A stretch of DNA of 64,000 bases from Isoalcanivorax pacificus W11-5. GTDB lineage: Bacteria > Pseudomonadota > Gammaproteobacteria > Pseudomonadales > Alcanivoracaceae. The translations under genes were made by a program, and so were the position numbers. This document shows positions 1-64,000 of this stretch, in pieces (position 1 is the first letter of the stretch; each line of letters begins with the position of its first letter). The notes below the pieces were generated by a model, which was not told the origin of the DNA, made no database searches, and saw only the letters and a list, made by a program, of their open reading frames with translations. The stretch covers positions 1,798,001 through 1,862,000 of the forward strand of contig NZ_CP004387.1 of the NCBI RefSeq assembly GCF_000299335.2, written 5' to 3'.

Positions 1-1185
1 GAAACGCCGTTTCCCCTGCAGGGCTTTCACCTGCGGACCCGGGAGGAACTGCAGCAACTCCAGCACTGGTGCCGCCATGTCTACATTGACCTGCAACTGG
101 GCAAGGTCAGCCTGGAACCGGTCGCCCGCACCGCTGCGGAGCCTTCGGCAAAACCCGCCGGTGGCGCACAGCAGCCGCGTATCCGTGGCGGGCTTGGCAA
201 GTTCACCCCGGTCAAATACAGCATCACCCAACCGGTGAAACAGGAGGTGGTTGCGGCCACCCTATACCACCGCGAGATCACCCGTGCGGTCATTCATCTG
301 CTCAACGACCTGCGCAGTGGCAAGGGCCTGAACCTGCGTGTCGCACGCAAGGCGGCGGCGGTGATGGTGCACAGCATCCTGCGCAATCCGGACGCCATGG
401 TCTGGCTGGCACGCATCAAGGATGTCGATTCCTACGGTTACGCACACTCCATCCGCGCCTCGATCCTGGCCACCGTATTTGGCCGGCACCTGGGTCTGCC
501 GAAGGACGTGCTGGAAAATCTCGCCACCGGCGTGCTGCTGATGGACGTCGGCAAGACCCGCCTGCCGCGCAGCATGCTCAACAGCCCGGCACCGCTGGAC
601 GACGCCGGCTGGGCGGAAATGCATCGCCATGTGAATTACGGCGTGGAGCTGCTGCAGCATTGTGGCGGCGTGAACGACCAGATGCTGGCGGTGGTGCAGT
701 ATCACCATGAACGGCATGACGGCAGTGGTTACCCGTTCGGGCTGTCCGGCAGCCAGATTCCATTGCTGGCACGCATTGCCGGCATCGTCGACAGCTACGA
801 TGCGGTGACCAGCGAGCGTCCCTGGGCACCGGCACGCACTGCGACGGAAGCCGTGTCCATGTTGTACGAACAGCGTGATACCGGTTTCCAGGCGGCACTG
901 GTGGAGCAGTTCATCCAGGCCATCGGAGTGTACCCGACTGGTACGGCGGTGGAGCTGTCGACTGGCCAGCTTGGTGTGGTGGTGGCCCAGAACCCGAGCC
1001 GGCGGTTGCGGCCGCAGGTGATGGTGGTATCAGAGACGGATGGCACCCGGCTGGAACGTCCCCGGATTATCGATCTGCTCACGGTGCAGCAGGATGCCGA
1101 TGGCCAGCCACTGGCGGTCGCCGGTTGCCTGCGTGGCGGCCGTGAGCGCCTGGACCTGGCCAGCGTACAGATCAACGCTGCCTGA
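1..1185 (+). CDS. HD-GYP domain protein, 5' partial
   Basis: The reading frame is open from base 1, so the start lies outside the window; 394 residues are visible. The first ~40 residues (FPLQGFHLRTREELQQL, then CRHVYID) match the DUF3391 domain that often precedes HD-GYP domains. The HD-GYP region follows: a conserved His in YAHSIRAS, then LLMDVGK, then HHERHDGSGYP. HD-GYP proteins normally hydrolyse cyclic di-GMP at a metal centre. Here the HD pair reads Met-Asp (bases 541-546), so one metal ligand is missing while the GYP loop is intact. It may be a weak enzyme or a sensor. A strong terminator follows directly. Confidence 0.9.
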   Translation, partial: ETPFPLQGFHLRTREELQQLQHWCRHVYIDLQLGKVSLEPVARTAAEPSAKPAGGAQQPRIRGGLGKFTPVKYSITQPVKQEVVAATLYHREITRAVIHLLNDLRSGKGLNLRVARKAAAVMVHSILRNPDAMVWLARIKDVDSYGYAHSIRASILATVFGRHLGLPKDVLENLATGVLLMDVGKTRLPRSMLNSPAPLDDAGWAEMHRHVNYGVELLQHCGGVNDQMLAVVQYHHERHDGSGYPFGLSGSQIPLLARIAGIVDSYDAVTSERPWAPARTATEAVSMLYEQRDTGFQAALVEQFIQAIGVYPTGTAVELSTGQLGVVVAQNPSRRLRPQVMVVSETDGTRLERPRIIDLLTVQQDADGQPLAVAGCLRGGRERLDLASVQINAA

Positions 1186-1247
1186 GGCGGCAAGGTTTTA
1201 GCGACCCGTGGGGGGTTATAACAATCCGCATTTGCGGAGTCAGACAG

Positions 1248-1274
1248 GCCGGCAGCGATGCCGGCTTTTTTTTT
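1248..1274 (+). terminator. Rho-independent terminator of the HD-GYP gene
   Basis: The stem GCCGGC (1248-1253) pairs with GCCGGC (1260-1265) across a 6-base loop and is followed by nine T residues (1266-1274). It lies about 60 bases past the HD-GYP stop. A smaller palindrome, TCCGCATTTGCGGA, sits just upstream. Confidence 0.9.
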
Positions 1275-1326
1275 AAGAAGCGGCGAGCTGCGAGACAACC
1301 CGGGGACTCTCTGCAAAAGCGGGAAA

Positions 1327-1680
1327 TCAGGCTTCGACTGGTTCGTACAGGCGTTCTTCCAGAACACCGTCATCGGTCTTGAATACGATATGCAGGGGCA
1401 GATGCCGCAGTGGGGAGTGTTCCGGCCGTTTGCGCAGGTCGCGAACGTATTCGCGCACGCGCCCGGCGATCCAGGGGTGGATATGGGCTTCAACGCGCAC
1501 GTCGCCGCAGCGTTTGTCGCGCTTTGCGTACCACTGCACCAGTGCATCGCTCAGGGCATTGTAGCAAGGCAGAAACTGCTCGAAATCCTCACAACCAAAA
1601 CAGACCACCAGGCGATAGCGGCGGCGCAGCAGGGTGCCTGTCTTTTGCTCTTCCAGTGTGATCAGGGCGTCGTCGGCCAT
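1327..1680 (-). CDS. Hypothetical protein, 117 aa
   Basis: I do not recognise this protein. It is 117 residues, soluble, rich in Arg and aromatic residues, with no signal peptide or membrane segment. The start ATG lies only 6 bases after the stop of the response regulator gene (1687-2241), so the two are almost certainly cotranscribed. The middle contains RRRYRLVVCFGCEDFEQF and a later HIHPWIAGRVREYVRDL stretch, consistent with a small alpha/beta fold. It could be an output partner or a target of the receiver protein, but that is only inferred from position. Confidence 0.65.
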   Translation of the reverse strand: MADDALITLEEQKTGTLLRRRYRLVVCFGCEDFEQFLPCYNALSDALVQWYAKRDKRCGDVRVEAHIHPWIAGRVREYVRDLRKRPEHSPLRHLPLHIVFKTDDGVLEERLYEPVEA

Positions 1681-1686
1681 CCGTGT

Positions 1687-2241
1687 TCAATGCTCGGTCG
1701 GGGGCAGGGGATGTTCCAGCATGTCGCCATAGGCCGCGAACAGTGCCTCCCGTGAGGCGCGGCTGCGGGCCAGCTTGCTCTCCAGCCGGCGTTTCTGCTG
1801 GTCCAGTTCCAGGAAAAACCGCACTTTGGCGCGCAGGATGGTCGGGTCCAGTGGCTTGAACAGATAGTCCACCGCGCCGGCCTGATAGCCGCGGCGTACG
1901 TAGCGGTCTTCCTTGGAAATGGCGGTGACGAAAATGATCGGCACGTTTTTCGTGCGCGGGTAGTTGCGCATCAGCTCTGCCACTTCAAAGCCGTCCATGC
2001 CCGGCATCTGCACATCCAGCAGGACCAGCGCGAACTCGCGCTTGAGCAGTTGTCCCAGGGCGGCGTTGCCGGAGGTGACGCTGACCGGATCGCAGTCCAG
2101 TTCTTCCAGTACCACTTCCATGGCCACCAGGTTTTCCGGCGTATCGTCCACCAGCAGCACACTGGCGCGGGCAAGCGGCTCGTCGTCGTCCTGGTCGGCT
2201 CGGGCTGGGGTGTCGTTCATGGGTGTTGCGCGCTGTGTCAT
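1687..2241 (-). CDS. Receiver-domain response regulator, 184 aa
   Basis: A CheY-like receiver domain covers roughly residues 26-145. It shows the acidic pair in LLVDDTPENL, the phosphoacceptor Asp in LVLLDVQMPGMDG, the conserved Thr in IIFVTAISK and the Lys in YLFKPLD. After the receiver there is only a ~40-residue charged helix (LDQQKRRLESKLARSRASR), probably a coiled coil, and no DNA-binding or enzymatic output domain. A second ATG at 2220 (MNDTPAR) is an alternative start; neither has a strong ribosome-binding site. It sits between a voltage-sensor-like membrane protein gene and a small unknown gene. No histidine kinase is present in the window. Confidence 0.85.
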   Translation of the reverse strand: MTQRATPMNDTPARADQDDDEPLARASVLLVDDTPENLVAMEVVLEELDCDPVSVTSGNAALGQLLKREFALVLLDVQMPGMDGFEVAELMRNYPRTKNVPIIFVTAISKEDRYVRRGYQAGAVDYLFKPLDPTILRAKVRFFLELDQQKRRLESKLARSRASREALFAAYGDMLEHPLPPTEH

Positions 2242-2273
2242 CGGATTATGGGACGCCGGCTGGCGTAGGCTGG

Positions 2274-3326
2274 TTATTGTACGCTGGTGCCGTCTGTTTT
2301 ACTTGTGATCTGTTGCTCATCCAGCTTCCAGTGCTTCACGGATACCTGCTGCTTTACCTGGTCCAGCACGTCGACCAGCGTCTCGCGGACCAGGAGGTTG
2401 AGTTCCCCCGCAGTGCCATGGCTGGTATGCGAGATCAGGTCGCTGATCAGCTGGTCCAGGTATTCGCGATGATCCGGGTGGCTGATGTCCTCGATCATCT
2501 GGTCAACCAGTGCCACGCCGACGTCGCGCACACTTTCCCCGAGCAGCGCCACCGCGCGTGGCCCGGCCACCGGGATGGCCGCCAGGCGGGCGCCACTGCG
2601 GGTGCGGCTCAGGGCCTCGTCGGTCAGGTGGCTGAGATAGTTGCCGAGGCGGTCGCGATAATCGCCGTGGGTGGCCCGGGCCGCGCTGATGATGCGCCCG
2701 GCCAGAAAATCCACCAGCGCAGGTTTGCGCGGTGTCAGCACGTCGCGCTCGATACGATTGAGCAACGGGCTGCCCTGGCCGATTTCACGCTGGGCGCCTT
2801 CCAGTACATTGATCACCACGCGGTCGGAAATTTCCTCCACCACCACGCGGTAATACTTGAGCAGGGTCTGTCCCAGCCAGGTGTCGCTGAGGTCGATCAC
2901 GCCAAGCCGTTGCAGGCGGTACACCAGGCTGACCAGGCGCAGCATCCGCAGCCAGCGGAAACTGCCCACCGGGATACAGCCGAGCAGGTCGTACCAGTGC
3001 ACGAAGGGGTAGAAGAACCAGCGGTGGTAGGTCTGCCGGGCGATGGCAAAGCCCCAGCGCACCACGAACTCGGTCAGGTAGACCGATACAAACAGCAGGT
3101 CATAAAAGACGAAATCCGAATGGATCGTATCGCGATAGAAAGCGAAGAAAGCCGGTGCATGACGTTCCAGCAGGTGCTGTACCGTGCTGGCGGTGAACAG
3201 CCAGTCGAAGAGGATCAGCAGCAGGTTACTGATTACCAGCACGATCATGCCGATATCGACCAGTAACCCGAGCCGGTCAAGGACCGATGACTCGCGCAGC
3301 TTTTCCGGGTGCAGCCGCGAGCTCAT
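2274..3326 (-). CDS. Membrane protein with voltage-sensor-like N-terminus, 350 aa
   Basis: The first ~150 residues contain about four hydrophobic segments. They include an acidic second segment (FYDLLFVSVYLTEFVVRW), a short third (WYDLLGCIPV) and a fourth with Arg roughly every third residue (RWLRMLRLVSLVYRLQR). This is the pattern of a voltage-sensor domain of ion channels. No pore helix or selectivity filter follows. Residues ~165-350 are a soluble, mostly helical domain with repeated hydrophobic heptads. The start ATG abuts the xthA stop, so the genes are probably cotranscribed. Function unknown; the voltage-sensor analogy is inferred from the charge pattern only. Confidence 0.75.
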   Translation of the reverse strand: MSSRLHPEKLRESSVLDRLGLLVDIGMIVLVISNLLLILFDWLFTASTVQHLLERHAPAFFAFYRDTIHSDFVFYDLLFVSVYLTEFVVRWGFAIARQTYHRWFFYPFVHWYDLLGCIPVGSFRWLRMLRLVSLVYRLQRLGVIDLSDTWLGQTLLKYYRVVVEEISDRVVINVLEGAQREIGQGSPLLNRIERDVLTPRKPALVDFLAGRIISAARATHGDYRDRLGNYLSHLTDEALSRTRSGARLAAIPVAGPRAVALLGESVRDVGVALVDQMIEDISHPDHREYLDQLISDLISHTSHGTAGELNLLVRETLVDVLDQVKQQVSVKHWKLDEQQITSKTDGTSVQ

Positions 3327-4151
3327 TCAGCCGGCCTGGCAGTGGAAGCTGGCCCAGACCGGGCAATGGTCCGAGGGTTTTTCCATGCTGCGGATGTCGT
3401 AGTCGATACCGGTCTCGCGCAGCCGGCTGATCAGCGGCGGGGTGGCGAGCAGGGTATCGATACGCAGGCCGCGCGGCGGGTCCTGCTCGAAGCCGCGCGA
3501 GCGGTAATCGAACCAGCTGAACTGGTTGTCCACATCCGGGTATTGTTCGCGGAAGGTATCGCGCAGGCCCCAGCCCAGCAGGCGCTCGAACCATTCGCGT
3601 TCTTCCGGGAGAAAACTGCACTTGCCGTCACGCAGCCAGCGCTTGCGATTGTTCTCGCCAATACCGATATCGGTATCGCGGGAGGAGATATTGAAATCCC
3701 CCATGATCACCAGCCGGTCATCCGGCGTGTGATGGTTTTCCAGATAGGCCTGCAGGTCGGCGTAGAAGCGTTGCTTGGCCGGAAACTTGATCGGGTGATC
3801 GCGGCTTTCGCCCTGCGGAAAATACCCATTGAGCACGGTAACCGGCTGGCCGTCAGCATCATTCAGGCGGCCGATGATCATGCGGCGCTGGGCATCGGGC
3901 TCGTCACCGGGGAAACCGTACTGCACGTCGAGCAGCGGTTCGCGGGTCACCAGGGCTACGCCGTAATGGCTTTTCTGGCCGAAATAATAGGCGTGGTAAC
4001 CCAGGCTGGTAATCGTCTCCAGCGGGAACAGTTCATCCGGGACTTTGGTTTCCTGCAGACCGATCAGGTCCGGCTGGTGTGAGGCAACCAGCGCTTCCAG
4101 CTGGTGTGGCCGCGCACGCAGACCATTGATGTTGAATGAAATCAGCTTCAT
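3327..4151 (-). CDS. xthA: Exodeoxyribonuclease III
   Basis: Exonuclease III acts as a 3'-5' exonuclease and apurinic endonuclease in base-excision repair. The protein (274 aa) has the family landmarks in order: [15 protein letters not shown] at the start, GLQETKV (metal-binding Glu), [54 protein letters not shown] and the C-terminal [14 protein letters not shown] (catalytic His). Length and sequence match the E. coli enzyme. I chose the ATG at 4151 because GGAGGAAG lies just upstream and the family begins there; a longer frame upstream would add 14 unrelated residues. It heads a four-gene minus-strand run. Confidence 0.96.
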
Positions 4152-4294
4152 GCCTTCCTCCGTCGTGGCGAAGCCATTGTAGGGGCATCGCACGTGGACC
4201 GCGAGTTGCCATGACCGGAAGTGACGTCCATCGCCCGGGCAGTCTGGCCGGAGGCCTTCACGCCGCTGCTATACTGCCGGGCCTGGAGGTGATC

Positions 4295-5122
4295 ATGACA
4301 GTACGCCCGACGCTTGTATTTTCCCACGCCAACGGTTTTCCCGGTGGCAGCTACCGCACGTTCCTGGCGCCATTCGCCGAGCATTTCGATGTACATCCCC
4401 TGGACCGCCTTGGCCACGACCCGGCTTATCCGGTGGACGCCGGATGGGAAAGCCTGTCCCGGCAACTCGAAGATTTCATGGCGCCGCTACCGAAGCCGCT
4501 GGTGGGCATGGGACATTCAATGGGTGGCGTGCTGACCTTTCTGGTGGCGCACCGCCGGCCGGAATGGTTTCGCGCGCTGGTGATGCTGGACCCGCCGCTG
4601 GTGAACGGCTGGCAGGGTGTGCTGTTCAATCTGGCCCGTCGGCTGGGCCAGACAGACCGGATTACCCCTGCCGGCCTGAGCCAGGGGCGGCGCGCTCACT
4701 GGCCGGACCGCGACGCGGTGGACAGCTATTTTGGCCGGCGCGGGTTCTTCAACCGTTTCGACAGCCGCTGCCTGGCGGATTACTTGGACGCCGGTCTCGA
4801 AAAGGATGCTGGCGGCTGGCGGTTACGCTATGCTCCGGCGGTAGAAGTGGATGTTTTTCGTACAACTCCGGGAAACACCGGCCGTCTGGCACCGCTGAGG
4901 GGAGTGCCGGGGCTGATGGTGTCAGGTGCAGAGTCCGAACCCATGTTCCGTCACTGTGCACTCCGGCATGTGCGTCGCCATGGAATGGTTTATCGACTGG
5001 CACCGGGAGGGCATATGTTCCCGCTGGAACAGCCCGCCACGGCGTCAGCGATCATTCTTGAAGCGTTGCTGCCGATGCTGGAGGGTACGACGGATGCGAA
5101 CACCGGAGGAGCGGCGGATTGA
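4295..5122 (+). CDS. Alpha/beta hydrolase, 275 aa
   Basis: This is an alpha/beta-hydrolase fold protein. The oxyanion region is VFSHANGFPGGSYR, the nucleophile elbow is GMGHSMGG (Ser), and the catalytic His is probably that in LAPGGHMFPLEQP. The HANGFPGGSYR start is typical of bacterial proteins annotated only as alpha/beta hydrolase. The ATG at 4295 is preceded by GGAGG (4285-4289), which fixes the start. The 3' end overlaps the next hydrolase gene by 29 bases, so the two are cotranscribed. Substrate unknown; an ester or lactone is likely. Confidence 0.9.
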   Translation: MTVRPTLVFSHANGFPGGSYRTFLAPFAEHFDVHPLDRLGHDPAYPVDAGWESLSRQLEDFMAPLPKPLVGMGHSMGGVLTFLVAHRRPEWFRALVMLDPPLVNGWQGVLFNLARRLGQTDRITPAGLSQGRRAHWPDRDAVDSYFGRRGFFNRFDSRCLADYLDAGLEKDAGGWRLRYAPAVEVDVFRTTPGNTGRLAPLRGVPGLMVSGAESEPMFRHCALRHVRRHGMVYRLAPGGHMFPLEQPATASAIILEALLPMLEGTTDANTGGAAD

Positions 5123-5936
5123 AGCCTGGGGGCTGCCGCTGGCGGGTCGGTTCTGGCCCGGTGAGGGGACACCGATCCTGGCGTTGCATGGCTGGCTCGA
5201 TAACGCCAACTCGTTCTTGCCACTGGCGGCCCATCTGGGACAGCCGCTGTTCGCGCTGGATTTTGCCGGGCACGGCAAGTCTGCAGCGCGGCCGCTGAAT
5301 ACCGCCGTCCACTATATTGATAACGTGCGCGATGTGCTGGCCACCGCTGATGCGCTGGGGTGGCAGCGTTTCGTATTGCTGGGCCACTCCATGGGCGCCG
5401 GCGTTGCGAGCCTGTTCGCCGGCACCTTCCCGGATCGGGTGGTGTCACTGGTGCTGCTCGACGGGCTTGGCCCGCCGAGCACACCGGGTGACGAGGCACC
5501 GGCCACGTTGCGCAAGGCGGTCCGGGCGATGCAGGACCTGGGAGCCAAGCGCAAGCCGCGTTACCCCCGTGTCGACGAGGCGGTTGCTGCCCGCACGCTG
5601 GGGTTTGGTGGCCTGTCGGAGAGTGCTTCGCGGCTGCTGTGCGAGCGGGGCCTGGAGTCTGGCTTCGGCGGCTGGACCTGGCGCAGCGATGCGCGCCTGC
5701 GGCTGCCTTCCTCGCTGCGTCTGACGGAGGAACAGGTGTGCGGTTTCCTGCACGCGATCCAGGCACCCACCTTGCTGGTGGGCGCCGCCGAAGGCCTGGA
5801 GGGTGCCGGCACCTTTGCCGAACGTGCTGCGCATGTGCAGGACATCAGCGTGGTGCGTGTGCCGGGCGGCCATCATGTGCATATGGATGCGCCGGCCAGT
5901 GTCGCCGAGGTGATACGGCCTTTTCTGGCGCGTTGA
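5094..5936 (+). CDS. Alpha/beta hydrolase, 280 aa
   Basis: This is a second alpha/beta-hydrolase, distinct in sequence from its upstream neighbour. It shows ILALHGWLDNANSF (oxyanion region), DFAGHGKS, the nucleophile elbow LLGHSMGAG and the C-terminal His in PGGHHVHMDAP. The HGWLDN signature is shared with serine-hydrolase-like proteins of Pseudomonas and of animals (SERHL type). The start ATG at 5094 lies inside the end of the upstream gene and has GAGGG at 5081-5085. Its substrate cannot be told from sequence. Confidence 0.9.
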   Translation: MRTPEERRIEAWGLPLAGRFWPGEGTPILALHGWLDNANSFLPLAAHLGQPLFALDFAGHGKSAARPLNTAVHYIDNVRDVLATADALGWQRFVLLGHSMGAGVASLFAGTFPDRVVSLVLLDGLGPPSTPGDEAPATLRKAVRAMQDLGAKRKPRYPRVDEAVAARTLGFGGLSESASRLLCERGLESGFGGWTWRSDARLRLPSSLRLTEEQVCGFLHAIQAPTLLVGAAEGLEGAGTFAERAAHVQDISVVRVPGGHHVHMDAPASVAEVIRPFLAR

Positions 5937-6108
5937 CCGGAATGTCCAGCCGGAGGCCGGCGCCGGGTCATGGAGCCTGACTGGCGGGCAGGTATGATTC
6001 AGACAGCAACAGAACTTCGGGGGAACCCGCCGGCCATATCATCGGCCGGGTCAAAAAGAGCGGTCATAAAACCGTCGTTATCCAGGCAGGACCTTAAAGG
6101 GATGCGCT

Positions 6109-6570
6109 ATGAATATTGTTGAACCCACTGAATTGCACAGTTACGTCGGCCAGGACCTGGGGGCGTCCGAGTGGTTCCAGATCGACCAGGACCGCATCAA
6201 CGCGTTTGCCGACGCCACGCTGGATCACCAGTTTATCCACGTCAATCCGGAGCAGGCGAAATCCACCCCGTTTGGCACCACCATCGCCCACGGTTACCTG
6301 ACAGTTTCCCTGCTGCCGTACCTGCAGAGCACCATCGACGGCTTCCTGTTGCCAAAGGGGCTCAAAATGGGCATGAATTACGGTTTCGACAAGCTGCGCT
6401 TCATGGCGCCAGTAAAAGTCGGCAAGCGTATCCGTGCCAGGGCGAAGCTGCTGGAGGCCACCGAGCGCAAGCCGGGCCAATGGCTGCTGAAGCTGGAATA
6501 CGTGATCGATATCGACGGTGAGGAAAAGCCGGCGATGGTCGCGGAATGGCTGGTGATGTATTTCGTCTGA
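6109..6570 (+). CDS. MaoC family (R)-hydratase-like protein
   Basis: The 153-residue protein has the single hot-dog MaoC fold. It carries the hydratase motif region FADATLDHQFIHVNPEQAKSTPFGTTIAHGYLTVSL (Asp and His as the presumed catalytic pair, then GTTIAHG). Members hydrate enoyl-CoA esters to (R)-3-hydroxyacyl-CoA; many short bacterial members are of unproven substrate. It is preceded by a 170-base gap containing a GC-rich hairpin (CCGGCC 6030-6035 with GGCCGG 6044-6049), so it probably has its own promoter. Confidence 0.88.
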   Translation: MNIVEPTELHSYVGQDLGASEWFQIDQDRINAFADATLDHQFIHVNPEQAKSTPFGTTIAHGYLTVSLLPYLQSTIDGFLLPKGLKMGMNYGFDKLRFMAPVKVGKRIRARAKLLEATERKPGQWLLKLEYVIDIDGEEKPAMVAEWLVMYFV

Positions 6571-6576
6571 CCGACG

Positions 6577-6903
6577 TTATTGCATCATCCAGGCCATGAC
6601 CAGCATGCCGGTGAGCATGCCGAGCAGGAAAGCCGGCCACTGCCTGGGTAATGACCGCAGCGTAGTGTCCGGGGCAGGGCCGGTGGGTGCCGGTTGCTGC
6701 TGTTCCCATTCGCGAATGATGTCCCGCGCCCGGTCGGCGTCCTCGGCACGTGTGGTCACGCGTGCCAGGCTGCCGGCCGGGACTTCGCCGATGGCCCCCT
6801 GAAGCATGTCACCGAGTACCCAGGCTGCAATACCTTGTTGGTCAAGCATACCGGCTACCATATGTGCTTCCAGCATATCGGCGGCTTCATAAACCGTTTG
6901 CAT
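6577..6903 (-). CDS. DUF2007-type protein with C-terminal membrane anchor
   Basis: A 108-residue protein. Residues 1-65 (MQTVYEAADMLEAHMVAGML, then GIAAWVLGDMLQGAIGEVP and ARVTTRAEDADRARDII) match the DUF2007 fold, a ferredoxin-like domain also found in putative signal-transducing proteins. A Pro-rich linker follows, and the last ~20 residues (FLLGMLTGMLVMAWMMQ) form a hydrophobic tail anchor. I chose the ATG at 6903 because a GGGAG box lies 6 bases upstream and the domain begins there; the frame is open much further upstream but only as antisense of the GST-like gene. Divergent from 6928. Confidence 0.85.
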   Translation of the reverse strand: MQTVYEAADMLEAHMVAGMLDQQGIAAWVLGDMLQGAIGEVPAGSLARVTTRAEDADRARDIIREWEQQQPAPTGPAPDTTLRSLPRQWPAFLLGMLTGMLVMAWMMQ

Positions 6904-6927
6904 TGTTTCTCCCGCAGGAGTCTGACG

Positions 6928-7890
6928 ATGTCCGAGCAGTATCTCATCTACGGTCTGGAAATGTCGCCGTACTCCGTCAAGGTGCGGAGCTGGTTCCGTT
7001 ACAAGCAGATCGATCATGTCTGGGTGCAGCGCAGCATGGCGCGCATGCCGGAGTTTCAGGCGCTGGCGAAGCTGCCGCTGATCCCGCTGGTGCAGTGTCC
7101 GGATGGCGAGGTGTTGCAGGATTCCACGCCGATCATCGAGACACTTGAACAGCGCCACCCGCAGCCGCCGATGCAACCGGCGTCGCCAGTGCTGGCATTC
7201 CTCTCGGCGATGCTGGAAGAGTACGCGGACGAGTGGCTGAACAAGCCGATGTTCCATTACCGCTGGAGCCGGCCGATGGACCAGGATTCGGCAGCGTTGC
7301 GCATTGCCCGCGAACAGATGCCGGGGCAGCCCGACGAGGCGCTGGCGCCAGTGGTGGATTTCCTGCGCAAGCGCATGGTGCCGCGACTCTCATTCGTGGG
7401 CAGCCATGCCGGCACAGCGTCGCTGATCGAGGAATCTTTCCGTGAAGTGCTGGCGCTGCTGGAAACCCATCTGGCGACGCGCCCCTATCTGTTCGGTGGC
7501 CGGCCCTGTCTGGCAGATTTCGGTCTGTACGGCCAGCTCAGGGAACTGGCCTCGGACCCGACGCCGGGCCTGGTGATGCGGGAATGTGTGCCGACAGTGA
7601 TGGCCTGGCTGGCGCGCATGGAGGCGCCGGTGGCGGAAGGTGAGTTCGAAGCGGAAGACACACTGTTGCCAGCGTTGCGGCCGCTGATCGAAGAGCCGGT
7701 GGGGCGCTATTTCCTGCCCTGGTCGCAGGCCAATGAGCAGGCGCTGGCCCAGGGGCAGGCTGAATTCTCCGTGACGCTGGCCGGGCGGCCGTTCAGCCAG
7801 CAGGTGCAGAAATACCATGCGCGCTCGCTGGCCGCACTGCGGCAGAAACAGGCCGGGCTGTCGCTGCCGGAGTGGGTGCCCGTCGTTTAG
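6928..7890 (+). CDS. Glutathione S-transferase-like protein, 320 aa
   Basis: The N-terminal ~80 residues form a thioredoxin-like GST domain (LIYGLEMSPYSVKVRSWF, LPLIPLV with the cis-Pro, LQDSTPIIETLEQ). A helical GST C-terminal domain follows, with the LADFGLYGQL capping motif near residue 200. At 320 residues it is ~100 longer than a classical GST; the extra C-terminal part includes VGRYFLPWSQANEQALAQGQ. AGGAG at 6916-6920 supports the start. Enzymatic activity is not established for this subgroup. A short motif GCAGGCTGTTGTCAAC right after the stop resembles the end of the palindromic element at 20821-20967. Confidence 0.85.
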   Translation: MSEQYLIYGLEMSPYSVKVRSWFRYKQIDHVWVQRSMARMPEFQALAKLPLIPLVQCPDGEVLQDSTPIIETLEQRHPQPPMQPASPVLAFLSAMLEEYADEWLNKPMFHYRWSRPMDQDSAALRIAREQMPGQPDEALAPVVDFLRKRMVPRLSFVGSHAGTASLIEESFREVLALLETHLATRPYLFGGRPCLADFGLYGQLRELASDPTPGLVMRECVPTVMAWLARMEAPVAEGEFEAEDTLLPALRPLIEEPVGRYFLPWSQANEQALAQGQAEFSVTLAGRPFSQQVQKYHARSLAALRQKQAGLSLPEWVPVV

Positions 7891-7911
7891 CAGGCTGTTG
7901 TCAACTCTCTG

Positions 7912-9114
7912 CTATTGCGCCGCGGCCTGACCCAGCCTTTCAAACACCATCTCGGCGGCCTGCAGACGTTCCAGCAGGCGGTCCTCCAGGGCCATGACCG
8001 GGGTGACCACGCCGCAGCGGCGTGGCATCCCCGTGTCGCAGGCCAGCGCCATGCCGGTCTCGGCCAGCATCTTGGCGGTTTCCGAATAACCGGGATCGCC
8101 GCCGGACACCTGGCACACCACTTCCTGTCCCTGGCATTGCGCGCGAAAACGCACCCGGAACCAGCTTCGGTCGCGTTTGGCCTCGCTCGGGCCTTCCCCT
8201 GATGCATGCATGGCCAGCAGGCGCCGGCGCAGTGGCGGAACCTGTGCGCCCAGTACCAGCGCACCGATGCCGCTGACACCGCCAATCAGCTTCGGCAGGC
8301 TGCGCACGGCGGCGAAATGGCCGTAGTGAAAATCCGGACCGTAGTCGGGCAGGGCGCGGGCGGAACGCAGTACCACCAGCGGATCAATGGTTGGCATCGG
8401 GCAGAGCCAGCCACCATCGGGGTTGCGATGCGGGCGTTGCGGCAGGCCGTGCGCGCGACGCGGGTAGGCATGGTTGAGGACGCGCCGGGCACGCTGGGCG
8501 GCGTCGCGGTTTTCCTTCGGCCGTCCGAAGGCGGTGATGGCCGACTGCCAGGTGCCGCCGGAAAAGGTGCCGGAGGCAGACACCGCCGCTTCGATCTCCA
8601 GGCGGCCCTGAATCGGGGCGCCGAGGGCGGCTTCCATTGCCCGTACGGTAAACAGCGCGCCGGCATCATGGGGAATGGAATCAAAGCCACAACAATTGAT
8701 GATCGCGCAGCCGTTTTTTTCTGCTTCGGCATGGTAGCGGTCAATCATGTTGTACATGAATTCCGGTTCGCCGGTGAGATCGCAGTAATGCGTGCCGTGG
8801 CGCACGCAGGCACTGACCAGCGGCTCGCCATAGTGCACGTACGGGCCGACGGTGGTCAGGACCACCCGGCCGGCGGCAGCCAGTTTGTCCAGGCTGTCCA
8901 GATCATTGACGTCGGCGACCAGTGTCTGCGGCAATCGGGTGCAGCCGGCGTCGCGCAGTTGCTGGCATACTGCGTCGAGCTTTTGCGTGTTGCGCCCTGC
9001 AATGGCCCATGCCGTGCCGGCTGGCAAATGGTCGGCCAGGTAGCGGGCGCACAGGCCGCCAGTGAAACCGCTGGCGCCAAACAGGATGATCGCAAAGGGG
9101 CGGGTGTCGGTCAT
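7912..9114 (-). CDS. Saccharopine dehydrogenase-like NAD(P)-dependent oxidoreductase
   Basis: This 400-residue protein starts with a Rossmann dinucleotide-binding motif (IILFGASGFTGGLCARYL) and continues with VVLTTVGPYVHYGEPLV, CVRHGTHYCDLTGE and NCCGFDSIPHDAGA. This pattern belongs to the saccharopine-dehydrogenase-like / trans-acting enoyl reductase family, known in mycobacterial lipid synthesis and in many proteobacteria with unknown substrate. A lysine-pathway role is unlikely because the C-terminal domain does not match. I took the ATG at 9114, where family similarity begins. It diverges from the hydrolase gene at 9256. Confidence 0.85.
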   Translation of the reverse strand: MTDTRPFAIILFGASGFTGGLCARYLADHLPAGTAWAIAGRNTQKLDAVCQQLRDAGCTRLPQTLVADVNDLDSLDKLAAAGRVVLTTVGPYVHYGEPLVSACVRHGTHYCDLTGEPEFMYNMIDRYHAEAEKNGCAIINCCGFDSIPHDAGALFTVRAMEAALGAPIQGRLEIEAAVSASGTFSGGTWQSAITAFGRPKENRDAAQRARRVLNHAYPRRAHGLPQRPHRNPDGGWLCPMPTIDPLVVLRSARALPDYGPDFHYGHFAAVRSLPKLIGGVSGIGALVLGAQVPPLRRRLLAMHASGEGPSEAKRDRSWFRVRFRAQCQGQEVVCQVSGGDPGYSETAKMLAETGMALACDTGMPRRCGVVTPVMALEDRLLERLQAAEMVFERLGQAAAQ

Positions 9115-9255
9115 GGTATGCTGCCTGCGTCTGTGAAAACGGCCTTGGCAGGTTGTTGGAGAACTCGCCTCAGGGCCACGATGGCCTGAGTGTACCTGCT
9201 CACGGACAACCCCGCACAGCACAACAAAAACCGTCTGATTGCGCACAGGCCACCG

Positions 9256-10191
9256 ATGCTGAGAAAAACAGGTAAATGGATTCGTCGCCTGGTGTATAAC
9301 CGTTCCGCCATCCGTCGCGATGCATCATTGATATTGTCCCACCTGCCCAGCCTGCCGTATGCCTTCTGGCCGCTGAACAATGAGCCCAGCGTGCGTTCCG
9401 AGCGTGATCCGCGCAGCTATGCCTCGTTTGCCGACTGGCTCAGTGCCGCGTTGCAGGTGGTGCTGCCTGCACAGCGTGTCTCGTGCAGCCCCGGTACCCT
9501 GGTGGTGCATCCGCCCGGCGGCAAGATGACGGAGGACAGCGGCTGGTTTTTCATCAACGGCGCCGGGACGGCACCGCCGGTCGCCTTGCTCAATGCGGCG
9601 GAAATCGCCGCCGTGTTCGGCCGGCCGGTGCGGCTGCTGCACATCCCGACCTGGGGGCTGTTGCGCGACCTGAGCCACTCGGTGATGGCGCGCACATTGC
9701 GCAAGGATGGCCGCCTCTCGCGGCCGGCGTTCTACGTGATCGAGCAGGCGCTGCGGCAGTATCCACGCGTGGTGCTGGTGTGTCATTCGCAGGGCACGAT
9801 TGTCGGCAGCTACATTGTCCGCAAGCTGCTGCGCCATCCTCATACTCGGCCGCTGGTGCGCAAGCTTGAGATCTATTGTGTCGGCGGGGTGGCTGACAGC
9901 CTCGATATCGATGTGGCGCTCAGCCGGGAGGCCGGTCATCCGGTGCCTTACGTCGAACATTTTGCCAACGGGCGTGATTATTTTTCCCAAATTGGGGTAC
10001 TGTCACACCTCGACAGCACTGCGGGTACGGTATTCTGCATCCCGGAGCGAAGTGGCCACCTGTTCAATGAACATTATCTGGCCGGTATCGCGCGGGGGGA
10101 CTACTGCAATCGGGGGTCGCGTCTGTACCGCTATACGCGCGGGCGCCAGCCGTCGCATTATCAGCCCATTCAGCCGTCCGCACGCGATTGA
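9256..10191 (+). CDS. Putative alpha/beta hydrolase, 311 aa
   Basis: A soluble ~311-residue protein with a likely nucleophile elbow in VVLVCHSQGTIVGSYIV (H-S-Q-G) after a predicted strand. This is the arrangement of alpha/beta-hydrolases, including DUF676-like and lipase-like proteins. Upstream residues include WFFINGAGTAPPVALLNA (possible oxyanion loop), and a candidate catalytic His lies near SGHLFNEHYL. I chose the ATG at 9256; a GTG at 9190 would extend it by 22 residues that lack family character. It is positioned just before the receiver/GGDEF gene but separated by 75 bases. Confidence 0.7.
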   Translation: MLRKTGKWIRRLVYNRSAIRRDASLILSHLPSLPYAFWPLNNEPSVRSERDPRSYASFADWLSAALQVVLPAQRVSCSPGTLVVHPPGGKMTEDSGWFFINGAGTAPPVALLNAAEIAAVFGRPVRLLHIPTWGLLRDLSHSVMARTLRKDGRLSRPAFYVIEQALRQYPRVVLVCHSQGTIVGSYIVRKLLRHPHTRPLVRKLEIYCVGGVADSLDIDVALSREAGHPVPYVEHFANGRDYFSQIGVLSHLDSTAGTVFCIPERSGHLFNEHYLAGIARGDYCNRGSRLYRYTRGRQPSHYQPIQPSARD

Positions 10192-10266
10192 GCGCGTCTG
10201 GCACATTGCATAACACCTATAAGTACGCTGCCCGGTCTGAGCCGGTGCAGGAGAGGGGCGTTTGAC

Positions 10267-11382
10267 ATGACTCAGTTACCCGGCCGGCCGGGGGGCAAGC
10301 CGCGTCTGCTGATGGTGGACGATTCCAGAGTGATGCGTACCGCTGCCACAAAAATGCTCGGCGAGCGTTTTGATGTGGTGGTTGCCGAGAATGGCGTACA
10401 GGGCTGGCAGGCCATTCGCAGCGACCAGAGTATCCAGGTGGTGTTCACTGACCTGTCGATGCCGGAGCTGGACGGCTACGGCCTGCTGGAGAAAATCCGC
10501 ACCTGCGATGATCCCGGTATCGCCGGGTTGCCGGTGATCGTGGTGACCGGCGCGGAAAACGACGAAGCGGCGCGGGAAAAGGCACTGCAGCTCGGCGCCA
10601 CCGATTTCATCACCAAGCCTTTCAACAGTACCGACCTGACCGCACGGGCCAGCGCACACGCCGATTACCAGCGCGAACGCCGCACCCTGGAGGCGGCCAC
10701 GACCATCGACCGGCTCACCGGGCTGGGTAACGCCGAATTCTATCTGGGCCGGCTGAAACAGGATCTGGCCTTTGCTGCCCGTCACGCCCATGCGCTGTCG
10801 GTGGTGCGTATCGAAGTAGACCATTTCAACAAGTTGTTCATTCGTGTTGGCAAGAGCGCAGCGGACAGCATGCTGGTGCAGGTGGCGAAACTGATCAGCC
10901 GCCTGATCCGCAAGGAAGACACCGCCGCACGCACCGGCGTGGCCCAGTTTTCGATCACGCTGCCGACCGCTGATGCGGCTGGTGCCAAGGTGTTTGCCGA
11001 CCGGCTCTGCCGGCAGGTGCGCGAGGTGAACCTCCAGCACGAAGGCCGCCGGTTGCCGCTGAGCATTTCCGCAGGCGTGCTCTCGCCGGCACCGCATCCG
11101 GGGCAGACCGCCCGCACCGTGATGGAGGAAACAGCCCTGGTACTGCAGGGCGCGGTGCGTGCCGGCGGCAACCAGGTGATGACCGAAGGGGGGCTGCGCA
11201 ATGCACTTCCCGGGCAGCCTCAACAGCCCGCCCGGCAGCCGTTCTCGCCGCCGCCGATCAGTGTCGAGCAGGCGCTGGCGATGCTGGCCAGCGGCCGTGA
11301 CGAGGAGGTGCGCCGGCACCTGCCGTCGCTGCGGAAACAACTGGCGCCGTTACTGAAAATACTGGACAGTGAAGGGCACTGA
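10267..11382 (+). CDS. Response regulator with degenerate GGDEF domain
   Basis: Residues ~12-130 are a receiver domain: LLMVDDSRVMR, phosphoacceptor Asp62 in FTDLSMPELDG, VVTGAEN and the Lys in FITKPF. Residues ~145-305 are a GGDEF-type fold beginning at TIDRLTGLGN. The catalytic GGDEF signature reads GVAQF (residues 224-228), so diguanylate cyclase activity should be lost. The inhibitory-site RxxD is kept exactly five residues upstream (Arg215-Lys-Glu-Asp218). The protein may therefore bind cyclic di-GMP as an effector. A Gln/Pro-rich linker and a short helical tail follow. It is 14 bases upstream of the DUF2505 gene. Confidence 0.9.
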   Translation: MTQLPGRPGGKPRLLMVDDSRVMRTAATKMLGERFDVVVAENGVQGWQAIRSDQSIQVVFTDLSMPELDGYGLLEKIRTCDDPGIAGLPVIVVTGAENDEAAREKALQLGATDFITKPFNSTDLTARASAHADYQRERRTLEAATTIDRLTGLGNAEFYLGRLKQDLAFAARHAHALSVVRIEVDHFNKLFIRVGKSAADSMLVQVAKLISRLIRKEDTAARTGVAQFSITLPTADAAGAKVFADRLCRQVREVNLQHEGRRLPLSISAGVLSPAPHPGQTARTVMEETALVLQGAVRAGGNQVMTEGGLRNALPGQPQQPARQPFSPPPISVEQALAMLASGRDEEVRRHLPSLRKQLAPLLKILDSEGH

Positions 11383-11396
11383 TCAGCGGAGGACCT

Positions 11397-11909
11397 GTGC
11401 CCGTGCAGTTTGAACGACGCCGAACCTTTCCCGTGGATGCGGCCACATTGCTGGCCGCGCTGACCAGCCGCGATTATTTCGATGCCCGCCATGCCATGTC
11501 CGGCATTACCGCATACCGTTACGACGCTTTCGGGCCAACCGAACGCGGGCTGGAAATCCGCATTGCCCGCGAAATGGAAATCCGCAGCAACAACGTGCCG
11601 GCGTTCGCGAAACGCTTTGTCGGCCAGTCGGCCACGCTGACCACCGCATTCCTCTGGACCCGCACGGACCGGCAGCCTTATCAGGCGCAGTACGAGTTCA
11701 CGGTGGGGCGTATTCCGGTGCAGGTGCGCGGCACCATGACATTGCACGATGACGCCGGTGGTGCGGTGCAGGATATCCGGGCAGAGATCACCAGCAGCGT
11801 GCCGCTGGTCGGCGGCAAGCTGGTGGAACTGGTGGCAGGGCAGCTCGACAAGGGGCTGGCATCGGATTACCGCGCCACATTGCGGTATCTGAACGGCGAG
11901 CGCGGCTGA
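11397..11909 (+). CDS. DUF2505 family protein
   Basis: The 170-residue protein resembles the DUF2505 family, a START/SRPBCC-like lipid-binding fold of unknown function. It opens with FERRRTFPVDAATLLAALTS, where a beta strand leads into a helix as in polyketide-cyclase-like folds. It ends with IRAEITSSVPLVGGKLVELVAGQLDKGLASDY, which is typical of the family. The start is GTG at 11397 or GTG at 11403; GGAGG at 11388-11392 fits the second slightly better. It lies just after the response regulator gene and is probably cotranscribed with it. It converges on the SDR gene with no gap. Confidence 0.8.
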   Translation: MPVQFERRRTFPVDAATLLAALTSRDYFDARHAMSGITAYRYDAFGPTERGLEIRIAREMEIRSNNVPAFAKRFVGQSATLTTAFLWTRTDRQPYQAQYEFTVGRIPVQVRGTMTLHDDAGGAVQDIRAEITSSVPLVGGKLVELVAGQLDKGLASDYRATLRYLNGERG

Positions 11910-12716
11910 TCAGCGCCGCAGTTTTTCCGCCAGCGCCTGCATGCCTTTCAGGGCCCGGCCCGGCAGCCAGCGTTTCTGCCGCCAGACCTGCTTGAGCCCC
12001 GGTTGCGGCAGGATCATGAAATCCCCGGCATCGATGCCGCGAAAAATACGCTCGGCAATTTCGGCCGGGCTGAAATCATGGCGGACCAGCAGACGTTCAA
12101 AGCGTGCCCGGCTGACCGGCTCGGAGGCGCGCAGCGTATCGGCCAGATTGCTGCGGAAAAACGACGGGCAGGCCACAGAGACCTGAATTCCCAGCGGCTG
12201 CAATTCACTGCGCAGGCTTTCCGACAGCGCAATCAGCGCCGCCTCGGTGGCACTGTAGCTGCTCATGCCGGGTGCCGGAATCAGCCCCTGCACCGCCGCG
12301 ACATTGATGATATGGCCGCTGCCCTGGCGCTTCATCGCCGACACCGCTGCACGGCAGGTGCGCACGGTGCCGAGCAGGTTGGTTTCCAGCAGCGCGCGCC
12401 AGTCGTCGTCACTGAGCGTCTCAAACAGCCCGGTGCCCGCAATGCCGGCGTTGTTGATCAGGATATCCAGCTGTCCCCATCGGCGCACGATGCGCTCCAC
12501 GGCCTGGCGCACGTCACTGTCGCGGCGGATATCACAGGTCAGTTGCAGGTGCTCGGTGTTGAGTTCGGAGAGCTGCGCGCAGACTTCCTCACTGCGAACT
12601 GAATGCGTGTCGGCGATGGCCACGCGGTAGCCCCGGCGTGCGGCCAGTTCCGCCAGTGCACGACCGAGGCCGGAGGCGCCACCGGTAATCAGAATGCTCG
12701 GAGCAGGGCTGCTCAT
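11910..12716 (-). CDS. Short-chain dehydrogenase/reductase-like protein lacking Ser and Lys of the active site
   Basis: A classical SDR fold of 268 residues: TGGASGLG cofactor loop, DILINNAG, Asn113 in ETNLLG, and a C-terminal basic tail. The catalytic region departs from the family. The Ser expected 13 residues before the Tyr is Ala141 (INVAAVQG), and the YxxxK motif reads Tyr154-Ser-Ala-Thr-Glu158, so the Lys is Glu. The DNA (ctc at 12243-12245 on the plus strand) confirms the Glu codon. The protein may bind NAD(P) without normal redox activity. Its C-terminus (WLPGRALKGMQALAEKLRR) could be an amphipathic membrane-association helix. Substrate unknown. Confidence 0.88.
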   Translation of the reverse strand: MSSPAPSILITGGASGLGRALAELAARRGYRVAIADTHSVRSEEVCAQLSELNTEHLQLTCDIRRDSDVRQAVERIVRRWGQLDILINNAGIAGTGLFETLSDDDWRALLETNLLGTVRTCRAAVSAMKRQGSGHIINVAAVQGLIPAPGMSSYSATEAALIALSESLRSELQPLGIQVSVACPSFFRSNLADTLRASEPVSRARFERLLVRHDFSPAEIAERIFRGIDAGDFMILPQPGLKQVWRQKRWLPGRALKGMQALAEKLRR

Positions 12717-12768
12717 GGAATAGATGTGTCCCGTTGCAAAGGCTTGTCCTGGTGTGGCTGTCGTGTGG

Positions 12769-14046
12769 TCAGACTGTGTGATCCGGCGGCTGGCTCAGTA
12801 CCGCTTCTTCGCCCTCGCTGCGCGCAATCAGTACGGCACCCACGCTGTCACTCCAGATATTTACCGCCGTGCGGCACATGTCCAGCACGCGGTCGGTGAC
12901 GAGGATCAGGCCGATGGCTTCTGCGGGCAGGCCGACCATGCCGAGGATGAGTGTAATGGCAACCAGGCTGGCAGCGGGAATGCTGGCTACGCCAATCGAC
13001 GTCAGCAGGGCGGTGATCACCACCAGCGCCTGCATGCCCAGAGACAGGTCCAGGCCGTAGGCCTGGGCAATGAACAGCACGGCGGCGCATTCATACAGCG
13101 CCGTGCCGTCCATGTTGACGGTGGAACCCAGCGGCAGCACAAAGGTAGCAATGCGTTTTGATACACGCGAACGCTTTTCCACGCATTCCATGGTCAGCGG
13201 CAGCGTGGCGGCAGAGCTGGCGGTGGAAAAGGCGGTCAGCATGGCCGGGGTCATGGCGCGCAGATGCCATGTCGGCGAACGCCTGCCCAGCACGCAGATG
13301 GCCAGCGGCAGCACGATGAAAGCGTGCACCGCCAGCGCCAGCAGCACGCACGCAAAGAACCAGGCCAGCGGTTCAATGGCGTCGAAGCCGGTGCGTGTCA
13401 CCGTGGCGGCGATCAGTGCGAATACGCCGATGGGTGCAAAGCGGATGATGAACAGCGTGATCCGCACCATGGTCTGGTACAGGCCCTCGATCGCGTCACG
13501 CAGTGCCTGGCCCGGGCTGCCTTCGACGTTGCGCAGGAAATACCCGAACAACAGTGAGAACACGATCAGCCCCAGCAGCTGTCCCTGCACGGCGGCCTGC
13601 AACAGATTCGAGGGCAGCAGTTGCAGTATGATCCCGGCAAAATCACCGGCGCCGCGTCCTTCCACGCGGGCCAGCACTTCGTGCGTGTCGGCGGCAAGGC
13701 CGAGGCGGTCACCGGCAGGCTCACCATCGATAATGCCCGGCGTGAGCAGATTGCTGATCACCAGCCCGATGATGATCGCCACAAAGGTCGTGCTCATGTA
13801 GTACGCAATGGTCTTGCCACCGAGCCGGCCCAGATCGCGGCCGTTGCCGAGGCCGGTGAGGCTGGAAATGATGGCGCTGGTGATCAGTGGCACCACGATC
13901 ATCTGCAAACCGTTGATGAACAGCCGGCCTACGGTATCGTACACAGCCAGCAGGGAGACGCCGAATACCTGGCTGCCTTCGCTGGTCAGCCAGCCCGCCA
14001 GCGCACCGAGCGCCATGGCGAGGAAAATCTGATTGTGCAACTTCAC
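12769..14046 (-). CDS. Dicarboxylate/amino acid:cation symporter (DAACS family)
   Basis: A 425-residue secondary transporter of the GltP/DctA family. It has about eight hydrophobic helices, the serine-rich re-entrant loop (FSTASSAATLPLTM), the conserved GSTVNMDGTALYE and the C-terminal DRVLDMCRTAVNIWSD substrate/cation site. Members import glutamate, aspartate, C4-dicarboxylates or serine with sodium or protons. The Arg in the last motif favours a dicarboxylate or acidic amino acid. I chose the GTG at 14046, preceded by AGGAG seven bases upstream; the longer open frame upstream has no transporter character. It diverges from the acetyltransferase gene. Confidence 0.93.
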   Translation of the reverse strand: MKLHNQIFLAMALGALAGWLTSEGSQVFGVSLLAVYDTVGRLFINGLQMIVVPLITSAIISSLTGLGNGRDLGRLGGKTIAYYMSTTFVAIIIGLVISNLLTPGIIDGEPAGDRLGLAADTHEVLARVEGRGAGDFAGIILQLLPSNLLQAAVQGQLLGLIVFSLLFGYFLRNVEGSPGQALRDAIEGLYQTMVRITLFIIRFAPIGVFALIAATVTRTGFDAIEPLAWFFACVLLALAVHAFIVLPLAICVLGRRSPTWHLRAMTPAMLTAFSTASSAATLPLTMECVEKRSRVSKRIATFVLPLGSTVNMDGTALYECAAVLFIAQAYGLDLSLGMQALVVITALLTSIGVASIPAASLVAITLILGMVGLPAEAIGLILVTDRVLDMCRTAVNIWSDSVGAVLIARSEGEEAVLSQPPDHTV

Positions 14047-14169
14047 GCGGCGCTCCTGTGCTGTGGCTGCTGTATTATTGTTGGCCAGTCCGTCCAGTGC
14101 CGGTAAGCATACGCAGACCCCGGAGCCGGTCGCAACCGGCCACGGTGCCGGTGTGTCCAGGAGCAGAGC

Positions 14170-14697
14170 ATGTCCGCAGAACTGATCGAGATCGACCACG
14201 CACAGGTCCCGGCGTTGCAGGCGCTGGCCGCCGACATCTGGTGGGCCCATTACCCGGCTCTGATCAGCGATGCGCAGATTCGCTTCATGCTCGAGCGCAT
14301 GTACAGCGCAGCGCAGTTGACGCAGGAACTCGCCGATGGCGTCTGCTACCGCGGGCTGCGCCTGGATGGCCGCCTGTGCGGATACTTCAGTGTGCGCGCT
14401 GATCTCGACGGCGGTGCCTGGCTGGACAAGCTGTACCTGCTGCCGGCGCTGCACGGACAGGGCCACGGGCAGCGGATGCTGCGTGCCGCAGAGCAGTGTG
14501 CCTGGCAACTCGGCGCACACCGGCTGCGGCTGCGGGTCAATCGTCACAATGACACCGCCATCGCCGCCTACCGGCGCGCCGGTTATGTGCTGCTCGGCGA
14601 GGATTGCGCCGAGATTGGCGACGGCTTTGTCATGGACGACTTTATCTTCGGCCTCGACGCGCCGACAGCGGGCGAGGTGTCGAAAAAGCCACTGTGA
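14170..14697 (+). CDS. GNAT family N-acetyltransferase
   Basis: A 175-residue GNAT-fold protein. Motif A reads LYLLPALHGQGHGQRML (the Q-x-x-G-x-G acetyl-CoA pyrophosphate loop), followed by LRLRVNRHNDTAIAAYRRAGYV, the standard motif B region. AGGAG at 14159-14163 lies six bases upstream of the ATG. The acceptor substrate (small molecule or protein) is not predictable. It is monocistronic and convergent with the 211-residue gene downstream of amtB. Confidence 0.88.
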   Translation: MSAELIEIDHAQVPALQALAADIWWAHYPALISDAQIRFMLERMYSAAQLTQELADGVCYRGLRLDGRLCGYFSVRADLDGGAWLDKLYLLPALHGQGHGQRMLRAAEQCAWQLGAHRLRLRVNRHNDTAIAAYRRAGYVLLGEDCAEIGDGFVMDDFIFGLDAPTAGEVSKKPL

Positions 14698-14717
14698 GGC
14701 TGGCGCAAGCCGGCCTG

Positions 14718-15353
14718 CTACAGCAGGCCGTTGAGCGCCTTGTCCATGTCCGGATGCGCGGTCTGCACACTGCGCACGGCTTCCGCCAACGCTTTGTCGG
14801 CTGCGACCGGCCCGAGCCGTTCACACAGCACCACATAGGTCCGGTTGACCAGCGATTGCAGCAGCGCTTCCTGTGCGGCGGGCACTTTCAATGGCTGGTC
14901 GTTGCCGAGCCAGCTCTGCATTGCCCCCAGCAGCGCTGGCGGCAGATGCCGCCGGCTCAGCGAATTGAGCAGATCCAGCCGGAAACTGTGCCGGGTCTGC
15001 AGGGGCACCCGTGTCATCAGCGCTTCCATCAAGGCGCTGAAGGCGGCGCTGGTGGAGGCCGAGAGCGGCCCGTCGGCGCGTGCCAGCTGCTTGTCATTGA
15101 GTGGATCAGGCAGCAGCGAGGCGACCGGCATGTTCATCGCCTGCACCAGGCTCAGCAGAATGTCGGAACGGCGTCCGCGCAGCACTTCATCGCGGCAGAT
15201 GTCGGCGACAAAACGCTGCAGGGTAAAGCGCGGCCGGTCGGCGTAGTTGGCTTCCCAGTGACTCAGTGCCTGCAGCAGGTCCTCGCGCGGGAGGAAGGGC
15301 TTCAGGCCGGTGTAGATGGCGCGGCGTTTTTCACTCAGCTCCTGTGCATTCAC
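14718..15353 (-). CDS. Hypothetical protein translationally coupled to amtB, 211 aa
   Basis: I do not recognise this protein. It is soluble, mostly helical, Leu/Ala/Arg-rich, with no signal or membrane segment. Its GTG start overlaps the amtB stop by four bases (GTGA), and GGAGG lies 6-7 bases upstream inside amtB, so expression should be coupled to the transporter. Recognisable stretches include LQRFVADICRDEVLRGRRSDILLSL cut by loops, and a C-terminal VRSVQTAHPDMDKALNGLL. In most bacteria amtB is paired with a P-II gene; this is not a P-II protein (no T-loop, far too helical). Confidence 0.8.
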   Translation of the reverse strand: MNAQELSEKRRAIYTGLKPFLPREDLLQALSHWEANYADRPRFTLQRFVADICRDEVLRGRRSDILLSLVQAMNMPVASLLPDPLNDKQLARADGPLSASTSAAFSALMEALMTRVPLQTRHSFRLDLLNSLSRRHLPPALLGAMQSWLGNDQPLKVPAAQEALLQSLVNRTYVVLCERLGPVAADKALAEAVRSVQTAHPDMDKALNGLL

Positions 15354-16675
15354 GAGCGCACCTCCACCCCGGCGGCCCGTTCAGCGGTGTAGGCGGTGCT
15401 GTCCGAGGGAAATTCCGGATAACCGATTTCCGCATGCTCGCTCAGGTCCAGGCCGCGCTGTTCGTGTTGTGCGCTGGCGCGCAGGCCCATCAGCAGCGCG
15501 ATCAGCACGTACATCACCAGGGCAGTGAAGAAGGTCCAGACGAAGCAGGCCAGTACGCCGAGAACCTGCACCATTACGATCTGGCCGTTGAACATGTCTC
15601 CTGCGAAAAACAGGCCGGCGGCAATCGTGCCCCAGGCACCGGCGACGCCGTGGGCGGAGACGGCGCCGACAACATCGTCCAGGCGCAGTTTCAGCAGCAG
15701 GTGCGTGCTCAGCGTGCACAGGATGCCGCCGACCAGGCCGCTGACCATGGCCCACGGCGGATGCATGGTGGCGGCGCCGGCGGTGATGGCGACCAGGCCG
15801 GCGATACTGCCGTTGACCGTTTCCGTGAGCAGGATCGGCCGGCGACTTACCAGCGCCATCAGTACACTGCCCAGCGCACCGGCACAGGCGGCCAGATGCG
15901 TGTTGAGATTGATCAGGCCAATGTTCACCGTGGCTTCCAGTGTTGAGCCGCCGTTGAAACCGAACCAGCCGAACCAGAGGATGAAACCGCCCAGCGCCAC
16001 CAGCGTCAGGTTGTGGCCGCGAATCTCGCGTGGGCGGCCGTTGCTGTCGAAGCGTCCCAGGCGCGGCCCCAGCACGATGATGCCGGCCAGTGCACACCAG
16101 GCCCCGACCGAATGCACCACGGACGAACCGGCGAAATCAATGAAGCCCAGCTTCGCCAGCCAGCCATCGCTGTTCCAGACCCAGCTGCCGAACACCGGAT
16201 AGATCAGCCCGGTGATGACCACCGCGCCCACCAGATAGGCGGTGAAACGCGTGCGCTCCGCCATGGCACCACTGGCGATGGTGGCGGCTGTCGCGGCGAA
16301 CATGGTCTGGAACAGCAACAGGCCGTAGGTATCCATGTCGCTGCTGCCGAGCAGAAAGCGGTCGGTGCCGAACCAGCCGCTGCTGTTGGTGCCGAACATC
16401 AGGCCGAAACCGACGGCCCAGAAAATCACGGTGCCGACGCAGACATCGAGATAATTCTTCATCACTACGTTGAGCGCATTCTTGGCGCGGGACATGCCGG
16501 CTTCCAGCAGCGCGAAGCCCGCCTGCATCAGAAACACCAGCGCGCTGGCGGTGGCCAGCCAGGCCATGTTGATGCCGGGGCTGAGTGTGTCGTCGGCCGC
16601 GCTGGCCAGCACCGGGCACAGCAATAATAAAAAGGCGACCGGTAAACGCAGGCCGGTGAGTTGTGATGTGTTCAT
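15350..16675 (-). CDS. amtB: Ammonium transporter
   Basis: A 441-residue Amt/Mep/Rh channel protein. It starts with a signal peptide (LPVAFLLLLCPVLASAADD), as in bacterial AmtB, and continues with about eleven membrane helices. Landmarks include LMQAGFALLEAGMSRAKNA, the pore region DFAGSSVVHSVGAW, LWFGWFGFNGGS and the C-terminal HGVAGAWGTIAAGLF with the pore His. It imports ammonium under nitrogen limitation. The upstream region carries a sigma-54 promoter (16742-16757) and an NtrC-type dyad (16820-16836), consistent with nitrogen control. No glnK is adjacent; instead a 211-residue unknown gene follows with a four-base overlap. Confidence 0.96.
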   Translation of the reverse strand: MNTSQLTGLRLPVAFLLLLCPVLASAADDTLSPGINMAWLATASALVFLMQAGFALLEAGMSRAKNALNVVMKNYLDVCVGTVIFWAVGFGLMFGTNSSGWFGTDRFLLGSSDMDTYGLLLFQTMFAATAATIASGAMAERTRFTAYLVGAVVITGLIYPVFGSWVWNSDGWLAKLGFIDFAGSSVVHSVGAWCALAGIIVLGPRLGRFDSNGRPREIRGHNLTLVALGGFILWFGWFGFNGGSTLEATVNIGLINLNTHLAACAGALGSVLMALVSRRPILLTETVNGSIAGLVAITAGAATMHPPWAMVSGLVGGILCTLSTHLLLKLRLDDVVGAVSAHGVAGAWGTIAAGLFFAGDMFNGQIVMVQVLGVLACFVWTFFTALVMYVLIALLMGLRASAQHEQRGLDLSEHAEIGYPEFPSDSTAYTAERAAGVEVRS

Positions 16676-16741
16676 GTGATGCCCATCCCCCTTGACGGTC
16701 GTGACGTCCCTGCCTCGTGAAAGATCCTGCGTTGCGGTCGT

Positions 16742-16757
16742 TGCAACCGCCGTGCCA
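16742..16757 (-). promoter_or_regulatory. Sigma-54 promoter of amtB
   Basis: On the minus strand the sequence TGGCACGGCGGTTGCA fits the -24/-12 consensus exactly, with ten bases between the GG and GC pairs. Transcription should start near 16730, giving a leader of about 55 bases before the amtB ATG. Confidence 0.9.
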
Positions 16758-16819
16758 CAGGTGAAGACAGGGGAAAGGGGAGTGATTTGCCCCCGGATCA
16801 GGGGCGGTGCCGGACGCGT

Positions 16820-16836
16820 TGCACCGTGGCGGTGCC
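16820..16836. promoter_or_regulatory. NtrC-type enhancer site upstream of amtB
   Basis: The dyad GCACC-GTGGC-GGTGC matches the NtrC site pattern GCACC-N5-GGTGC. It sits about 90-100 bases upstream of the predicted start. Further half-sites TGGTGCA occur at 16843-16849 and 16862-16868, about two helical turns apart, the last lying against the stop codon of the EVE gene. Confidence 0.75.
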
Positions 16837-16869
16837 GGCCGCTGGTGCAAGCCGTCCATCCTGGTGCAT

Positions 16870-17322
16870 TCAGCCCAGGCGCTTGAGCAGTCGGCTGGCG
16901 ATGTCGTCGTCCACATGCTGGATCGAGAGGCGGCTGCGGTTGACCAGCTCCATCCCGGCCAGGGTCGGGTCTGCCTTGATATCGCGCAGCGTCACCGGGT
17001 GTGGGAAATGCCGCCGGTAGGCCACGTCGACGCGCAACCAGCGCGGTGCATCCGGGTCGCTTTTCGGATCGTAGTAGGGGGCTTCAGGGTCGAACTGGGT
17101 CGGGTCGGGGTAGGCGTCGCGCACCACTTCGGCCAGGCCGACGATGGCCGGGACCTTGCAGCTCGAGTGGTAGATGAACACCTGATCGCCTTTTTTCACC
17201 TCGTCGCGCAGCCGGTTGCGGGCCTGGTAATTGCGGATGCCTTCCCAGCCGCAGCGCTGTTCCTGCCTGAGGTCGTCGATGCTGTAGGTGTCGGGTTCGG
17301 TCTTGAACAGCCAGTAGGCCAT
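16870..17322 (-). CDS. EVE domain-containing protein
   Basis: A 150-residue protein that is almost entirely an EVE domain (PUA-like fold). It begins MAYWLFKTEPDTYSIDDL and has GWEGIRNYQARNRLRD, VKKGDQVFIYHSSC and ELVNRSRLSIQHV. EVE domains bind modified bases in nucleic acids; stand-alone bacterial members have no settled role. I took the ATG at 17322, where family similarity begins; the open frame upstream is antisense to prmB. It is transcribed toward amtB and its stop lies next to an NtrC half-site. Confidence 0.93.
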   Translation of the reverse strand: MAYWLFKTEPDTYSIDDLRQEQRCGWEGIRNYQARNRLRDEVKKGDQVFIYHSSCKVPAIVGLAEVVRDAYPDPTQFDPEAPYYDPKSDPDAPRWLRVDVAYRRHFPHPVTLRDIKADPTLAGMELVNRSRLSIQHVDDDIASRLLKRLG

Positions 17323-17455
17323 GGCAGGCGTCCTGCGGTTGCCGGTGATGTCGCCGATCATAGCGGATTCCCGCCGTCGCGGGGCTTTATGGTAATCTTG
17401 CGCGCCCGGGGTGCGCCCCCGGAAACCCCGTTGCCCAGTGAAGACAGGACCGCCC

Positions 17456-18391
17456 ATGCGCATCAGCGAACAGGAACAGCAGCAGGCCAGCAGCACATTG
17501 CTCACGGTGCGTGACTGCCTGCGCTGGGGGGAGAGCGTGCTGCGCCGTGGCGAGGTCTATCTGGGCCATGGCACCGACAATCATGGCGACGACGCGCTGG
17601 CGCTGCTGCTGCATGTGCTGTCGCTGCCCTGGGACAGCGACCCCCGGCTGCTTGACGCCCGGCTGCTGCCGATGGAGCGCGAGCGCTTCGTGGCCCTGAT
17701 GACCCGCCGCGTCAACGAGCGCCTGCCGGCCGCCTACCTGACCGGCACGGCGTGGTTCTGCGGGCTGGAATTCCGGGTCGACGAGCGGGTGCTGATCCCG
17801 CGCTCGCCGCTGGCCGAACTGATCGAACAGCGCTTCGAGCCCTGGCTGAACCCGGATTACGTCGGCCGCGTGCTGGACCTGTGCACCGGCAGCGGCTGCA
17901 TTGCCATTGCCAGTGCCTGCGCGTTGCCGCAGGCACAGGTGGATGCCAGCGACATTTCTGAAGAGGCCCTGGCCGTGTGCCGGGAGAATATCGCCCTGCA
18001 TGGCCTGGAAGAACAGGTGCGCCCGCTGCTGGGCGATGGCCTGTCGGCGGCCGAGGGCCGCTATGACCTGATTATTTCCAACCCGCCCTATGTGGACGCC
18101 GAGGACATGGCCAGCCTGCCGCAGGAATACCGGCACGAGCCGGCGCTGGCGCTGGCCTCCGGCGAGGACGGGCTGGATTTCACCCGGCGCCTGCTGCGCG
18201 AGGCACCGGACTACCTGACCGACGATGGCCTCCTCATCGTCGAGGTCGGCAACAGCTGGGAAACCATGCTGCGCATCTGGCCGGACGTGCCGTTTTTCTG
18301 GTTCGAGTTCGAGCGCGGCGGCCACGGCGTGTTCATGCTGACCCGGCAACAACTGCTCGAACACGCCGACCGTTTCCGCACGGCGGCCTGA
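17456..18391 (+). CDS. prmB: Ribosomal protein L3 N5-glutamine methyltransferase
   Basis: A 311-residue HemK-family methyltransferase. It shows the helical N-terminal domain, then VLIPRSPLAELIE (PrmB-type variant), the SAM-binding VLDLCTGSGCIAIA, and the catalytic NPPY in IISNPPYVDAEDM, which binds the Gln side chain. PrmB methylates a Gln of ribosomal protein L3. The RSPLAE variant and position next to aroC favour PrmB over PrmC; the prmB-aroC pairing is common in proteobacteria. AGGA at 17446-17449 supports the ATG at 17456. Confidence 0.95.
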   Translation: MRISEQEQQQASSTLLTVRDCLRWGESVLRRGEVYLGHGTDNHGDDALALLLHVLSLPWDSDPRLLDARLLPMERERFVALMTRRVNERLPAAYLTGTAWFCGLEFRVDERVLIPRSPLAELIEQRFEPWLNPDYVGRVLDLCTGSGCIAIASACALPQAQVDASDISEEALAVCRENIALHGLEEQVRPLLGDGLSAAEGRYDLIISNPPYVDAEDMASLPQEYRHEPALALASGEDGLDFTRRLLREAPDYLTDDGLLIVEVGNSWETMLRIWPDVPFFWFEFERGGHGVFMLTRQQLLEHADRFRTAA

Positions 18392-18443
18392 GCCAGCGTA
18401 CAATCGCGGTAGCCCCGCACCGACAACACGGACAGAGTGACTT

Positions 18444-19544
18444 ATGGCAGGCAACAGCTTCGGCGAACTGTTTCGCATCACCACCTTCGGCGAAAGCCAC
18501 GGCCCCGCGCTGGGCGCCATTGTTGATGGCTGCCCGCCAGGGCTTGCATTGAGTGAAGCGGACCTGCAGGGCGAGCTGGACCGGCGCAAGCCCGGCACCA
18601 GCCGCTATACCACCCAGCGCCGTGAGCCGGACCAGGTGAAAATCCTCTCCGGCGTGTTCGAGGGCCGCACCACCGGCTGCCCGATCGGCCTGCTGATCGA
18701 GAACACCGACCAGAAATCCAAGGATTACTCCGACATCGCCGAGACCTTCCGGCCCGGCCATGCCGACTACACCTACACGCAGAAATACGGCCTGCGCGAC
18801 TACCGTGGCGGTGGCCGTTCCTCGGCCCGCGAGACTGCCATGCGTGTCGCCGCCGGCGCCATTGCGCGCAAGTTTCTGGCCGAGCGTCTGGGGGTGAAAA
18901 TCTACGGCGGCGTGGTGCAGATCGGTGACGTCCACGCGGAACAGTTCGACTGGTCGAGCGTCAACGACAACCCGTTCTTCTTTCCGGATGCGGCGAAAGT
19001 GCCGGCGCTGGAAGCACTGATCAATGCCCTGCGCAAAGACGGTTCCTCCATCGGTGCCCGCGTCACCGTGTTTGCCGACGGCGTGCCGGCAGGGTGGGGC
19101 GAGCCGGTGTTCGACCGCCTCGATGCGGACCTGGCCAAGGCAATGATGAGCATCAACGCCGTCAAGGGCGTGGAAGTCGGCGACGGCTTTGCCGTGGTCG
19201 GGCAGCGCGGCGAACAGCACCGCGACGAAATCACCCCGCAAGGTTTCCTGAGCAATCATGCCGGCGGCGTACTCGGCGGCATTTCCAGCGGCCAGACGAT
19301 CCGTGTCTCCATGGCCCTGAAACCCACGTCCAGCATTCTGATTCCTGGCCGTTCGGTGAACCTGGCCGGCGAGCCGGTCGAAGTGGTGACCAAAGGCCGT
19401 CACGATCCCTGTGTCGGCGTGCGCGCCACGCCGATTGCCGAGGCCATGCTGGCGCTGGTGCTGATGGATCACTACCTGCGCCAGCGCGGGCAATGCGGTG
19501 ACGTCGCACCCGCCATGACGCCGATTCCCGCCGGCGACGCCTGA
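18444..19544 (+). CDS. aroC: Chorismate synthase
   Basis: Chorismate synthase converts 5-enolpyruvylshikimate 3-phosphate to chorismate, using reduced FMN, as the last step of the shikimate pathway. The 366-residue protein carries all three signatures: [18 protein letters not shown] near the start, [18 protein letters not shown] in the middle and [21 protein letters not shown] toward the end. The length is normal for the family. It lies 52 bases after prmB and is probably cotranscribed. The product feeds the trp genes found further along in this window. Confidence 0.98.
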
Positions 19545-19565
19545 CGCCGCACGCCACCTTTCCAC

Positions 19566-19587
19566 CGCGCCGGTACTGACCGGCGCG
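19566..19587 (+). promoter_or_regulatory. Hairpin touching the ribosome-binding site of the MFS gene
   Basis: A perfect 9-bp stem (CGCGCCGGT with ACCGGCGCG, loop ACTG) ends at the first base of the GAGG box of the downstream gene. There is no T-run, so it is not an obvious terminator. It could limit translation or insulate aroC; this is inference. Confidence 0.5.
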
Positions 19588-19595
19588 AGGTGCAG

Positions 19596-20741
19596 ATGAT
19601 GCCCTATTACTGGCGGCTGTCCGGTTTCTATCTGTGTTATTTCTCGGTGCTGGGCACGCTGGTGCCCTACTGGGGGCTGTATTTGCAGGGCGAAGGATTT
19701 ACCGCCGCGCAGATTGGCCTGCTGATGGCCGTGCCCCAGATCACCAAGCTCGGCGCGCCGAATCTGTGGGGCTGGCTGGCGGACCGCACCGGCCAGCGCC
19801 TGCGGGTAATCCGTGGCGGTAATCTGGCAGCTGCGCTGGTGTTCATCAGCGTGTTTTTCGTCGACGGCTTCTGGGCCATGCTCGCCGTGCTGGCCGGTTT
19901 CAGTTTTTTCTGGAACGCGGTGCTGGCGCAGTTCGAGGTGGTGACGCTGAACCTGCTGGGTGACCGCAGCCATCGTTACGCCCTGGTGCGCCTGTGGGGC
20001 TCCGTGGGCTTCATCATCGCCGTGCTGCTGCTCGGTGCCGCGCTGGATTATCTGCCGGTGACGCTGGTGCCCTGGACGCTGCTGGTGCTGCTCTGGGTGC
20101 TCTGGCTGTGCACCCTGGCGATCCCGGCGCTGCCCCCGCGCCGCCCGGTACAAAAGCGCACCAGCCTGCTGGCAATGCTGCGTCGTCGTGACGTGCAGGT
20201 GTTTCTGGCGTGCGCCTTCCTGATGCAGTTTTCCCACGGTCCGTATTACACCTTCTACACCATCTACCTGGATGAACTCGGCATCAGCCGCGGGCAGGCC
20301 GGCATGCTGTGGGCGCTGGGTGTGGTGGCGGAGGTGCTGTTGTTTCTGGTGATGCCGCGTCTGCTGACCGGCTTTTCACTGCGCAGCCTGCTCGTGATCA
20401 GCCTGTTGCTGGCGTCGCTGCGCTGGTTGCTGATCGGCACGCTGGCCGAGCAGATGGCGGTGCTGGTATTTGCGCAACTGCTGCATGCGGCCAGTTTCGG
20501 CAGCTTCCATGCGACGGCCATTGCCTGGGTGCACCGGCACTTCGGCGGCGAGCACGCCGGGCAGGGGCAGGCGCTGTATGCCAGCTTCGGTTTCGGTGCC
20601 GGCTGGGCGGTGGGGGCGTCGCTGTCCGGCCTGATGTGGGAGCGGCTCGGAGCGGACAGTTATCTGATTGCGGCGGGTGCCGCGTTGCTGGGTGCGCTGC
20701 TGGCATGGAAGGCGTTGCACAGTCCTGTCGTGCCGGACTGA
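19596..20741 (+). CDS. MFS transporter, HcaT-like
   Basis: A ~381-residue major facilitator protein with twelve hydrophobic segments. The opening (YYWRLSGFYLCYFSVLGTLVPYWG cut by turns, then GLYLQGEGFTAAQIGLLM) and GWLADRTGQRLRVIRGG match the group related to phenylpropionate permease HcaT. The substrate is unknown; genes of this group are widespread in gammaproteobacteria that lack phenylpropionate catabolism. I chose the ATG at 19596 behind GAGG (19587-19590); an ATG at 19599 and a GTG at 19590 are alternatives. Confidence 0.88.
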   Translation: MMPYYWRLSGFYLCYFSVLGTLVPYWGLYLQGEGFTAAQIGLLMAVPQITKLGAPNLWGWLADRTGQRLRVIRGGNLAAALVFISVFFVDGFWAMLAVLAGFSFFWNAVLAQFEVVTLNLLGDRSHRYALVRLWGSVGFIIAVLLLGAALDYLPVTLVPWTLLVLLWVLWLCTLAIPALPPRRPVQKRTSLLAMLRRRDVQVFLACAFLMQFSHGPYYTFYTIYLDELGISRGQAGMLWALGVVAEVLLFLVMPRLLTGFSLRSLLVISLLLASLRWLLIGTLAEQMAVLVFAQLLHAASFGSFHATAIAWVHRHFGGEHAGQGQALYASFGFGAGWAVGASLSGLMWERLGADSYLIAAGAALLGALLAWKALHSPVVPD

Positions 20742-20820
20742 ACGTCTGTCGGCGGGCTGTGCGCCAGATCATCCCGTGCCCCGCTGAAGCGGGTATCATG
20801 GCGCACGACGTAAACAGGGT

Positions 20821-20967
20821 GTTGAAAAAGCCTCTTTGAGGCTTTTTCAAGCCACCTTTGCGGCACAGGTCCGCAAAGGTGGGCACGGAAAATCAATCGC
20901 TTATCGCGTTTGATTTTGCTGACGGCTTGCTTGAGCCGTCAGCGCAGGCTGTTTTTCAACAGCCTGC
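20821..20967. repeat. Palindromic element with five successive hairpins
   Basis: Five perfect inverted repeats follow each other with little between them. Stem lengths and arms: 13 bp (20822-20834 / 20838-20850), 12 bp (20852-20863 / 20871-20882), 8 bp (20889-20896 / 20910-20917), 10 bp (20918-20927 / 20934-20943) and 10 bp (20944-20953 / 20958-20967). The outer ends also match each other inverted (GTTGAAAAAGCCT against AGGCTGTTTTTCAAC). It lies between two plus-strand genes and looks like a REP/MITE-type element or a structured transcript; no coding potential is evident. Confidence 0.8.
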
Positions 20968-20998
20968 TAATAATCGAATCAATCTTCTGGGGGGAATC

Positions 20999-22792
20999 AT
21001 GAAACGCAAGGGACTGCTGGGTGTTGTTGCCCTGCTGGTGGTCTGTATCGCCGGCTATCTGCTGATGCAACGGGCCGTGGAGCAACGCTACCGTGCCTAC
21101 CTCGCCAAAAGTGCTGAACAGCTCGCCGACGTCGGGCTGAGCTGGCGCCTCGACAGTTACCAGCACCGTCCTTTCGGTGCCAGGGCGGTCTACAGCCTGA
21201 CCACGGCCGAACCCATCGAGGGCTTTGAGTGGCTTGACCGGCTGCGCTTTGAAAGCCTGCTGCATTTCGGTCCTCTGGTGCGTCTTGATGGTCAGTGGCG
21301 CGTTGGGTTGCTCGGTGCACGCGATACCCTGCTGGTGGATGCCCTCGGTGGTGAAGCCACGGCCATGGCGCGGACATTGTTCGGCGACCGTTCGCCGCTG
21401 GAAGGCGAGGCACTGATCGGTTTCGATGACCGCGTCGACTACGTGCTGCGCATCAATCCGGTGGCGTTCGCAGAAGGCGACGACGTGGTGCGCTTCGCCG
21501 GGCTGACGATGCGTGGCGACACGGACATGCAGACGCTGACGGGAAGCGCCTATCTCAGCGGCGGCGAGATGCACATCGATTATCGCGGAACGCAATTCTC
21601 CCTCTCGAACATCAGCGGCCAGGGCACCTTCCAGGACAGCCTCGGCAATACGCCGCTGGGGGACCTCCTGCTCGTCTTCAGCGATCTGCATCTGGCCGCC
21701 CCGATGCAGCCGCCGATCCAGATGGACTTGCACCTTCGCCAGCATTCCCGCGTGGAAAAAGGCCTGCTCGACAGCACCCTGGAAATCTGGATGGAGCAGC
21801 TTCAGTCGCCAGCGCTGGCCGACACACCGCTGGCTTCGCTGGACCGTCTGTATTTCTCGCTCGGCACGCTCGGCCTGGGCGCGGAAGGGCTGGAAGCACT
21901 CGACCCGATGCTGCGCCGCATGCAGACGCTCACTGAAGCCACCGAAGGCGACGACATGCAGGCCGCGATGGACGCCGCCCAGGCGCTGATGCCGCTGTTC
22001 GAGGACATGCTGCAACTGGTGACCCAGCGCATCCTGCAACCGGGACGTTCCGCCGTCACCGCCTCGCTGCTGGCGAGTGCGCAAGCCCGCACCCTCGCCA
22101 GCGTGCAGGCCCGTGCCGACTATGCCGGCCTGCCGCCGTCGGTGACCTCGCTGCAAGCACTGGGTGAAGTTTCGCCACAGGGCTGGTTGCGTGTCGTGGA
22201 TGTCAATATTGATGCCGAACTGGACGCGGCGCTGGTTGAGCAGATGCCACCGGCCTGGCGCGAACAGGCTGGCAGCGTACTGCACGAGCGGGATGACAGG
22301 CTGGGCCTGACGCTGACACTGCATGAAGGTGGGTTGTGGCTCAATGATGAGGCGCTGCCGACAGAGCAGACGCTGGACAACCTGCAGCAACTGTTCAAGC
22401 GTGATGCCGCCGCCGGAGCGGAAGGCGACGTGGCGATGCAGTTCGGTGAGGCCAGCTCTGCCATCTCGCTGGAGATCGAAGGCTATTTCTACGAGGACGG
22501 ACGCCTGCCGGCACGCAGCGAAGCGCAAAAAGTGGTGCAGGAGTTCGCCGCCGATTACGCATTGCCGGTGCGCCTGAGCCAGTACGATGCGGCGCGCGGC
22601 GTGCTTGAGCTGGCACTGATGGACCAGGGCAGCGAGGTGCTGACGCTGCGTATGCAGGCCCGTTTCCCCGGCGAGGACGATGACGGCCTGGTGTACTGGC
22701 AATGCCGCTACGTAACTGTGGACGAAAGCCGGTACGCGCTGTGGTACATGCAGAACTGCGAGACGCTGACGCCGGTGGCCGCATTCGACTGA
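20999..22792 (+). CDS. DUF945 (YdgA-like) family protein
   Basis: A 597-residue protein with an N-terminal membrane anchor or signal (KGLLGVVALLVVCIAGYLLM) and a large periplasmic domain. Features such as AVEQRYRAYLAKSAEQL, the amphipathic strands up to ~residue 250, and the YWQCRYVTVDESRYALWYMQNC end fit the DUF945/YdgA family. That family is large periplasmic proteins of unknown function. The first part of the mature domain may form a long beta sheet. The ATG at 20999 follows a G-rich ribosome-binding site. The tail meets the phospholipase D gene with no spacing. Confidence 0.82.
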   Translation: MKRKGLLGVVALLVVCIAGYLLMQRAVEQRYRAYLAKSAEQLADVGLSWRLDSYQHRPFGARAVYSLTTAEPIEGFEWLDRLRFESLLHFGPLVRLDGQWRVGLLGARDTLLVDALGGEATAMARTLFGDRSPLEGEALIGFDDRVDYVLRINPVAFAEGDDVVRFAGLTMRGDTDMQTLTGSAYLSGGEMHIDYRGTQFSLSNISGQGTFQDSLGNTPLGDLLLVFSDLHLAAPMQPPIQMDLHLRQHSRVEKGLLDSTLEIWMEQLQSPALADTPLASLDRLYFSLGTLGLGAEGLEALDPMLRRMQTLTEATEGDDMQAAMDAAQALMPLFEDMLQLVTQRILQPGRSAVTASLLASAQARTLASVQARADYAGLPPSVTSLQALGEVSPQGWLRVVDVNIDAELDAALVEQMPPAWREQAGSVLHERDDRLGLTLTLHEGGLWLNDEALPTEQTLDNLQQLFKRDAAAGAEGDVAMQFGEASSAISLEIEGYFYEDGRLPARSEAQKVVQEFAADYALPVRLSQYDAARGVLELALMDQGSEVLTLRMQARFPGEDDDGLVYWQCRYVTVDESRYALWYMQNCETLTPVAAFD

Positions 22793-24022
22793 TCAGTGTT
22801 TTTCCGGCCGGCGCACGGTGGCCGTGTTCCACAACGTCTTCAGTTGCAGGATCAGCCGTGTGCCGAACCAGTACCAGAATTTTTCCCGCCAGCGCTGCCA
22901 GGGACGGCGACGCTGCCAGCGATTCGGCGCAACAGGCTGGCTTTCCCGCGCCAGCGACTGCTGCAGCGTGTGCAATTGATGGCAGAAATCACTGTCGATG
23001 ATCTCCACGTTGGCTTCCAGGTTCCAGCTGCTGTTCCAGCGGTCGTAATTGAACGAACCCAGGGTGCACCAGTCATCCACCCGGGCCGCTTTCAGGTGCA
23101 GGAAACGGGGCTGGTATTCCTCTATGCGCACACCGGCCTGCAGCAGCCGCTGGTACAGGTGATGCCCGGCGTAACGCAGCACCGGATGGTCGGTGTTGCG
23201 GCCGGGCACGGTCAGGCGTACGTCGACACCGCGCCGCGCGGCGAGCAGCAGCGCCTTGTACAGTGAACGCGGCGGCAGGAAATAGGGCGTGCACAGCCAA
23301 ACTTCGCGCTGCGCGCGCAGGATGTGATGCACAAAAGCACGCAGCACCGGATTATTGCGGCCACCCCGCGCAGCGCGGACCCTCGCCCAGCCTTCGCAGC
23401 GGCCGGTTTCGCTGGCGCGCGGTGGCGGGTATTTCTGCAGCCGCCAGCGCAGCGCGTCGGTGATCGGGCCGCGCCCGGCCAGCGCCCAGGCCTGCTCGAA
23501 CAGCGCCGCGAAATCCGACACCACCGGGCCGCGGCAGGCGACCATGGCATCGAACCAGGCGTCGTCACCGAAGATGCGCGGGTCACTCTCGTCATTGACA
23601 CAGAAACCGCCGACCCAGGCGCGCCGTCCGTCCACCAGCACCAGCTTGCGGTGATCGCGCACCAGCGCGGCGAGCGGGCGCGCCCATTGCAGCCGGTTGA
23701 AACGGCGTACAGTGATACCGGCCTGTTGCAGCCGCTGCCAGTCTTCCGTGGCCAGCTCGCGGCAGCCAATGTCGTCGAGCAGCATGCGTACGCGCACACC
23801 GTCGGCCACGCGCGTGGCCAGCACGCGCAACCATTCGTCAAACAGTGCGCCGGAGGCGCACAGGTACATTTCGATATCGATGGTTTGCGTGGCGCCCTGC
23901 ATGGCCGTGCGTATGGCGGGCAGAAAACGCATGCCGCCGGCCTGCAGCGTCAGCGTGCACTGGTCGCGCCAGGGCCAGGCCAGTTGGGCGGCGGGTTCCG
24001 GATGTCGGCGGCGGTGCGGCAT
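22793..24022 (-). CDS. Phospholipase D / cardiolipin synthase-like protein (copy 1)
   Basis: A 409-residue protein with two PLD (HKD) motifs: HRKLVLVDGRRAWVGG near residue 123 and HLKAARVDDWCTLGSFNYD near residue 310. Two such motifs form one active site with a covalent phosphohistidine. Length, the absence of N-terminal membrane helices and IDIEMYLCASG point to the ClsB/YbhO type, which makes cardiolipin or other phosphatidyl-transfer products. The C-terminus (FWYWFGTRLILQLKTLW) is amphipathic and could bind membrane. It is a tandem paralogue of the next gene upstream and sits 9 bases after that gene's stop. Confidence 0.9.
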   Translation of the reverse strand: MPHRRRHPEPAAQLAWPWRDQCTLTLQAGGMRFLPAIRTAMQGATQTIDIEMYLCASGALFDEWLRVLATRVADGVRVRMLLDDIGCRELATEDWQRLQQAGITVRRFNRLQWARPLAALVRDHRKLVLVDGRRAWVGGFCVNDESDPRIFGDDAWFDAMVACRGPVVSDFAALFEQAWALAGRGPITDALRWRLQKYPPPRASETGRCEGWARVRAARGGRNNPVLRAFVHHILRAQREVWLCTPYFLPPRSLYKALLLAARRGVDVRLTVPGRNTDHPVLRYAGHHLYQRLLQAGVRIEEYQPRFLHLKAARVDDWCTLGSFNYDRWNSSWNLEANVEIIDSDFCHQLHTLQQSLARESQPVAPNRWQRRRPWQRWREKFWYWFGTRLILQLKTLWNTATVRRPEKH

Positions 24023-24031
24023 GGCGGGCCT

Positions 24032-25216
24032 TCAGCGTAGCGCGTGCAGCAGGCGCAACAGGCGCGTGCCGAACCAGAACATCAGGCTCTCGCGCACCCG
24101 GGCGAAGGGGCCACGACGGCGCCATGTCGCGTGGTCAATGTGCCTGCATTCCTGTTGCAATTGCTGGCGCAGATCGTCCAGTGCACTGCACAGCTCTTCG
24201 TCACACCATTCAATATTGGCTTCGAGATTCCAGTTGCTGTTCCAGCGATCGTAGTTGAACGAGCCCAGCGTGCACCAGTCGTCCACCCGCGCTGCCTTCA
24301 TGTGAATAAAGCAGGGCTCGAATTCGTGAATCTCGACGCCGGCACGGAGCAGCCTTGCGTACAGGTGCTGGCCGGCGTAGCGAATGACCGGATGGTCCGT
24401 GCAGTCACCGCATATCAGCAGCCGCACGGTGACCCCGCGCCGGGCGGCCCGTTGCAGTGCCTTGTACAGCGGTCGCGGGGGCAGGAAGTAGGGCGTGCAC
24501 AGCCAGATCTGTTCGCGGGCGCGGCCAATGCGCCGGATAAAGGTACGCAGCAACGGATTGCGCTTGCCGCCCCGCGCGGCGCTCAGGCGCGCCGACGGTG
24601 TCTGCGCCGGCACGTCGTCCTGGCTGTGAACGACATCGCGGTGCAACCGCCAGCGCAGTGCACCGTGCAGTGGGCCGTTGCCAGCCAGTGACCACACTTG
24701 CTCGCACAGTGCGAGTACGTCCTTCACCACCGGGCCTTCGCAGCACACCATCAGGTCACGCCAGGCATCGTCGCCGCAGAGGGCTGCGGCATAGTGGTCG
24801 TCCAGACCCATGCCGCCGGTCCAGGCGTACTGTTCATCAATGATGATCAGTTTGCGATGGTCGCGGATCAACGCATTGAGCGGATGCCCGAAACGCAGCG
24901 GATTGAACCAGCGCAGGGTGACGCCACTCTGGTCGAGCCGGTCACGGTCGCGGCGGCTCAGCCCGTGGCTGCCGGCATCGTCGAGCAGCACACGCACCTG
25001 CACACCGCGCGCGACGGCGTCGCGCAGTATTGCCAGCCAGTCTTCAAACAACTGGCCACTGCTGCACAGATACAGCTCGATGAGGATGCTGCGACGTGCG
25101 GCCTGCAGTTGTGCACCAATGGCCGCCAGGAAATCATCACCCCCGGGCACCAGACGTGCCGTGCACGCACTGCGCCAGGGCCAGCTCAGGCGGGCCGGGG
25201 GTGTCTGTCGCGTCAT
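24032..25216 (-). CDS. Phospholipase D / cardiolipin synthase-like protein (copy 2)
   Basis: A 394-residue paralogue of the adjacent downstream gene, with the same plan. The HKD motifs are HRKLIIIDEQYAWTGG and HMKAARVDDWCTLGSFNYD. Shared blocks include LCTPYFLPPR and a C-terminal MFWFGTRLLRLLH. The two copies clearly arose by tandem duplication and have since diverged. The start ATG overlaps the fghA stop by four bases (ATGA), so translation is coupled to fghA. Expected role: phosphatidyl transfer in membrane lipid synthesis; the exact substrates are unknown. Confidence 0.9.
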   Translation of the reverse strand: MTRQTPPARLSWPWRSACTARLVPGGDDFLAAIGAQLQAARRSILIELYLCSSGQLFEDWLAILRDAVARGVQVRVLLDDAGSHGLSRRDRDRLDQSGVTLRWFNPLRFGHPLNALIRDHRKLIIIDEQYAWTGGMGLDDHYAAALCGDDAWRDLMVCCEGPVVKDVLALCEQVWSLAGNGPLHGALRWRLHRDVVHSQDDVPAQTPSARLSAARGGKRNPLLRTFIRRIGRAREQIWLCTPYFLPPRPLYKALQRAARRGVTVRLLICGDCTDHPVIRYAGQHLYARLLRAGVEIHEFEPCFIHMKAARVDDWCTLGSFNYDRWNSNWNLEANIEWCDEELCSALDDLRQQLQQECRHIDHATWRRRGPFARVRESLMFWFGTRLLRLLHALR

Positions 25217-26088
25217 GCGTCGGCAGGCTCCGGTGTCAGGCCCAGGTGGCGGGCGTGATAGCGGAGGTGGTCATTGATGAAGCTGGCGATGAAGAAATAG
25301 CTGTGGTCGTAGTCGGCATGGCGGCGCAGGTGCAGGGTGTGGCCGTGTTCATGGCAGACCTGCTCCAGCCGCTCGGGGCGCAGCTGTTCGGTAAGAAAGT
25401 TATCGGCTAGGCCCTGGTCCACGAACAGGGGCTGTGTCGATATGCCCGAGGCCACCAGCGCGCAGGCGTCCCAGGCCTGCCAGCCGCTGCGGTCCTCGCC
25501 CAGATAGCCGCTCAGGGCCTTGATGCCCCAGGGGCAGTCCATCGGGTTCACGATCGGCGCAAAGGCGGAAACGGCATCATAGCGGCCGGGCTGTTTCAGT
25601 GCGCACACCAGCGCGCCGTGGCCGCCCATGGAGTGGCCGCTGATGGCCTCGCGGCCGTTGACCGGGAAATGGGCCCGGGTCAGCGCCGGCAGTTCGGTCG
25701 TCACGTAGTCGTACATACGATAATGCGACGCCCAGGGGGCCTCGGTGGCATTCACATAAAACCCCGCACCGGAGCCGAAATCGTAGCTGTCATGCTCGCC
25801 CGGCAGATCGGTGCCGCGCGGGCTGGTGTCCGGGCAGACGATGGCCATGCCGAGCCGTGCGGCCAGCCGTTGGGCGCCGGCCTTGGTGACAAAGTTTTCG
25901 TCCGTGCAGGTCAGGCCGGACAGCCACCAGAGCACGGGCACCGTGCCTTTTTCCGCCTGCGGCGGCAGGTAGATGGCAAAGATCATCTCGCAGTTGAGCA
26001 CCTCGGAACGGTGCCTGTAGCGTTTCTGCCAGCCGCCGAAGCAGTGGTGCTGGCTGAGTAATTCCAGGCTGGTCTGGTCGCTGTGCAT
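25213..26088 (-). CDS. fghA: S-formylglutathione hydrolase
   Basis: This esterase-D-type enzyme hydrolyses S-formylglutathione to formate and glutathione in formaldehyde detoxification. The 291-residue protein shows the family features: LSGLTCTDENFVTKAGAQR, PDTSPRG, GAGFYVNATEAPW, the nucleophile elbow ISGHSMGGHGAL, and the His in DYDHSYFFIASFI. GGAGGGG precedes the ATG. The usual partner, glutathione-dependent formaldehyde dehydrogenase, is absent from this window. Instead, two phospholipase D genes follow with overlap, which is unusual. Confidence 0.95.
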   Translation of the reverse strand: MHSDQTSLELLSQHHCFGGWQKRYRHRSEVLNCEMIFAIYLPPQAEKGTVPVLWWLSGLTCTDENFVTKAGAQRLAARLGMAIVCPDTSPRGTDLPGEHDSYDFGSGAGFYVNATEAPWASHYRMYDYVTTELPALTRAHFPVNGREAISGHSMGGHGALVCALKQPGRYDAVSAFAPIVNPMDCPWGIKALSGYLGEDRSGWQAWDACALVASGISTQPLFVDQGLADNFLTEQLRPERLEQVCHEHGHTLHLRRHADYDHSYFFIASFINDHLRYHARHLGLTPEPADA

Positions 26089-26169
26089 GGGGCCCCTCCG
26101 TCAATGCGCCTGAGCATGGCGCGTGGCGCGGCGCTCTGTCGAGCCTGCCCGCGCCGGTTTATAGAATGA

Positions 26170-27045
26170 TTACATCCCGGCGGTGGTTTGCAGTACGTCG
26201 AGAAAATGCCGGCCTGCGTTGGACAGGCTGCGTGCCGGGTGCATGACATAGCCGAGCTGCCGCTGCGGCAGCGCCGTGGTCACCGGCAGGGCCTGCACGG
26301 CGCCGTCGAGCATGGTCGCCGGCAGCACGCTCCAGCCGAGGCCGATGGAGACCATCATATAGATGGTTTCCAGATAGTTGGTGGACATGGAGATATTCAA
26401 TGTCAGCCGGTGCTCGTCGAACAGGTTTTCGACGATGCGCCGGGTAAAGGTGACCGGCGAGGGCAGGATGGCGCTGTAGCCGGTCAGCATCGCCAGCGTG
26501 ACCTGCTTTTCCTGTGCCAGGGGATGTTCCGGTGCCGCCATGAACACCAGCGGGTCGTCCCAGATCACTGCGCTTTTGACGCGCGGGTCCGGCTCCGGCG
26601 GCAACGTCACCACGCCGAGCTCCAGATCGCCGTGCAGCACGCCTTCCCAGGCTTCTTCGGAATCGATGAAGTGGATGTCCAGTTGCACCTGCGGGTACTG
26701 CCGGGAAAAGCGGCGCAACACCGGCGGCAGGCGATGCAGCCCGATATGGTGGCTGGTGCCGATACGCAGCGTGCCGCTGACGTCGCCGGACAGATTGCTG
26801 ATGGCGCGGACCGTGTCGTCCATGTCGCGCAGGATGCCGCGTGCCCGGGGCAGCAGGGCGCGGCCGGCCTCCGTCAGGTGGACCTGGCGGCCAATCCGGT
26901 CAAACAGCCGCGCGCCCAGTTGTTCCTCCAGCAGGGCGATGCGCTTGCTGATCGCCGGTTGCGTCAGAAACAGCGCCTCGGCGGCGGCCGAGAAGCTGCC
27001 GTGCTCGGTGACGGCCAGGAAGGCCTGCAGGCTGTGGGTGTCCAT
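26170..27045 (-). CDS. LysR family transcriptional regulator
   Basis: A 291-residue LysR-type regulator: N-terminal winged helix (LQAFLAVTEHGSFSAAAEAL, LTQPAISKRIALLEEQLG, LFDRIGRQVHLTEAG) and a periplasmic-binding-like effector domain (GTLRIGTSHHIGLHRLP onward). It is divergent from leuC, the same place as PA3122 in P. aeruginosa as I remember it. Control of leuCDB is therefore plausible but not shown. The intergenic region has a 15-base LysR-type dyad and two heptamer repeat arrays. The fghA gene lies 81 bases downstream on the same strand. Confidence 0.92.
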   Translation of the reverse strand: MDTHSLQAFLAVTEHGSFSAAAEALFLTQPAISKRIALLEEQLGARLFDRIGRQVHLTEAGRALLPRARGILRDMDDTVRAISNLSGDVSGTLRIGTSHHIGLHRLPPVLRRFSRQYPQVQLDIHFIDSEEAWEGVLHGDLELGVVTLPPEPDPRVKSAVIWDDPLVFMAAPEHPLAQEKQVTLAMLTGYSAILPSPVTFTRRIVENLFDEHRLTLNISMSTNYLETIYMMVSIGLGWSVLPATMLDGAVQALPVTTALPQRQLGYVMHPARSLSNAGRHFLDVLQTTAGM

Positions 27046-27055
27046 GGGTTAAGAG

Positions 27056-27083
27056 GTCGGACGTCTGACGTCTGACGTCTGAC
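27056..27083. repeat. Heptamer tandem array, left (GTCGGAC + 3x GTCTGAC)
   Basis: Four consecutive 7-base units: GTCGGAC (27056-27062) and three GTCTGAC (27063-27083). It starts 10 bases upstream of the LysR start codon, in the LysR-leuC intergenic region, facing a related array at 27125-27152. Confidence 0.9.
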
Positions 27084-27124
27084 GCTTGAAAATACATCCC
27101 AGCCCGGACCGCCTTTCTTTTAGC

Positions 27125-27152
27125 GTCCGACGTCCGACGTCCGACTTCCGAC
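27125..27152. repeat. Heptamer tandem array, right (3x GTCCGAC + TTCCGAC)
   Basis: Three GTCCGAC units (27125-27145) followed by TTCCGAC (27146-27152); another TTCCGAC occurs at 27175-27181. GTCCGAC is the reverse complement of GTCGGAC, the first unit of the left array, so the two arrays are in partial inverted orientation about 41 bases apart. Confidence 0.9.
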
Positions 27153-27195
27153 CACCCCCCACCACTGCCACACCTTCCGACCACACCATCGATTC

Positions 27196-27219
27196 ATTCC
27201 TCTCAGGAATCCTTAGGAT
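27196..27219. promoter_or_regulatory. Candidate LysR-type binding dyads upstream of leuC
   Basis: ATTCC-TCTCA-GGAAT (27196-27210) is a perfect 5-5-5 dyad that contains the T-N11-A core of LysR sites. It overlaps a second dyad, ATCC-TTA-GGAT (27209-27219). They lie about 86 bases before the leuC ATG and between leuC and a divergent LysR gene. Binding is inferred. Confidence 0.55.
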
Positions 27220-27304
27220 AAATATTATGAATTGGATTTATGGATTGCAAGGCCGTATCGTGAGCCCTGATATCGCCCGCGTCCGGGCAGGGGAGAGCAG
27301 AAAA

Positions 27305-28714
27305 ATGGTGGCCAAGACACTTTACGACAAACTCTTCGAGGCGCACGTCGTCACTCAGCGTGATGACGGTTCCGCCCTCATTTACATCGACCGTCACATT
27401 ATTCACGAAGTGACCTCGCCTCAGGCGTTCGAGGGCCTGCGCCTGGCCGGGCGGGCGCCGTGGCGCGTGGGTGCGAACTTCGCCACGCTGGACCACAACG
27501 TGCCGACCACGCCGTTCAAGAGCGCAGCGGATATCGAGGACGATACCTCGCGCATTCAGGTGCAGACGCTGCAGGACAACACCCGCTCGTTCGGCATTCG
27601 CGAGTTCGGCATCGGTGACGTGCGCCAGGGCATCGTGCACGTGATGGCGCCGGAGCAGGGCGCGGTGTTGCCGGGCATGACCGTGGTCTGCGGTGATTCG
27701 CACACCTCCACCAACGGTGCGCTGGGCTGTCTCGCGCACGGCATCGGCACCAGCGAAGTGGAGCACGTGCTGGCCACCCAGTGCCTGGTGGTGAAGAAGA
27801 TGAAGAACATGCAGATCCGTGTCGAGGGTGACCTCGGGCCGGGCGTCACGGCGAAAGACGTGGTGCTGCACATCATCGGCATCATCGGCACCGCCGGCGG
27901 CACCGGTTATGCGGTGGAGTTTGCCGGCAGCGCGATCCGCTCGCTGTCCATGGAAGGCCGCATGACGGTCTGCAACATGGCCATCGAAGCCGGCGCCCGT
28001 GCGGGCATGGTGGCGGTGGATGACAAGACCATCGATTACTGCAAGGGCCGTCCGTTCTCGCCCGCGGGTGAGCAATGGGATGCTGCGGTCGCATACTGGC
28101 GCACGCTGGTGTCTGACGAGGGCGCACAGTTCGATGCTGTGGTCGAGATCAACGCGGCCGACATCAAACCGCAGGTGTCCTGGGGCACTTCACCGGAGAT
28201 GGTGTTGCCCGTGGATGCGACCTTGCCGGACCCGACACAGGAAAGTGATGCGGTGAAGCGCGCCGGCATGGAGCGCGCCTATGAATACATGGGCCTCACG
28301 CCGGGCATGAAGATCAGTGACATCAAGGTGGACCGGGTCTTTATCGGCTCCTGCACCAATTCGCGCATTGAAGACTTGCGTGCTGCTGCCGAGGTGGCGA
28401 AAGGCAAGAAGAAAGCTGATTCGGTCAAGCAGGTGCTGGTCGTGCCCGGCTCCGGCCTGGTGAAACAGCAGGCCGAGGAAGAAGGGCTGGATAAAGTGTT
28501 CGTCGAAGCCGGTTTTGAATGGCGCGAGCCGGGCTGTTCCATGTGCCTGGCCATGAACCCGGACCGCCTGCAACCGGGCGAGCATTGCGCCTCGACCTCG
28601 AACCGCAATTTCGAGGGCCGCCAGGGCAATGGCGGGCGTACCCACCTGGTCAGCCCGGCGATGGCCGCGGCCGCAGCGGTGGCCGGTCATTTCGTCGATA
28701 TCCGCGACTGCTGA
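27305..28714 (+). CDS. leuC: 3-isopropylmalate dehydratase, large subunit
   Basis: LeuC is the iron-sulfur subunit that, with LeuD, isomerises 2-isopropylmalate to 3-isopropylmalate in leucine synthesis. The 469-residue protein begins [16 protein letters not shown], as the family does, and has [13 protein letters not shown], the cluster-binding [13 protein letters not shown] and [11 protein letters not shown], and the [14 protein letters not shown] signature. I chose the ATG at 27305 with GGGGAG upstream. The frame is open to 27227 (MNWIYGL) but those residues are not part of the family. It is the first gene of the leuC-leuD-leuB run. Confidence 0.97.
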
Positions 28715-28728
28715 GCGAGGACACGCTG

Positions 28729-29370
28729 ATGGACAAATTCATTACCCATACCGGCCTCGTGGCGCCGCTTGATCGCGCCAACGTGGATACCGACCAGATC
28801 ATTCCGAAGCAATTCCTGAAGTCGATCAAACGCACCGGCTTTGGCCCGAACCTGTTCGACGAGTGGCGTTACCTGGATGAAGGCCAGCCTGGCCAGGACA
28901 ACAGCCAGCGCCCGCTGAACAAGGACTTCGTGCTGAACCAGCCGCGCTACCAGGGCGCCAGCGTATTGCTGGCCCGTCGCAACTTCGGCTGCGGTTCCAG
29001 CCGCGAACACGCACCCTGGGCGTTGCAGGATTTTGGTTTCCGTACCGTGCTGGCACCGAGTTTTGCCGACATCTTCTTCAACAACTGCTTCAAGAACGGC
29101 ATGCTGCCGATCGTGTTGCCGGAAGACGAGATCGAGACCCTGTTCCAGCAGGTGTTCGCACAGGAAGGCTATCAACTGACCGTTGACCTGGCAGAACAGG
29201 TGGTGGTGCGCCCGGACGGTGTGAAAATTCCGTTCGAGGTGGATGCCTTCCGCAAACACTGCCTGCTCAACGGCCTGGATGACATCGGCCTGACGTTGCA
29301 GGAGTCGGATGCCATTCGTGCTTACGAGGCCAGCCGTCAGCAGCGTGAGCCGTGGGTATTTGTACAATAG
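28729..29370 (+). CDS. leuD: 3-isopropylmalate dehydratase, small subunit
   Basis: LeuD is the swivelling small subunit of isopropylmalate isomerase. The 213-residue protein has the expected start ([27 protein letters not shown] split by turns), [15 protein letters not shown], which is the substrate-contact loop, and [17 protein letters not shown]. It starts 14 bases after leuC with GAGG upstream and is 66 bases before leuB, so the three are one operon. Length is normal for the bacterial single-gene form. Confidence 0.97.
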
Positions 29371-29436
29371 GAAAAGCATCACCGCGCGTCGGATGACCGG
29401 CGTGCGGTGCGAAGTGTATTGCGGAGACAAGAACGC

Positions 29437-30510
29437 GTGAAAAAGATTCTGATTATGGCCGGTGACGGCATCGGCCCTGAAATCGTTGCAGAAGCGGTCA
29501 AGGTGCTGGACGTGGCGAAAGCCCGCTTCGGGCTGGAGATCGAGACGGATGACGCGCTGGTAGGCGGCGCGGCGTATGACGTACACGGTGATCCGTTGCC
29601 GGAGGTGTCGCTGGAGAAAGCGCGCGCGGCGGATGCGATCCTGTTCGGCAGTATCGGTGGACCGAAGTGGGACCAGATCGAGCGTGACAAGCGCCCGGAG
29701 CGCGGCCTGCTGCGCCTGCGCTCTTCGCTGGGCCTGTTCGCCAACCTGCGCCCGGCGATCCTGTTTCCGCAGCTGGCGGATGCCTCCAGCCTGAAGCCGG
29801 AAGTGGTCAGCGGGCTGGATATCCTGATCGTGCGTGAGCTGACCGGGGGGATCTATTTCGGCCAGCCGCGTGGCATCCGTGAAGAAAACGGCGAGCGCGT
29901 TGGCTTCAATACCGATGTGTACAGCGAAAGCGAAATCCGCCGCATCGGCAAGGTGGCCTTCGAGCTGGCCATGGCGCGCGGCAAGCGCCTGTGCTCGGTG
30001 GACAAGGCCAACGTGCTGGAAGTGACCGAGCTGTGGAAAGAAGTGATCACGGAGATGGCGAAAGACTACCCGGAAGTGGACGTCTCGCATCTGTACGTGG
30101 ACAACGCGGCCATGCAACTGGTGCGCACGCCGAAGCAGTTTGACGTGCTGGTGACCGGCAACCTGTTCGGTGACATTCTCTCCGACCAGGCCGCCATGCT
30201 GACCGGCTCCATCGGCATGCTGCCGTCGGCATCGCTGGACGTGAACCGCAAGGGCATGTACGAACCGTGCCACGGCTCGGCGCCGGATATTGCCGGGCAG
30301 GGTATCGCCAATCCGCTGGCGACGATCCTGTCACTGGCCATGCTGCTGCGCTACAGCCTGGATCGTGGCGACGTGGCCGATGCGATCGAAAAAGCGGTGG
30401 AGCAGGTGCTCGAAGACGGGCTGCGCACCGCCGATATCTACACCGATGGCTGCCGCAAGGTGGGCACCACTGAAATGGGTGACGCCGTTGCCGCTGCCCT
30501 GCGCGGCTAA
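29437..30510 (+). CDS. leuB: 3-isopropylmalate dehydrogenase
   Basis: LeuB oxidises and decarboxylates 3-isopropylmalate to 2-oxoisocaproate with NAD. The 357-residue protein begins [15 protein letters not shown] and carries GSIGGPKWD, the substrate Arg residues in [21 protein letters not shown] (interrupted here at 20 by convention), the NAD-dependent signature and [20 protein letters not shown] chose the GTG at 29437 with GGAG upstream, because family similarity starts there; an upstream GTG at 29407 would add ten residues. It completes the leuCDB operon. Confidence 0.97.
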
Positions 30511-30605
30511 CAGTGCGCGGCCAGGCAGACATCGAAGGCCCGCTGCGCGCGGGCGAACGCCGCGATGGCAATGAGGCGAACGCGGCTTCAGACGGGAGAA
30601 CATGA

Positions 30606-31721
30606 ATGAGCAAGAGAGTCGGTTTTGTCGGCTGGCGCGGCATGGTGGGTTCTGTGCTGATGGAACGCATGCGCGCCGAAAATGATTTCCGCGACATCGA
30701 GCCGGTGTTTTTCTCCACCTCGCAGGTCGGTGAAGCCGGCCCGGACGTGGGCAAGGATATCCCGGCGCTGAAAGACGCCAACAGCATTGATGAGTTGAAG
30801 GCGCTGGACGTGATCGTCACCTGCCAGGGCGGCGACTACACCAACGAGGTATTCCCGAAGCTGCGCGAGGCAGGCTGGGACGGCTACTGGATCGATGCCG
30901 CCTCTGCGCTGCGCATGAAAGACGACGCCGTGATCGTGCTCGATCCGGTCAACCGTCGCGTGATCGACGAAGCGCTGCAAAACGGCGTGAAAAACTACGT
31001 GGGCGGCAACTGCACCGTGAGCCTGATGCTGATGGCGCTCGGTGGCCTGTTCAACGCCGGCCTGGTGGAGTGGGCCAGCGCCCAGACCTACCAGGCCGCC
31101 TCCGGTGCCGGCGCGCAGAACATGCGCGAACTGCTGGCGCAGATGGGCAAGCTGCACGCCGACGTGGCCGGCCTGCTGGCCGATCCGCGCAGCGCCATCC
31201 TGGATATCGACCGGGTGGTGGCCGAGACCATGCGTGGTGACCAGTTGCCGAAAGACAACTTCGGCCACGCCTTGGCCGGCTCGCTGCTGCCCTGGATCGA
31301 CAAGCAGCTGGACAACGGCCAGAGCAAAGAAGAATGGAAGGCCCAGGCCGAAACCAACAAGATTCTCGGCCGTGACGGCAACCCGATCCCGATGGATGGT
31401 ACCTGCGTGCGCATCGGCGCCATGCGCTGCCACAGCCAGGCGCTGACGCTGAAGTTGACCAAAGACGTGCCGATGGACGAGATCAACGATATCATCGCCA
31501 GCGCCAATGACTGGGTGAAGGTGGTGCCCAACGAGCGCGAGGTCACCCTGCGCGAACTGACCCCGACAGCGGTCACTGGCACCCTGACGGTTCCCGTGGG
31601 GCGGCTGCGCAAGCTGAACATGGGGCCGCAGTATTTGAATGCCTTCACGGTCGGCGACCAGCTGCTGTGGGGGGCCGCCGAGCCGCTGCGCCGTATGCTG
31701 CGCATCCTGCTTGAGTCCTGA
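30606..31721 (+). CDS. asd: Aspartate-semialdehyde dehydrogenase
   Basis: Asd reduces aspartyl phosphate to aspartate semialdehyde, the branch point to lysine/diaminopimelate, threonine and methionine. The 371-residue protein is of the E. coli type: [18 protein letters not shown] cofactor motif, FFSTSQVGE, and the nucleophile Cys136 in GGNCTVSLM. The pattern [20 protein letters not shown] contains substrate-binding Arg and catalytic His. It lies 95 bases after leuB, with GGGAG before the ATG. A diverged paralogue follows immediately. Confidence 0.97.
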
Positions 31722-31740
31722 TACGGACCAGAAGGGATTG

Positions 31741-32760
31741 ATGCAAAACAAATGTGATGTTGTTGTCGTGGGTGCCACCGGCCTGGTCGGTGGCACCCTG
31801 CTTGAGCTGCTCGGCGAGAGCGATCTGCCACTGGGCGACGTCAGCCTGCTGGCGACCGAAGAATCCGCCGGCAAGCGTCTGAATGTGGGCGGCCGCCATG
31901 TGGCGGTGCGCCCGCTGTCTGAATTCGATTTTTCCACCGTGCAACTGGCGTTTTTCGCCGTGCCCGAGGCCGTTGCGGCGGAATACGCTCCGCGTGCGGC
32001 CGAAGCCGGTGCGATCGTCATTGATTGCAGCGGTGCCTTTGCTGCCGAGCAGGATATTCCGGTGATCGTGCCGGAAGTGAATGCGGAGATGCTGGCGGAT
32101 TTTCGCGAGCGCGGCATCATTGCCAGCCCGTCGCCGGGCGCGATCCAGTTGTCGATGGTGTTGAAGCCGCTGCTGGATGCCGCCGGACTGCAACAGGTGC
32201 ACGTTACCCTGTGCGAACCGGTGTCCGCATCCGGACGCGAAGGCGTGGATGAACTGGCACGGCAGACGGCGCGCCTGATGAACGGCCAGGGCATTGAGGT
32301 GGATGGTCTGTATGGCCGCCAGATCGCTTTCAATATGCTGCCGCTGGTCGGCGAACAGCTCGGCAGCGGCGCCTCCCGCGCCGAAGTGCGGCTGGCGCTG
32401 GAAACCATGCGCCTGCTCGGCGACCCGGCGTTGCGTGTCAATGCCACGGCGGTGCGTGTGCCGGTGTTTTTTGGCACGGCATTGACCGTGGCACTGGAAA
32501 CCGTGCAGCCGATGGACGTGGCTCAGGCGGCGTCTCTGCTGGCCGGCGTGCCGGGCCTGGCGGCGGTGGACGAAGAGGGCGGTTATGCCAGCGCGATCAC
32601 CGAGGCGGTGGGGGATGACCGGGTCTGGGTCAGCCGGCTGCGGCCGGACCTGTCCCGCGAGCAGGGCCTGAACCTTTGTCTGGTCACCGACAACCTGCGC
32701 AAGGGTGCGGCGCTGAACTGTGTACAAATTGCCCAGTTATTGATAAAAGACCATCTGTGA
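31741..32760 (+). CDS. usg: USG-1-like aspartate-semialdehyde dehydrogenase paralogue without catalytic Cys
   Basis: A 339-residue protein with the ASADH fold: VVVVGATGLVGGTLLELL cofactor motif, LAFFAVPEAVAAEYAP, VIDCSGAF, VPEVNAE. The active-site segment NPNCS of true enzymes reads SPSPG, so the Cys is Pro132. It should not act as a dehydrogenase by the usual mechanism. E. coli Usg lies next to truA, and P. aeruginosa PA3116 lies between asd and fimV; both fit this position. It starts 19 bases after asd. Function unknown. Confidence 0.88.
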   Translation: MQNKCDVVVVGATGLVGGTLLELLGESDLPLGDVSLLATEESAGKRLNVGGRHVAVRPLSEFDFSTVQLAFFAVPEAVAAEYAPRAAEAGAIVIDCSGAFAAEQDIPVIVPEVNAEMLADFRERGIIASPSPGAIQLSMVLKPLLDAAGLQQVHVTLCEPVSASGREGVDELARQTARLMNGQGIEVDGLYGRQIAFNMLPLVGEQLGSGASRAEVRLALETMRLLGDPALRVNATAVRVPVFFGTALTVALETVQPMDVAQAASLLAGVPGLAAVDEEGGYASAITEAVGDDRVWVSRLRPDLSREQGLNLCLVTDNLRKGAALNCVQIAQLLIKDHL

Positions 32761-32795
32761 TGAATACTTACTGGCGTTATGTGACATAGTTTCTA

Positions 32796-32831
32796 GGTTC
32801 CGGCTTCGCTTTTGGGGCAGAATCCGGAACC
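32796..32831 (+). promoter_or_regulatory. Inverted repeat in the fimV upstream region
   Basis: GGTTCCGG (32796-32803) pairs with CCGGAACC (32824-32831) around a 20-base spacer, in the 167-base gap between usg and fimV. It is either an operator-like dyad or a hairpin in the transcript; there is no T-run for a terminator. Confidence 0.5.
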
Positions 32832-32927
32832 ATCGGGTGGTCTGTTTTGACCCTGTCCGGCCCCCGGCGGGCGCCCCGCAGCGGACGCGTTGCGGCAGGA
32901 GACATAAAAAATAATCAGGATTCAACC

Positions 32928-35828
32928 ATGGTGCGAAGACTCATGTTGAGAGGAATGGGGATCAGTATCACTGCCTGGGCGCTGTGTGTGCCCGGCCTGG
33001 CCGCCGCTCTGGGGGTGGGCGAGTATGAGCTGCATTCCTATCTGAACGAGCCGCTGAACATGGAAGTGTCCCTGACTGATCTCAGGGACCTGACCGAAGA
33101 GGAACTGCTGGTCAACCTGGCGGCGGACAAAGACTTCGAACGCGCCGGAGTCGAACGGCAGGCCATGCATGCCGACCTGCGCTTCAATATAGACCTGCGC
33201 CCGGACGGCACCGGCGTGGTGACCATCACCACCCGGCAGCCGGTACGCGAGCCCTACGTCAGCTTCCTGGTGGAGTACCTCTGGCCCACCGGTCGCCTGC
33301 TGCGCGAATACACCGTATTGCTTGACCCACCCAGCTACGCGGCCGGTTTCAACGAACCGGTGGCGCCGGCGCGCCAGCAACAGCCGCAAAGCGCGCCGCA
33401 GCCGCCGGCGCAACAGCCTGCCAGACAGGCCACCCGGCCGCTGGCCACCGCCGATGCCCCGGCACCCTCTGCACCGTCCACCTACCGGCCCGCTGACAGC
33501 AGCGGGCCGCGCCGTACCCATACCGTGCGTGCCGATGAAACCCTGTGGCGCATTGCCTCGCAGAACCGGCCCACCGGCAGTGTGTCGGTGCAGCAGATGA
33601 TGGTGGTGATCCAGCAGATGAACCAGGACGCGTTCATCAATGGCAACGTGAACCTGGTGCGCGAAGGCGCCGTGTTGCGCCTGCCCAGCGAGCAGGAAGT
33701 GCGCGAGATTTCCACCCGCGATGCCATTGCCCGGGTTGCCGAGCAGAACCGCCAGTGGCGGGAGATGCTGCAGGCCCGTGGCCTGGATACACCGTCCCGG
33801 CAACCGCTGGACGGCACGCCACGTACCATCGAGGGCGGTGTTGCCGGCACCGGGCAGGACAGTGGCCGCGTGACCCTGGTGGCGCCGGATTCCGCATCCG
33901 GTGAAGGCCGTGGTGCCGGCAGCAGTTCCGCTGGCCGCAGCGGTGGCACCGCCAGCGGCGATACCTCCGCATTACAGAATGAACTGGCGATCCGTGACGA
34001 GAACCTGGATCGCCTGCGTCGCGAAAACAGTGAACTGGGCAGCCGCCTGGATGACCTGGAAGCCCAGGTCAACACGGGCGAACAACTGCTGAAACTGCGC
34101 AACGACCAGATTACCCGCCTGCAGGAAGAACTGCGTCGCCTGCAGGAAGAGCGTGGCGTGGCCGTGACCGACGAGAGCCTGCTGCAACCCGTCCCGGCGC
34201 TGGAAGGTGCTGAGGACGACAACGCCGCCGCACCGGCGACCGGCGATGCCACCGACGACGACCAGATCGCTGCGGCGCCTGCCCAGCCGGACGATGGCGC
34301 CCCGGGTGCCCGGAACGACACCGCCGAAGGTGACGAGCCGGCCAGCAACGACACCGCTACGGCCACCCCGGCCCCGGCCGAGCGTCAGGCGCCACCGCCG
34401 CCACGCGTCACGCCGCCCCCGGCGCCAGAGCCGTCGCTGCTGGACAAACTGCTGAACAATCCGCTGATTCTTGGCGCTGTCGCGCTGGTGCTGGCGCTGC
34501 TGGCCCTGCTGGTGGTGCGCCGCCGCAAGGCAGGCGCCGACACAGAGGCCGCTGACGACGAGACCGAAGCCTTCGCCGACGACGATGACTTTGGCGATGA
34601 CGATGATTTCCTGCCGGCCATCGGTGATGACGACGATGACCTGCCGTTGATGGCGGACGAGGACGATCAGGCCGCACCGGCACAGGACCCGCTGGAGCAG
34701 GTTGATGTGTTCATGGCCTACGGCCAGTACCCGCAGGCGCTGGGCCACCTGCGCAGCGCCATCAACGCCGAACCGGGCCGCATCGACCTGAAGAAACGCC
34801 TGCTGGACGTGCTGGCGGAAAGCAATGACAAGCCGGGCTTCGACCAGGAAGCCACCAAGCTGACCGGGCTCAATGACGAGCTTGACGGCCACATTGCGGC
34901 GCTGCGTCCGCGTCTGGCCGGCGCGTCGCAGGACACCGAGGAAGAACTGTCGTTCGATGATCTGGCCATGGACCTCAGCGAGCCCGCCAGCACGGCGCCG
35001 GCTGCCGGCCTGGCGGATGATGACGATGAACAGGCACTGGATTTCAGCGCTGACCTGTCCGGCAACCGCCCGGCCGGGGCAGCAGCAGAAGACAGCTTCA
35101 GCCTGGACGATGATGACCTGGGCGATTTCGAACTGACGCTGCCGGAAGCCGAGCCGGCGCTGTCCGCTGATGACGACAGCCTGTCGTTCTCGCTCGACGA
35201 TGAGACCCCGGCTGCCGCAGACAACCGCTACAGCCTCAATGGCGATGATGACGGCCTGTCCGACGAAGAAGTGTCCGCCGCGCTGAGCGCTGACCCGGTG
35301 CTGGAACTCGACAGCAACCTGGGCACGCTCGACAGCGACGACAGCATGGATTTCGGCGAGCTGAAGCTGGACGACGTCAGTGATGAATTTGCCGGCACCG
35401 GCAGTGACAGCGTGACCGAGGAAAGCCTCGACCTGTCGCTGGATGATCTGTCGCTGGACGACCTGGACACTGGCAGCGATATGGCCGAGGCCGAAGACGA
35501 CGCGCTGACCCTGTCCCTGGACGAAGACGACCTGGGCGACGAGCTGTCGCTGGATGACACGCTGTCCGTGGATGAGACCCCGACCGGCACACCGGTGTCG
35601 ATGCCGGCCGCCGCGCCGGCGGTGGCCGATGACGCCGGCCTGGGTGACGACGACGATTTCGATTTCCTGGGCGAAACCGACGAGAACGCCACCAAGCTGG
35701 ACCTGGCCCGTGCCTATATCGACATGGGTGATACCGAAGGCGCGCGCGACATCCTCAATGAGGTTGTCGCCGAGGGCAACGACCAGCAACAGGCGGAAGC
35801 CCGGGACCTGCTCAGCCAGGTAGGCTGA
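32928..35828 (+). CDS. fimV: FimV-family polar peptidoglycan-binding protein
   Basis: FimV is a cell-pole inner-membrane protein needed for type IV pilus secretin assembly and twitching. The 966-residue protein has a signal sequence (residues ~1-27), a periplasmic FimV N-terminal domain (GEYELHSYLNEPLNMEV), a Pro/Gln-rich linker and a LysM domain at ~197-255 (THTVRADETLWRIA). These are followed by a coiled coil around residues 345-405 and a single membrane helix at ~512-530. The cytoplasmic part is highly acidic with many Asp-Asp repeats. The last ~45 residues are the conserved TPR cap (LDLARAYIDMGDTEGARDI). I took the ATG at 32928, behind AGGA. Confidence 0.95.
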   Translation: MVRRLMLRGMGISITAWALCVPGLAAALGVGEYELHSYLNEPLNMEVSLTDLRDLTEEELLVNLAADKDFERAGVERQAMHADLRFNIDLRPDGTGVVTITTRQPVREPYVSFLVEYLWPTGRLLREYTVLLDPPSYAAGFNEPVAPARQQQPQSAPQPPAQQPARQATRPLATADAPAPSAPSTYRPADSSGPRRTHTVRADETLWRIASQNRPTGSVSVQQMMVVIQQMNQDAFINGNVNLVREGAVLRLPSEQEVREISTRDAIARVAEQNRQWREMLQARGLDTPSRQPLDGTPRTIEGGVAGTGQDSGRVTLVAPDSASGEGRGAGSSSAGRSGGTASGDTSALQNELAIRDENLDRLRRENSELGSRLDDLEAQVNTGEQLLKLRNDQITRLQEELRRLQEERGVAVTDESLLQPVPALEGAEDDNAAAPATGDATDDDQIAAAPAQPDDGAPGARNDTAEGDEPASNDTATATPAPAERQAPPPPRVTPPPAPEPSLLDKLLNNPLILGAVALVLALLALLVVRRRKAGADTEAADDETEAFADDDDFGDDDDFLPAIGDDDDDLPLMADEDDQAAPAQDPLEQVDVFMAYGQYPQALGHLRSAINAEPGRIDLKKRLLDVLAESNDKPGFDQEATKLTGLNDELDGHIAALRPRLAGASQDTEEELSFDDLAMDLSEPASTAPAAGLADDDDEQALDFSADLSGNRPAGAAAEDSFSLDDDDLGDFELTLPEAEPALSADDDSLSFSLDDETPAAADNRYSLNGDDDGLSDEEVSAALSADPVLELDSNLGTLDSDDSMDFGELKLDDVSDEFAGTGSDSVTEESLDLSLDDLSLDDLDTGSDMAEAEDDALTLSLDEDDLGDELSLDDTLSVDETPTGTPVSMPAAAPAVADDAGLGDDDDFDFLGETDENATKLDLARAYIDMGDTEGARDILNEVVAEGNDQQQAEARDLLSQVG

Positions 35829-35863
35829 CCCGCAGGGCCGCAACGCACAATGCAACAGGGCAG

Positions 35864-35892
35864 GGGCGGCGCCGGTATCGGCGCCGCCCTTT
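35864..35892 (+). terminator. Terminator-like hairpin after fimV
   Basis: An 11-bp perfect GC-rich stem (GGGCGGCGCCG 35864-35874 with CGGCGCCGCCC 35879-35889, loop GTAT) is followed by TTT. The short T-run makes it a weak intrinsic terminator. It separates fimV from truA. Confidence 0.7.
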
Positions 35893-35937
35893 GCCGTTCT
35901 ACGCAGAACGCCAAAGCAGGACAGGACTGATCAGAAC

Positions 35938-36747
35938 ATGGCACGTATCGCGCTGGGCGTGGAATACGACGGCAGCCGTTACCACGGCTGGCAGACCCAA
36001 CAGGTGGGCATCCGCACGGTACAGACCGAGGTAGAGCGCGCACTCGCGAAAGTCGCCAACCATCCGGTCAGCGTGTCCTGCGCTGGCCGTACCGATTCCG
36101 GTGTGCATGCCACTGGCCAGGTCATCCATTTCGATACGGACGCCGAGCGCAGCGAGCGCGGCTGGGTGTACGGCGCCAACAGCGCCTTGCCGGCGGACAT
36201 CGCGATCCGCTGGGCAAAGCCGGTCAGCACTGAATTCCACGCCCGGTTCGGGGCCGTGGCACGCCGCTACCGCTATGTGATCTACAACCACAGGATCCGG
36301 CCGGCCCTGTACAACCGCCAGCTGACCTGGAACTACCGGCCGCTGGATATCGAACGCATGCGGCAGGCGCTGCCGGCGCTGCGCGGCACACACGATTTCA
36401 CCTCCTATCGCGGCATTCACTGCCAGGCAAAGTCGCCGGTGAAGACGCTGCATCATCTCGAGCTGTTCCAGCGCGAACAGCTGATCGTGCTAGAGGCCGA
36501 GGCGAACGCCTTTCTCATGCACATGGTGCGCAACATCGCCGGTGTGCTGATGGCGATTGGTACCGGCAAGGCCGAACCCGGCTGGGCGGGGGAGGTGCTG
36601 GCCGCGCGTGACCGCCGCCTGGGCGGGGTGACCGCACCGCCGTACGGGCTGTATCTGGTGGGCGTGCGCTATGACCCGGTGTTCGAGTTGCCGGACGAAC
36701 CACTCGGGCCGCAGTGGCTGCCGGGCGAGCTGTCTGCCTGGCGCTGA
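35938..36747 (+). CDS. truA: tRNA pseudouridine(38-40) synthase
   Basis: TruA makes pseudouridine at positions 38-40 of the tRNA anticodon arm. The 269-residue protein has the family start (IALGVEYDGSRYHGWQTQ), the catalytic Asp in GRTDSGVHATGQV, the DFTSYRGIHCQAKSPVK block and FLMHMVRNIAGVLMAIGTG near the C-terminus. The length is standard. Its place after usg/fimV and before trpF agrees with both Pseudomonas and E. coli gene order. Confidence 0.97.
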   Translation: MARIALGVEYDGSRYHGWQTQQVGIRTVQTEVERALAKVANHPVSVSCAGRTDSGVHATGQVIHFDTDAERSERGWVYGANSALPADIAIRWAKPVSTEFHARFGAVARRYRYVIYNHRIRPALYNRQLTWNYRPLDIERMRQALPALRGTHDFTSYRGIHCQAKSPVKTLHHLELFQREQLIVLEAEANAFLMHMVRNIAGVLMAIGTGKAEPGWAGEVLAARDRRLGGVTAPPYGLYLVGVRYDPVFELPDEPLGPQWLPGELSAWR

Positions 36748-36876
36748 CATGCTGGCAGTGTGAGGCCCTGCGCGGCGACCGGATTTTTTGCTACCATGCC
36801 TGTTCACGCCTGAAACACTGACGCCGCCGCGACGCTGCGGCCTGCACTATCCGCTTCCCGGACCAGGAGACTTTCG

Positions 36877-37518
36877 TTGCGCACCCGCGTGAAGATATGC
36901 GGTATTACTCGCCCGGAAGACGGCCAGATGGCCGCCCGTGCCGGGGCCGATGCCATCGGGCTGGTGTTCTATGCACCCAGCCCCCGCAGCGTGCAACCGG
37001 CGCAGGCAGCGGCGATCTGTGCCGCGCTGCCGGCGTTTGTCACCAGCACCGGGCTGTTCGTGGACGCCCCGGCGGAGACCGTGCGTGCCACCCTGGACAG
37101 CGTGCCGCTGGACCTGCTGCAGTTTCACGGCGATGAATCACCGGCCTATTGCGCGTCGTTCGGGCGGCCCTGGATCAAGGCCCTGCGCGTGCGCGACGGC
37201 ATGGATCTGATCCAGGAGGCTGCTCGGTATGCCGGCGCCCGCGCGTTGCTGCTGGACACCTATGTGCCGGGCCTGCCGGGCGGCACCGGCGAGCGGTTCG
37301 ACTGGGCGCTGATCCCGTCGTCGTTGCCATTGCCGGTGGTGCTGGCCGGCGGGCTGGATGCCGGCAATGTGGCGCAGGCGGTGCAGCAGGTACGGCCCTG
37401 GGCCGTGGATGTGAGCGGGGGCGTGGAAGCGCACGATCCTGATACAGGCAAGCGATTGCCGGGAATCAAGTCAGCGGACGCCGTGGCGGCGCTGATGCAG
37501 CAATTGGCGCAGTGCTGA
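36877..37518 (+). CDS. trpF: Phosphoribosylanthranilate isomerase
   Basis: TrpF isomerises N-(5-phosphoribosyl)anthranilate in tryptophan synthesis. The 213-residue TIM-barrel protein has the catalytic Cys in [36 protein letters not shown], the LLLDTYVPG segment with catalytic Asp, and VDVSGGVE at the phosphate site. The start is TTG at 36877: AGGAG at 36864-36868 is 8 bases upstream, whereas the next candidate (GTG at 36889) would be about 20 bases away. The region before it contains TTTTTTGCTACCAT, a possible -10. Confidence 0.95.
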
Positions 37519-37588
37519 CGGTGTCAGCCTGACGACCAGGGGCCGGCGGACTCGACCGGCGGCCCGAGTCAACCGTGAGGAGTTGAAG

Positions 37589-38800
37589 GTGTCTGAACGT
37601 CCTGATTACGCAGCCTTCCCCGACGCCCGGGGGCATTTTGGTGCCTACGGCGGCCGCTTCGTCTCAGAAACCCTGATGGCGGCGCTGGAAGAACTGGAAT
37701 CCGTTTACCTGTCACTGCGCAATGACCCGGCCTTTCTGGCCGAGTTTGACCGCGACCTGGCCAATTATGTGGGCCGCCCTTCACCCTTGTACCTGGCCGA
37801 GCGATGGACCCGTGAGCTGGGTGGCGCGCAGATCTTCCTCAAGCGCGAAGACCTCAACCACACCGGCTCGCACAAAGTGAACAACACCATTGGCCAGGCG
37901 CTGCTCGCCAAGCGCATGGGCAAGCCGCGCGTGATCGCCGAAACCGGCGCCGGGCAGCATGGTGTGGCCACCGCGACGGTGGCGGCACGTCTGGGCCTGC
38001 AATGCCAGGTGTACATGGGTGCTGAAGACGTGGAGCGGCAAAAGCTCAACGTCTACCGCATGAAGCTGCTGGGTGCGGAAGTGATTCCGGTGACCTCCGG
38101 TTCCGCCACGCTGAAAGACGCCATGAACGAGGCGATGCGCGACTGGGTCACGAACGTCGACAATACGTTCTACATCATTGGCACCGTGGCCGGCCCGCAC
38201 CCGTACCCGATGATGGTGCGTGATTTCCACCGGGTGATCGGCCGCGAAGCGCGCGCGCAGCATCTGGAACAGACCGGTCGCCTGCCGGATGCGCTGGTTG
38301 CCTGTGTCGGTGGCGGCTCCAATGCCATTGGCCTGTTCCACCCGTTCCTGGAAGACGAAAGCGTCGCTTTCTATGGCGTTGAAGCCGGTGGCGATGGCGT
38401 CGAGACGGGCCGTCACGCAGCGCCGCTGGCCGCTGGCCGCCCCGGTGTGCTGCACGGCAACCGCACCTACCTGATGGAAGATGCCGACGGCCAGATCATC
38501 GAAACGCATTCGATTTCCGCCGGCCTGGATTATCCCGGCGTCGGCCCGGAACACGCCTGGTTGAAGGATATCGGCCGCGCCAACTATGTATCGGTGACCG
38601 ATACCGAAACCCTGGCGGCGTTCCGTGAACTGACGCTGGTGGAAGGCATCATGCCGGCACTGGAGTCCGCCCATGCGCTCGCCTATGCGCGCAAGCTGGC
38701 GCCGACGCTGGGCAAGGACCAGAGCATCATCGTCAATCTCTCCGGCCGTGGCGACAAAGACATTCACACTGTCGCCGCGCTCGATGGCATGAAAGTGTAA
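37589..38800 (+). CDS. trpB: Tryptophan synthase beta chain
   Basis: TrpB joins indole and serine to make tryptophan using pyridoxal phosphate. The 403-residue protein has [17 protein letters not shown], the PLP Lys in [33 protein letters not shown], the phosphate-binding VGGGSNAIG and [17 protein letters not shown] chose the GTG at 37589, six bases after GGAG; a TTG at 37583 is too close to the box. It lies 70 bases after trpF and 9 bases before trpA. In P. aeruginosa trpBA is at another locus, so this is a different arrangement. Confidence 0.97.
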
Positions 38801-38809
38801 GGAGCGGTC

Positions 38810-39619
38810 GTGAGTCGTATAGCAAGCTGTTTTGAAGCACTGGCAGCCCAGGGCCGTAAAGCGCTGATCCCGTTTGTCACCGCCGGTGACCCGCAACCGT
38901 CCGTGACGGTGCCGCTGATGCATGCCATGGTCGAGGCCGGTGCTGACGTGATCGAACTGGGCATGCCGTTCTCTGATCCGATGGCCGACGGCCCGGTGAT
39001 CCAGCTCGCCTGCGAGCGGTCACTGGCTGCCGGCACCACGCTGGAAAAAGTGCTGGCGATGGTGGCCGAGTTCCGCCGCCAGGACGACCGTACGCCGGTG
39101 GTGCTGATGGGCTACCTGAACCCGGTCGAGGCGATGGGTTACGAGACATTCGCCGCACGCGCCAGCGAAGCCGGCGTGGACGGCGTGCTGCTGGTGGACC
39201 TGCCGCCGGAAGAAACCGAACTGGTTGGCCCGCTGTTCCGCGCGCGCGGCCTGGACCAGGTGTTCCTGCTGGCACCGACCACCACCGAGGCACGCATGGC
39301 GCGCATCGCCGAGGCGGGCACTGGCTACCTCTACTATGTGTCGCTGAAGGGCGTGACCGGCTCGGCGACGCTGAATGTGGAGGAGGTGGCGGCCAAGGTG
39401 GAAACAATTCGCAAACATGCCAGATTGCCCATCGGGGTGGGCTTTGGTATCAAGGACGCAGCATCGGCCCGTGCCATTTCACGGGTGGCGGATGGCGTCG
39501 TGGTGGGCAGCGCGCTGGTACAGCGCATTGCTGATCATGCCGGCCAGCCGGACCAGATTCCGACACAGGTGGCCGCCTTGCTGGCCGAGATGCGCGCCGC
39601 CATGGACAAGAGCGACTGA
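38810..39619 (+). CDS. trpA: Tryptophan synthase alpha chain
   Basis: TrpA cleaves indole-3-glycerol phosphate to indole, which is channelled to TrpB. The 269-residue TIM barrel shows the catalytic Glu in [19 protein letters not shown], the Asp in [27 protein letters not shown] and [14 protein letters not shown]. The GTG start follows AAGGAG with correct spacing. It is 9 bases after trpB and two bases before accD, so accD is cotranscribed with trpBA. Confidence 0.97.
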
Positions 39620-39621
39620 GC

Positions 39622-40509
39622 ATGAGCAGTAATAGCTGGCTGGAGAAAATTCTACCGGCCATTCGCCGCAACGACGGCGAAGACCGTAAATCCACCGTGC
39701 CGGAAGGCCTGTGGCGCAAGTGCCCCCGCTGTGACGGCGTGCTGTACCTGCCGGAACTGGAGCGCAACATGGATGTGTGTCCCAAGTGTGGACACCATAT
39801 GCGGCTCAGGGCGCGCCGCCGGTTGAAGCTGTTCCTCGACGAAGGTGCGCAGGTGGAAATCGGTAACGACCTGGTGCCGGTGGACCGCCTGAAGTTCAAG
39901 GACTCGAAAAAGTACAAGGACCGCCTCACCGCCGCGCAGAAAGACACCGGCGAAGACGATGCGCTGATCGTGCTGCGCGGCAAGCTGCGCGACCTGCCGC
40001 TGGTGGCCTGTGCGTTCGAATTCAGTTTCATGGGTGGCTCCATGGGCTCGGTGGTCGGCGCGCGCTTTGTGCGCGCGGTGGACGTCTGTCTGGAGCGCAA
40101 CATCCCGTTGGTGTGCTTCGCTGCCAGTGGCGGGGCGCGGATGCAGGAAGCCCTGTTCTCGCTGATGCAGATGGCCAAGACCAGTGCCGCACTGCAGCGC
40201 ATGCGCGAAGCCGGGCTGCCGTTCATTTCCGTGCTGACCGATCCTGTCTACGGCGGGGTGTCTGCATCGCTGGCCATGCTGGGTGATGTGAACGTGGCCG
40301 AGCCGAACGCCCTGATCGGTTTTGCCGGCCCGCGCGTGATCGAACAGACCGTGCGGCAGAAATTGCCGGAAGGTTTCCAGCGCAGCGAATTCCTGCTGGA
40401 ACACGGCGCCATCGACATGATCGTGCACCGGCACGAGATGCGGGACACCCTGCATCGGTTGCTGGCCAGCATGATGCATGCGCCGATGGCGGAGCAGGCG
40501 GCAAGCTAA
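39622..40509 (+). CDS. accD: Acetyl-CoA carboxylase carboxyltransferase, beta subunit
   Basis: AccD with AccA forms the carboxyltransferase that makes malonyl-CoA, the first step of fatty acid synthesis. The 295-residue protein has the N-terminal four-Cys zinc ribbon (CPRC and CPKC 19 residues apart), [53 protein letters not shown] and [13 protein letters not shown]. The start lies 2 bases after the trpA stop. Its position upstream of folC is conserved in most gammaproteobacteria. Confidence 0.97.
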
Positions 40510-40623
40510 AGCCTGTGAGGTGCGTCAGATGTCCGGGGCGGGGCATCTGACGCCCTGCCACTCCCGCACCCGTCCCATCCCCGGTATCATGCCGCCCATC
40601 CAACACATCCCGTGGCAGTGGCA

Positions 40624-41859
40624 ATGGCATCCTCCCTGGCCGACTGGCTGAGCTATATCGAATCCCTGCATCCCCGTGACATGGAACTGGGGCTGGCGCG
40701 TGTCGCGCAGGTGGCCCGGCGGCTGCAACTGTTGCCGTGGGCGGGCCGGGTCGTGACGGTGGCCGGCACCAACGGCAAGGGGTCGACGGTGGCGCTGCTG
40801 GATCATCTTGCCCGTGCCGGCGGCTGGCACACGGCGGTGTACACCTCGCCGCATATCCTGCGATTCAATGAACGGGTGCGCCTGGATGGCGTCGAAGTGA
40901 CGGACGAGGCGCTGGTGGCGGCCTTTGTGCAGGTCGAGGCCGCGCGCGAGGCAGAGCAGGTGCCGCTGACCTATTTCGAATTCACCACACTGGCTGCGCT
41001 GTGTGTGTTTCGCGCCGCCGCGCCGGACCTGCTGATTCTGGAAGTCGGGTTGGGCGGCCGCCTGGATGCCGTGAACATCATCGATGCGGACGTGGCCGTG
41101 ATCACCTCGGTCGGGCTGGACCACACCGACTGGCTGGGCGACACCCGCGACGCCATCGCCACCGAGAAAGCGGGGATTCGACGCACCGGGCGGCCGCTGC
41201 TGTATGGCGAAGAGGACATGCCGCCGGTGGTGGCGACACTGGCCGAACAGGACCGGGTGCCGTTGCTGCGCGGCGGGCGCGATTTTGGCAGCGATGCGCG
41301 TGGCCTGTTCTGGCAGGGCAGTGGCCCGCAGCCATTGCCGCCGGTGTCGCTGGGTGAAGACAATCTGGCCACGGCCGCGCAGGCACTGGCGCTGCTGGGA
41401 CAGCCTCCGGCCCCGGCACACCTGGCGACGGCCGCGACACTGCAACTGGCGGGCCGCTGCCAGCATCTGCTGCGGCAGGGCGTGGACTGGTATCTGGACG
41501 TGGGCCATAACCGCGAAGCGCTGGCCCGCTTTTTGCGCCGTGCACCGGCAGCGCGAGGTGGCCGTACCCTGGCAGTGTGCGCCATGCTCGGCGACAAGCC
41601 GGTGGCGGCGCTGGCACCGTTTGCCCCGGTGGTAGAACAATGGTGGCTGGCCGACCTGGACGGTTACCGTGCCGGCACGGCCGCCCGGCTGGCCGACGCC
41701 CTGCCGGGCGCAGCGGTAAGCTGCCACGCCAGCGTGGCTGACGCTGTGCGGGCGGCGCGCAACACGGCCGGCCCCGGTGACCGGGTGCTGGTATTCGGTT
41801 CCTTCTATACTGTGGCGGATGCCCAGACGGTACTCATGGCCGAGGTGACAGGTGGATAA
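40624..41859 (+). CDS. folC: Folylpolyglutamate / dihydrofolate synthase
   Basis: FolC adds glutamate to dihydropteroate and to folates. The ~411-residue Mur-ligase-family protein has LADWLSYIESLHPRDMELGL, the P-loop VAGTNGKGSTVALL, SPHILRFNERVRLDG, LEVGLGGRLDAVN and LDHTDWLGDTRDAIA. No clear ribosome-binding site precedes the start; I favour the ATG at 40624, with GTGs at 40612 and 40618 as alternatives. Its end overlaps dedD by eight bases. Confidence 0.93.
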   Translation: MASSLADWLSYIESLHPRDMELGLARVAQVARRLQLLPWAGRVVTVAGTNGKGSTVALLDHLARAGGWHTAVYTSPHILRFNERVRLDGVEVTDEALVAAFVQVEAAREAEQVPLTYFEFTTLAALCVFRAAAPDLLILEVGLGGRLDAVNIIDADVAVITSVGLDHTDWLGDTRDAIATEKAGIRRTGRPLLYGEEDMPPVVATLAEQDRVPLLRGGRDFGSDARGLFWQGSGPQPLPPVSLGEDNLATAAQALALLGQPPAPAHLATAATLQLAGRCQHLLRQGVDWYLDVGHNREALARFLRRAPAARGGRTLAVCAMLGDKPVAALAPFAPVVEQWWLADLDGYRAGTAARLADALPGAAVSCHASVADAVRAARNTAGPGDRVLVFGSFYTVADAQTVLMAEVTGG

Positions 41860-42457
41860 ACAGCTCAAGCAACGCATCATCGGTGGTCTGCTCCTGCTGT
41901 TGCTGGCAGCCATCATCACACCGCTGTTGTTGCGCACGCCGGAAGAGGTGCGCGTGGCCCTGGACATGAGCATTCCGCCGCCGCCCACCTTGCCACAGAT
42001 GGCGATCGAGCCGGTGGTGGATCAGGCCGAGCAGGAGATGGCCCTGGCCGAGATCGAACAGGATCGCGATACCGTGCGCCGGGCAGGCGAGGACTATGAC
42101 CAGCGCGAGCGGGATGCCGGGGCGCCTGCAGCGCAGCCGGTGACAGAGGTTCCTGCGCAGGCGCCGCCCGCCGTCACCGAAGCACCCGCCGCGCGTCAGG
42201 ACCCGCCGCCGTTGACAGGCTGGGCGGTGCAGGTGGGCAGCTACAGCAGCGCCGACAGCGCTGGCGGCCAGGCGCAGCAATTGCGTGATGCCGGCTACCG
42301 CGCCTTCACCCGCACGGTGGAGCAGGGTGGGCAGACATTGCACCGGGTGTTTGCCGGCCCTGAGCTTGACCGCGATGCTGCGGTGGCGCTGCGTGAAAGA
42401 CTGGCCAGCGACGCCGACCTGCGTTTGCAGGGGCTGGTGGTGTCGCTGGCGCCCTGA
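41852..42457 (+). CDS. dedD: SPOR-domain protein, DedD-like
   Basis: A 201-residue bitopic membrane protein: a short cytoplasmic start (MDKQLKQR), one membrane helix (IIGGLLLLLLAAIITPLLL), a Pro/Glu/Ala-rich periplasmic linker and a C-terminal SPOR domain (GWAVQVGSYSSADSAGGQ onward). SPOR domains bind denuded glycan strands at the division septum; E. coli DedD assists septal cell-wall synthesis. The folC-dedD-cvpA-purF order is the same as in E. coli. The GTG start lies inside folC behind GAGG, so translation is coupled. Confidence 0.9.
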   Translation: MDKQLKQRIIGGLLLLLLAAIITPLLLRTPEEVRVALDMSIPPPPTLPQMAIEPVVDQAEQEMALAEIEQDRDTVRRAGEDYDQRERDAGAPAAQPVTEVPAQAPPAVTEAPAARQDPPPLTGWAVQVGSYSSADSAGGQAQQLRDAGYRAFTRTVEQGGQTLHRVFAGPELDRDAAVALRERLASDADLRLQGLVVSLAP

Positions 42458-42587
42458 CGGCCAGGGCGGACATGGCAGATCAGCCACGCCGTCAGCACAG
42501 GCGGTTTATCGCATTGATTGGCTCACGCCGGTGGAACAGAGCACAGGCGCTCTGCTACCATGCGCGTCCTCATCCTGTGGTGCGGAT

Positions 42588-43085
42588 ATGAACCTCGCAG
42601 ACGGCGCGATCCTGTTCATTATTGCCGTGTCGGCGCTGATCAGTGTCCGGCGCGGGTTCATGCGCGAAGCCTTTTCCCTGGTCACCTGGGTGGCCGCCTT
42701 TGTTGTTGCCCGGCTGTTCGGCCCTGGCCTTGAAGTCATGCTGGAAGCCTCCATTGAGACGCCCAGTGTGCGCATGGCGGTGGCGTTCGGGTTGTTGTTC
42801 GCCGGCACACTGATTGTCGGCGCCCTGATCAGCCACCTGCTGGGTGAGTTGATCCGGGTCACCGGACTCAGCGGCACCGACCGTCTGCTGGGGATGGTGT
42901 TCGGTGCAGTACGCGGTATCGTGCTGGTGATCGTGCTGGTGGTCCTGGCCGCGCCGATCTTCACCGACGATGCCTGGTGGCAGCAGTCAGTGCTGGTGCC
43001 GCAGTTTGCAATGATGGAAGACTGGTCACGACAGGTGGCCGGAGAATTTATAGCGTTCGTCCTGAATGTTGGCAGTCAACCCTAA
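42588..43085 (+). CDS. cvpA: CvpA family protein
   Basis: A 165-residue inner-membrane protein with four hydrophobic segments (AILFIIAVSALISVRRGF, SLVTWVAAFVVARLF, MAVAFGLLFAGTLIVGALI, GIVLVIVLVVLAAPIF). It has the family motif GLSGTDRLLGMVFGAVRG. In E. coli CvpA is needed for colicin V export and bile tolerance; its biochemical role is not settled. It precedes purF, as in many gammaproteobacteria. The ATG at 42588 has a weak ribosome-binding site; TACCAT at 42556-42561 may be a -10 element. Confidence 0.92.
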   Translation: MNLADGAILFIIAVSALISVRRGFMREAFSLVTWVAAFVVARLFGPGLEVMLEASIETPSVRMAVAFGLLFAGTLIVGALISHLLGELIRVTGLSGTDRLLGMVFGAVRGIVLVIVLVVLAAPIFTDDAWWQQSVLVPQFAMMEDWSRQVAGEFIAFVLNVGSQP

Positions 43086-43103
43086 CGTAACGAGGAACCG
43101 AGC

Positions 43104-44633
43104 ATGTGCGGCATAGTGGGCATAGTCGGGCACTCCAATGTGAACCAGAGCATCTATGATGCCCTGACCGTTCTCCAGCATCGTGGCCAGGATGCCGCGG
43201 GTATCGTCACCTGCGATGGAGACCGCCTGTTCCTGCGCAAGGACAACGGCATGGTGCGTGACGTGTTCCGGACCCGGCACATGCGTCGCCTGGTCGGCAA
43301 CATGGGCATCGGCCATGTGCGCTATCCCACGGCGGGCAGTTCCAGTTCGGCGGAGGCGCAGCCGTTCTACGTCAACTCGCCATACGGCATCACGCTGGCC
43401 CACAACGGCAACCTGACCAACTCTGCCGCGCTGGCCGAGGACATCTTCCGTGCCGATTTGCGCCACATCAACACCACATCGGATTCCGAAGTGCTGCTGA
43501 ATGTGTTCGCGCATGAGCTGCAGACCCTGGGCAAGCTGATGCCGCAACCGGAAGACATCTTCTCCGCCGTGCGCCGCGTGCATGAGCGCGTCGAAGGCGC
43601 CTACGCCGTGGTGGCGATGATCACCGGCTATGGCATCCTCGCGTTTCGCGATCCGTACGGCGTGCGTCCGGTGTGTTTCGGCAAGCGCGAAACCGACAAG
43701 GGCACTGAATACATGGTGGCCTCCGAGAGCGTGGCCCTGTCCGGGCTGGGCTTCCATCTGGAGCGCGACCTGGCACCGGGCGAGGCGATCTACATCACCT
43801 CCCAGGGTGAGATCTTCACCCAGCAGTGCGCCGACAATCCGCGCCTGAACCCCTGCATTTTCGAACACGTCTACCTGGCGCGGCCGGATTCCATCATTGA
43901 TGACATTTCCGTCTACAAGGCGCGCCTGCGCATGGGCGAGAAACTGGCGGAGAAACTGCTGCGCGAATGGCCGGACCACGACATCGACGTGGTGATCCCG
44001 ATCCCGGACACCAGCCGCACTTCGGCGCTGCAACTGGCCAACACGCTGGATGTGAAATTCCGCGAAGGCTTCATCAAAAACCGCTACATCGGCCGTACCT
44101 TCATCATGCCGGGCCAGCAGCAGCGCAAGAAATCCGTGCGCCAGAAGCTCAACGCCATCGAGCTGGAGTTCTCCGGCAAAAACGTGTTGCTGGTGGACGA
44201 TTCCATCGTGCGCGGTACCACCTGCAACGAGATCATCCAGATGGCCCGCGAGGCCGGCGCCAACAAGGTGTACTTTGCCTCCGCCGCGCCGCCGGTGCAG
44301 TTCCCGAACGTGTACGGTATCGACATGCCGGCCGCCAACGAGCTGATTGCCCACGGCCGCAGCGTGGAAGAGATCTGCGCACTGATCGGCGCCGACAAGC
44401 TGATCTACCAGGATCTGCAGGACCTGGTCGATGCCTGTCGCGAGGGCAACCCGGCCATCGAGCAGTTCGAGTGCTCGGTATTTGACGGCAACTACGTGGC
44501 AGGCAATATTAGCCGGGACTATCTCGACTACCTTGAGCGCCTGCGCAACGATGCCTCCAAGCACAAGCGTGACCGCGAGCGCGCCGCCGCACTGGCTGAA
44601 AACGGTATCATCGATCTGCATAACGCGGAGTAG
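43104..44633 (+). CDS. purF: Amidophosphoribosyltransferase
   Basis: PurF makes 5-phosphoribosylamine from PRPP and glutamine, the first committed step of purine synthesis. The 509-residue protein begins MCGIVGIVG, exposing the catalytic Cys after Met removal. It has the glutaminase landmarks [13 protein letters not shown] and LAHNGNLTN, and the phosphoribosyltransferase signature [19 protein letters not shown] precedes the ATG. It lies 18 bases after cvpA and 44 bases before metZ. Confidence 0.98.
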
Positions 44634-44677
44634 CCGTACCACGGACAGCGCATCACTGAGAGAAAGGAACAGCAGGC

Positions 44678-45898
44678 ATGAGTGAACGGCAGTTGCCGGA
44701 CGATCTGAGTATAGAAACCCTCGCCATCCGTGCCGCCGAGTTGCGCACCGGCGAGATGACCCACTCAGAGCCGCTGTTCCTGACCTCCAGCTTCGTCTAC
44801 GAGAACGCGGCGCAGGCCGCCGCGCGCTTCGCCGGCGACGAGCCGGGCAACGTCTATTCGCGCTTCACCAACCCGACCGTGTCGATCTTCGAGCAGCGCC
44901 TGGCGGCGATGGAAGGCGGCGAGCGCTGCGTGGCGTTCGCCTCCGGCATGGCGGCGATCACCTCCACTTTTCTGGCACTGCTGAAACCGGGTGATCACAT
45001 CGTCAGTTCGCGCGGCGTGTTCGGCACCACCAATGTGGTCTATGAAAAGTACCTGAAGAAATTCGGTATCGAGACGACGCTGGTGGACCTGACCGATCTC
45101 GACGCCTGGCGTGCCGCCGTGCGGCCGGAAACCCGTTTCCTGTACCTGGAAACGCCGTCCAATCCGCTGGCCGAGGTGGGCGATATCCGCGCGCTGGCCG
45201 AACTGGCCCACGCCCATGACGCGCAACTGATCGTCGACAACTGCTTCTGCTCACCGGCACTGCAACAGCCGCTGGCGCTGGGCGCGGACCTGGTCATCCA
45301 CAGCGCGACCAAGTACCTCGACGGCCAGGGCCGTTGCCTGGGTGGCGCGGTGGTGGGCCCGAAGACGACACTGGACGATATCTACGGCTTCCTGCGCTCC
45401 ACCGGCGCCACCATGAGCGCCTTCAATGCCTGGGTGTTCATCAAGGGGCTGGAAACCCTGTCCCTGCGCATGAAAGCGCACTCGGACAATGCCCAGGCGC
45501 TGGCCGACTGGCTGGTACAGCGGCCGGGCATTGCCCGGGTGCATTACGCCGGCCTCAAGGACCACCCGCAACATGCGCTGGCGAAGCAGCAGCAGAGTGG
45601 CTTCGGCGGTGTGCTGTCCATCGAGGTGGAAGACAGCGCCGGTGCACGCGACCGGCAGGCGGCTTGGCGCTTTATCGATGCCACCCGGCTGGTGTCGATT
45701 ACCGCCAACCTGGGCGATGTGAAAACCACCATCACCCATCCGGCCACGACCACCCATGGCCGGGTCAGCGCGGAAGAAAAACAGCGCTCGGGCATCACCG
45801 AAAACCTGATCCGCATTGCGGTCGGCCTGGAAGGCCTGGCCGACCTGAAAGCCGACATGGCCCGTGGGATTACCGCACTCGGCCATTTGGTGCGCTGA
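44678..45898 (+). CDS. metZ: O-succinylhomoserine sulfhydrylase
   Basis: MetZ makes homocysteine directly from O-succinylhomoserine and sulfide in methionine synthesis. The 406-residue Cys/Met-metabolism PLP enzyme has SSFVYENAAQAAARFAG, YSRFTNPTVSIFEQRLA, FASGMAAITSTFLAL, the PLP Asp in VDNCFCSPALQQPL and the PLP Lys in IHSATKYLDGQGR. Placement directly after purF matches P. aeruginosa metZ (PA3107), which favours MetZ over cystathionine synthase/lyase. Its TGA overlaps the ATG of the MoxR gene by one base. Confidence 0.94.
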   Translation: MSERQLPDDLSIETLAIRAAELRTGEMTHSEPLFLTSSFVYENAAQAAARFAGDEPGNVYSRFTNPTVSIFEQRLAAMEGGERCVAFASGMAAITSTFLALLKPGDHIVSSRGVFGTTNVVYEKYLKKFGIETTLVDLTDLDAWRAAVRPETRFLYLETPSNPLAEVGDIRALAELAHAHDAQLIVDNCFCSPALQQPLALGADLVIHSATKYLDGQGRCLGGAVVGPKTTLDDIYGFLRSTGATMSAFNAWVFIKGLETLSLRMKAHSDNAQALADWLVQRPGIARVHYAGLKDHPQHALAKQQQSGFGGVLSIEVEDSAGARDRQAAWRFIDATRLVSITANLGDVKTTITHPATTTHGRVSAEEKQRSGITENLIRIAVGLEGLADLKADMARGITALGHLVR

Positions 45899-46806
45899 TG
45901 GAAAAGGTGCAGCGTGCGCTGGCCCGGGTCGGCAAGGTGGTGCTGGGCAAGAACGACCAGATTCGTCTGGCGGTGGCGTGCCTGCTGGCGCGCGGCCATC
46001 TGCTGATCGAAGACCTGCCCGGCATGGGCAAGACCACCCTGGCGCACGCCCTGGCGCGGATTTTCTCGCTCGACTATCAACGGGTGCAGTTCACCAGCGA
46101 CATGCTGCCGGCGGATATTCTCGGTGTGTCGCTGTTCAACGCCGACACGCGCGAATTCGTGCTGCGCAAGGGGCCGGTGTTCACCCAGCTTCTGCTGGCT
46201 GACGAAATCAACCGGGCCACGCCAAAAACCCAGAGTGCGCTGCTGGAAGCGATGGAAGAGCGTCAGGTGACACTGGATGGCGATACCTATCCATTGCCGC
46301 TGCCGTTCTTCGTGGTTGCCACACAGAACCCGGTGGAGCAGGGCGGTACCTTTCCCTTGCCGGAATCCCAGCTTGACCGTTTCCTGATGCGCATCAGCCT
46401 CGGCTACCCGTCACCGGAAGCGGAACTGGCGCTGCTGGCCGCCGGCGACCTGCGCGCCGAAGCGCTGGATCTGACCCCCGCACTGACCGTGGACGAACTG
46501 CAACAGGTCATGCAGGCGGTGGAACAGGTACACGCCTCGGCAGACCTGCTCGGTTACCTGCAACGGTTACTGGAACACAGCCGCAGCAGCGGCCTGTTCC
46601 AGGCCGGCCTGTCACCGCGTGCCGGCCTCGGCATGCTGCGCGCCGCGCGCGCCTGGGCACTGCTTGGCGGGCGCAATTATGTGATCCCCGAAGACATTCA
46701 GGCGGTGCTGGTGCCGGTGTGCGAACACCGCCTGCAACCGGTGGCCGGCGGCGCGGCCCGTGGGGCCGCCGGGCGTCTGCTGGAAGCGGTGCCGGTGGTG
46801 CCCTGA
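45898..46806 (+). CDS. MoxR-family AAA+ ATPase
   Basis: A 302-residue AAA+ ATPase: Walker A in EDLPGMGKTTLAHALA, Walker B in LLADEINRATPKTQSALLEAMEE (split), sensor region VATQNPVEQGGTFPLPESQLDRF, and a C-terminal lid (SPRAGLGMLRAARAWALL). MoxR proteins act as chaperone-like regulators, commonly next to DUF58 and transglutaminase genes. Its ATG overlaps the metZ TGA (TGATG), and its own stop overlaps the next start in the same way. It is the first gene of a MoxR-DUF58-TgpA unit. Confidence 0.94.
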   Translation: MEKVQRALARVGKVVLGKNDQIRLAVACLLARGHLLIEDLPGMGKTTLAHALARIFSLDYQRVQFTSDMLPADILGVSLFNADTREFVLRKGPVFTQLLLADEINRATPKTQSALLEAMEERQVTLDGDTYPLPLPFFVVATQNPVEQGGTFPLPESQLDRFLMRISLGYPSPEAELALLAAGDLRAEALDLTPALTVDELQQVMQAVEQVHASADLLGYLQRLLEHSRSSGLFQAGLSPRAGLGMLRAARAWALLGGRNYVIPEDIQAVLVPVCEHRLQPVAGGAARGAAGRLLEAVPVVP

Positions 46807-47774
46807 TGCAGGCCGCCGTGCGGGCGCAGGTACGGCGCCGCTACCGGCAATGGCTGGCCCGGCGCATGCCGGCGTCGCGCCAGCAGCGTCTGACCCAGCA
46901 ACGAATCTTCATCCTGCCGACCCGTTACGGGCTGTTCTTCCTGCTGATTGCCGCGCTGCTGTTCCTCGGCGGCATCAACTATGAAAACAACCTGATCATG
47001 GCGTTGTCGTTTCTGATGACCAGCCTGTTCATGATCGCCATTCTGCATACCTTCCGTAATCTCGCCGGCCTGCTGGTACGTGCCGGGCAGTGTGAACCGG
47101 GCCATGCCGGCGCCGACGGCGCGCTGGAAATCCTGCTGCACGCCGATGACCGGCACCCGCACCTGAGCCTGTGGCTGCGCTGGCCCGGCGGCCCGGTGGA
47201 GGAAATCTCGGTGCTGCCCGGCGAAGAAAAGAATGTCTGGCTGCGCCTGCCGCTGAAACGGCGCGGGCGTGTTCATCCGGGCCGTCTGCACATCGAAAGC
47301 CGCTACCCGCTCGGTCTGCTGCGGGCCTGGAGCCAGCTCGACATGGCGCACCCGGCACTGGCCTGGCCGCGTGCCGTACCGAATGAATTCTGCCCGGCCA
47401 GCGGTGGCGATGCCGAGCAAGGTCGGCAACACACCCGTCTGGCCGGCAGTGACGATTTCCAGGGCCTGCGCAGCTACCGGCCCGGCGACCCGCCGCGCAT
47501 GGTCGACTGGAAGGCCTACGCCCGTGGCCGGGGGCTGCACAGCAAGTACTTCGCCGACCCCGCCGAAGGCTGGCTGTGGCTGGACTGGGCCATGATGCCC
47601 GGCGTGGACCCGGAAACCCGCCTGAGCCGGCTGACCTGGTGGGTGCTGCAACTGGAACAGAAAAACCAGCGCTATGGCCTGCGCCTGCCCGGTGCGGAAC
47701 TGCCACCGGGGCTCGGGCCAGAGCAACAGCGCCAGGCGCTGGACCTGCTCGCCCTGTACGGCGAGGTGTCCTGA
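46806..47774 (+). CDS. DUF58 domain membrane protein
   Basis: A 322-residue protein with a basic N-terminus, two hydrophobic helices (YGLFFLLIAALLFLGGI and ALSFLMTSLFMIAILH), a beta-rich region and a C-terminal DUF58 block (DDFQGLRSYRPGDPPRMVDW, then LHSKYFADPAEGWLWLDW). DUF58 proteins have a von-Willebrand-A-like part and accompany MoxR ATPases. The start overlaps the moxR stop by one base. The N-terminal order Arg-rich, TM, TM is standard for the Pseudomonas homologue upstream of tgpA. Confidence 0.9.
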   Translation: MQAAVRAQVRRRYRQWLARRMPASRQQRLTQQRIFILPTRYGLFFLLIAALLFLGGINYENNLIMALSFLMTSLFMIAILHTFRNLAGLLVRAGQCEPGHAGADGALEILLHADDRHPHLSLWLRWPGGPVEEISVLPGEEKNVWLRLPLKRRGRVHPGRLHIESRYPLGLLRAWSQLDMAHPALAWPRAVPNEFCPASGGDAEQGRQHTRLAGSDDFQGLRSYRPGDPPRMVDWKAYARGRGLHSKYFADPAEGWLWLDWAMMPGVDPETRLSRLTWWVLQLEQKNQRYGLRLPGAELPPGLGPEQQRQALDLLALYGEVS

Positions 47775-47775
47775 C

Positions 47776-49836
47776 ATGGCGCGCGTCTATCAGGTCCCGC
47801 ATCACGCCTTTGGCTGGCTGGTCGCCGGCACCTTCATGGCAGCCCTGCCGCATCTCATTCATGGACCGCTGTGGCTGCGTATCCTGCTGTCGGCCACGGT
47901 GCTCGGCCGCATCCTGATCCAGCGCGGGCGGCTGCCGATGCCGGGCCGGGTGCTGCGGGTGATCCTGCTCGGCGGCGTGCTGCTCGGCACGCTCTATACC
48001 CACGGCACCGTGCTCGGGCCGGACGCCGGCACCTGTCTGCTGGTGGCGGCGTTCGCGCTGAAGCTGCTGGAAATGGTGCGGTTGCGAGACGCCTATGTGC
48101 TGCTGGTGCTCGGCTATTTCGTGCTGGCCACCACCTTCCTGTTTTATCAGGGGCCCATCGCCAGCCTGTATGTACTGTTGAGCATGCTGTGCCTCACCGC
48201 TGCGTTGCCGGGCATCAATCACCCGGAGGCGGGCGCCCGCGCCTGGCGGCATTTCCGGCTGGCGCTGGTGATGCTGTTGCAGGCGGTGCCGCTGATGCTG
48301 CTGCTGTTTGTGCTGGTACCGCGCATCAGCCCACTGTGGTCGCTGGAATTCAGCCAGGAGCGCTCGCGCACCGGCATGAGTGATTCCATGGCACCGGGCG
48401 AAGTCAGCCACCTGTCGCAGTCCCGCGAACTGGCATTCCGGGTGGAATTCGAGGGGGCAGTGCCACCGCCGGCGGAGCGCTACTGGCGCGGGCTGACCTA
48501 CGCCTGGTTTGATGGCCGCCGCTGGAGCCAGGCGCGGCCGCAGGAAATCAGCCAGGCGGATTACGTCTGGTTCCCGGCCAGCCCGCAGCCACGCCCGGAC
48601 TGGGTGGCAACGCTGATGGCTGCCCGCGACGAGGCCGCCGCGCGCGGGCCGGTGTATCGCTACCGGGTGGTGCAGGAGCCGAGCCGGCGCAACTGGCTGT
48701 ACGCGCTGGCGGTGCCGTTCGCCGATGACGCGCGGCTCGGGCTGGTGCGCGACATGCGGCTGGTCAGCCGTGATGAACTGAATCAGCGCGCGGATTATCG
48801 CGTTACCAGCTATCCCGCGCTGCGGGCGGCGATGCCGATCTCGCCGGCGGACGAGGCCATCAGCCTGCAATTGCCGGAGGGTTTCAATCCGCGTGCGCGG
48901 GAGATGGCGCGGCGCTGGTATCGCGAGGCCGGCAGCGCCGAGGCGTATGCCAACCGGCTGCTGCGCTGGTTCCGTGAGGAATCTTTTTACTACACCCTGG
49001 AGCCACCGTTGCTTGGCGAGCACACGGTGGATGAATTCCTGTTTGGTTCCCGGCGTGGTTTTTGTGAACACTACGCCTCGGCGTTTGCCTTCATGATGCG
49101 TGCGGCGGGTGTGCCGGCACGCATTGTGGCCGGTTACCAGGGCGGCGAGCTGAACCCGGTCGGCAATCATCTGCGGGTGCATCAGTACCACGCCCACGCC
49201 TGGACAGAAATCTGGCTGCCGGGTTCGGGCTGGGTGGAAGTCGATCCCACCGCCGCCGTGGCGCCGTCGCGTATCGAGATGGGTCCGGAAGCGGCGTTGC
49301 AGGATGATCCGCTGGCCGATTTCCAGGGCATCATGCGGGACCTGCCCTGGTTGCAGCAATTGAGTAACCGTTTCGACTACGTGCAATTCATCTGGCAGAA
49401 ATGGGTGCTTGATTACGACGAGTCGAGCCAGTTGTCGCTGTTGCAGCGCTGGCTGGGCGAAGTCTCTCCGGCGCGTATCGGCATGGCGCTGGCAGCGGGC
49501 GCGGCGGTGCTGTTGCTGCCGGTCGCGTTGTGGGTGTTGTTGCGTCGACGTGGACCGGGGCGCACGCCGATGCAGCGCGAATACCGCGCCATGCTGAAGC
49601 AGTTGCGCGGGCGCGGGCTGGAATTGTCGGATGACTTGCCGCCCCGGCGGCTGGTGCGCGAAGCCGGTGGCCAGTGGCCGGCGGCGCGGCCGTTACTGAA
49701 AAAATGGGGCCGGGCGTTCGAGGAAAGTGTGTACGGCGGGCAGGCGAATACGTCGTTGCGCGCACTGCGCCGTTATCGTCGCCAACTGCGCTGGCTGCGC
49801 GGCGCGCGGGGCGGGCAGCATGTCTCTCCAAGCTGA
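47776..49836 (+). CDS. tgpA: Membrane-bound transglutaminase-like protein TgpA
   Basis: A 686-residue protein with about six N-terminal membrane helices (DUF3488 region), a periplasmic transglutaminase-like domain, another helix at ~565-585 (GMALAAGAAVLLLPVALWVLL) and a cytoplasmic tail (DUF4129-like). The catalytic triad is visible: Cys430 in RRGFCEHYASAFAFMMR, His474 in YHAHAWTEIW and Asp in GWVEVDPTAAV. P. aeruginosa TgpA (PA2873) is of this type and was reported important for viability. It starts one base after the DUF58 stop. Peptide cross-linking or hydrolysis at the envelope is the likely activity. Confidence 0.93.
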   Translation: MARVYQVPHHAFGWLVAGTFMAALPHLIHGPLWLRILLSATVLGRILIQRGRLPMPGRVLRVILLGGVLLGTLYTHGTVLGPDAGTCLLVAAFALKLLEMVRLRDAYVLLVLGYFVLATTFLFYQGPIASLYVLLSMLCLTAALPGINHPEAGARAWRHFRLALVMLLQAVPLMLLLFVLVPRISPLWSLEFSQERSRTGMSDSMAPGEVSHLSQSRELAFRVEFEGAVPPPAERYWRGLTYAWFDGRRWSQARPQEISQADYVWFPASPQPRPDWVATLMAARDEAAARGPVYRYRVVQEPSRRNWLYALAVPFADDARLGLVRDMRLVSRDELNQRADYRVTSYPALRAAMPISPADEAISLQLPEGFNPRAREMARRWYREAGSAEAYANRLLRWFREESFYYTLEPPLLGEHTVDEFLFGSRRGFCEHYASAFAFMMRAAGVPARIVAGYQGGELNPVGNHLRVHQYHAHAWTEIWLPGSGWVEVDPTAAVAPSRIEMGPEAALQDDPLADFQGIMRDLPWLQQLSNRFDYVQFIWQKWVLDYDESSQLSLLQRWLGEVSPARIGMALAAGAAVLLLPVALWVLLRRRGPGRTPMQREYRAMLKQLRGRGLELSDDLPPRRLVREAGGQWPAARPLLKKWGRAFEESVYGGQANTSLRALRRYRRQLRWLRGARGGQHVSPS

Positions 49837-49852
49837 ACCCCGCGCTGATACG

Positions 49853-50137
49853 TCACTCGCCGTACAGGCACAGGTAGGCAGTATCCACCGCCACCTGAAG
49901 CTTGAAGCGGGCATTGGCCGGCACGATAAATTCGTCGCCCGCGTTGAACGTCTGCCAGTCATCGCGGCCCGGCAGTTGCACCGTCAGGGCGCCGCTGACC
50001 ACTTTCATGGTTTCTTTTTTGCTGGTGCCGAATTCATAGTCACCCGGTGCCATCACACCCACGGTGGCCGGCAGGGTCGCGGTCTGGAACGCAATGGAGG
50101 CCACCTGGCCTTCGAAATACTGGTTAACCTTGAACAT
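49853..50137 (-). CDS. ppnP: Pyrimidine/purine nucleoside phosphorylase
   Basis: A 94-residue cupin of the YaiE/PpnP family (formerly DUF1255), which splits nucleosides with phosphate to give free bases and ribose 1-phosphate. It begins [18 protein letters not shown] and has [30 protein letters not shown] and [19 protein letters not shown], all typical. The ATG at 50137 is preceded by GGAG. It converges with tgpA and diverges from hrpB. Confidence 0.94.
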
Positions 50138-50216
50138 CAAACAACGCTCCGAAATGTGCGGGGCGCGCAGTATCGCACAGGGCAGGAAAACCGCCCAGTA
50201 TGCCGGGAGCCTGCCG

Positions 50217-52673
50217 ATGCTGCCGATTGACGAGGTCATGCCGGCGCTGCTGGACGCGCTCGCCGGCTTTGATGCGGTGGTGTTGCAGGCCCCGCCCGGC
50301 GCCGGCAAGACCACCCGCGTGCCGCTGGCGGTGCTGGCGCAGCCCTGGCTGGCGGGCCAGAAAGTACTGATGCTGGAGCCACGCCGGATTGCGGCGCGCA
50401 ACGCCGCCCTGTTCATGGCGCGCCAGCGTAACGAGCCGGTCGGCCAGACGGTGGGTTATCGCACCCGCATGGAAAGCAGGATCACCGCCACCACCCGCGT
50501 CGAAGTGGTGACCGAAGGCATTCTCACCCGGATGCTGCAACGCGACCCGGAGCTGCACGGCTACGGCGCCATCCTGTTCGACGAATTCCATGAACGCTCC
50601 CTGCAGGCCGACCTGGGCCTGGCGCTGGCGCGCGAAAGCCAGCAGGCACTGCGGCCGGACCTGAAGCTGCTGGTGATGTCGGCCACGCTGGACGGTGCCC
50701 GCATTGCCGCGTTGCTGGACCAGGCGCCCGTGATTGCCAGCGCAGGACGTGCCTGGCCGGTCGATATCCGCTACCTGCCCCCGGCCCGCGAGCACTGGGA
50801 AGCACACCTGGCGGCACAGATTCCCCGCCTGCTGGCAGAGGAGACCGGCTCCATGCTGGTGTTCCTGCCCGGCACCGCCGAGATCCATCGATTGGTCCGG
50901 GCGCTTAACGGGCGGCTACCCGGCGATGTGCGGCTGGCGCCCCTGTATGGCGACCTGAGCGCGGCGGCGCAGGATGCCGCCATCGCGCCCGCGCCTGACG
51001 GCGAGCGCAAGCTGGTCCTGGCCACGGCCATTGCCGAAACCTCCCTGACCATCGACGGCGTGCGCATCGTGGTGGATGCCGGTTACGCCCGCCGGGCCCG
51101 CTTTGATCCCGGCAGCGCCATGACGCGGCTGGTGACCGAGCGAGTGTCCCGGGCGGCGGCCGACCAGCGCGCCGGGCGGGCGGGGCGGACCGCCCCCGGA
51201 GTCTGCTACCGGCTATGGCCTGAGAGCGAACGGCTGGCTGCCTTTGCCGTACCGGAAGTACTCGGCGCCGACCTGAGCGACCTGATGCTGGAACTGGCGG
51301 CCTGGGGTTGCCGCACCCCCGCTGACCTGTGCTGGCTGGATGTGCCTCCGGCCCCGGCCTGTCAGCAGGCGGTCGAACTGTTGCAGCGGCTCGGTGCGCT
51401 TGATCCACAGGGCGCCATCACCGGACACGGCAAGGCCATGCAGGGTATTGGCCTGCCGGCACGGCTGGCGCATATGCTGGTCACCGGGCGGGAGCGGGGG
51501 CAGGGCCGACTGGCGGCAGAGCTGGCAGCGCTGCTGTCCGAGCGCGATCTGCTGGGCGTCCGTCAGGGCACGGATATCCTGCACCGGCTGGCCTGTCTGC
51601 GCGGCGAACGACGCGAGAGCGGTGTCGACCCGGCCCGCCTGAAGCGGCTCGGGCAACTGGTGCAGCGGTTGGCAGAGGGCGCGCCGCAACGCCCGCTGGC
51701 GAGCAACGAGCCAGGGCGCCTGCTGGCCGCCGCCTTTCCGGACCGGGTGGCCCGGCGCCGGCCCGGCGATGCACCGCGTTACCTGCTCAGCAACGGCCGT
51801 GGTGCGCTGCTGGACGCACACGACGGCCTGGCCGGCGAGCCCTGGCTGGTGGCGGCGGAACTGGACGGGCAGCAGCGCGAGGCGCGCGTGTTTCTGGCGG
51901 CGGCGCTGGATCAGGCCGACCTGGAAACGGATTTCGCCGGGCAGATCATCGAGCAGGAACGGCTCGACTGGGACGCCCGCGAAGGCGCCGTCGTGGCGCG
52001 TCGCGAACGGCGCTTCGGCGCGCTGGTACTCGACAGCCGGCCACTGCCTGACCCGTCGCCGGAGGGCCTGCTGGCGGCACTGTGCGAAGGCCTTCGCGCC
52101 CAGGGCATGCAGGCGTTCCCGTGGCAGCCGGCGCTGCGCCAGTGGCAGGCCCGGGTGATGCTGCTGCGGCGTCTGGAAGGTGAGGTGTGGCCCGATGTGT
52201 CCGACACGGCGCTGCTGGCGGGTCTGGAAAACTGGGCGGCGCCGTGGCTGGCCGGTGTCAGCCGGCTGCGGCAACTGGAGCGTTTCCCATTGGGCGATGC
52301 GCTGCGGCAGCAACTCGATTATGCCGCCGCGCAGCGTCTGGATGTACTGGCACCGCCCGCCGTGGCAGTGCCCAGTGGGCGCCAGGCGGCGATCGATTAC
52401 TGCGACGAAAACGGCCCTGTGCTGGCGGTAAAATTGCAGGAAATGTTCGGCCTTACCCGGACGCCACAGATCGCCGGCGGCAAACAGCCGCTGACGATCC
52501 ATCTGCTGTCACCGGCCCGCCGGCCGGTGGCGGTGACACAGGACCTGGCCAGCTTCTGGCAACAGGGCTACCCGCAGGTACGCAAGGATCTGCGGGGCCG
52601 TTATCCCCGCCACCCCTGGCCGGAAGACCCGCACACCGCCATCGCCACCGGCCGGGTAAAACCGCGCGGGTAG
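50217..52673 (+). CDS. hrpB: ATP-dependent helicase HrpB
   Basis: An 818-residue DEAH-type helicase. Motifs: Walker A in [18 protein letters not shown], motif Ia [12 protein letters not shown], motif II as DEFHERS, motif III MSATLDG, and motifs V-VI in [15 protein letters not shown] and [17 protein letters not shown]. The C-terminal HrpB-specific domain ends [24 protein letters not shown] in place of DEAH is characteristic of HrpB. Its cellular substrate is uncertain; RNA metabolism and DNA processing have both been proposed. I chose the ATG at 50217 behind GGGAG. Confidence 0.95.
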
Positions 52674-52677
52674 CCGC

Positions 52678-53694
52678 TCAGGCTTCGTCCATCAGCGGCA
52701 CGTCGCTGCCGTACAACAGCCGGTAATCTCCCGGTGTCAGGCCGGTCCAGCGCTTGAACGCCTTGAACAGCGAACCGGTCTCGGTATAGCCGAGGCGGTT
52801 CGCCACGTCCGGAAAACTCAGGCTGCTGTCGGCCACCAGTTCCCGCGCCAGATGAAAACGCACCTGATCCAGTTGCAGGCGGAAGCTGGTGTGCTGCTGT
52901 TGCAGCCGCCGCTGCAGTGCGCGCACGCTGATGTTCAGCAGGGCCGCGATGCGGCCCTGGTCGGGCGTGCCGTGCACTAACTGGTCGCGGATCAGCGAGG
53001 AAATCTCGTCGGCCAGCACGCGGCTGCGCAACGATGACAGCAGGCGCTGGGTGTCCTGCAGGGCGTCACGCATCCGCACCGGGTCGCCGGTAGGGTTTTT
53101 CACATCCAGCACATGGCGGCTGAAATACAACTCGTCATGCGGCTGGTTGAACTGTACCGGTGCGCCGGCCAGGCGGCTGAACAGTGCTTCGTCCGCCGGC
53201 GGCGGCCGGCGCAGATTGACGCCGATATCCGGTGTCTGGTCGATCCCCAGCAGCACGGCCGCCAGGCGCAGGAAGCCGCTGAGCACGGTATCGGTCTGCT
53301 GCGGATGCACCAGCTCCGGCAGGATCGGCACCATGCGGATGTGGTAGCGCTGCGGGTCGATATGAATTTCCAGCCGTTCGATTTCACTCAGCAGCGGCCA
53401 GAAGTGCTGCACGGTGCGCAGCATCTGCCAGCCGTCGGCGCTGTACAGCACCGCATTCATCACCGGGGCGATGTCGGCGAGCAGAATCTGATGCCCGATA
53501 CGCAGGCCCATGTAGGGATCGTTGAGGCGCTTTTCCGTGTAGCTGTAAAGACGATGAACGATTTCCGCCGACACGCGCTCGGAAGTGGAAATCTCTGTGC
53601 CGGCGGCGGCACTCAGCTCACTCAGTGTAATGCCCTTGTACTGCCAGTAACGCAGATGACTGGCAAGCAGGGCCGGGTGTTTGGTCAGGATCAT
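52678..53694 (-). CDS. AraC family transcriptional regulator
   Basis: A 338-residue protein with an N-terminal arabinose-binding-like sensor domain of the type seen in OruR/ArgR-like regulators (MGLRIGHQILLADIAPV near residue 65). The C-terminus is an AraC helix-turn-helix pair (AALLNISVRALQRRLQQQH and FPDVANRLGYTETGSLFKAFKRWTG, split). It is divergent from the beta-helix lipoprotein gene, with 343 bases between them, so it could control the lipoprotein/cytochrome cluster; this is inference. Convergent with hrpB. Confidence 0.92.
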   Translation of the reverse strand: MILTKHPALLASHLRYWQYKGITLSELSAAAGTEISTSERVSAEIVHRLYSYTEKRLNDPYMGLRIGHQILLADIAPVMNAVLYSADGWQMLRTVQHFWPLLSEIERLEIHIDPQRYHIRMVPILPELVHPQQTDTVLSGFLRLAAVLLGIDQTPDIGVNLRRPPPADEALFSRLAGAPVQFNQPHDELYFSRHVLDVKNPTGDPVRMRDALQDTQRLLSSLRSRVLADEISSLIRDQLVHGTPDQGRIAALLNISVRALQRRLQQQHTSFRLQLDQVRFHLARELVADSSLSFPDVANRLGYTETGSLFKAFKRWTGLTPGDYRLLYGSDVPLMDEA

Positions 53695-54037
53695 GGTCGT
53701 GTCCTGTCTTCTTTATTGTTCTGGTCCACTGTCGTGTGGCGACAGCGGGAAAGCAGAGCCCTGTTCACCGAAAACGTACCAGAAAAAGCGGATGGGTAAT
53801 GACATAACGCCACCAGGCTGCTTCCGGGACCGCGGACTCACACCGGTCCGCGACACTCTGCCACACAACCATAACACCAGTTTGTACGATGGTTCTATAC
53901 GACAGTTCAGGGCTTTGACTGGCGTCTCATGACATTGCCGGTGTACACCCCGGATTACGACTATCTCCTGAGCGCTTCCGGCACGCCCCCGTCGTCCGGC
54001 AGCGACCTATACCGACAAGAATCCAAGGGAGAGCATC
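53695..54037. promoter_or_regulatory. Divergent intergenic region between AraC regulator and beta-helix lipoprotein
   Basis: 343 bases with no convincing gene. It holds an inverted repeat CGCGGAC (53831-53837) / GTCCGCG (53846-53852), an AT-richer segment around 53860-53930 likely to contain the plus-strand promoter, and AAGGGAGAG just before the ATG at 54038. I could not fix a -35/-10 pair with confidence. Confidence 0.5.
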
Positions 54038-55477
54038 ATGAACAAGCCTTACCTGGCAGGCGGCCGCGGACGTGTTGCCGCAGTGGTGGCATTGAGTACC
54101 AGCCTGGCGCTGCTGAGCGCCTGTGGTGGCGACAGCAGCAGCCGACGCGGCGGAGGCGGCCCCAGTTTTCCCGCTGATGCCATTTTCCTCGACGCAGAGG
54201 ACCTGACCACCAGCGCGAAAGAGGCACTGATCAATATCGAGTCCGGGGATGTGATCGTGTTTCCCGACGGTGAATTCGCGATTGAGGACACCCTGAGCCT
54301 GATCAACGCCACCGGCGTCAGCAATATCACGCTGCGCGGTTATGGCCGCGAGCGCACGGTGCTGGATTTCAGCGATTCCAGTGGCGGTGACGGCATTTAC
54401 ATCGAGGGCGTCAGCAACGTCACCATCCGCGACCTGACGGTGATCGAGGCAGCCAACAACGCCATCAAGCTCAAGGGGGTCAATGGCATCCACATTCACC
54501 ACACCGGCACCGAGTGGCGCGGCGAACTGAATGAGGAAAACGGGGCCTATGGCCTGTATCCGGTGGAATCGCAAAATATCCTGATTGAGCACAGCTATGT
54601 GCGCGGTTCGGCGGATGCCGGTATCTACGTCGGCCAGTCACAGAACATCGTGGTGCGACATAACGAAGCGGTGGAAAACGTCGCCGGTATCGAAATCGAA
54701 AACTCCACCAACGCCGATGTGTACAGCAACATTGCCCGGGGCAACACCGGTGGCGTGCTGATCTTTGACCTGCCGATCGGCAACGGTATCTACGGCAGCA
54801 CCGTGCGTGTGTTCGACAACGAAGTGTTCAGCAACAACACCGACAACTTTGCCAACCAGAGCAGCAATCCGGCGGGGGTACATATCGTGCCGCCGGGTAC
54901 TGGCGTGATCGTGTTGTCCACCCGTGACGTGGAAATCTATAACAACATGATCGATGACCACGATGGCTCGGCAGTGATTGTCAGCAGCTACATGATTGCT
55001 TCGCAGACGCCGGAAACCTCAGCTATCGCTGACGGCTTCCGCTCCGTGCCGCGGAATGTCTACATACACGACAACAATATCGGTTCTTTCGCCAACGATC
55101 CGCGCGGGGACCTGATGCAAATGGTGATCATGGCCTTTGAGGCATTTGGCGGTATCCCGGCCATTCTCTATGACGGCCTGGGGCAGGCGATTGCCAATGA
55201 TCCTGTTGCCGGTCCTGTCTTCAGTGAGGTGCCTTTCGCCAGCGATGGCAGTGACAACATCTGTGCACAGAACAACGGGGCTGTATCGTTGGGTTACCTC
55301 TATCAGCCAGGCATGACGTTCGACCCCGTTACGATGGACCCGATGCCGGGTATCGGGCAGGGGAACAACAGTCTTATTAATTGCTTCCAGCCGCGCCTGC
55401 CCGCCGCCAGCGCCACCATCAACGGCGTGGAATACGGTTGTGGCATTGATGATAACTCAGCCGCCTGCGCGCTTTGA
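54038..55477 (+). CDS. Parallel beta-helix lipoprotein (partner of diheme cytochrome)
   Basis: A 479-residue lipoprotein: signal peptide with lipobox LLSAC (Cys29), then a short Ser/Gly-rich linker. From ~60 to ~350 there are many right-handed beta-helix rungs (SNITLRGYG, SNVTIRDLTVIEA, NAIKLKGVNGIHIHH, QNILIEHSYVRG, QNIVVRHNEAVEN, ADVYSNIARGN, VRVFDNEVF, VEIYNNMI). Such folds occur in polysaccharide lyases and epimerases, but no catalytic site is obvious. From memory, this matches a family (TIGR03805) that regularly occurs beside a diheme protein family (TIGR03806), function unknown. Two genes of the second kind follow. Confidence 0.88.
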   Translation: MNKPYLAGGRGRVAAVVALSTSLALLSACGGDSSSRRGGGGPSFPADAIFLDAEDLTTSAKEALINIESGDVIVFPDGEFAIEDTLSLINATGVSNITLRGYGRERTVLDFSDSSGGDGIYIEGVSNVTIRDLTVIEAANNAIKLKGVNGIHIHHTGTEWRGELNEENGAYGLYPVESQNILIEHSYVRGSADAGIYVGQSQNIVVRHNEAVENVAGIEIENSTNADVYSNIARGNTGGVLIFDLPIGNGIYGSTVRVFDNEVFSNNTDNFANQSSNPAGVHIVPPGTGVIVLSTRDVEIYNNMIDDHDGSAVIVSSYMIASQTPETSAIADGFRSVPRNVYIHDNNIGSFANDPRGDLMQMVIMAFEAFGGIPAILYDGLGQAIANDPVAGPVFSEVPFASDGSDNICAQNNGAVSLGYLYQPGMTFDPVTMDPMPGIGQGNNSLINCFQPRLPAASATINGVEYGCGIDDNSAACAL

Positions 55478-55499
55478 GCCGACGTACTCATCAGCAGTC

Positions 55500-55521
55500 G
55501 CGGGGCCGGTGACGGCCCCGC
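55500..55521 (+). terminator. Intercistronic GC hairpin
   Basis: An 8-bp perfect stem (GCGGGGCC with GGCCCCGC, loop GGTGAC) between the beta-helix gene and the first diheme gene. There is no T-run, so it may stabilise the upstream message or attenuate rather than terminate. Confidence 0.45.
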
Positions 55522-55539
55522 ATTGACGAGGATATTGCC

Positions 55540-56748
55540 ATGCTTACCAGACTGTTTTCCGTAATGCTGCTTGGCCTGGCCAGCGTTGCCCTGACTGCCT
55601 GTGGAGGCGGTGGGGGTGGCGGCGGTGGTGGTGGTGGATCGGAAGAGCCGCCACCGACCGGGGATGTGTGCAGCGAAGCCAGTGGCGACGAGATCAATCA
55701 CCATGCCTTGATGCAGAAAAACTGCCCGAGGCTGTCCGACTACAACCTGTTTGCCGACGCCGCCAACCCGACCACGGACGCCCACGGCGGTGGCCTGCGT
55801 TATGAACTGACCACGCCACTGTTTACCGACTACACCAGCAAATACCGTTTTGTGTTCCTGCCGGAAGGAGAGAGCGCAACCTATACGGAATCGGAAGTCT
55901 TCGATTTTCCGGTGGGCACGGTGATTACCAAGACATTTTCCCTGCCTGCGGATACCGCACACCGTGGCTTCGAGAACGAAACGCTGCTGGAAACCCGTCT
56001 GCTGATCCACCGCGAAAATGGCTGGGTGGCCATACCCTATGTGTGGAATGAAGCACACACGGACGCGGTACTGAAAGTGGCCGGCGGCCCTATTCCGTCG
56101 ACACTGATCCACAACGGCGAACAGATCGAGTTCAATTACCGCGTGCCGGACACCAACCAGTGTCTGCAATGCCACCAGAAAGACTCCCGAATGAGCCTGA
56201 TTGGGCCAAAAGCCAGATTGCTGAATATGAATGTGGATTACGGGGGTGGACCAGAGAGCCAGCTTCAAGTGTGGATTAACACCGGGAGACTGATTGGTGA
56301 TATACCGGCGGACTTGAGTAGCATTGCCACCATTCCCGCCTATAATGATGAAGACGCAGGACTAGTTGACGGCATGAATGATGAAGTGCTGCTGGATACA
56401 GTCAAAGGTTATCTCGATATAAACTGCGCGCATTGTCACCGACCTGGCGGCAGCGCTAGTACTACTGGCTTGCGTCTTGAATATGACAGACCCTTTGCTG
56501 GCAACGAAAGTGCGCACGGTGTATGTAAAACGCCGACTGCGTACTCTGGTGGTCCGAATTCGCTCAGCTTTGATGTCGTGCCGGGGGATGCCGAGCAGTC
56601 AATCATGCACTTCCGGATGAGCACTAATCAGCCGGGTGATCGCATGCCGGAAATAGGCCGTATGCTGGTGCATCAGGAAGGCGTGGCGCTGATTGAGGCC
56701 TGGATCAACAGATTGGAGTTGCCTTCCTGTACACCTTCTGATCAATGA
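55540..56748 (+). CDS. Diheme c-type cytochrome lipoprotein, SO2930-like (copy 1)
   Basis: A 402-residue lipoprotein with lipobox LTAC (Cys21), followed by twelve consecutive Gly residues (22-33). Two c-type heme motifs are visible: Cys208-LQ-Cys211-His212 in TNQCLQCHQ and Cys296-AH-Cys299-His300 in INCAHCHRPGG. Family blocks include CPRLSDYNLF, LFTDYTSKYRFVFLPEG and FPVGTVITKTFSLP. The protein should be outer-membrane or periplasmic and redox-active; its role is unknown. GAGGA precedes the ATG. Bases ~56180-56650 use more A/T and codons such as AGA, ATA and CTA that neighbouring genes avoid. It overlaps the next gene by four bases. Confidence 0.88.
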   Translation: MLTRLFSVMLLGLASVALTACGGGGGGGGGGGGSEEPPPTGDVCSEASGDEINHHALMQKNCPRLSDYNLFADAANPTTDAHGGGLRYELTTPLFTDYTSKYRFVFLPEGESATYTESEVFDFPVGTVITKTFSLPADTAHRGFENETLLETRLLIHRENGWVAIPYVWNEAHTDAVLKVAGGPIPSTLIHNGEQIEFNYRVPDTNQCLQCHQKDSRMSLIGPKARLLNMNVDYGGGPESQLQVWINTGRLIGDIPADLSSIATIPAYNDEDAGLVDGMNDEVLLDTVKGYLDINCAHCHRPGGSASTTGLRLEYDRPFAGNESAHGVCKTPTAYSGGPNSLSFDVVPGDAEQSIMHFRMSTNQPGDRMPEIGRMLVHQEGVALIEAWINRLELPSCTPSDQ

Positions 56749-57875
56749 AACCCATTATATTTTTCGCGGCTGTCGCGCTGCTGTGGTCATCGCTCTCCGC
56801 CTGCGGAGGGGGCGGTGGCGGCAGTGGCGCCGCTGCACCGCCCCCGTCGCCGAGTGTCTGTGACGCGCAGCAGGACAGTATCAACTGGGCCGCGCTGCGC
56901 GACGCGGATTGTCCCCGGCTGAGTGACTACAACCTGTTCGATGCTGCGGGTGCACCGCGCACGCCAGGGCAGGTGTTCGAGCCGTCCGTAAAGCTGTTTT
57001 CCGATTACACGCTGAAGTACCGGGTGGTGTTCATCCCGCCGGGAGAGCAGGCGCGGTTCGACGCGGAGGAGGCATTTGATTTTCCCGTCGGCTCGGTGAT
57101 CAGCAAGACCTTTTCATTGCCGACGACCACGGCTGGCGACCTGCCGGCCCGTGCGCTGGAAACCCGCTTGATGATCCGCCGTGAGCATGGCTGGAAAGGG
57201 TTGCCCTACGTGTGGGATGAAGACGGCAGCGAAGCCCGCCTGCGCATTGCCGGCGCGCTGTTGCCACAGCAGATACTGCGCGATGCCGTGCAGGTGGATT
57301 TCACCTATCAGGTGCCGGATGCGAACCAGTGCCTCAAATGCCATCGCCGGGGCGAACAGGGCATGCAGCCCATCGGCGTCCGGGCACGTTACCTGAACCA
57401 GGAGATCGACCACCAGGGCAGTGCGGTGAACCAGTTGCGCCTGTGGGCGGATCAGGGGTTGCTGCGCGATGTGCCTGCATCGCTGGAGGGGCTGTTCCGT
57501 GTGCCCGCTGCCGACATGCCGGGTGTGACGCTGGCCGAACAGGCACGCGGTTATCTGGATATCAATTGTTCGCATTGTCATCGGGAAGGCGGCTTTGCCG
57601 GTATTTCCGGCTTGCGCCTGGGCTTTGAGCAGGACCCGACCACGGCGTCCTATGGTATCTGCAAGCAGCCACCGGGTTATGACGGCGGGGCGGAAAACCT
57701 GGCTTATGATATCGTGCCGGGCGATGCGCAGGCGTCCATTCTGCGCTACCGCATGACACAGCTGACCGCGCGGGACATGATGCCACCCGTGGGGCGCAAG
57801 CTGGTGCATGAAGAGGGCGTCGCCCTGATCAGCGCCTGGATCGACAGCCTGCCGCCGCAATCCTGTGACCGCTGA
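56745..57875 (+). CDS. Diheme c-type cytochrome lipoprotein, SO2930-like (copy 2)
   Basis: A 376-residue paralogue of the preceding gene. It has lipobox LSAC (Cys20), a Gly-rich linker, CPRLSDYNLFDAAG, LFSDYTLKYRVVFIPPGEQ and FPVGSVISKTFSLP. Heme motifs are Cys196-LK-Cys199-His200 and Cys275-SH-Cys278-His279. The start overlaps the upstream stop (ATGA), so translation is coupled. Base composition is uniformly GC-rich, unlike the middle of copy 1. The pair looks like an old tandem duplication that now makes two distinct cytochromes. Electron partner unknown. Confidence 0.88.
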   Translation: MKPIIFFAAVALLWSSLSACGGGGGGSGAAAPPPSPSVCDAQQDSINWAALRDADCPRLSDYNLFDAAGAPRTPGQVFEPSVKLFSDYTLKYRVVFIPPGEQARFDAEEAFDFPVGSVISKTFSLPTTTAGDLPARALETRLMIRREHGWKGLPYVWDEDGSEARLRIAGALLPQQILRDAVQVDFTYQVPDANQCLKCHRRGEQGMQPIGVRARYLNQEIDHQGSAVNQLRLWADQGLLRDVPASLEGLFRVPAADMPGVTLAEQARGYLDINCSHCHREGGFAGISGLRLGFEQDPTTASYGICKQPPGYDGGAENLAYDIVPGDAQASILRYRMTQLTARDMMPPVGRKLVHEEGVALISAWIDSLPPQSCDR

Positions 57876-57884
57876 TTCATCACG

Positions 57885-57908
57885 CGCGGCCCGCATGCGT
57901 GGGCCGCG
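57885..57908. terminator. GC-rich hairpin after the diheme genes
   Basis: CGCGGCCC (57885-57892) pairs with GGGCCGCG (57901-57908). It ends the beta-helix/cytochrome operon but lacks a T-run, so termination is only probable. Confidence 0.5.
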
Positions 57909-57982
57909 TTATCTGCGCTATCATCCATCGACAAAAAAATGACACGGACAAGGCCGGCGTGCACCGGTCGACAGGAGGTCCC

Positions 57983-58633
57983 ATGAAGCGAATCCCCGCC
58001 ATCCTGATATTGCTCGCGCTGGTGTTGCTCGGCGCCCTGATTTTTTACCTGGCGCCGGAGCGCGAGGTGGTCGCACCGGATGTGGGGGAGGTGACACCGC
58101 CGCCGGCCGCCGCGCCGGTGTCGCCACCGCCGCCCACGCCGTCTGCGCCGCCGGAGGTGGACATTGCCGCACTGGAAAGCACGCCGGAAATGCGGGCGTA
58201 TCGCGAACGCCAGCAGTTCGAACAGTCGGTGCGTGATTTTTTGGCCGAGGCGGACACCCTGGGCGATGCGGAGCGCGCCGCCCGCGCACAGGTTCTGGTG
58301 GCCCAGGTGGATCGCTATGAACAGGCCGGGCAATTATCCGCCGCTGAAGCCGTGACGTTGCGCCTGGCACTGTTGCGCGAAACGACCGACGACGCCGGGT
58401 ACGCTGCTGCGTCAGAAAGGATCATGGCAGAGTACGCCGAGCGCAGTGAAGCCGCGATGGCCGAGTTCATTGCCAACCAGCCGCCGGCCTTTACCGATTA
58501 CAAGGCCCGCGAGCGAGAGATTGTGCGTGAAGTACAGCAGATGACAGAGTTTCCCGGCGGCATGACCCGGGCGCAGTATCTGCGCCAGCAGTTACAGGCA
58601 GCCAGAGAGGAAAGTTACCGGAGCGTGCGTTAA
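57983..58633 (+). CDS. Membrane-anchored Pro-rich helical protein, 216 aa
   Basis: I do not recognise this protein with certainty. It has an N-terminal membrane helix (ILILLALVLLGALIFYL), a Pro/Ala-rich periplasmic linker (~residues 35-62) and a ~150-residue charged helical domain (YRERQQFEQSVRDFLAEAD, LVAQVDRYEQAGQLSAAEA). The plan of one anchor, Pro-rich spacer and helices recalls lipase or phospholipase accessory proteins, but I see no diagnostic motif. A perfect AGGAGGT (57973-57979) precedes the ATG. It lies between the cytochrome genes and a convergent secreted esterase gene. Confidence 0.8.
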   Translation: MKRIPAILILLALVLLGALIFYLAPEREVVAPDVGEVTPPPAAAPVSPPPPTPSAPPEVDIAALESTPEMRAYRERQQFEQSVRDFLAEADTLGDAERAARAQVLVAQVDRYEQAGQLSAAEAVTLRLALLRETTDDAGYAAASERIMAEYAERSEAAMAEFIANQPPAFTDYKAREREIVREVQQMTEFPGGMTRAQYLRQQLQAAREESYRSVR

Positions 58634-58674
58634 CAGACTGCCGCAGGGCATTTGCTGAAAACGTGGAGTAATAC

Positions 58675-58708
58675 AACAGGGATGGCGCCGAAAGGCGCCA
58701 TCCCTGTT
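58675..58708. terminator. Strong bidirectional terminator hairpin
   Basis: A 15-bp perfect stem (AACAGGGATGGCGCC with GGCGCCATCCCTGTT, loop GAAA) lies between two convergent genes, 41 bases after one stop and 6 bases from the other. The A/T-rich ends on each side suit termination in both directions. Confidence 0.85.
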
Positions 58709-58714
58709 TCAGGC

Positions 58715-60106
58715 TCAGAGCAATTGATCCAGCGTGTAGTACAGCAGGTTGAACGGCTTGTTGTAGTCGGCGGTGGTATCCGACTCCGATGCCTGCATGA
58801 CGGCACCGCTGCCTTCCATCACGTTGTTGATGAAATCATCCAGCTCCAGGCCCTGTTCCTGGATATCCGCATTGGCGAACTCGATGATGCTGGTGCAATG
58901 GCTTTCGTTCACTGCGCGGTAGCGCGGCATGAAATAGCCGACATTATCGAGGCTGGACAGTTCGCTTTGCAGGCGAGCGGTGTCGATGTACCAGCGCTCA
59001 TGGATCAGCGCTTCCTTGGTGGCCTGGTCCGGGGCGTTTTCAATTTCCGGGAAGAACCGCTCATAGGAATAGGAGGAGTAGTTCAGGTCATCCCAGAAAT
59101 GGGTGTGGCCGAGTCTGTCGTTCGGGAAGGTGGCAGCCAGGGCCGGGTACAATGTGCCCAGGTCATTGAGATCCAGGCCCGGCATGGCGTCGGCGATATA
59201 TTCCAGCGGGCCATCCGGCTGATCCAGGCCCCAGGCGTCGCGGATGTGATTCTGCAACGGCAGCGACGGATAGTCTTCCGGATCACCGCCCACCGGGGCA
59301 GTAAAGACCGGCCCGGAATCGTTGATCAGGTAACCGCGTGTGGGCGCCAGATCACGACGTACGCCGAGGTAGTTGGTGAAGCTGCCGGCACCGCCGGCGC
59401 TGCAGCCGGTGGCCAGCATCTGGCCGGAGCGCTGCAGGTTGTTCTTCAGCCAGGCGACCACGGCGCGGGTGTTGCGCACGCCGTTGTGATGCCATACCAG
59501 CGGATCGTTGGTCCCGGTCGGGTCTTCGTACACGGCCACGGTGTCACCGGAATAGATGTCGCCGGTGCAATAGGGCACATAGATCATGTTCCAGTTCTGC
59601 GCCTTGGTGCGTGTCCACGGATGCAGGCGTACTACAAACGGGCTTACCAGACTGGAGGACGGGTTCAGCAGGCTCATGTAATCGTCAGGAATGCCGTTCG
59701 GATTGCGCGCGCCGCGAATGCCGAAATCCCCGGAGCAGCTTTCGTAATCCCAGCAGGCGCCGCCGCCTTCGAAATAGACGATGGTGTTGCTGGTGTTGGG
59801 CACACGGTTGACGAAGAACTTGAACGGTGAACCGTTGCCGCATACCGCGCCGGTTTCCGGAGCCATCTGGATGGTTTGCCAGGCGTAGTAATTACCGGGG
59901 GCAAAGCCGTCACTGAAGCCGGAAGGGTTGGTCAGCAGCGGGTAGGGGCCGGTCTGGTCCGCCGGGGTGACCGGGTTGTCTGCCGTGCGTGGCGAGAAAA
60001 TATTGACGGTGGTCTGCCAGGCGTTGTAATCGCCGAGTTCGGCGAGCACAGGGCCGGACAGCAGCAGGCCTGCGAGCAGGCTGGGCAAAAAAAGAGTGCT
60101 TCTCAT
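58715..60106 (-). CDS. Secreted pectinacetylesterase-family hydrolase
   Basis: A 463-residue protein with a signal peptide (LFLPSLLAGLLLSGPVLAEL). It has the landmarks of the pectinacetylesterase/Notum family: IVYFEGGGACWDYESCSG (oxyanion and disulfide region), MIYVPYCTGDIYSGD, the nucleophile Ser in LATGCSAGGAGSFTNYL, and His in NESHCTSIIEF as the likely catalytic His. The family removes acetyl or acyl groups from polysaccharides or lipidated proteins; the substrate here is unknown. It is preceded by a 381-base region with an 11-bp inverted repeat and ends at a strong hairpin. Confidence 0.9.
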   Translation of the reverse strand: MRSTLFLPSLLAGLLLSGPVLAELGDYNAWQTTVNIFSPRTADNPVTPADQTGPYPLLTNPSGFSDGFAPGNYYAWQTIQMAPETGAVCGNGSPFKFFVNRVPNTSNTIVYFEGGGACWDYESCSGDFGIRGARNPNGIPDDYMSLLNPSSSLVSPFVVRLHPWTRTKAQNWNMIYVPYCTGDIYSGDTVAVYEDPTGTNDPLVWHHNGVRNTRAVVAWLKNNLQRSGQMLATGCSAGGAGSFTNYLGVRRDLAPTRGYLINDSGPVFTAPVGGDPEDYPSLPLQNHIRDAWGLDQPDGPLEYIADAMPGLDLNDLGTLYPALAATFPNDRLGHTHFWDDLNYSSYSYERFFPEIENAPDQATKEALIHERWYIDTARLQSELSSLDNVGYFMPRYRAVNESHCTSIIEFANADIQEQGLELDDFINNVMEGSGAVMQASESDTTADYNKPFNLLYYTLDQLL

Positions 60107-60487
60107 GGATAGAGTTCTCCCTCAGTCCTTGTTGTTTTCTCCGGCCTCAGTACAGGGCATATCCTGGCGCAGGGCCGGAATGTGTTCTCTGAGTACGGCA
60201 GGGAAACAGAGGAGAAAGATGGCACCTTGATATTGTGTACTTTGGTGCCATCTTGTCAGGCACGTTAGTACAAAAAATCAGCCTCAACAATGCTGGCACC
60301 CGGGAAAAATACAGGCATTGGATGCAACGCACATAAACTTCGCCGATGCTTGCGAACTGACATCATCGGCCACCCGCTGCTATCATTTGTGGTCTATCAG
60401 GAAACCGGCGTGCGACACGCTGGCGGGGCACCACCGGGGCGTCAGTACGGCGAGGCGCCGATAACCATAACAGCCCAGATCCGGACC
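60107..60487. promoter_or_regulatory. Intergenic region with an 11-bp inverted repeat
   Basis: 381 bases between divergent genes, with no convincing coding frame. The clear feature is AAGATGGCACC (60216-60226) inverted as GGTGCCATCTT (60244-60254) with an AT-rich 17-base spacer that includes TTGATATTGTGTAC. It lies 110-150 bases upstream of the esterase ATG and is a candidate operator for the minus-strand gene. TACAAAAAAT at 60269-60278 is a further AT-rich patch. Confidence 0.6.
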
Positions 60488-61111
60488 ATGAACGAGACAC
60501 TTTTCCCTGACCGCATTCCACGCCGGGGCAATGCCTTCAGCCGCTGGCTGGGGATGTGGCTGCTGCGTCTGATCGGCTGGCGCATTGTTGGCGAGTTGCC
60601 GAATGTGCCCAAGGCCGTGGTGATCGGTGCACCTCACAGCTCCAACTACGATGGCCTGGTGGCAGCCGGTGTGGTGCTGGCACTGCAGGTGCGCATTGGC
60701 CTGATGGCCAAGGACAGTCTGTTTCGCTGGCCTGTTGCCGGGCTGCTGCGCTGGCTGGGCGGCATCCCGATTGACCGTCGCAGCAAGCGCGGCGTGGTGG
60801 AGCAGTCGCTGGACCGTTTCCGCGAGCGCGAGCAACTGTTTCTCGGCATTGCGCCGGAGGGGACACGCGCGGCAGCGACGCAGTGGAAAACCGGTTTCTG
60901 GCATATCGCCCGGCATGCAGACGTGCCGATCGTGGTGGCGGTGCTGGATTATGGCCGGCGCGAACTGCGCTTCGCCGACGTCATCACTCCATCAGAAGAT
61001 CTCGACGCGGACATGCGGCGCATTCTCGCGTGCTTTCGTGGTGTGGTGCCCCGGCGCCCGGCGCGGTTGTCGGCACCGCTGAAGGCGCTCAATGATGAGC
61101 CGCCTCGCTGA
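60488..61111 (+). CDS. Lysophospholipid acyltransferase family protein
   Basis: A 207-residue PlsC-type acyltransferase. Motif I is HSSNYD (H-X4-D) in VVIGAPHSSNYDGLVAAG, motif II region LRWLGGIPIDRRSK, motif III IAPEGTRAAATQWKTGF, then VPIVVAVLDYG. Length and the NYDG pattern fit the short 1-acyl-sn-glycerol-3-phosphate acyltransferase-like group rather than canonical PlsC, so the acceptor lipid is uncertain. I chose the ATG at 60488; the open frame further upstream has no family similarity. An acyl-CoA-binding protein gene follows. Confidence 0.9.
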   Translation: MNETLFPDRIPRRGNAFSRWLGMWLLRLIGWRIVGELPNVPKAVVIGAPHSSNYDGLVAAGVVLALQVRIGLMAKDSLFRWPVAGLLRWLGGIPIDRRSKRGVVEQSLDRFREREQLFLGIAPEGTRAAATQWKTGFWHIARHADVPIVVAVLDYGRRELRFADVITPSEDLDADMRRILACFRGVVPRRPARLSAPLKALNDEPPR

Positions 61112-61202
61112 CCGCTGCTTGTGCGGGCCTGCCGCATATGGTTAAACGTCATCAGGCCGCTGCGCGAGGGCAGCACCACACCAGAACAACAGGGAGCGAC
61201 CC

Positions 61203-61466
61203 ATGAGTGATGTACAGGCTTTTGAACAGGCACAGAAGGACGTCAAGACACTGACACGCCGTCCCGGCAACGATGACCTGCTGTTTCTGTATGCGCATTT
61301 CAAACAGGCCGCTGACGGTGATGTCTCGGGCAAGCGGCCGGGCATGCTGGATATGGTCGGCCGGGCCAAGTACGACGCCTGGGCGAAGCTGAAAGGCACC
61401 GGCAAGGACCAGGCAATGCAGAAATACATCGATAAAGTGCAGGCGCTGCTCAAGACTCACAAATAA
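61203..61466 (+). CDS. Acyl-CoA-binding protein
   Basis: An 87-residue acyl-CoA-binding protein (ACBP), a four-helix bundle that carries long-chain acyl-CoA in the cytoplasm. The pattern is clear: LLFLYAHFKQAADGDVSGKRPG, which is the ligand Tyr/Lys region, then AKYDAWAKLKGTGKDQAMQ and YIDKVQALL. The length equals that of eukaryotic ACBP. ACBP genes are common in eukaryotes but found in only some bacteria. It lies 91 bases after a phospholipid acyltransferase gene, with GGGAG before the ATG, which suggests a shared role in acyl-CoA handling. Confidence 0.95.
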   Translation: MSDVQAFEQAQKDVKTLTRRPGNDDLLFLYAHFKQAADGDVSGKRPGMLDMVGRAKYDAWAKLKGTGKDQAMQKYIDKVQALLKTHK

Positions 61467-61509
61467 CCGCTGCCGCGCCGGGTGTCGACGACGCCCGGCG
61501 CCACCTCCC

Positions 61510-61968
61510 TCAGACATCCTCCAGTTGCTGCGCGCCGCGCACCATTTTCAGTTTTTCGTGATGCTCCAGTTGCACCAGGCTGTCGAACAGCTCGCGGATG
61601 CTCTCGTTGGGGGCCTGGTTGCGCAGGCTCGTGTAGACCGCCAGCACGCCGTCGTGGAAACGCACGGCGATGTCCACCAGTTCCGGCACATTGCTGACCC
61701 GGCACAGCGCGTTGAATTCAGCCAGCGTGCCTGGCAGCGGCACATCCGGCGCCATGTCGAACCAGGTGTGGCGCAGCCGTGCCGGAGCGTCTTCGCGAAA
61801 TCGCTCGACACTTCGCTGTAACAGGCGTTCGTGGTCGGCCAGATACCTGAGCAGCAGGTCCAGACGCTGCCGCTGCTGGCGTTCGGACAGTCGTTGGTAC
61901 TCCCCGGCCAGGTGGTCGTGGAAGACGCCGGTCCATTCCAGTACTTCCTCGATGGTCTTGAAGCGCAT
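61510..61968 (-). CDS. Hypothetical helical protein, 152 aa
   Basis: I do not recognise this protein. It is soluble and almost all helical, with His/Glu-rich segments spaced through the chain (VFHDHLAGEYQRL, YLADHERLLQRSVERF, LVQLEHHEKLKMV). The arrangement resembles four-helix ferritin-like or hemerythrin-like bundles, but the expected full metal-ligand sets are not clearly present. The ATG at 61968 has AGGAGG six bases upstream, which decides the start. It is convergent with the acyl-CoA-binding protein gene and divergent from the thioesterase gene. Confidence 0.78.
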   Translation of the reverse strand: MRFKTIEEVLEWTGVFHDHLAGEYQRLSERQQRQRLDLLLRYLADHERLLQRSVERFREDAPARLRHTWFDMAPDVPLPGTLAEFNALCRVSNVPELVDIAVRFHDGVLAVYTSLRNQAPNESIRELFDSLVQLEHHEKLKMVRGAQQLEDV

Positions 61969-62180
61969 GTAAGGCCTCCTCGGCAGCGTGGTGACTGATC
62001 CTCCCGTTCTGATTCTGACTCGTGTGCCGCTGCGGGTTCTGCCAACCCGCGCGGTGATGAGTAAAAAGGTTAAAAAACGTGAACACACTCGCCAGTGATC
62101 CGGCGTCGCGGCTGGGGTATGGTGTCGTCCGGAAGGCCCGCGGTGCGGGCCGCAGGCAGATCAGATCGGGAATATCCGCT

Positions 62181-62954
62181 ATGACGTTTGATGAGATCCT
62201 GGCGCAGGTAACGGACAGCGCTGCGCAGATTCCGGAAGGCTGGGGGCAGGGACGGGCGTGCTTTGGCGGGTTGGTGGCAGCGGTGCTGTATGCGCCGCTG
62301 GGGCGGTTGATCAACGACCGGCCGGTGCGGTCGATCACGGTGTCGTTTGTCGGCCCGGTGGCACCGGGGCCGGTGACGCTGGAAACCGAGATCCTGCGCA
62401 CCGGCAAGTCGGTGACCCAGGCACAGAGCCGTCTGCGCCAGAACGGGGAAACGCTGGCGGTGATGCTGGCCAGTTTCGGCAAGGCGCGCAGTTCGGAAAT
62501 CAGTGTGCCGTCCGCTGCCGCGCCAAAGGCGAAACGCCCCGAGGAAGGGATGCCGATGCCGAGGGTGAAAGGGCTGGTGCCGGATTTCACCTTCCACTTT
62601 GATTTCCGCTGGGTCGAGGGCGATGCGCCGTTCAGCCGCAGTGACCGTGGCCTGATCGGTGGCTGGGTGCGCTTTGCCGAGCCGACGCAGCACAACGGCG
62701 TGGCGTCATTGCTGGCGCTGGTGGATGCCTGGCCGCCGGCCGTGCTGCCGATGTATTCGCGTCCGGCACCGGGCAGCAGCCTCACCTGGACCATCGAGTT
62801 TCTGCAGGACGGGCCGTTTACCGGCGAGTGGTGGCAGTATCGGGCCGATACCGAGTACGCCAGCGAGGGCTATTGCCATGCGGCGGCCAACCTGTGGAAC
62901 GACCGGGGCGAGATGGTGGCCATCAGCCGGCAGACAGTGACGGTGTTTATCTAG
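62181..62954 (+). CDS. Acyl-CoA thioesterase (TesB-like, double hot-dog)
   Basis: A 257-residue protein with two hot-dog halves. The N-terminal half has WGQGRACFGGLVAAVLY, RSITVSFVGPVAPGPV and SVTQAQSRLRQNGE. The C-terminal half has GGWVRFAEPTQHNGVASLLALVDAWPP (split), the Asp-containing segment typical of TesB, and LTWTIEFLQDGPF. It should hydrolyse acyl-CoA; chain length is not predictable. The ATG at 62181 follows GGGA; the frame is open further upstream without family similarity. Confidence 0.88.
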   Translation: MTFDEILAQVTDSAAQIPEGWGQGRACFGGLVAAVLYAPLGRLINDRPVRSITVSFVGPVAPGPVTLETEILRTGKSVTQAQSRLRQNGETLAVMLASFGKARSSEISVPSAAAPKAKRPEEGMPMPRVKGLVPDFTFHFDFRWVEGDAPFSRSDRGLIGGWVRFAEPTQHNGVASLLALVDAWPPAVLPMYSRPAPGSSLTWTIEFLQDGPFTGEWWQYRADTEYASEGYCHAAANLWNDRGEMVAISRQTVTVFI

Positions 62955-63003
62955 GGAAAGAGGCAGGGCGGGTGGCACCCGCTCTGCCCGGTAGAAGGCG
63001 TGT

Positions 63004-63861
63004 TCAGGCTTCGTTCTGTTCGCTGCGTTGCTGTTCCAGATGGGTCAGCACGTTGGCCAGCCGGTCCACCAGCACCTTGTTGATCGACTTGTCGAGGATG
63101 CGTGCCAGCTCGGCGGACACCACCATGTCGGCCAGCGGACGCACGCGCTGGATGAAGTGGGCCAGGTTCGGCACGTCCTCGCCGCGCGGCAGGTCGTTCT
63201 CGCCGTATTTTTTGTCGATCAGGTGCGTGGTCACCAGGCGCACGAAACCTTCGGCGATGCGGTCCACTTCATAGCGCACCTTGTTCACTTCATCCAGCAG
63301 GGCTTCCAGCGGGATGCCGGCGGCCACCAGCTCGCGCCCGGCGCTGAGCACACGTGGGCTGGGCACGCGCAGGCGGTCGCCTTCGGGGATGATGTAGCCG
63401 AGGTTGACGGCCTTGAGCAGCACGTCCTGGGTCAGGTGGTCGCCGAAATACTCCAGCAGCTCTTCATAGCTGATGTAGGAGGGCGCTTCGTCGCTCCAGG
63501 GGCTGGTGACGACCACTTCCAGGCCGAGGATATCGTTCAGGTCGCGGCCCTGTTCCCAGGCGGTCAGCAGGTCGCGGATATTGGCCAGGGTGAAGCCCCG
63601 GTTGAGCAATTGGCCGATGATACGCAGGCGTGCCAGGTGCACATCGCTGTAGATGCCGGTGCGGCCGCGTTTCTCCGGCGGCGGCAGCAGGCCACGATCC
63701 TGGTAGGCACGGACGTTGCGCACGGTGGTGTCTGCCGCGCGGGCCAGTTCATCGATGGTGAATTCTCGTCCTTCCTGACGTTCCACTGTTGCAGGCGACT
63801 GGCGCACATACTTGCGCAGGCTCTGGAAGATGGCAGTGGGGGTCATTTGAGTTGGTTTCAT
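63004..63861 (-). CDS. MerR family transcriptional regulator
   Basis: A 285-residue regulator. Residues ~33-105 are a MerR winged helix (FTIDELARAADTTVRNVRAY, GLLPPPEKRGRTGIYSDVHLARL, split). The remaining ~180 residues are a long helical C-terminal domain (ISYEELLEYFGDHLTQDVL, RPLADMVVSAELARILDKS) without the Cys ligands of metal sensors. The effector is unknown. The first ATG at 63861 and a second at 63846 are both possible; neither has a good ribosome-binding site. It converges with the thioesterase gene. The remaining 139 bases to the window end show no gene I can support. Confidence 0.88.
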   Translation of the reverse strand: MKPTQMTPTAIFQSLRKYVRQSPATVERQEGREFTIDELARAADTTVRNVRAYQDRGLLPPPEKRGRTGIYSDVHLARLRIIGQLLNRGFTLANIRDLLTAWEQGRDLNDILGLEVVVTSPWSDEAPSYISYEELLEYFGDHLTQDVLLKAVNLGYIIPEGDRLRVPSPRVLSAGRELVAAGIPLEALLDEVNKVRYEVDRIAEGFVRLVTTHLIDKKYGENDLPRGEDVPNLAHFIQRVRPLADMVVSAELARILDKSINKVLVDRLANVLTHLEQQRSEQNEA

Positions 63862-64000
63862 GGGCGCGATGATAGCGAGGATTTCCCTTTTTCACCACCG
63901 GCCACTGGGGACGAATTATCCGAAAGTCGAAGCCGGTGGCCGGAGCGCCACCGGGTGTGCACTGAATGACGTCAGCGCCCCTTGCGTGGGCGTCGTGGTG

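Follow-up and report, generated by a model that had tools for sequence, protein, structure and literature searches.

The window, a 64-kb stretch of DNA, carries three genes in a row on the plus strand that encode a beta-helix protein and two diheme cytochromes (C1 and C2), and the coordinates, gene order and strand given for them in a preliminary description of this DNA are all correct. The beta-helix protein (54038..55477; 479 aa) scores 383.5 bits against the NCBIfam family TIGR03805, for which the curated cut-off is 141.5 bits, and C1 (55540..56748; 402 aa) and C2 (56745..57875; 376 aa) score 388.4 and 349.6 bits against TIGR03806 (curated cut-off 313.3). Since all three genes exceed their cut-offs, the family pair TIGR03805/TIGR03806 had been rightly named. 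C1 has two CXXCH motifs (residues 208-212, 56161..56175, and residues 296-300, 56425..56439), as does C2 (57330..57344 and 57567..57581), and the two proteins have the same residue at 150 of the 316 domain positions aligned, in agreement with the proposed duplication into paralogous diheme cytochromes. Their genes share an ATGA stop/start overlap (56745..56748), also as described. An inverted repeat found by eye directly 3' of C2 (cgcggccc/gggccgcg, 57885..57908, plus strand) possibly marks the end of the operon; it has no T run and is absent from the terminator scan output. The promoter scan called no site between the beta-helix gene and the AraC-type gene upstream of it.

All three proteins bear a lipobox, as had been claimed, read here from the sequence as a motif only: LLSAC in the beta-helix protein (Cys29), ALTAC in C1 (Cys21) and SLSAC in C2 (Cys20). 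The residue after the lipobox cysteine bears on outer-membrane sorting (the Lol rule), and it is glycine in all three, which indicates the outer membrane. The arrangement shares with the NCBIfam pair, a parallel beta-helix protein and an SO2930 family diheme cytochrome, the adjacency seen in other genomes; it differs in that the cytochrome is duplicated here and that a fused third copy lies in the same genome. The NCBIfam descriptions name no P460-like fold.

Co-occurrence and fusion of the two families

Co-occurrence was counted in a phylum sample of 249 genomes and a class sample of 321 genomes, some genomes being in both. In the phylum sample TIGR03805 exceeds its cut-off in 24 genomes and TIGR03806 in 20. 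In each of the latter 20 the two families are neighbours on the same strand or share a frame. Of the 24 TIGR03805 genomes, 22 have an adjacent or fused TIGR03806 match, counting two in which the partner falls below the cut-off (G020 and G434); G478 and G584 have no such match. Likewise, the pair is present in 6/6 TIGR03806 and 10/12 TIGR03805 genomes of the class sample, where G165 and G301 have TIGR03805 without a paired TIGR03806. Among 80 named loci, the best 80 of 572 found with beta-helix motifs, the pair occurs in 75, as 19 fusions and 56 cases with the cytochrome directly downstream; the downstream cytochrome of L090 is cut by a contig end. In L069 the beta-helix itself is truncated, and in four loci of Bacteroidota (L095, L119, L126 and L127) the beta-helix has no adjacent cytochrome. 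The two families co-occur far beyond chance, which bears out the regular co-occurrence whose absence was to have counted against the preliminary description. The pair is also widespread among bacteria: the named loci span Alcanivorax, Marinobacter, Sphingomonadaceae and Caulobacterales, and, judged by organism name, include members of Pseudomonadota, Bacteroidota, Acidobacteriota and Planctomycetota.

The third copy in the window's genome is a lipobox protein of 988 aa with the beta-helix and the diheme domain in one chain. In a family sample of 46 genomes, TIGR03806 was found in 37, in 16 of them over the cut-off; ten of the genomes over the cut-off carry two stand-alone copies. Frames of 968-1314 aa with TIGR03806 occur in 34 genomes of this sample, and all 14 loci inspected among them contain both the beta-helix and the diheme part. 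Frames of about 1000 aa had been considered as PQQ dehydrogenase fusions; in Alcanivoracaceae those inspected proved to be beta-helix fusions, and the PQQ forms are longer frames elsewhere. The recurrent fusion supports a physical complex of beta-helix and cytochrome.

Neighbouring genes

The divergent AraC-type regulator upstream of the beta-helix gene (52678..53694, minus strand) has Arabinose_bd (PF12625, 6e-19) and HTH_18 (PF12833, 3e-17) domains. Its suggested membership of the locus holds in part: relatives immediately adjoin the unit in 11 of the 80 loci (phmmer on our own gene calls), and of the 98 flanking proteins of gammaproteobacterial loci, out of 150, that were given to Pfam, 20 contain HTH_18. 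The nearby esterase, a downstream, convergent member of the pectinacetylesterase family (PF03283), had also been suggested as part of the locus. This finds no support, since a search of the genes called in the 80 loci gave no match to it at E 1e-3. Another downstream gene has a sub-threshold match to PlcR (TIGR03398, 32.5 against 99.1 bits) and likewise no match among these called genes. No conserved third partner emerged from the flanking tally (98 proteins, with 25 of 133 families listed), in which the families listed include GDSL lipase (5), DUF3083 (4), peptidase S49 (4) and TonB receptor (3 of 98); the flanks of eight further loci were inspected by eye only.

Phylogeny of the cytochrome domains

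A tree of 123 cytochrome domains, built by a quick method with SH-aLRT support and a midpoint root, places C2 with stand-alone cytochromes of Shewanella and Ferrimonas (17 rows, support 98) and C1 with beta-helix-fused cytochromes of Shewanella, Ferrimonas and one Marinobacter (20 rows, support 82, not starred). In this tree the C1/C2 duplication of the window is shared with Shewanella and Ferrimonas, and single-copy Alcanivorax cytochromes group with Marinobacter. The beta-helix-fused label changes five times, at least three of these changes being forced by starred branches, and the PQQ-fused forms make up a separate group with three stand-alone cytochromes (support 99). Given the positions of C1 and C2, the three genes seem to form a conserved unit that was passed on as a whole, by descent or by transfer. 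In Shewanella the beta-helix and C1 parts of this unit are fused.

The two heme domains and the likeness to cytochrome P460

Cytochrome P460 contains a rare Lys-crosslinked heme cofactor known from ammonia and methane oxidisers. The first heme domain of C1 (residues about 59-250; 55714..56289, plus strand) is predicted to adopt the fold of cytochrome P460/c'-beta and to have its distal site open. The AF2 model of C1 has a pLDDT of 90.6. In a conservation table of 121 rows, which leaves out the long branches L048 and L045 (both of which still have the Lys and ETR motifs), the invariant set of this domain comprises the CXXCH and a Lys, an Arg and a Glu. The first and second CXXCH are present in 121/121 rows, and both cysteines and the histidine of the first are identical throughout. 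Lys131, conserved in all 121 rows, falls in the column of P460 Lys70 in 96 of the 121 domains, and also in hhalign; it is predicted to sit where the P460 lysine crosslinks to the heme. Arg103 and Glu151 are predicted candidates for P460 Arg44 and Glu96. Glu151, likewise found in 121/121 rows, stands opposite the P460 glutamate in permissive hhalign but not in hmmsearch, and a Glu96 counterpart is missing in one natural P460 (PMC11928373). The structure alignments leave out ten loci, and the P460 comparison set holds 26 of 30 loci, the other four having given no usable frame.

The heme domain matches the P460 profile with 31.5 against 22.4 for cytochrome c'-beta, the latter from fewer rows, and where the TIGR03806 domain has its invariant lysine, the cytochromes c'-beta tabulated in PMC11928373 have Phe or Met. 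With the cytochromes P460 of N. europaea (2je2/8gar) and Methylococcus capsulatus (6hiu), whose Soret bands (Fe III) lie at 434-440 nm and 419 nm, respectively (PMC11928373), C1 would share the fold of heme domain 1, as predicted, and candidate Arg and Glu residues, besides the lysine at the crosslink position and the matching CXXCH. It differs from them in its lipobox, its partner beta-helix and a second cytochrome c domain, and it is known here from sequence and model. C1 also falls below the Pfam cut-off for cytochrome P460 (PF16694): it gives no row at E 5, and weak matches occur in 23 of 59 members (best E 0.0049). Foldseek alone returned no significant structure match for the cytochrome, hhalign in global mode aligned 6 columns only, and PDB sequence searches with the cytochrome gave nothing credible. 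A search for short TIGR03806-P460 intermediates yielded close relatives throughout its best 120 of 1037 proteins (E <=1e-63), none with a P460 Pfam accession. Two other kinships found no support: a PDB match to a cytochrome c555 trimer (6.5e-7) consists of three weak repeats placed around a single CXXCH, and CCP_MauG, the di-heme cytochrome c peroxidase/MauG family, gives weak matches to 8 of the 59 members (best E 0.041) with no C1 row. A review of P460 (PMC11928373) makes no mention of fusion, fused, diheme, two-domain, second heme, PF16694, Shewanella or Alcanivorax, and among the papers listed by a literature search on P460 and Shewanella none contains 'cytochrome P460', which is a weak negative.

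Heme domain 2, which holds the second CXXCH, is class I cytochrome c-like and has an invariant Met; Met369 of C1 is the candidate axial ligand. An Asp at C1 position 378 was tried as a mark of the PQQ forms and discarded, as it occurs in 6/7 PQQ rows and in 16 other rows too.

A proposed redox complex or an electron relay

The three genes probably encode a cell-envelope redox enzyme. We give roughly an even chance to a single outer-membrane redox complex of beta-helix protein, C1 and C2, in which the P460-like heme is reactive, heme 2 is a relay and the beta-helix holds the substrate. In such a complex the beta-helix would hold a substrate or polymer, and heme 1 would oxidise a small substrate at or near that polymer, hydroxylamine oxidation being the precedent by analogy with P460. 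Electrons would then leave heme 1 for heme 2 (His/Met) and from there reach an acceptor in the envelope. C2 may act as a further subunit, either in catalysis or as a relay.

The main rival, possible but clearly short of an even chance, is that the diheme protein does no more than transfer electrons, which it would take from a fused or separate dehydrogenase and pass on, heme 1 being non-catalytic. Relatives in other gammaproteobacteria lend it weight: in ten loci (L037-L046) the TIGR03806 domain follows a GSDH domain, which is of the PQQ sugar dehydrogenase type, and the proteins range in length from 720 to more than 2200 aa. GSDH was confirmed by Pfam in the four tested (L037, L039, L043 and L045) and assigned by eye in the other six. 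In L053, moreover, the pair lies two genes from a PQQ dehydrogenase bearing its own CXXCH. The donor would be GSDH in the fused relatives and the beta-helix or a neighbour here, but the beta-helix has no known redox cofactor. Heme domain 1, too, lacks a conserved second axial His or Met, and its invariant Lys, Arg and Glu at P460 active-site places are not obviously needed by a pure relay. The same diheme domain stands on the C-terminal side in these fusions, the N-terminal module being PQQ sugar-dehydrogenase-like there and a beta-helix here; hence a single kind of diheme module is combined with two kinds of N-terminal module. The preliminary description had mentioned neither the PQQ-type dehydrogenase fusion, nor the fused third copy, nor the P460-like heme domain 1.

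The beta-helix protein

The solved folds closest to the beta-helix protein are alginate epimerase/lyases (AlgE4 2pyg, 8jaz), RbmB and polygalacturonases. At the DPHE stretch of AlgE4, which we take to be catalytic, the window protein has YPVE, and in TIGR03805 proteins YPV followed by Glu or Gln replaces DPHE in 61 of 82 beta-helix rows, with Tyr174 in 82/82 and Val176 in 76/82 (Leu in the other six). The protein is thus predicted to have the alginate epimerase/polysaccharide lyase fold without its catalytic motif, and this absence suggests that it would bind a polymer rather than cut or epimerise it. The same replacement argues against an active polysaccharide lyase, epimerase or hydrolase that the cytochromes serve or protect. 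We regard this alternative as improbable, despite the nearest folds, the four Bacteroidota loci in which the beta-helix may act alone, and the invariant Tyr, Asp, Gln, Glu and Asn set in the conserved repeats of the 82 rows; part of the conservation at residues 193-200 and 214-221 stems from the selection of the loci, which were found with those motifs.

Shewanella relatives and implications

In the literature, a TIGR03805 annotation is given to Bcam1339 in a Burkholderia exopolysaccharide cluster (PMC3584217), and Shewanella papers count SO_2930 and SO_2931 among the outer-membrane cytochromes and describe SO2931 as a lipoprotein with two hemes (PMC4837345, PMC5357785, PMC12175506). Cathodic current reportedly fell by 95.7% in a strain lacking every outer-membrane cytochrome gene, including SO2931, and by 88.2% when mtrC/omcA alone were missing (PMC5829830); another Shewanella paper names SO2931 as a possible reducer of DTNB. 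Our literature search found no mention of TIGR03806 and no functional test of the pair, the one assignment being a table that places SO2931 under Fe/Mn oxide respiration (PMC5955497). From gene order in other Shewanella, we infer that SO_2931 is the fusion and SO_2930 a C2-type protein.

These records favour a role as end point of extracellular electron transfer, with solid or humic material as the acceptor, which has been assumed for SO_2931. We consider this role very improbable: the records bear on the present proteins through that inferred equation, two hemes per chain are in our view few for a wire, no Mtr-type cytochrome is among the 25 of 133 flanking families listed, and the unit is found in Alcanivorax, Marinobacter, Sphingomonadaceae and Caulobacterales, which to our knowledge are not known for such transfer.

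Returning to the redox complex with a reactive P460-like heme, a bolder extension, which we hold to be rather doubtful, is that TIGR03806 is a large unrecognised P460-type (Lys-crosslinked) branch with a built-in electron-transfer heme, carried on a lyase-like beta-helix or a PQQ dehydrogenase, and that SO_2930 and SO_2931, orphan outer-membrane cytochromes of Shewanella, and their relatives are P460 enzymes of the cell surface that work at a polymer. Should heme domain 1 be of the P460 type, a rare crosslinked cofactor would be common in heterotrophs, and SO_2930 and SO_2931 would gain a chemical hypothesis.

Residue 378 and domain architecture

Position 378 of C1, the first of the window's two paralogous TIGR03806 diheme cytochromes, is occupied by His in 98 of the 121 TIGR03806 domains of the conservation table, by Asp in 22/121 and by Gln in 1/121. 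Split by architecture, Asp accounts for 6 of the 7 rows with a PQQ fusion, 2 of the 24 with a beta-helix fusion and 14 of the 90 in which the cytochrome is separate. In loci L037-L046, GSDH domains (PQQ sugar dehydrogenase type; Pfam-confirmed in L037, L039, L043 and L045, by eye in the other six) are followed by a fused TIGR03806 diheme domain. At L053 (1199-5541), a TonB receptor gene adjoins the pair of beta-helix (TIGR03805) and diheme cytochrome genes, and the neighbor of this receptor gene encodes a PQQ dehydrogenase with a CXXCH of its own. At L051, too, the gene adjoining the pair is TonB-receptor-like, as judged by eye.

Other copies and neighboring genes

The organism's own genome encodes a third copy, a 988 aa beta-helix and diheme domain fusion with a lipobox (L036:6734-9700; about 1136733-1139699 in genome coordinates). 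On its upstream side lie a ZIP-like gene, whose Pfam match falls slightly short of the cut-off, and a DUF1302 gene. Four Bacteroidota loci (L095, L119, L126 and L127) have the beta-helix gene and lack an adjacent diheme cytochrome. At L166:6666-7828, a beta-helix-C1 fusion and its C2 gene, the second cytochrome, have two transposase-like frames between them, judged by eye to be of the IS3 type. Cytochrome bd oxidase-like genes, by eye, lie ~1.2 kb from the pair at L170:9946-12353, and one gene in the window (57986-58633) has a sub-threshold match to the phospholipase C accessory protein PlcR.
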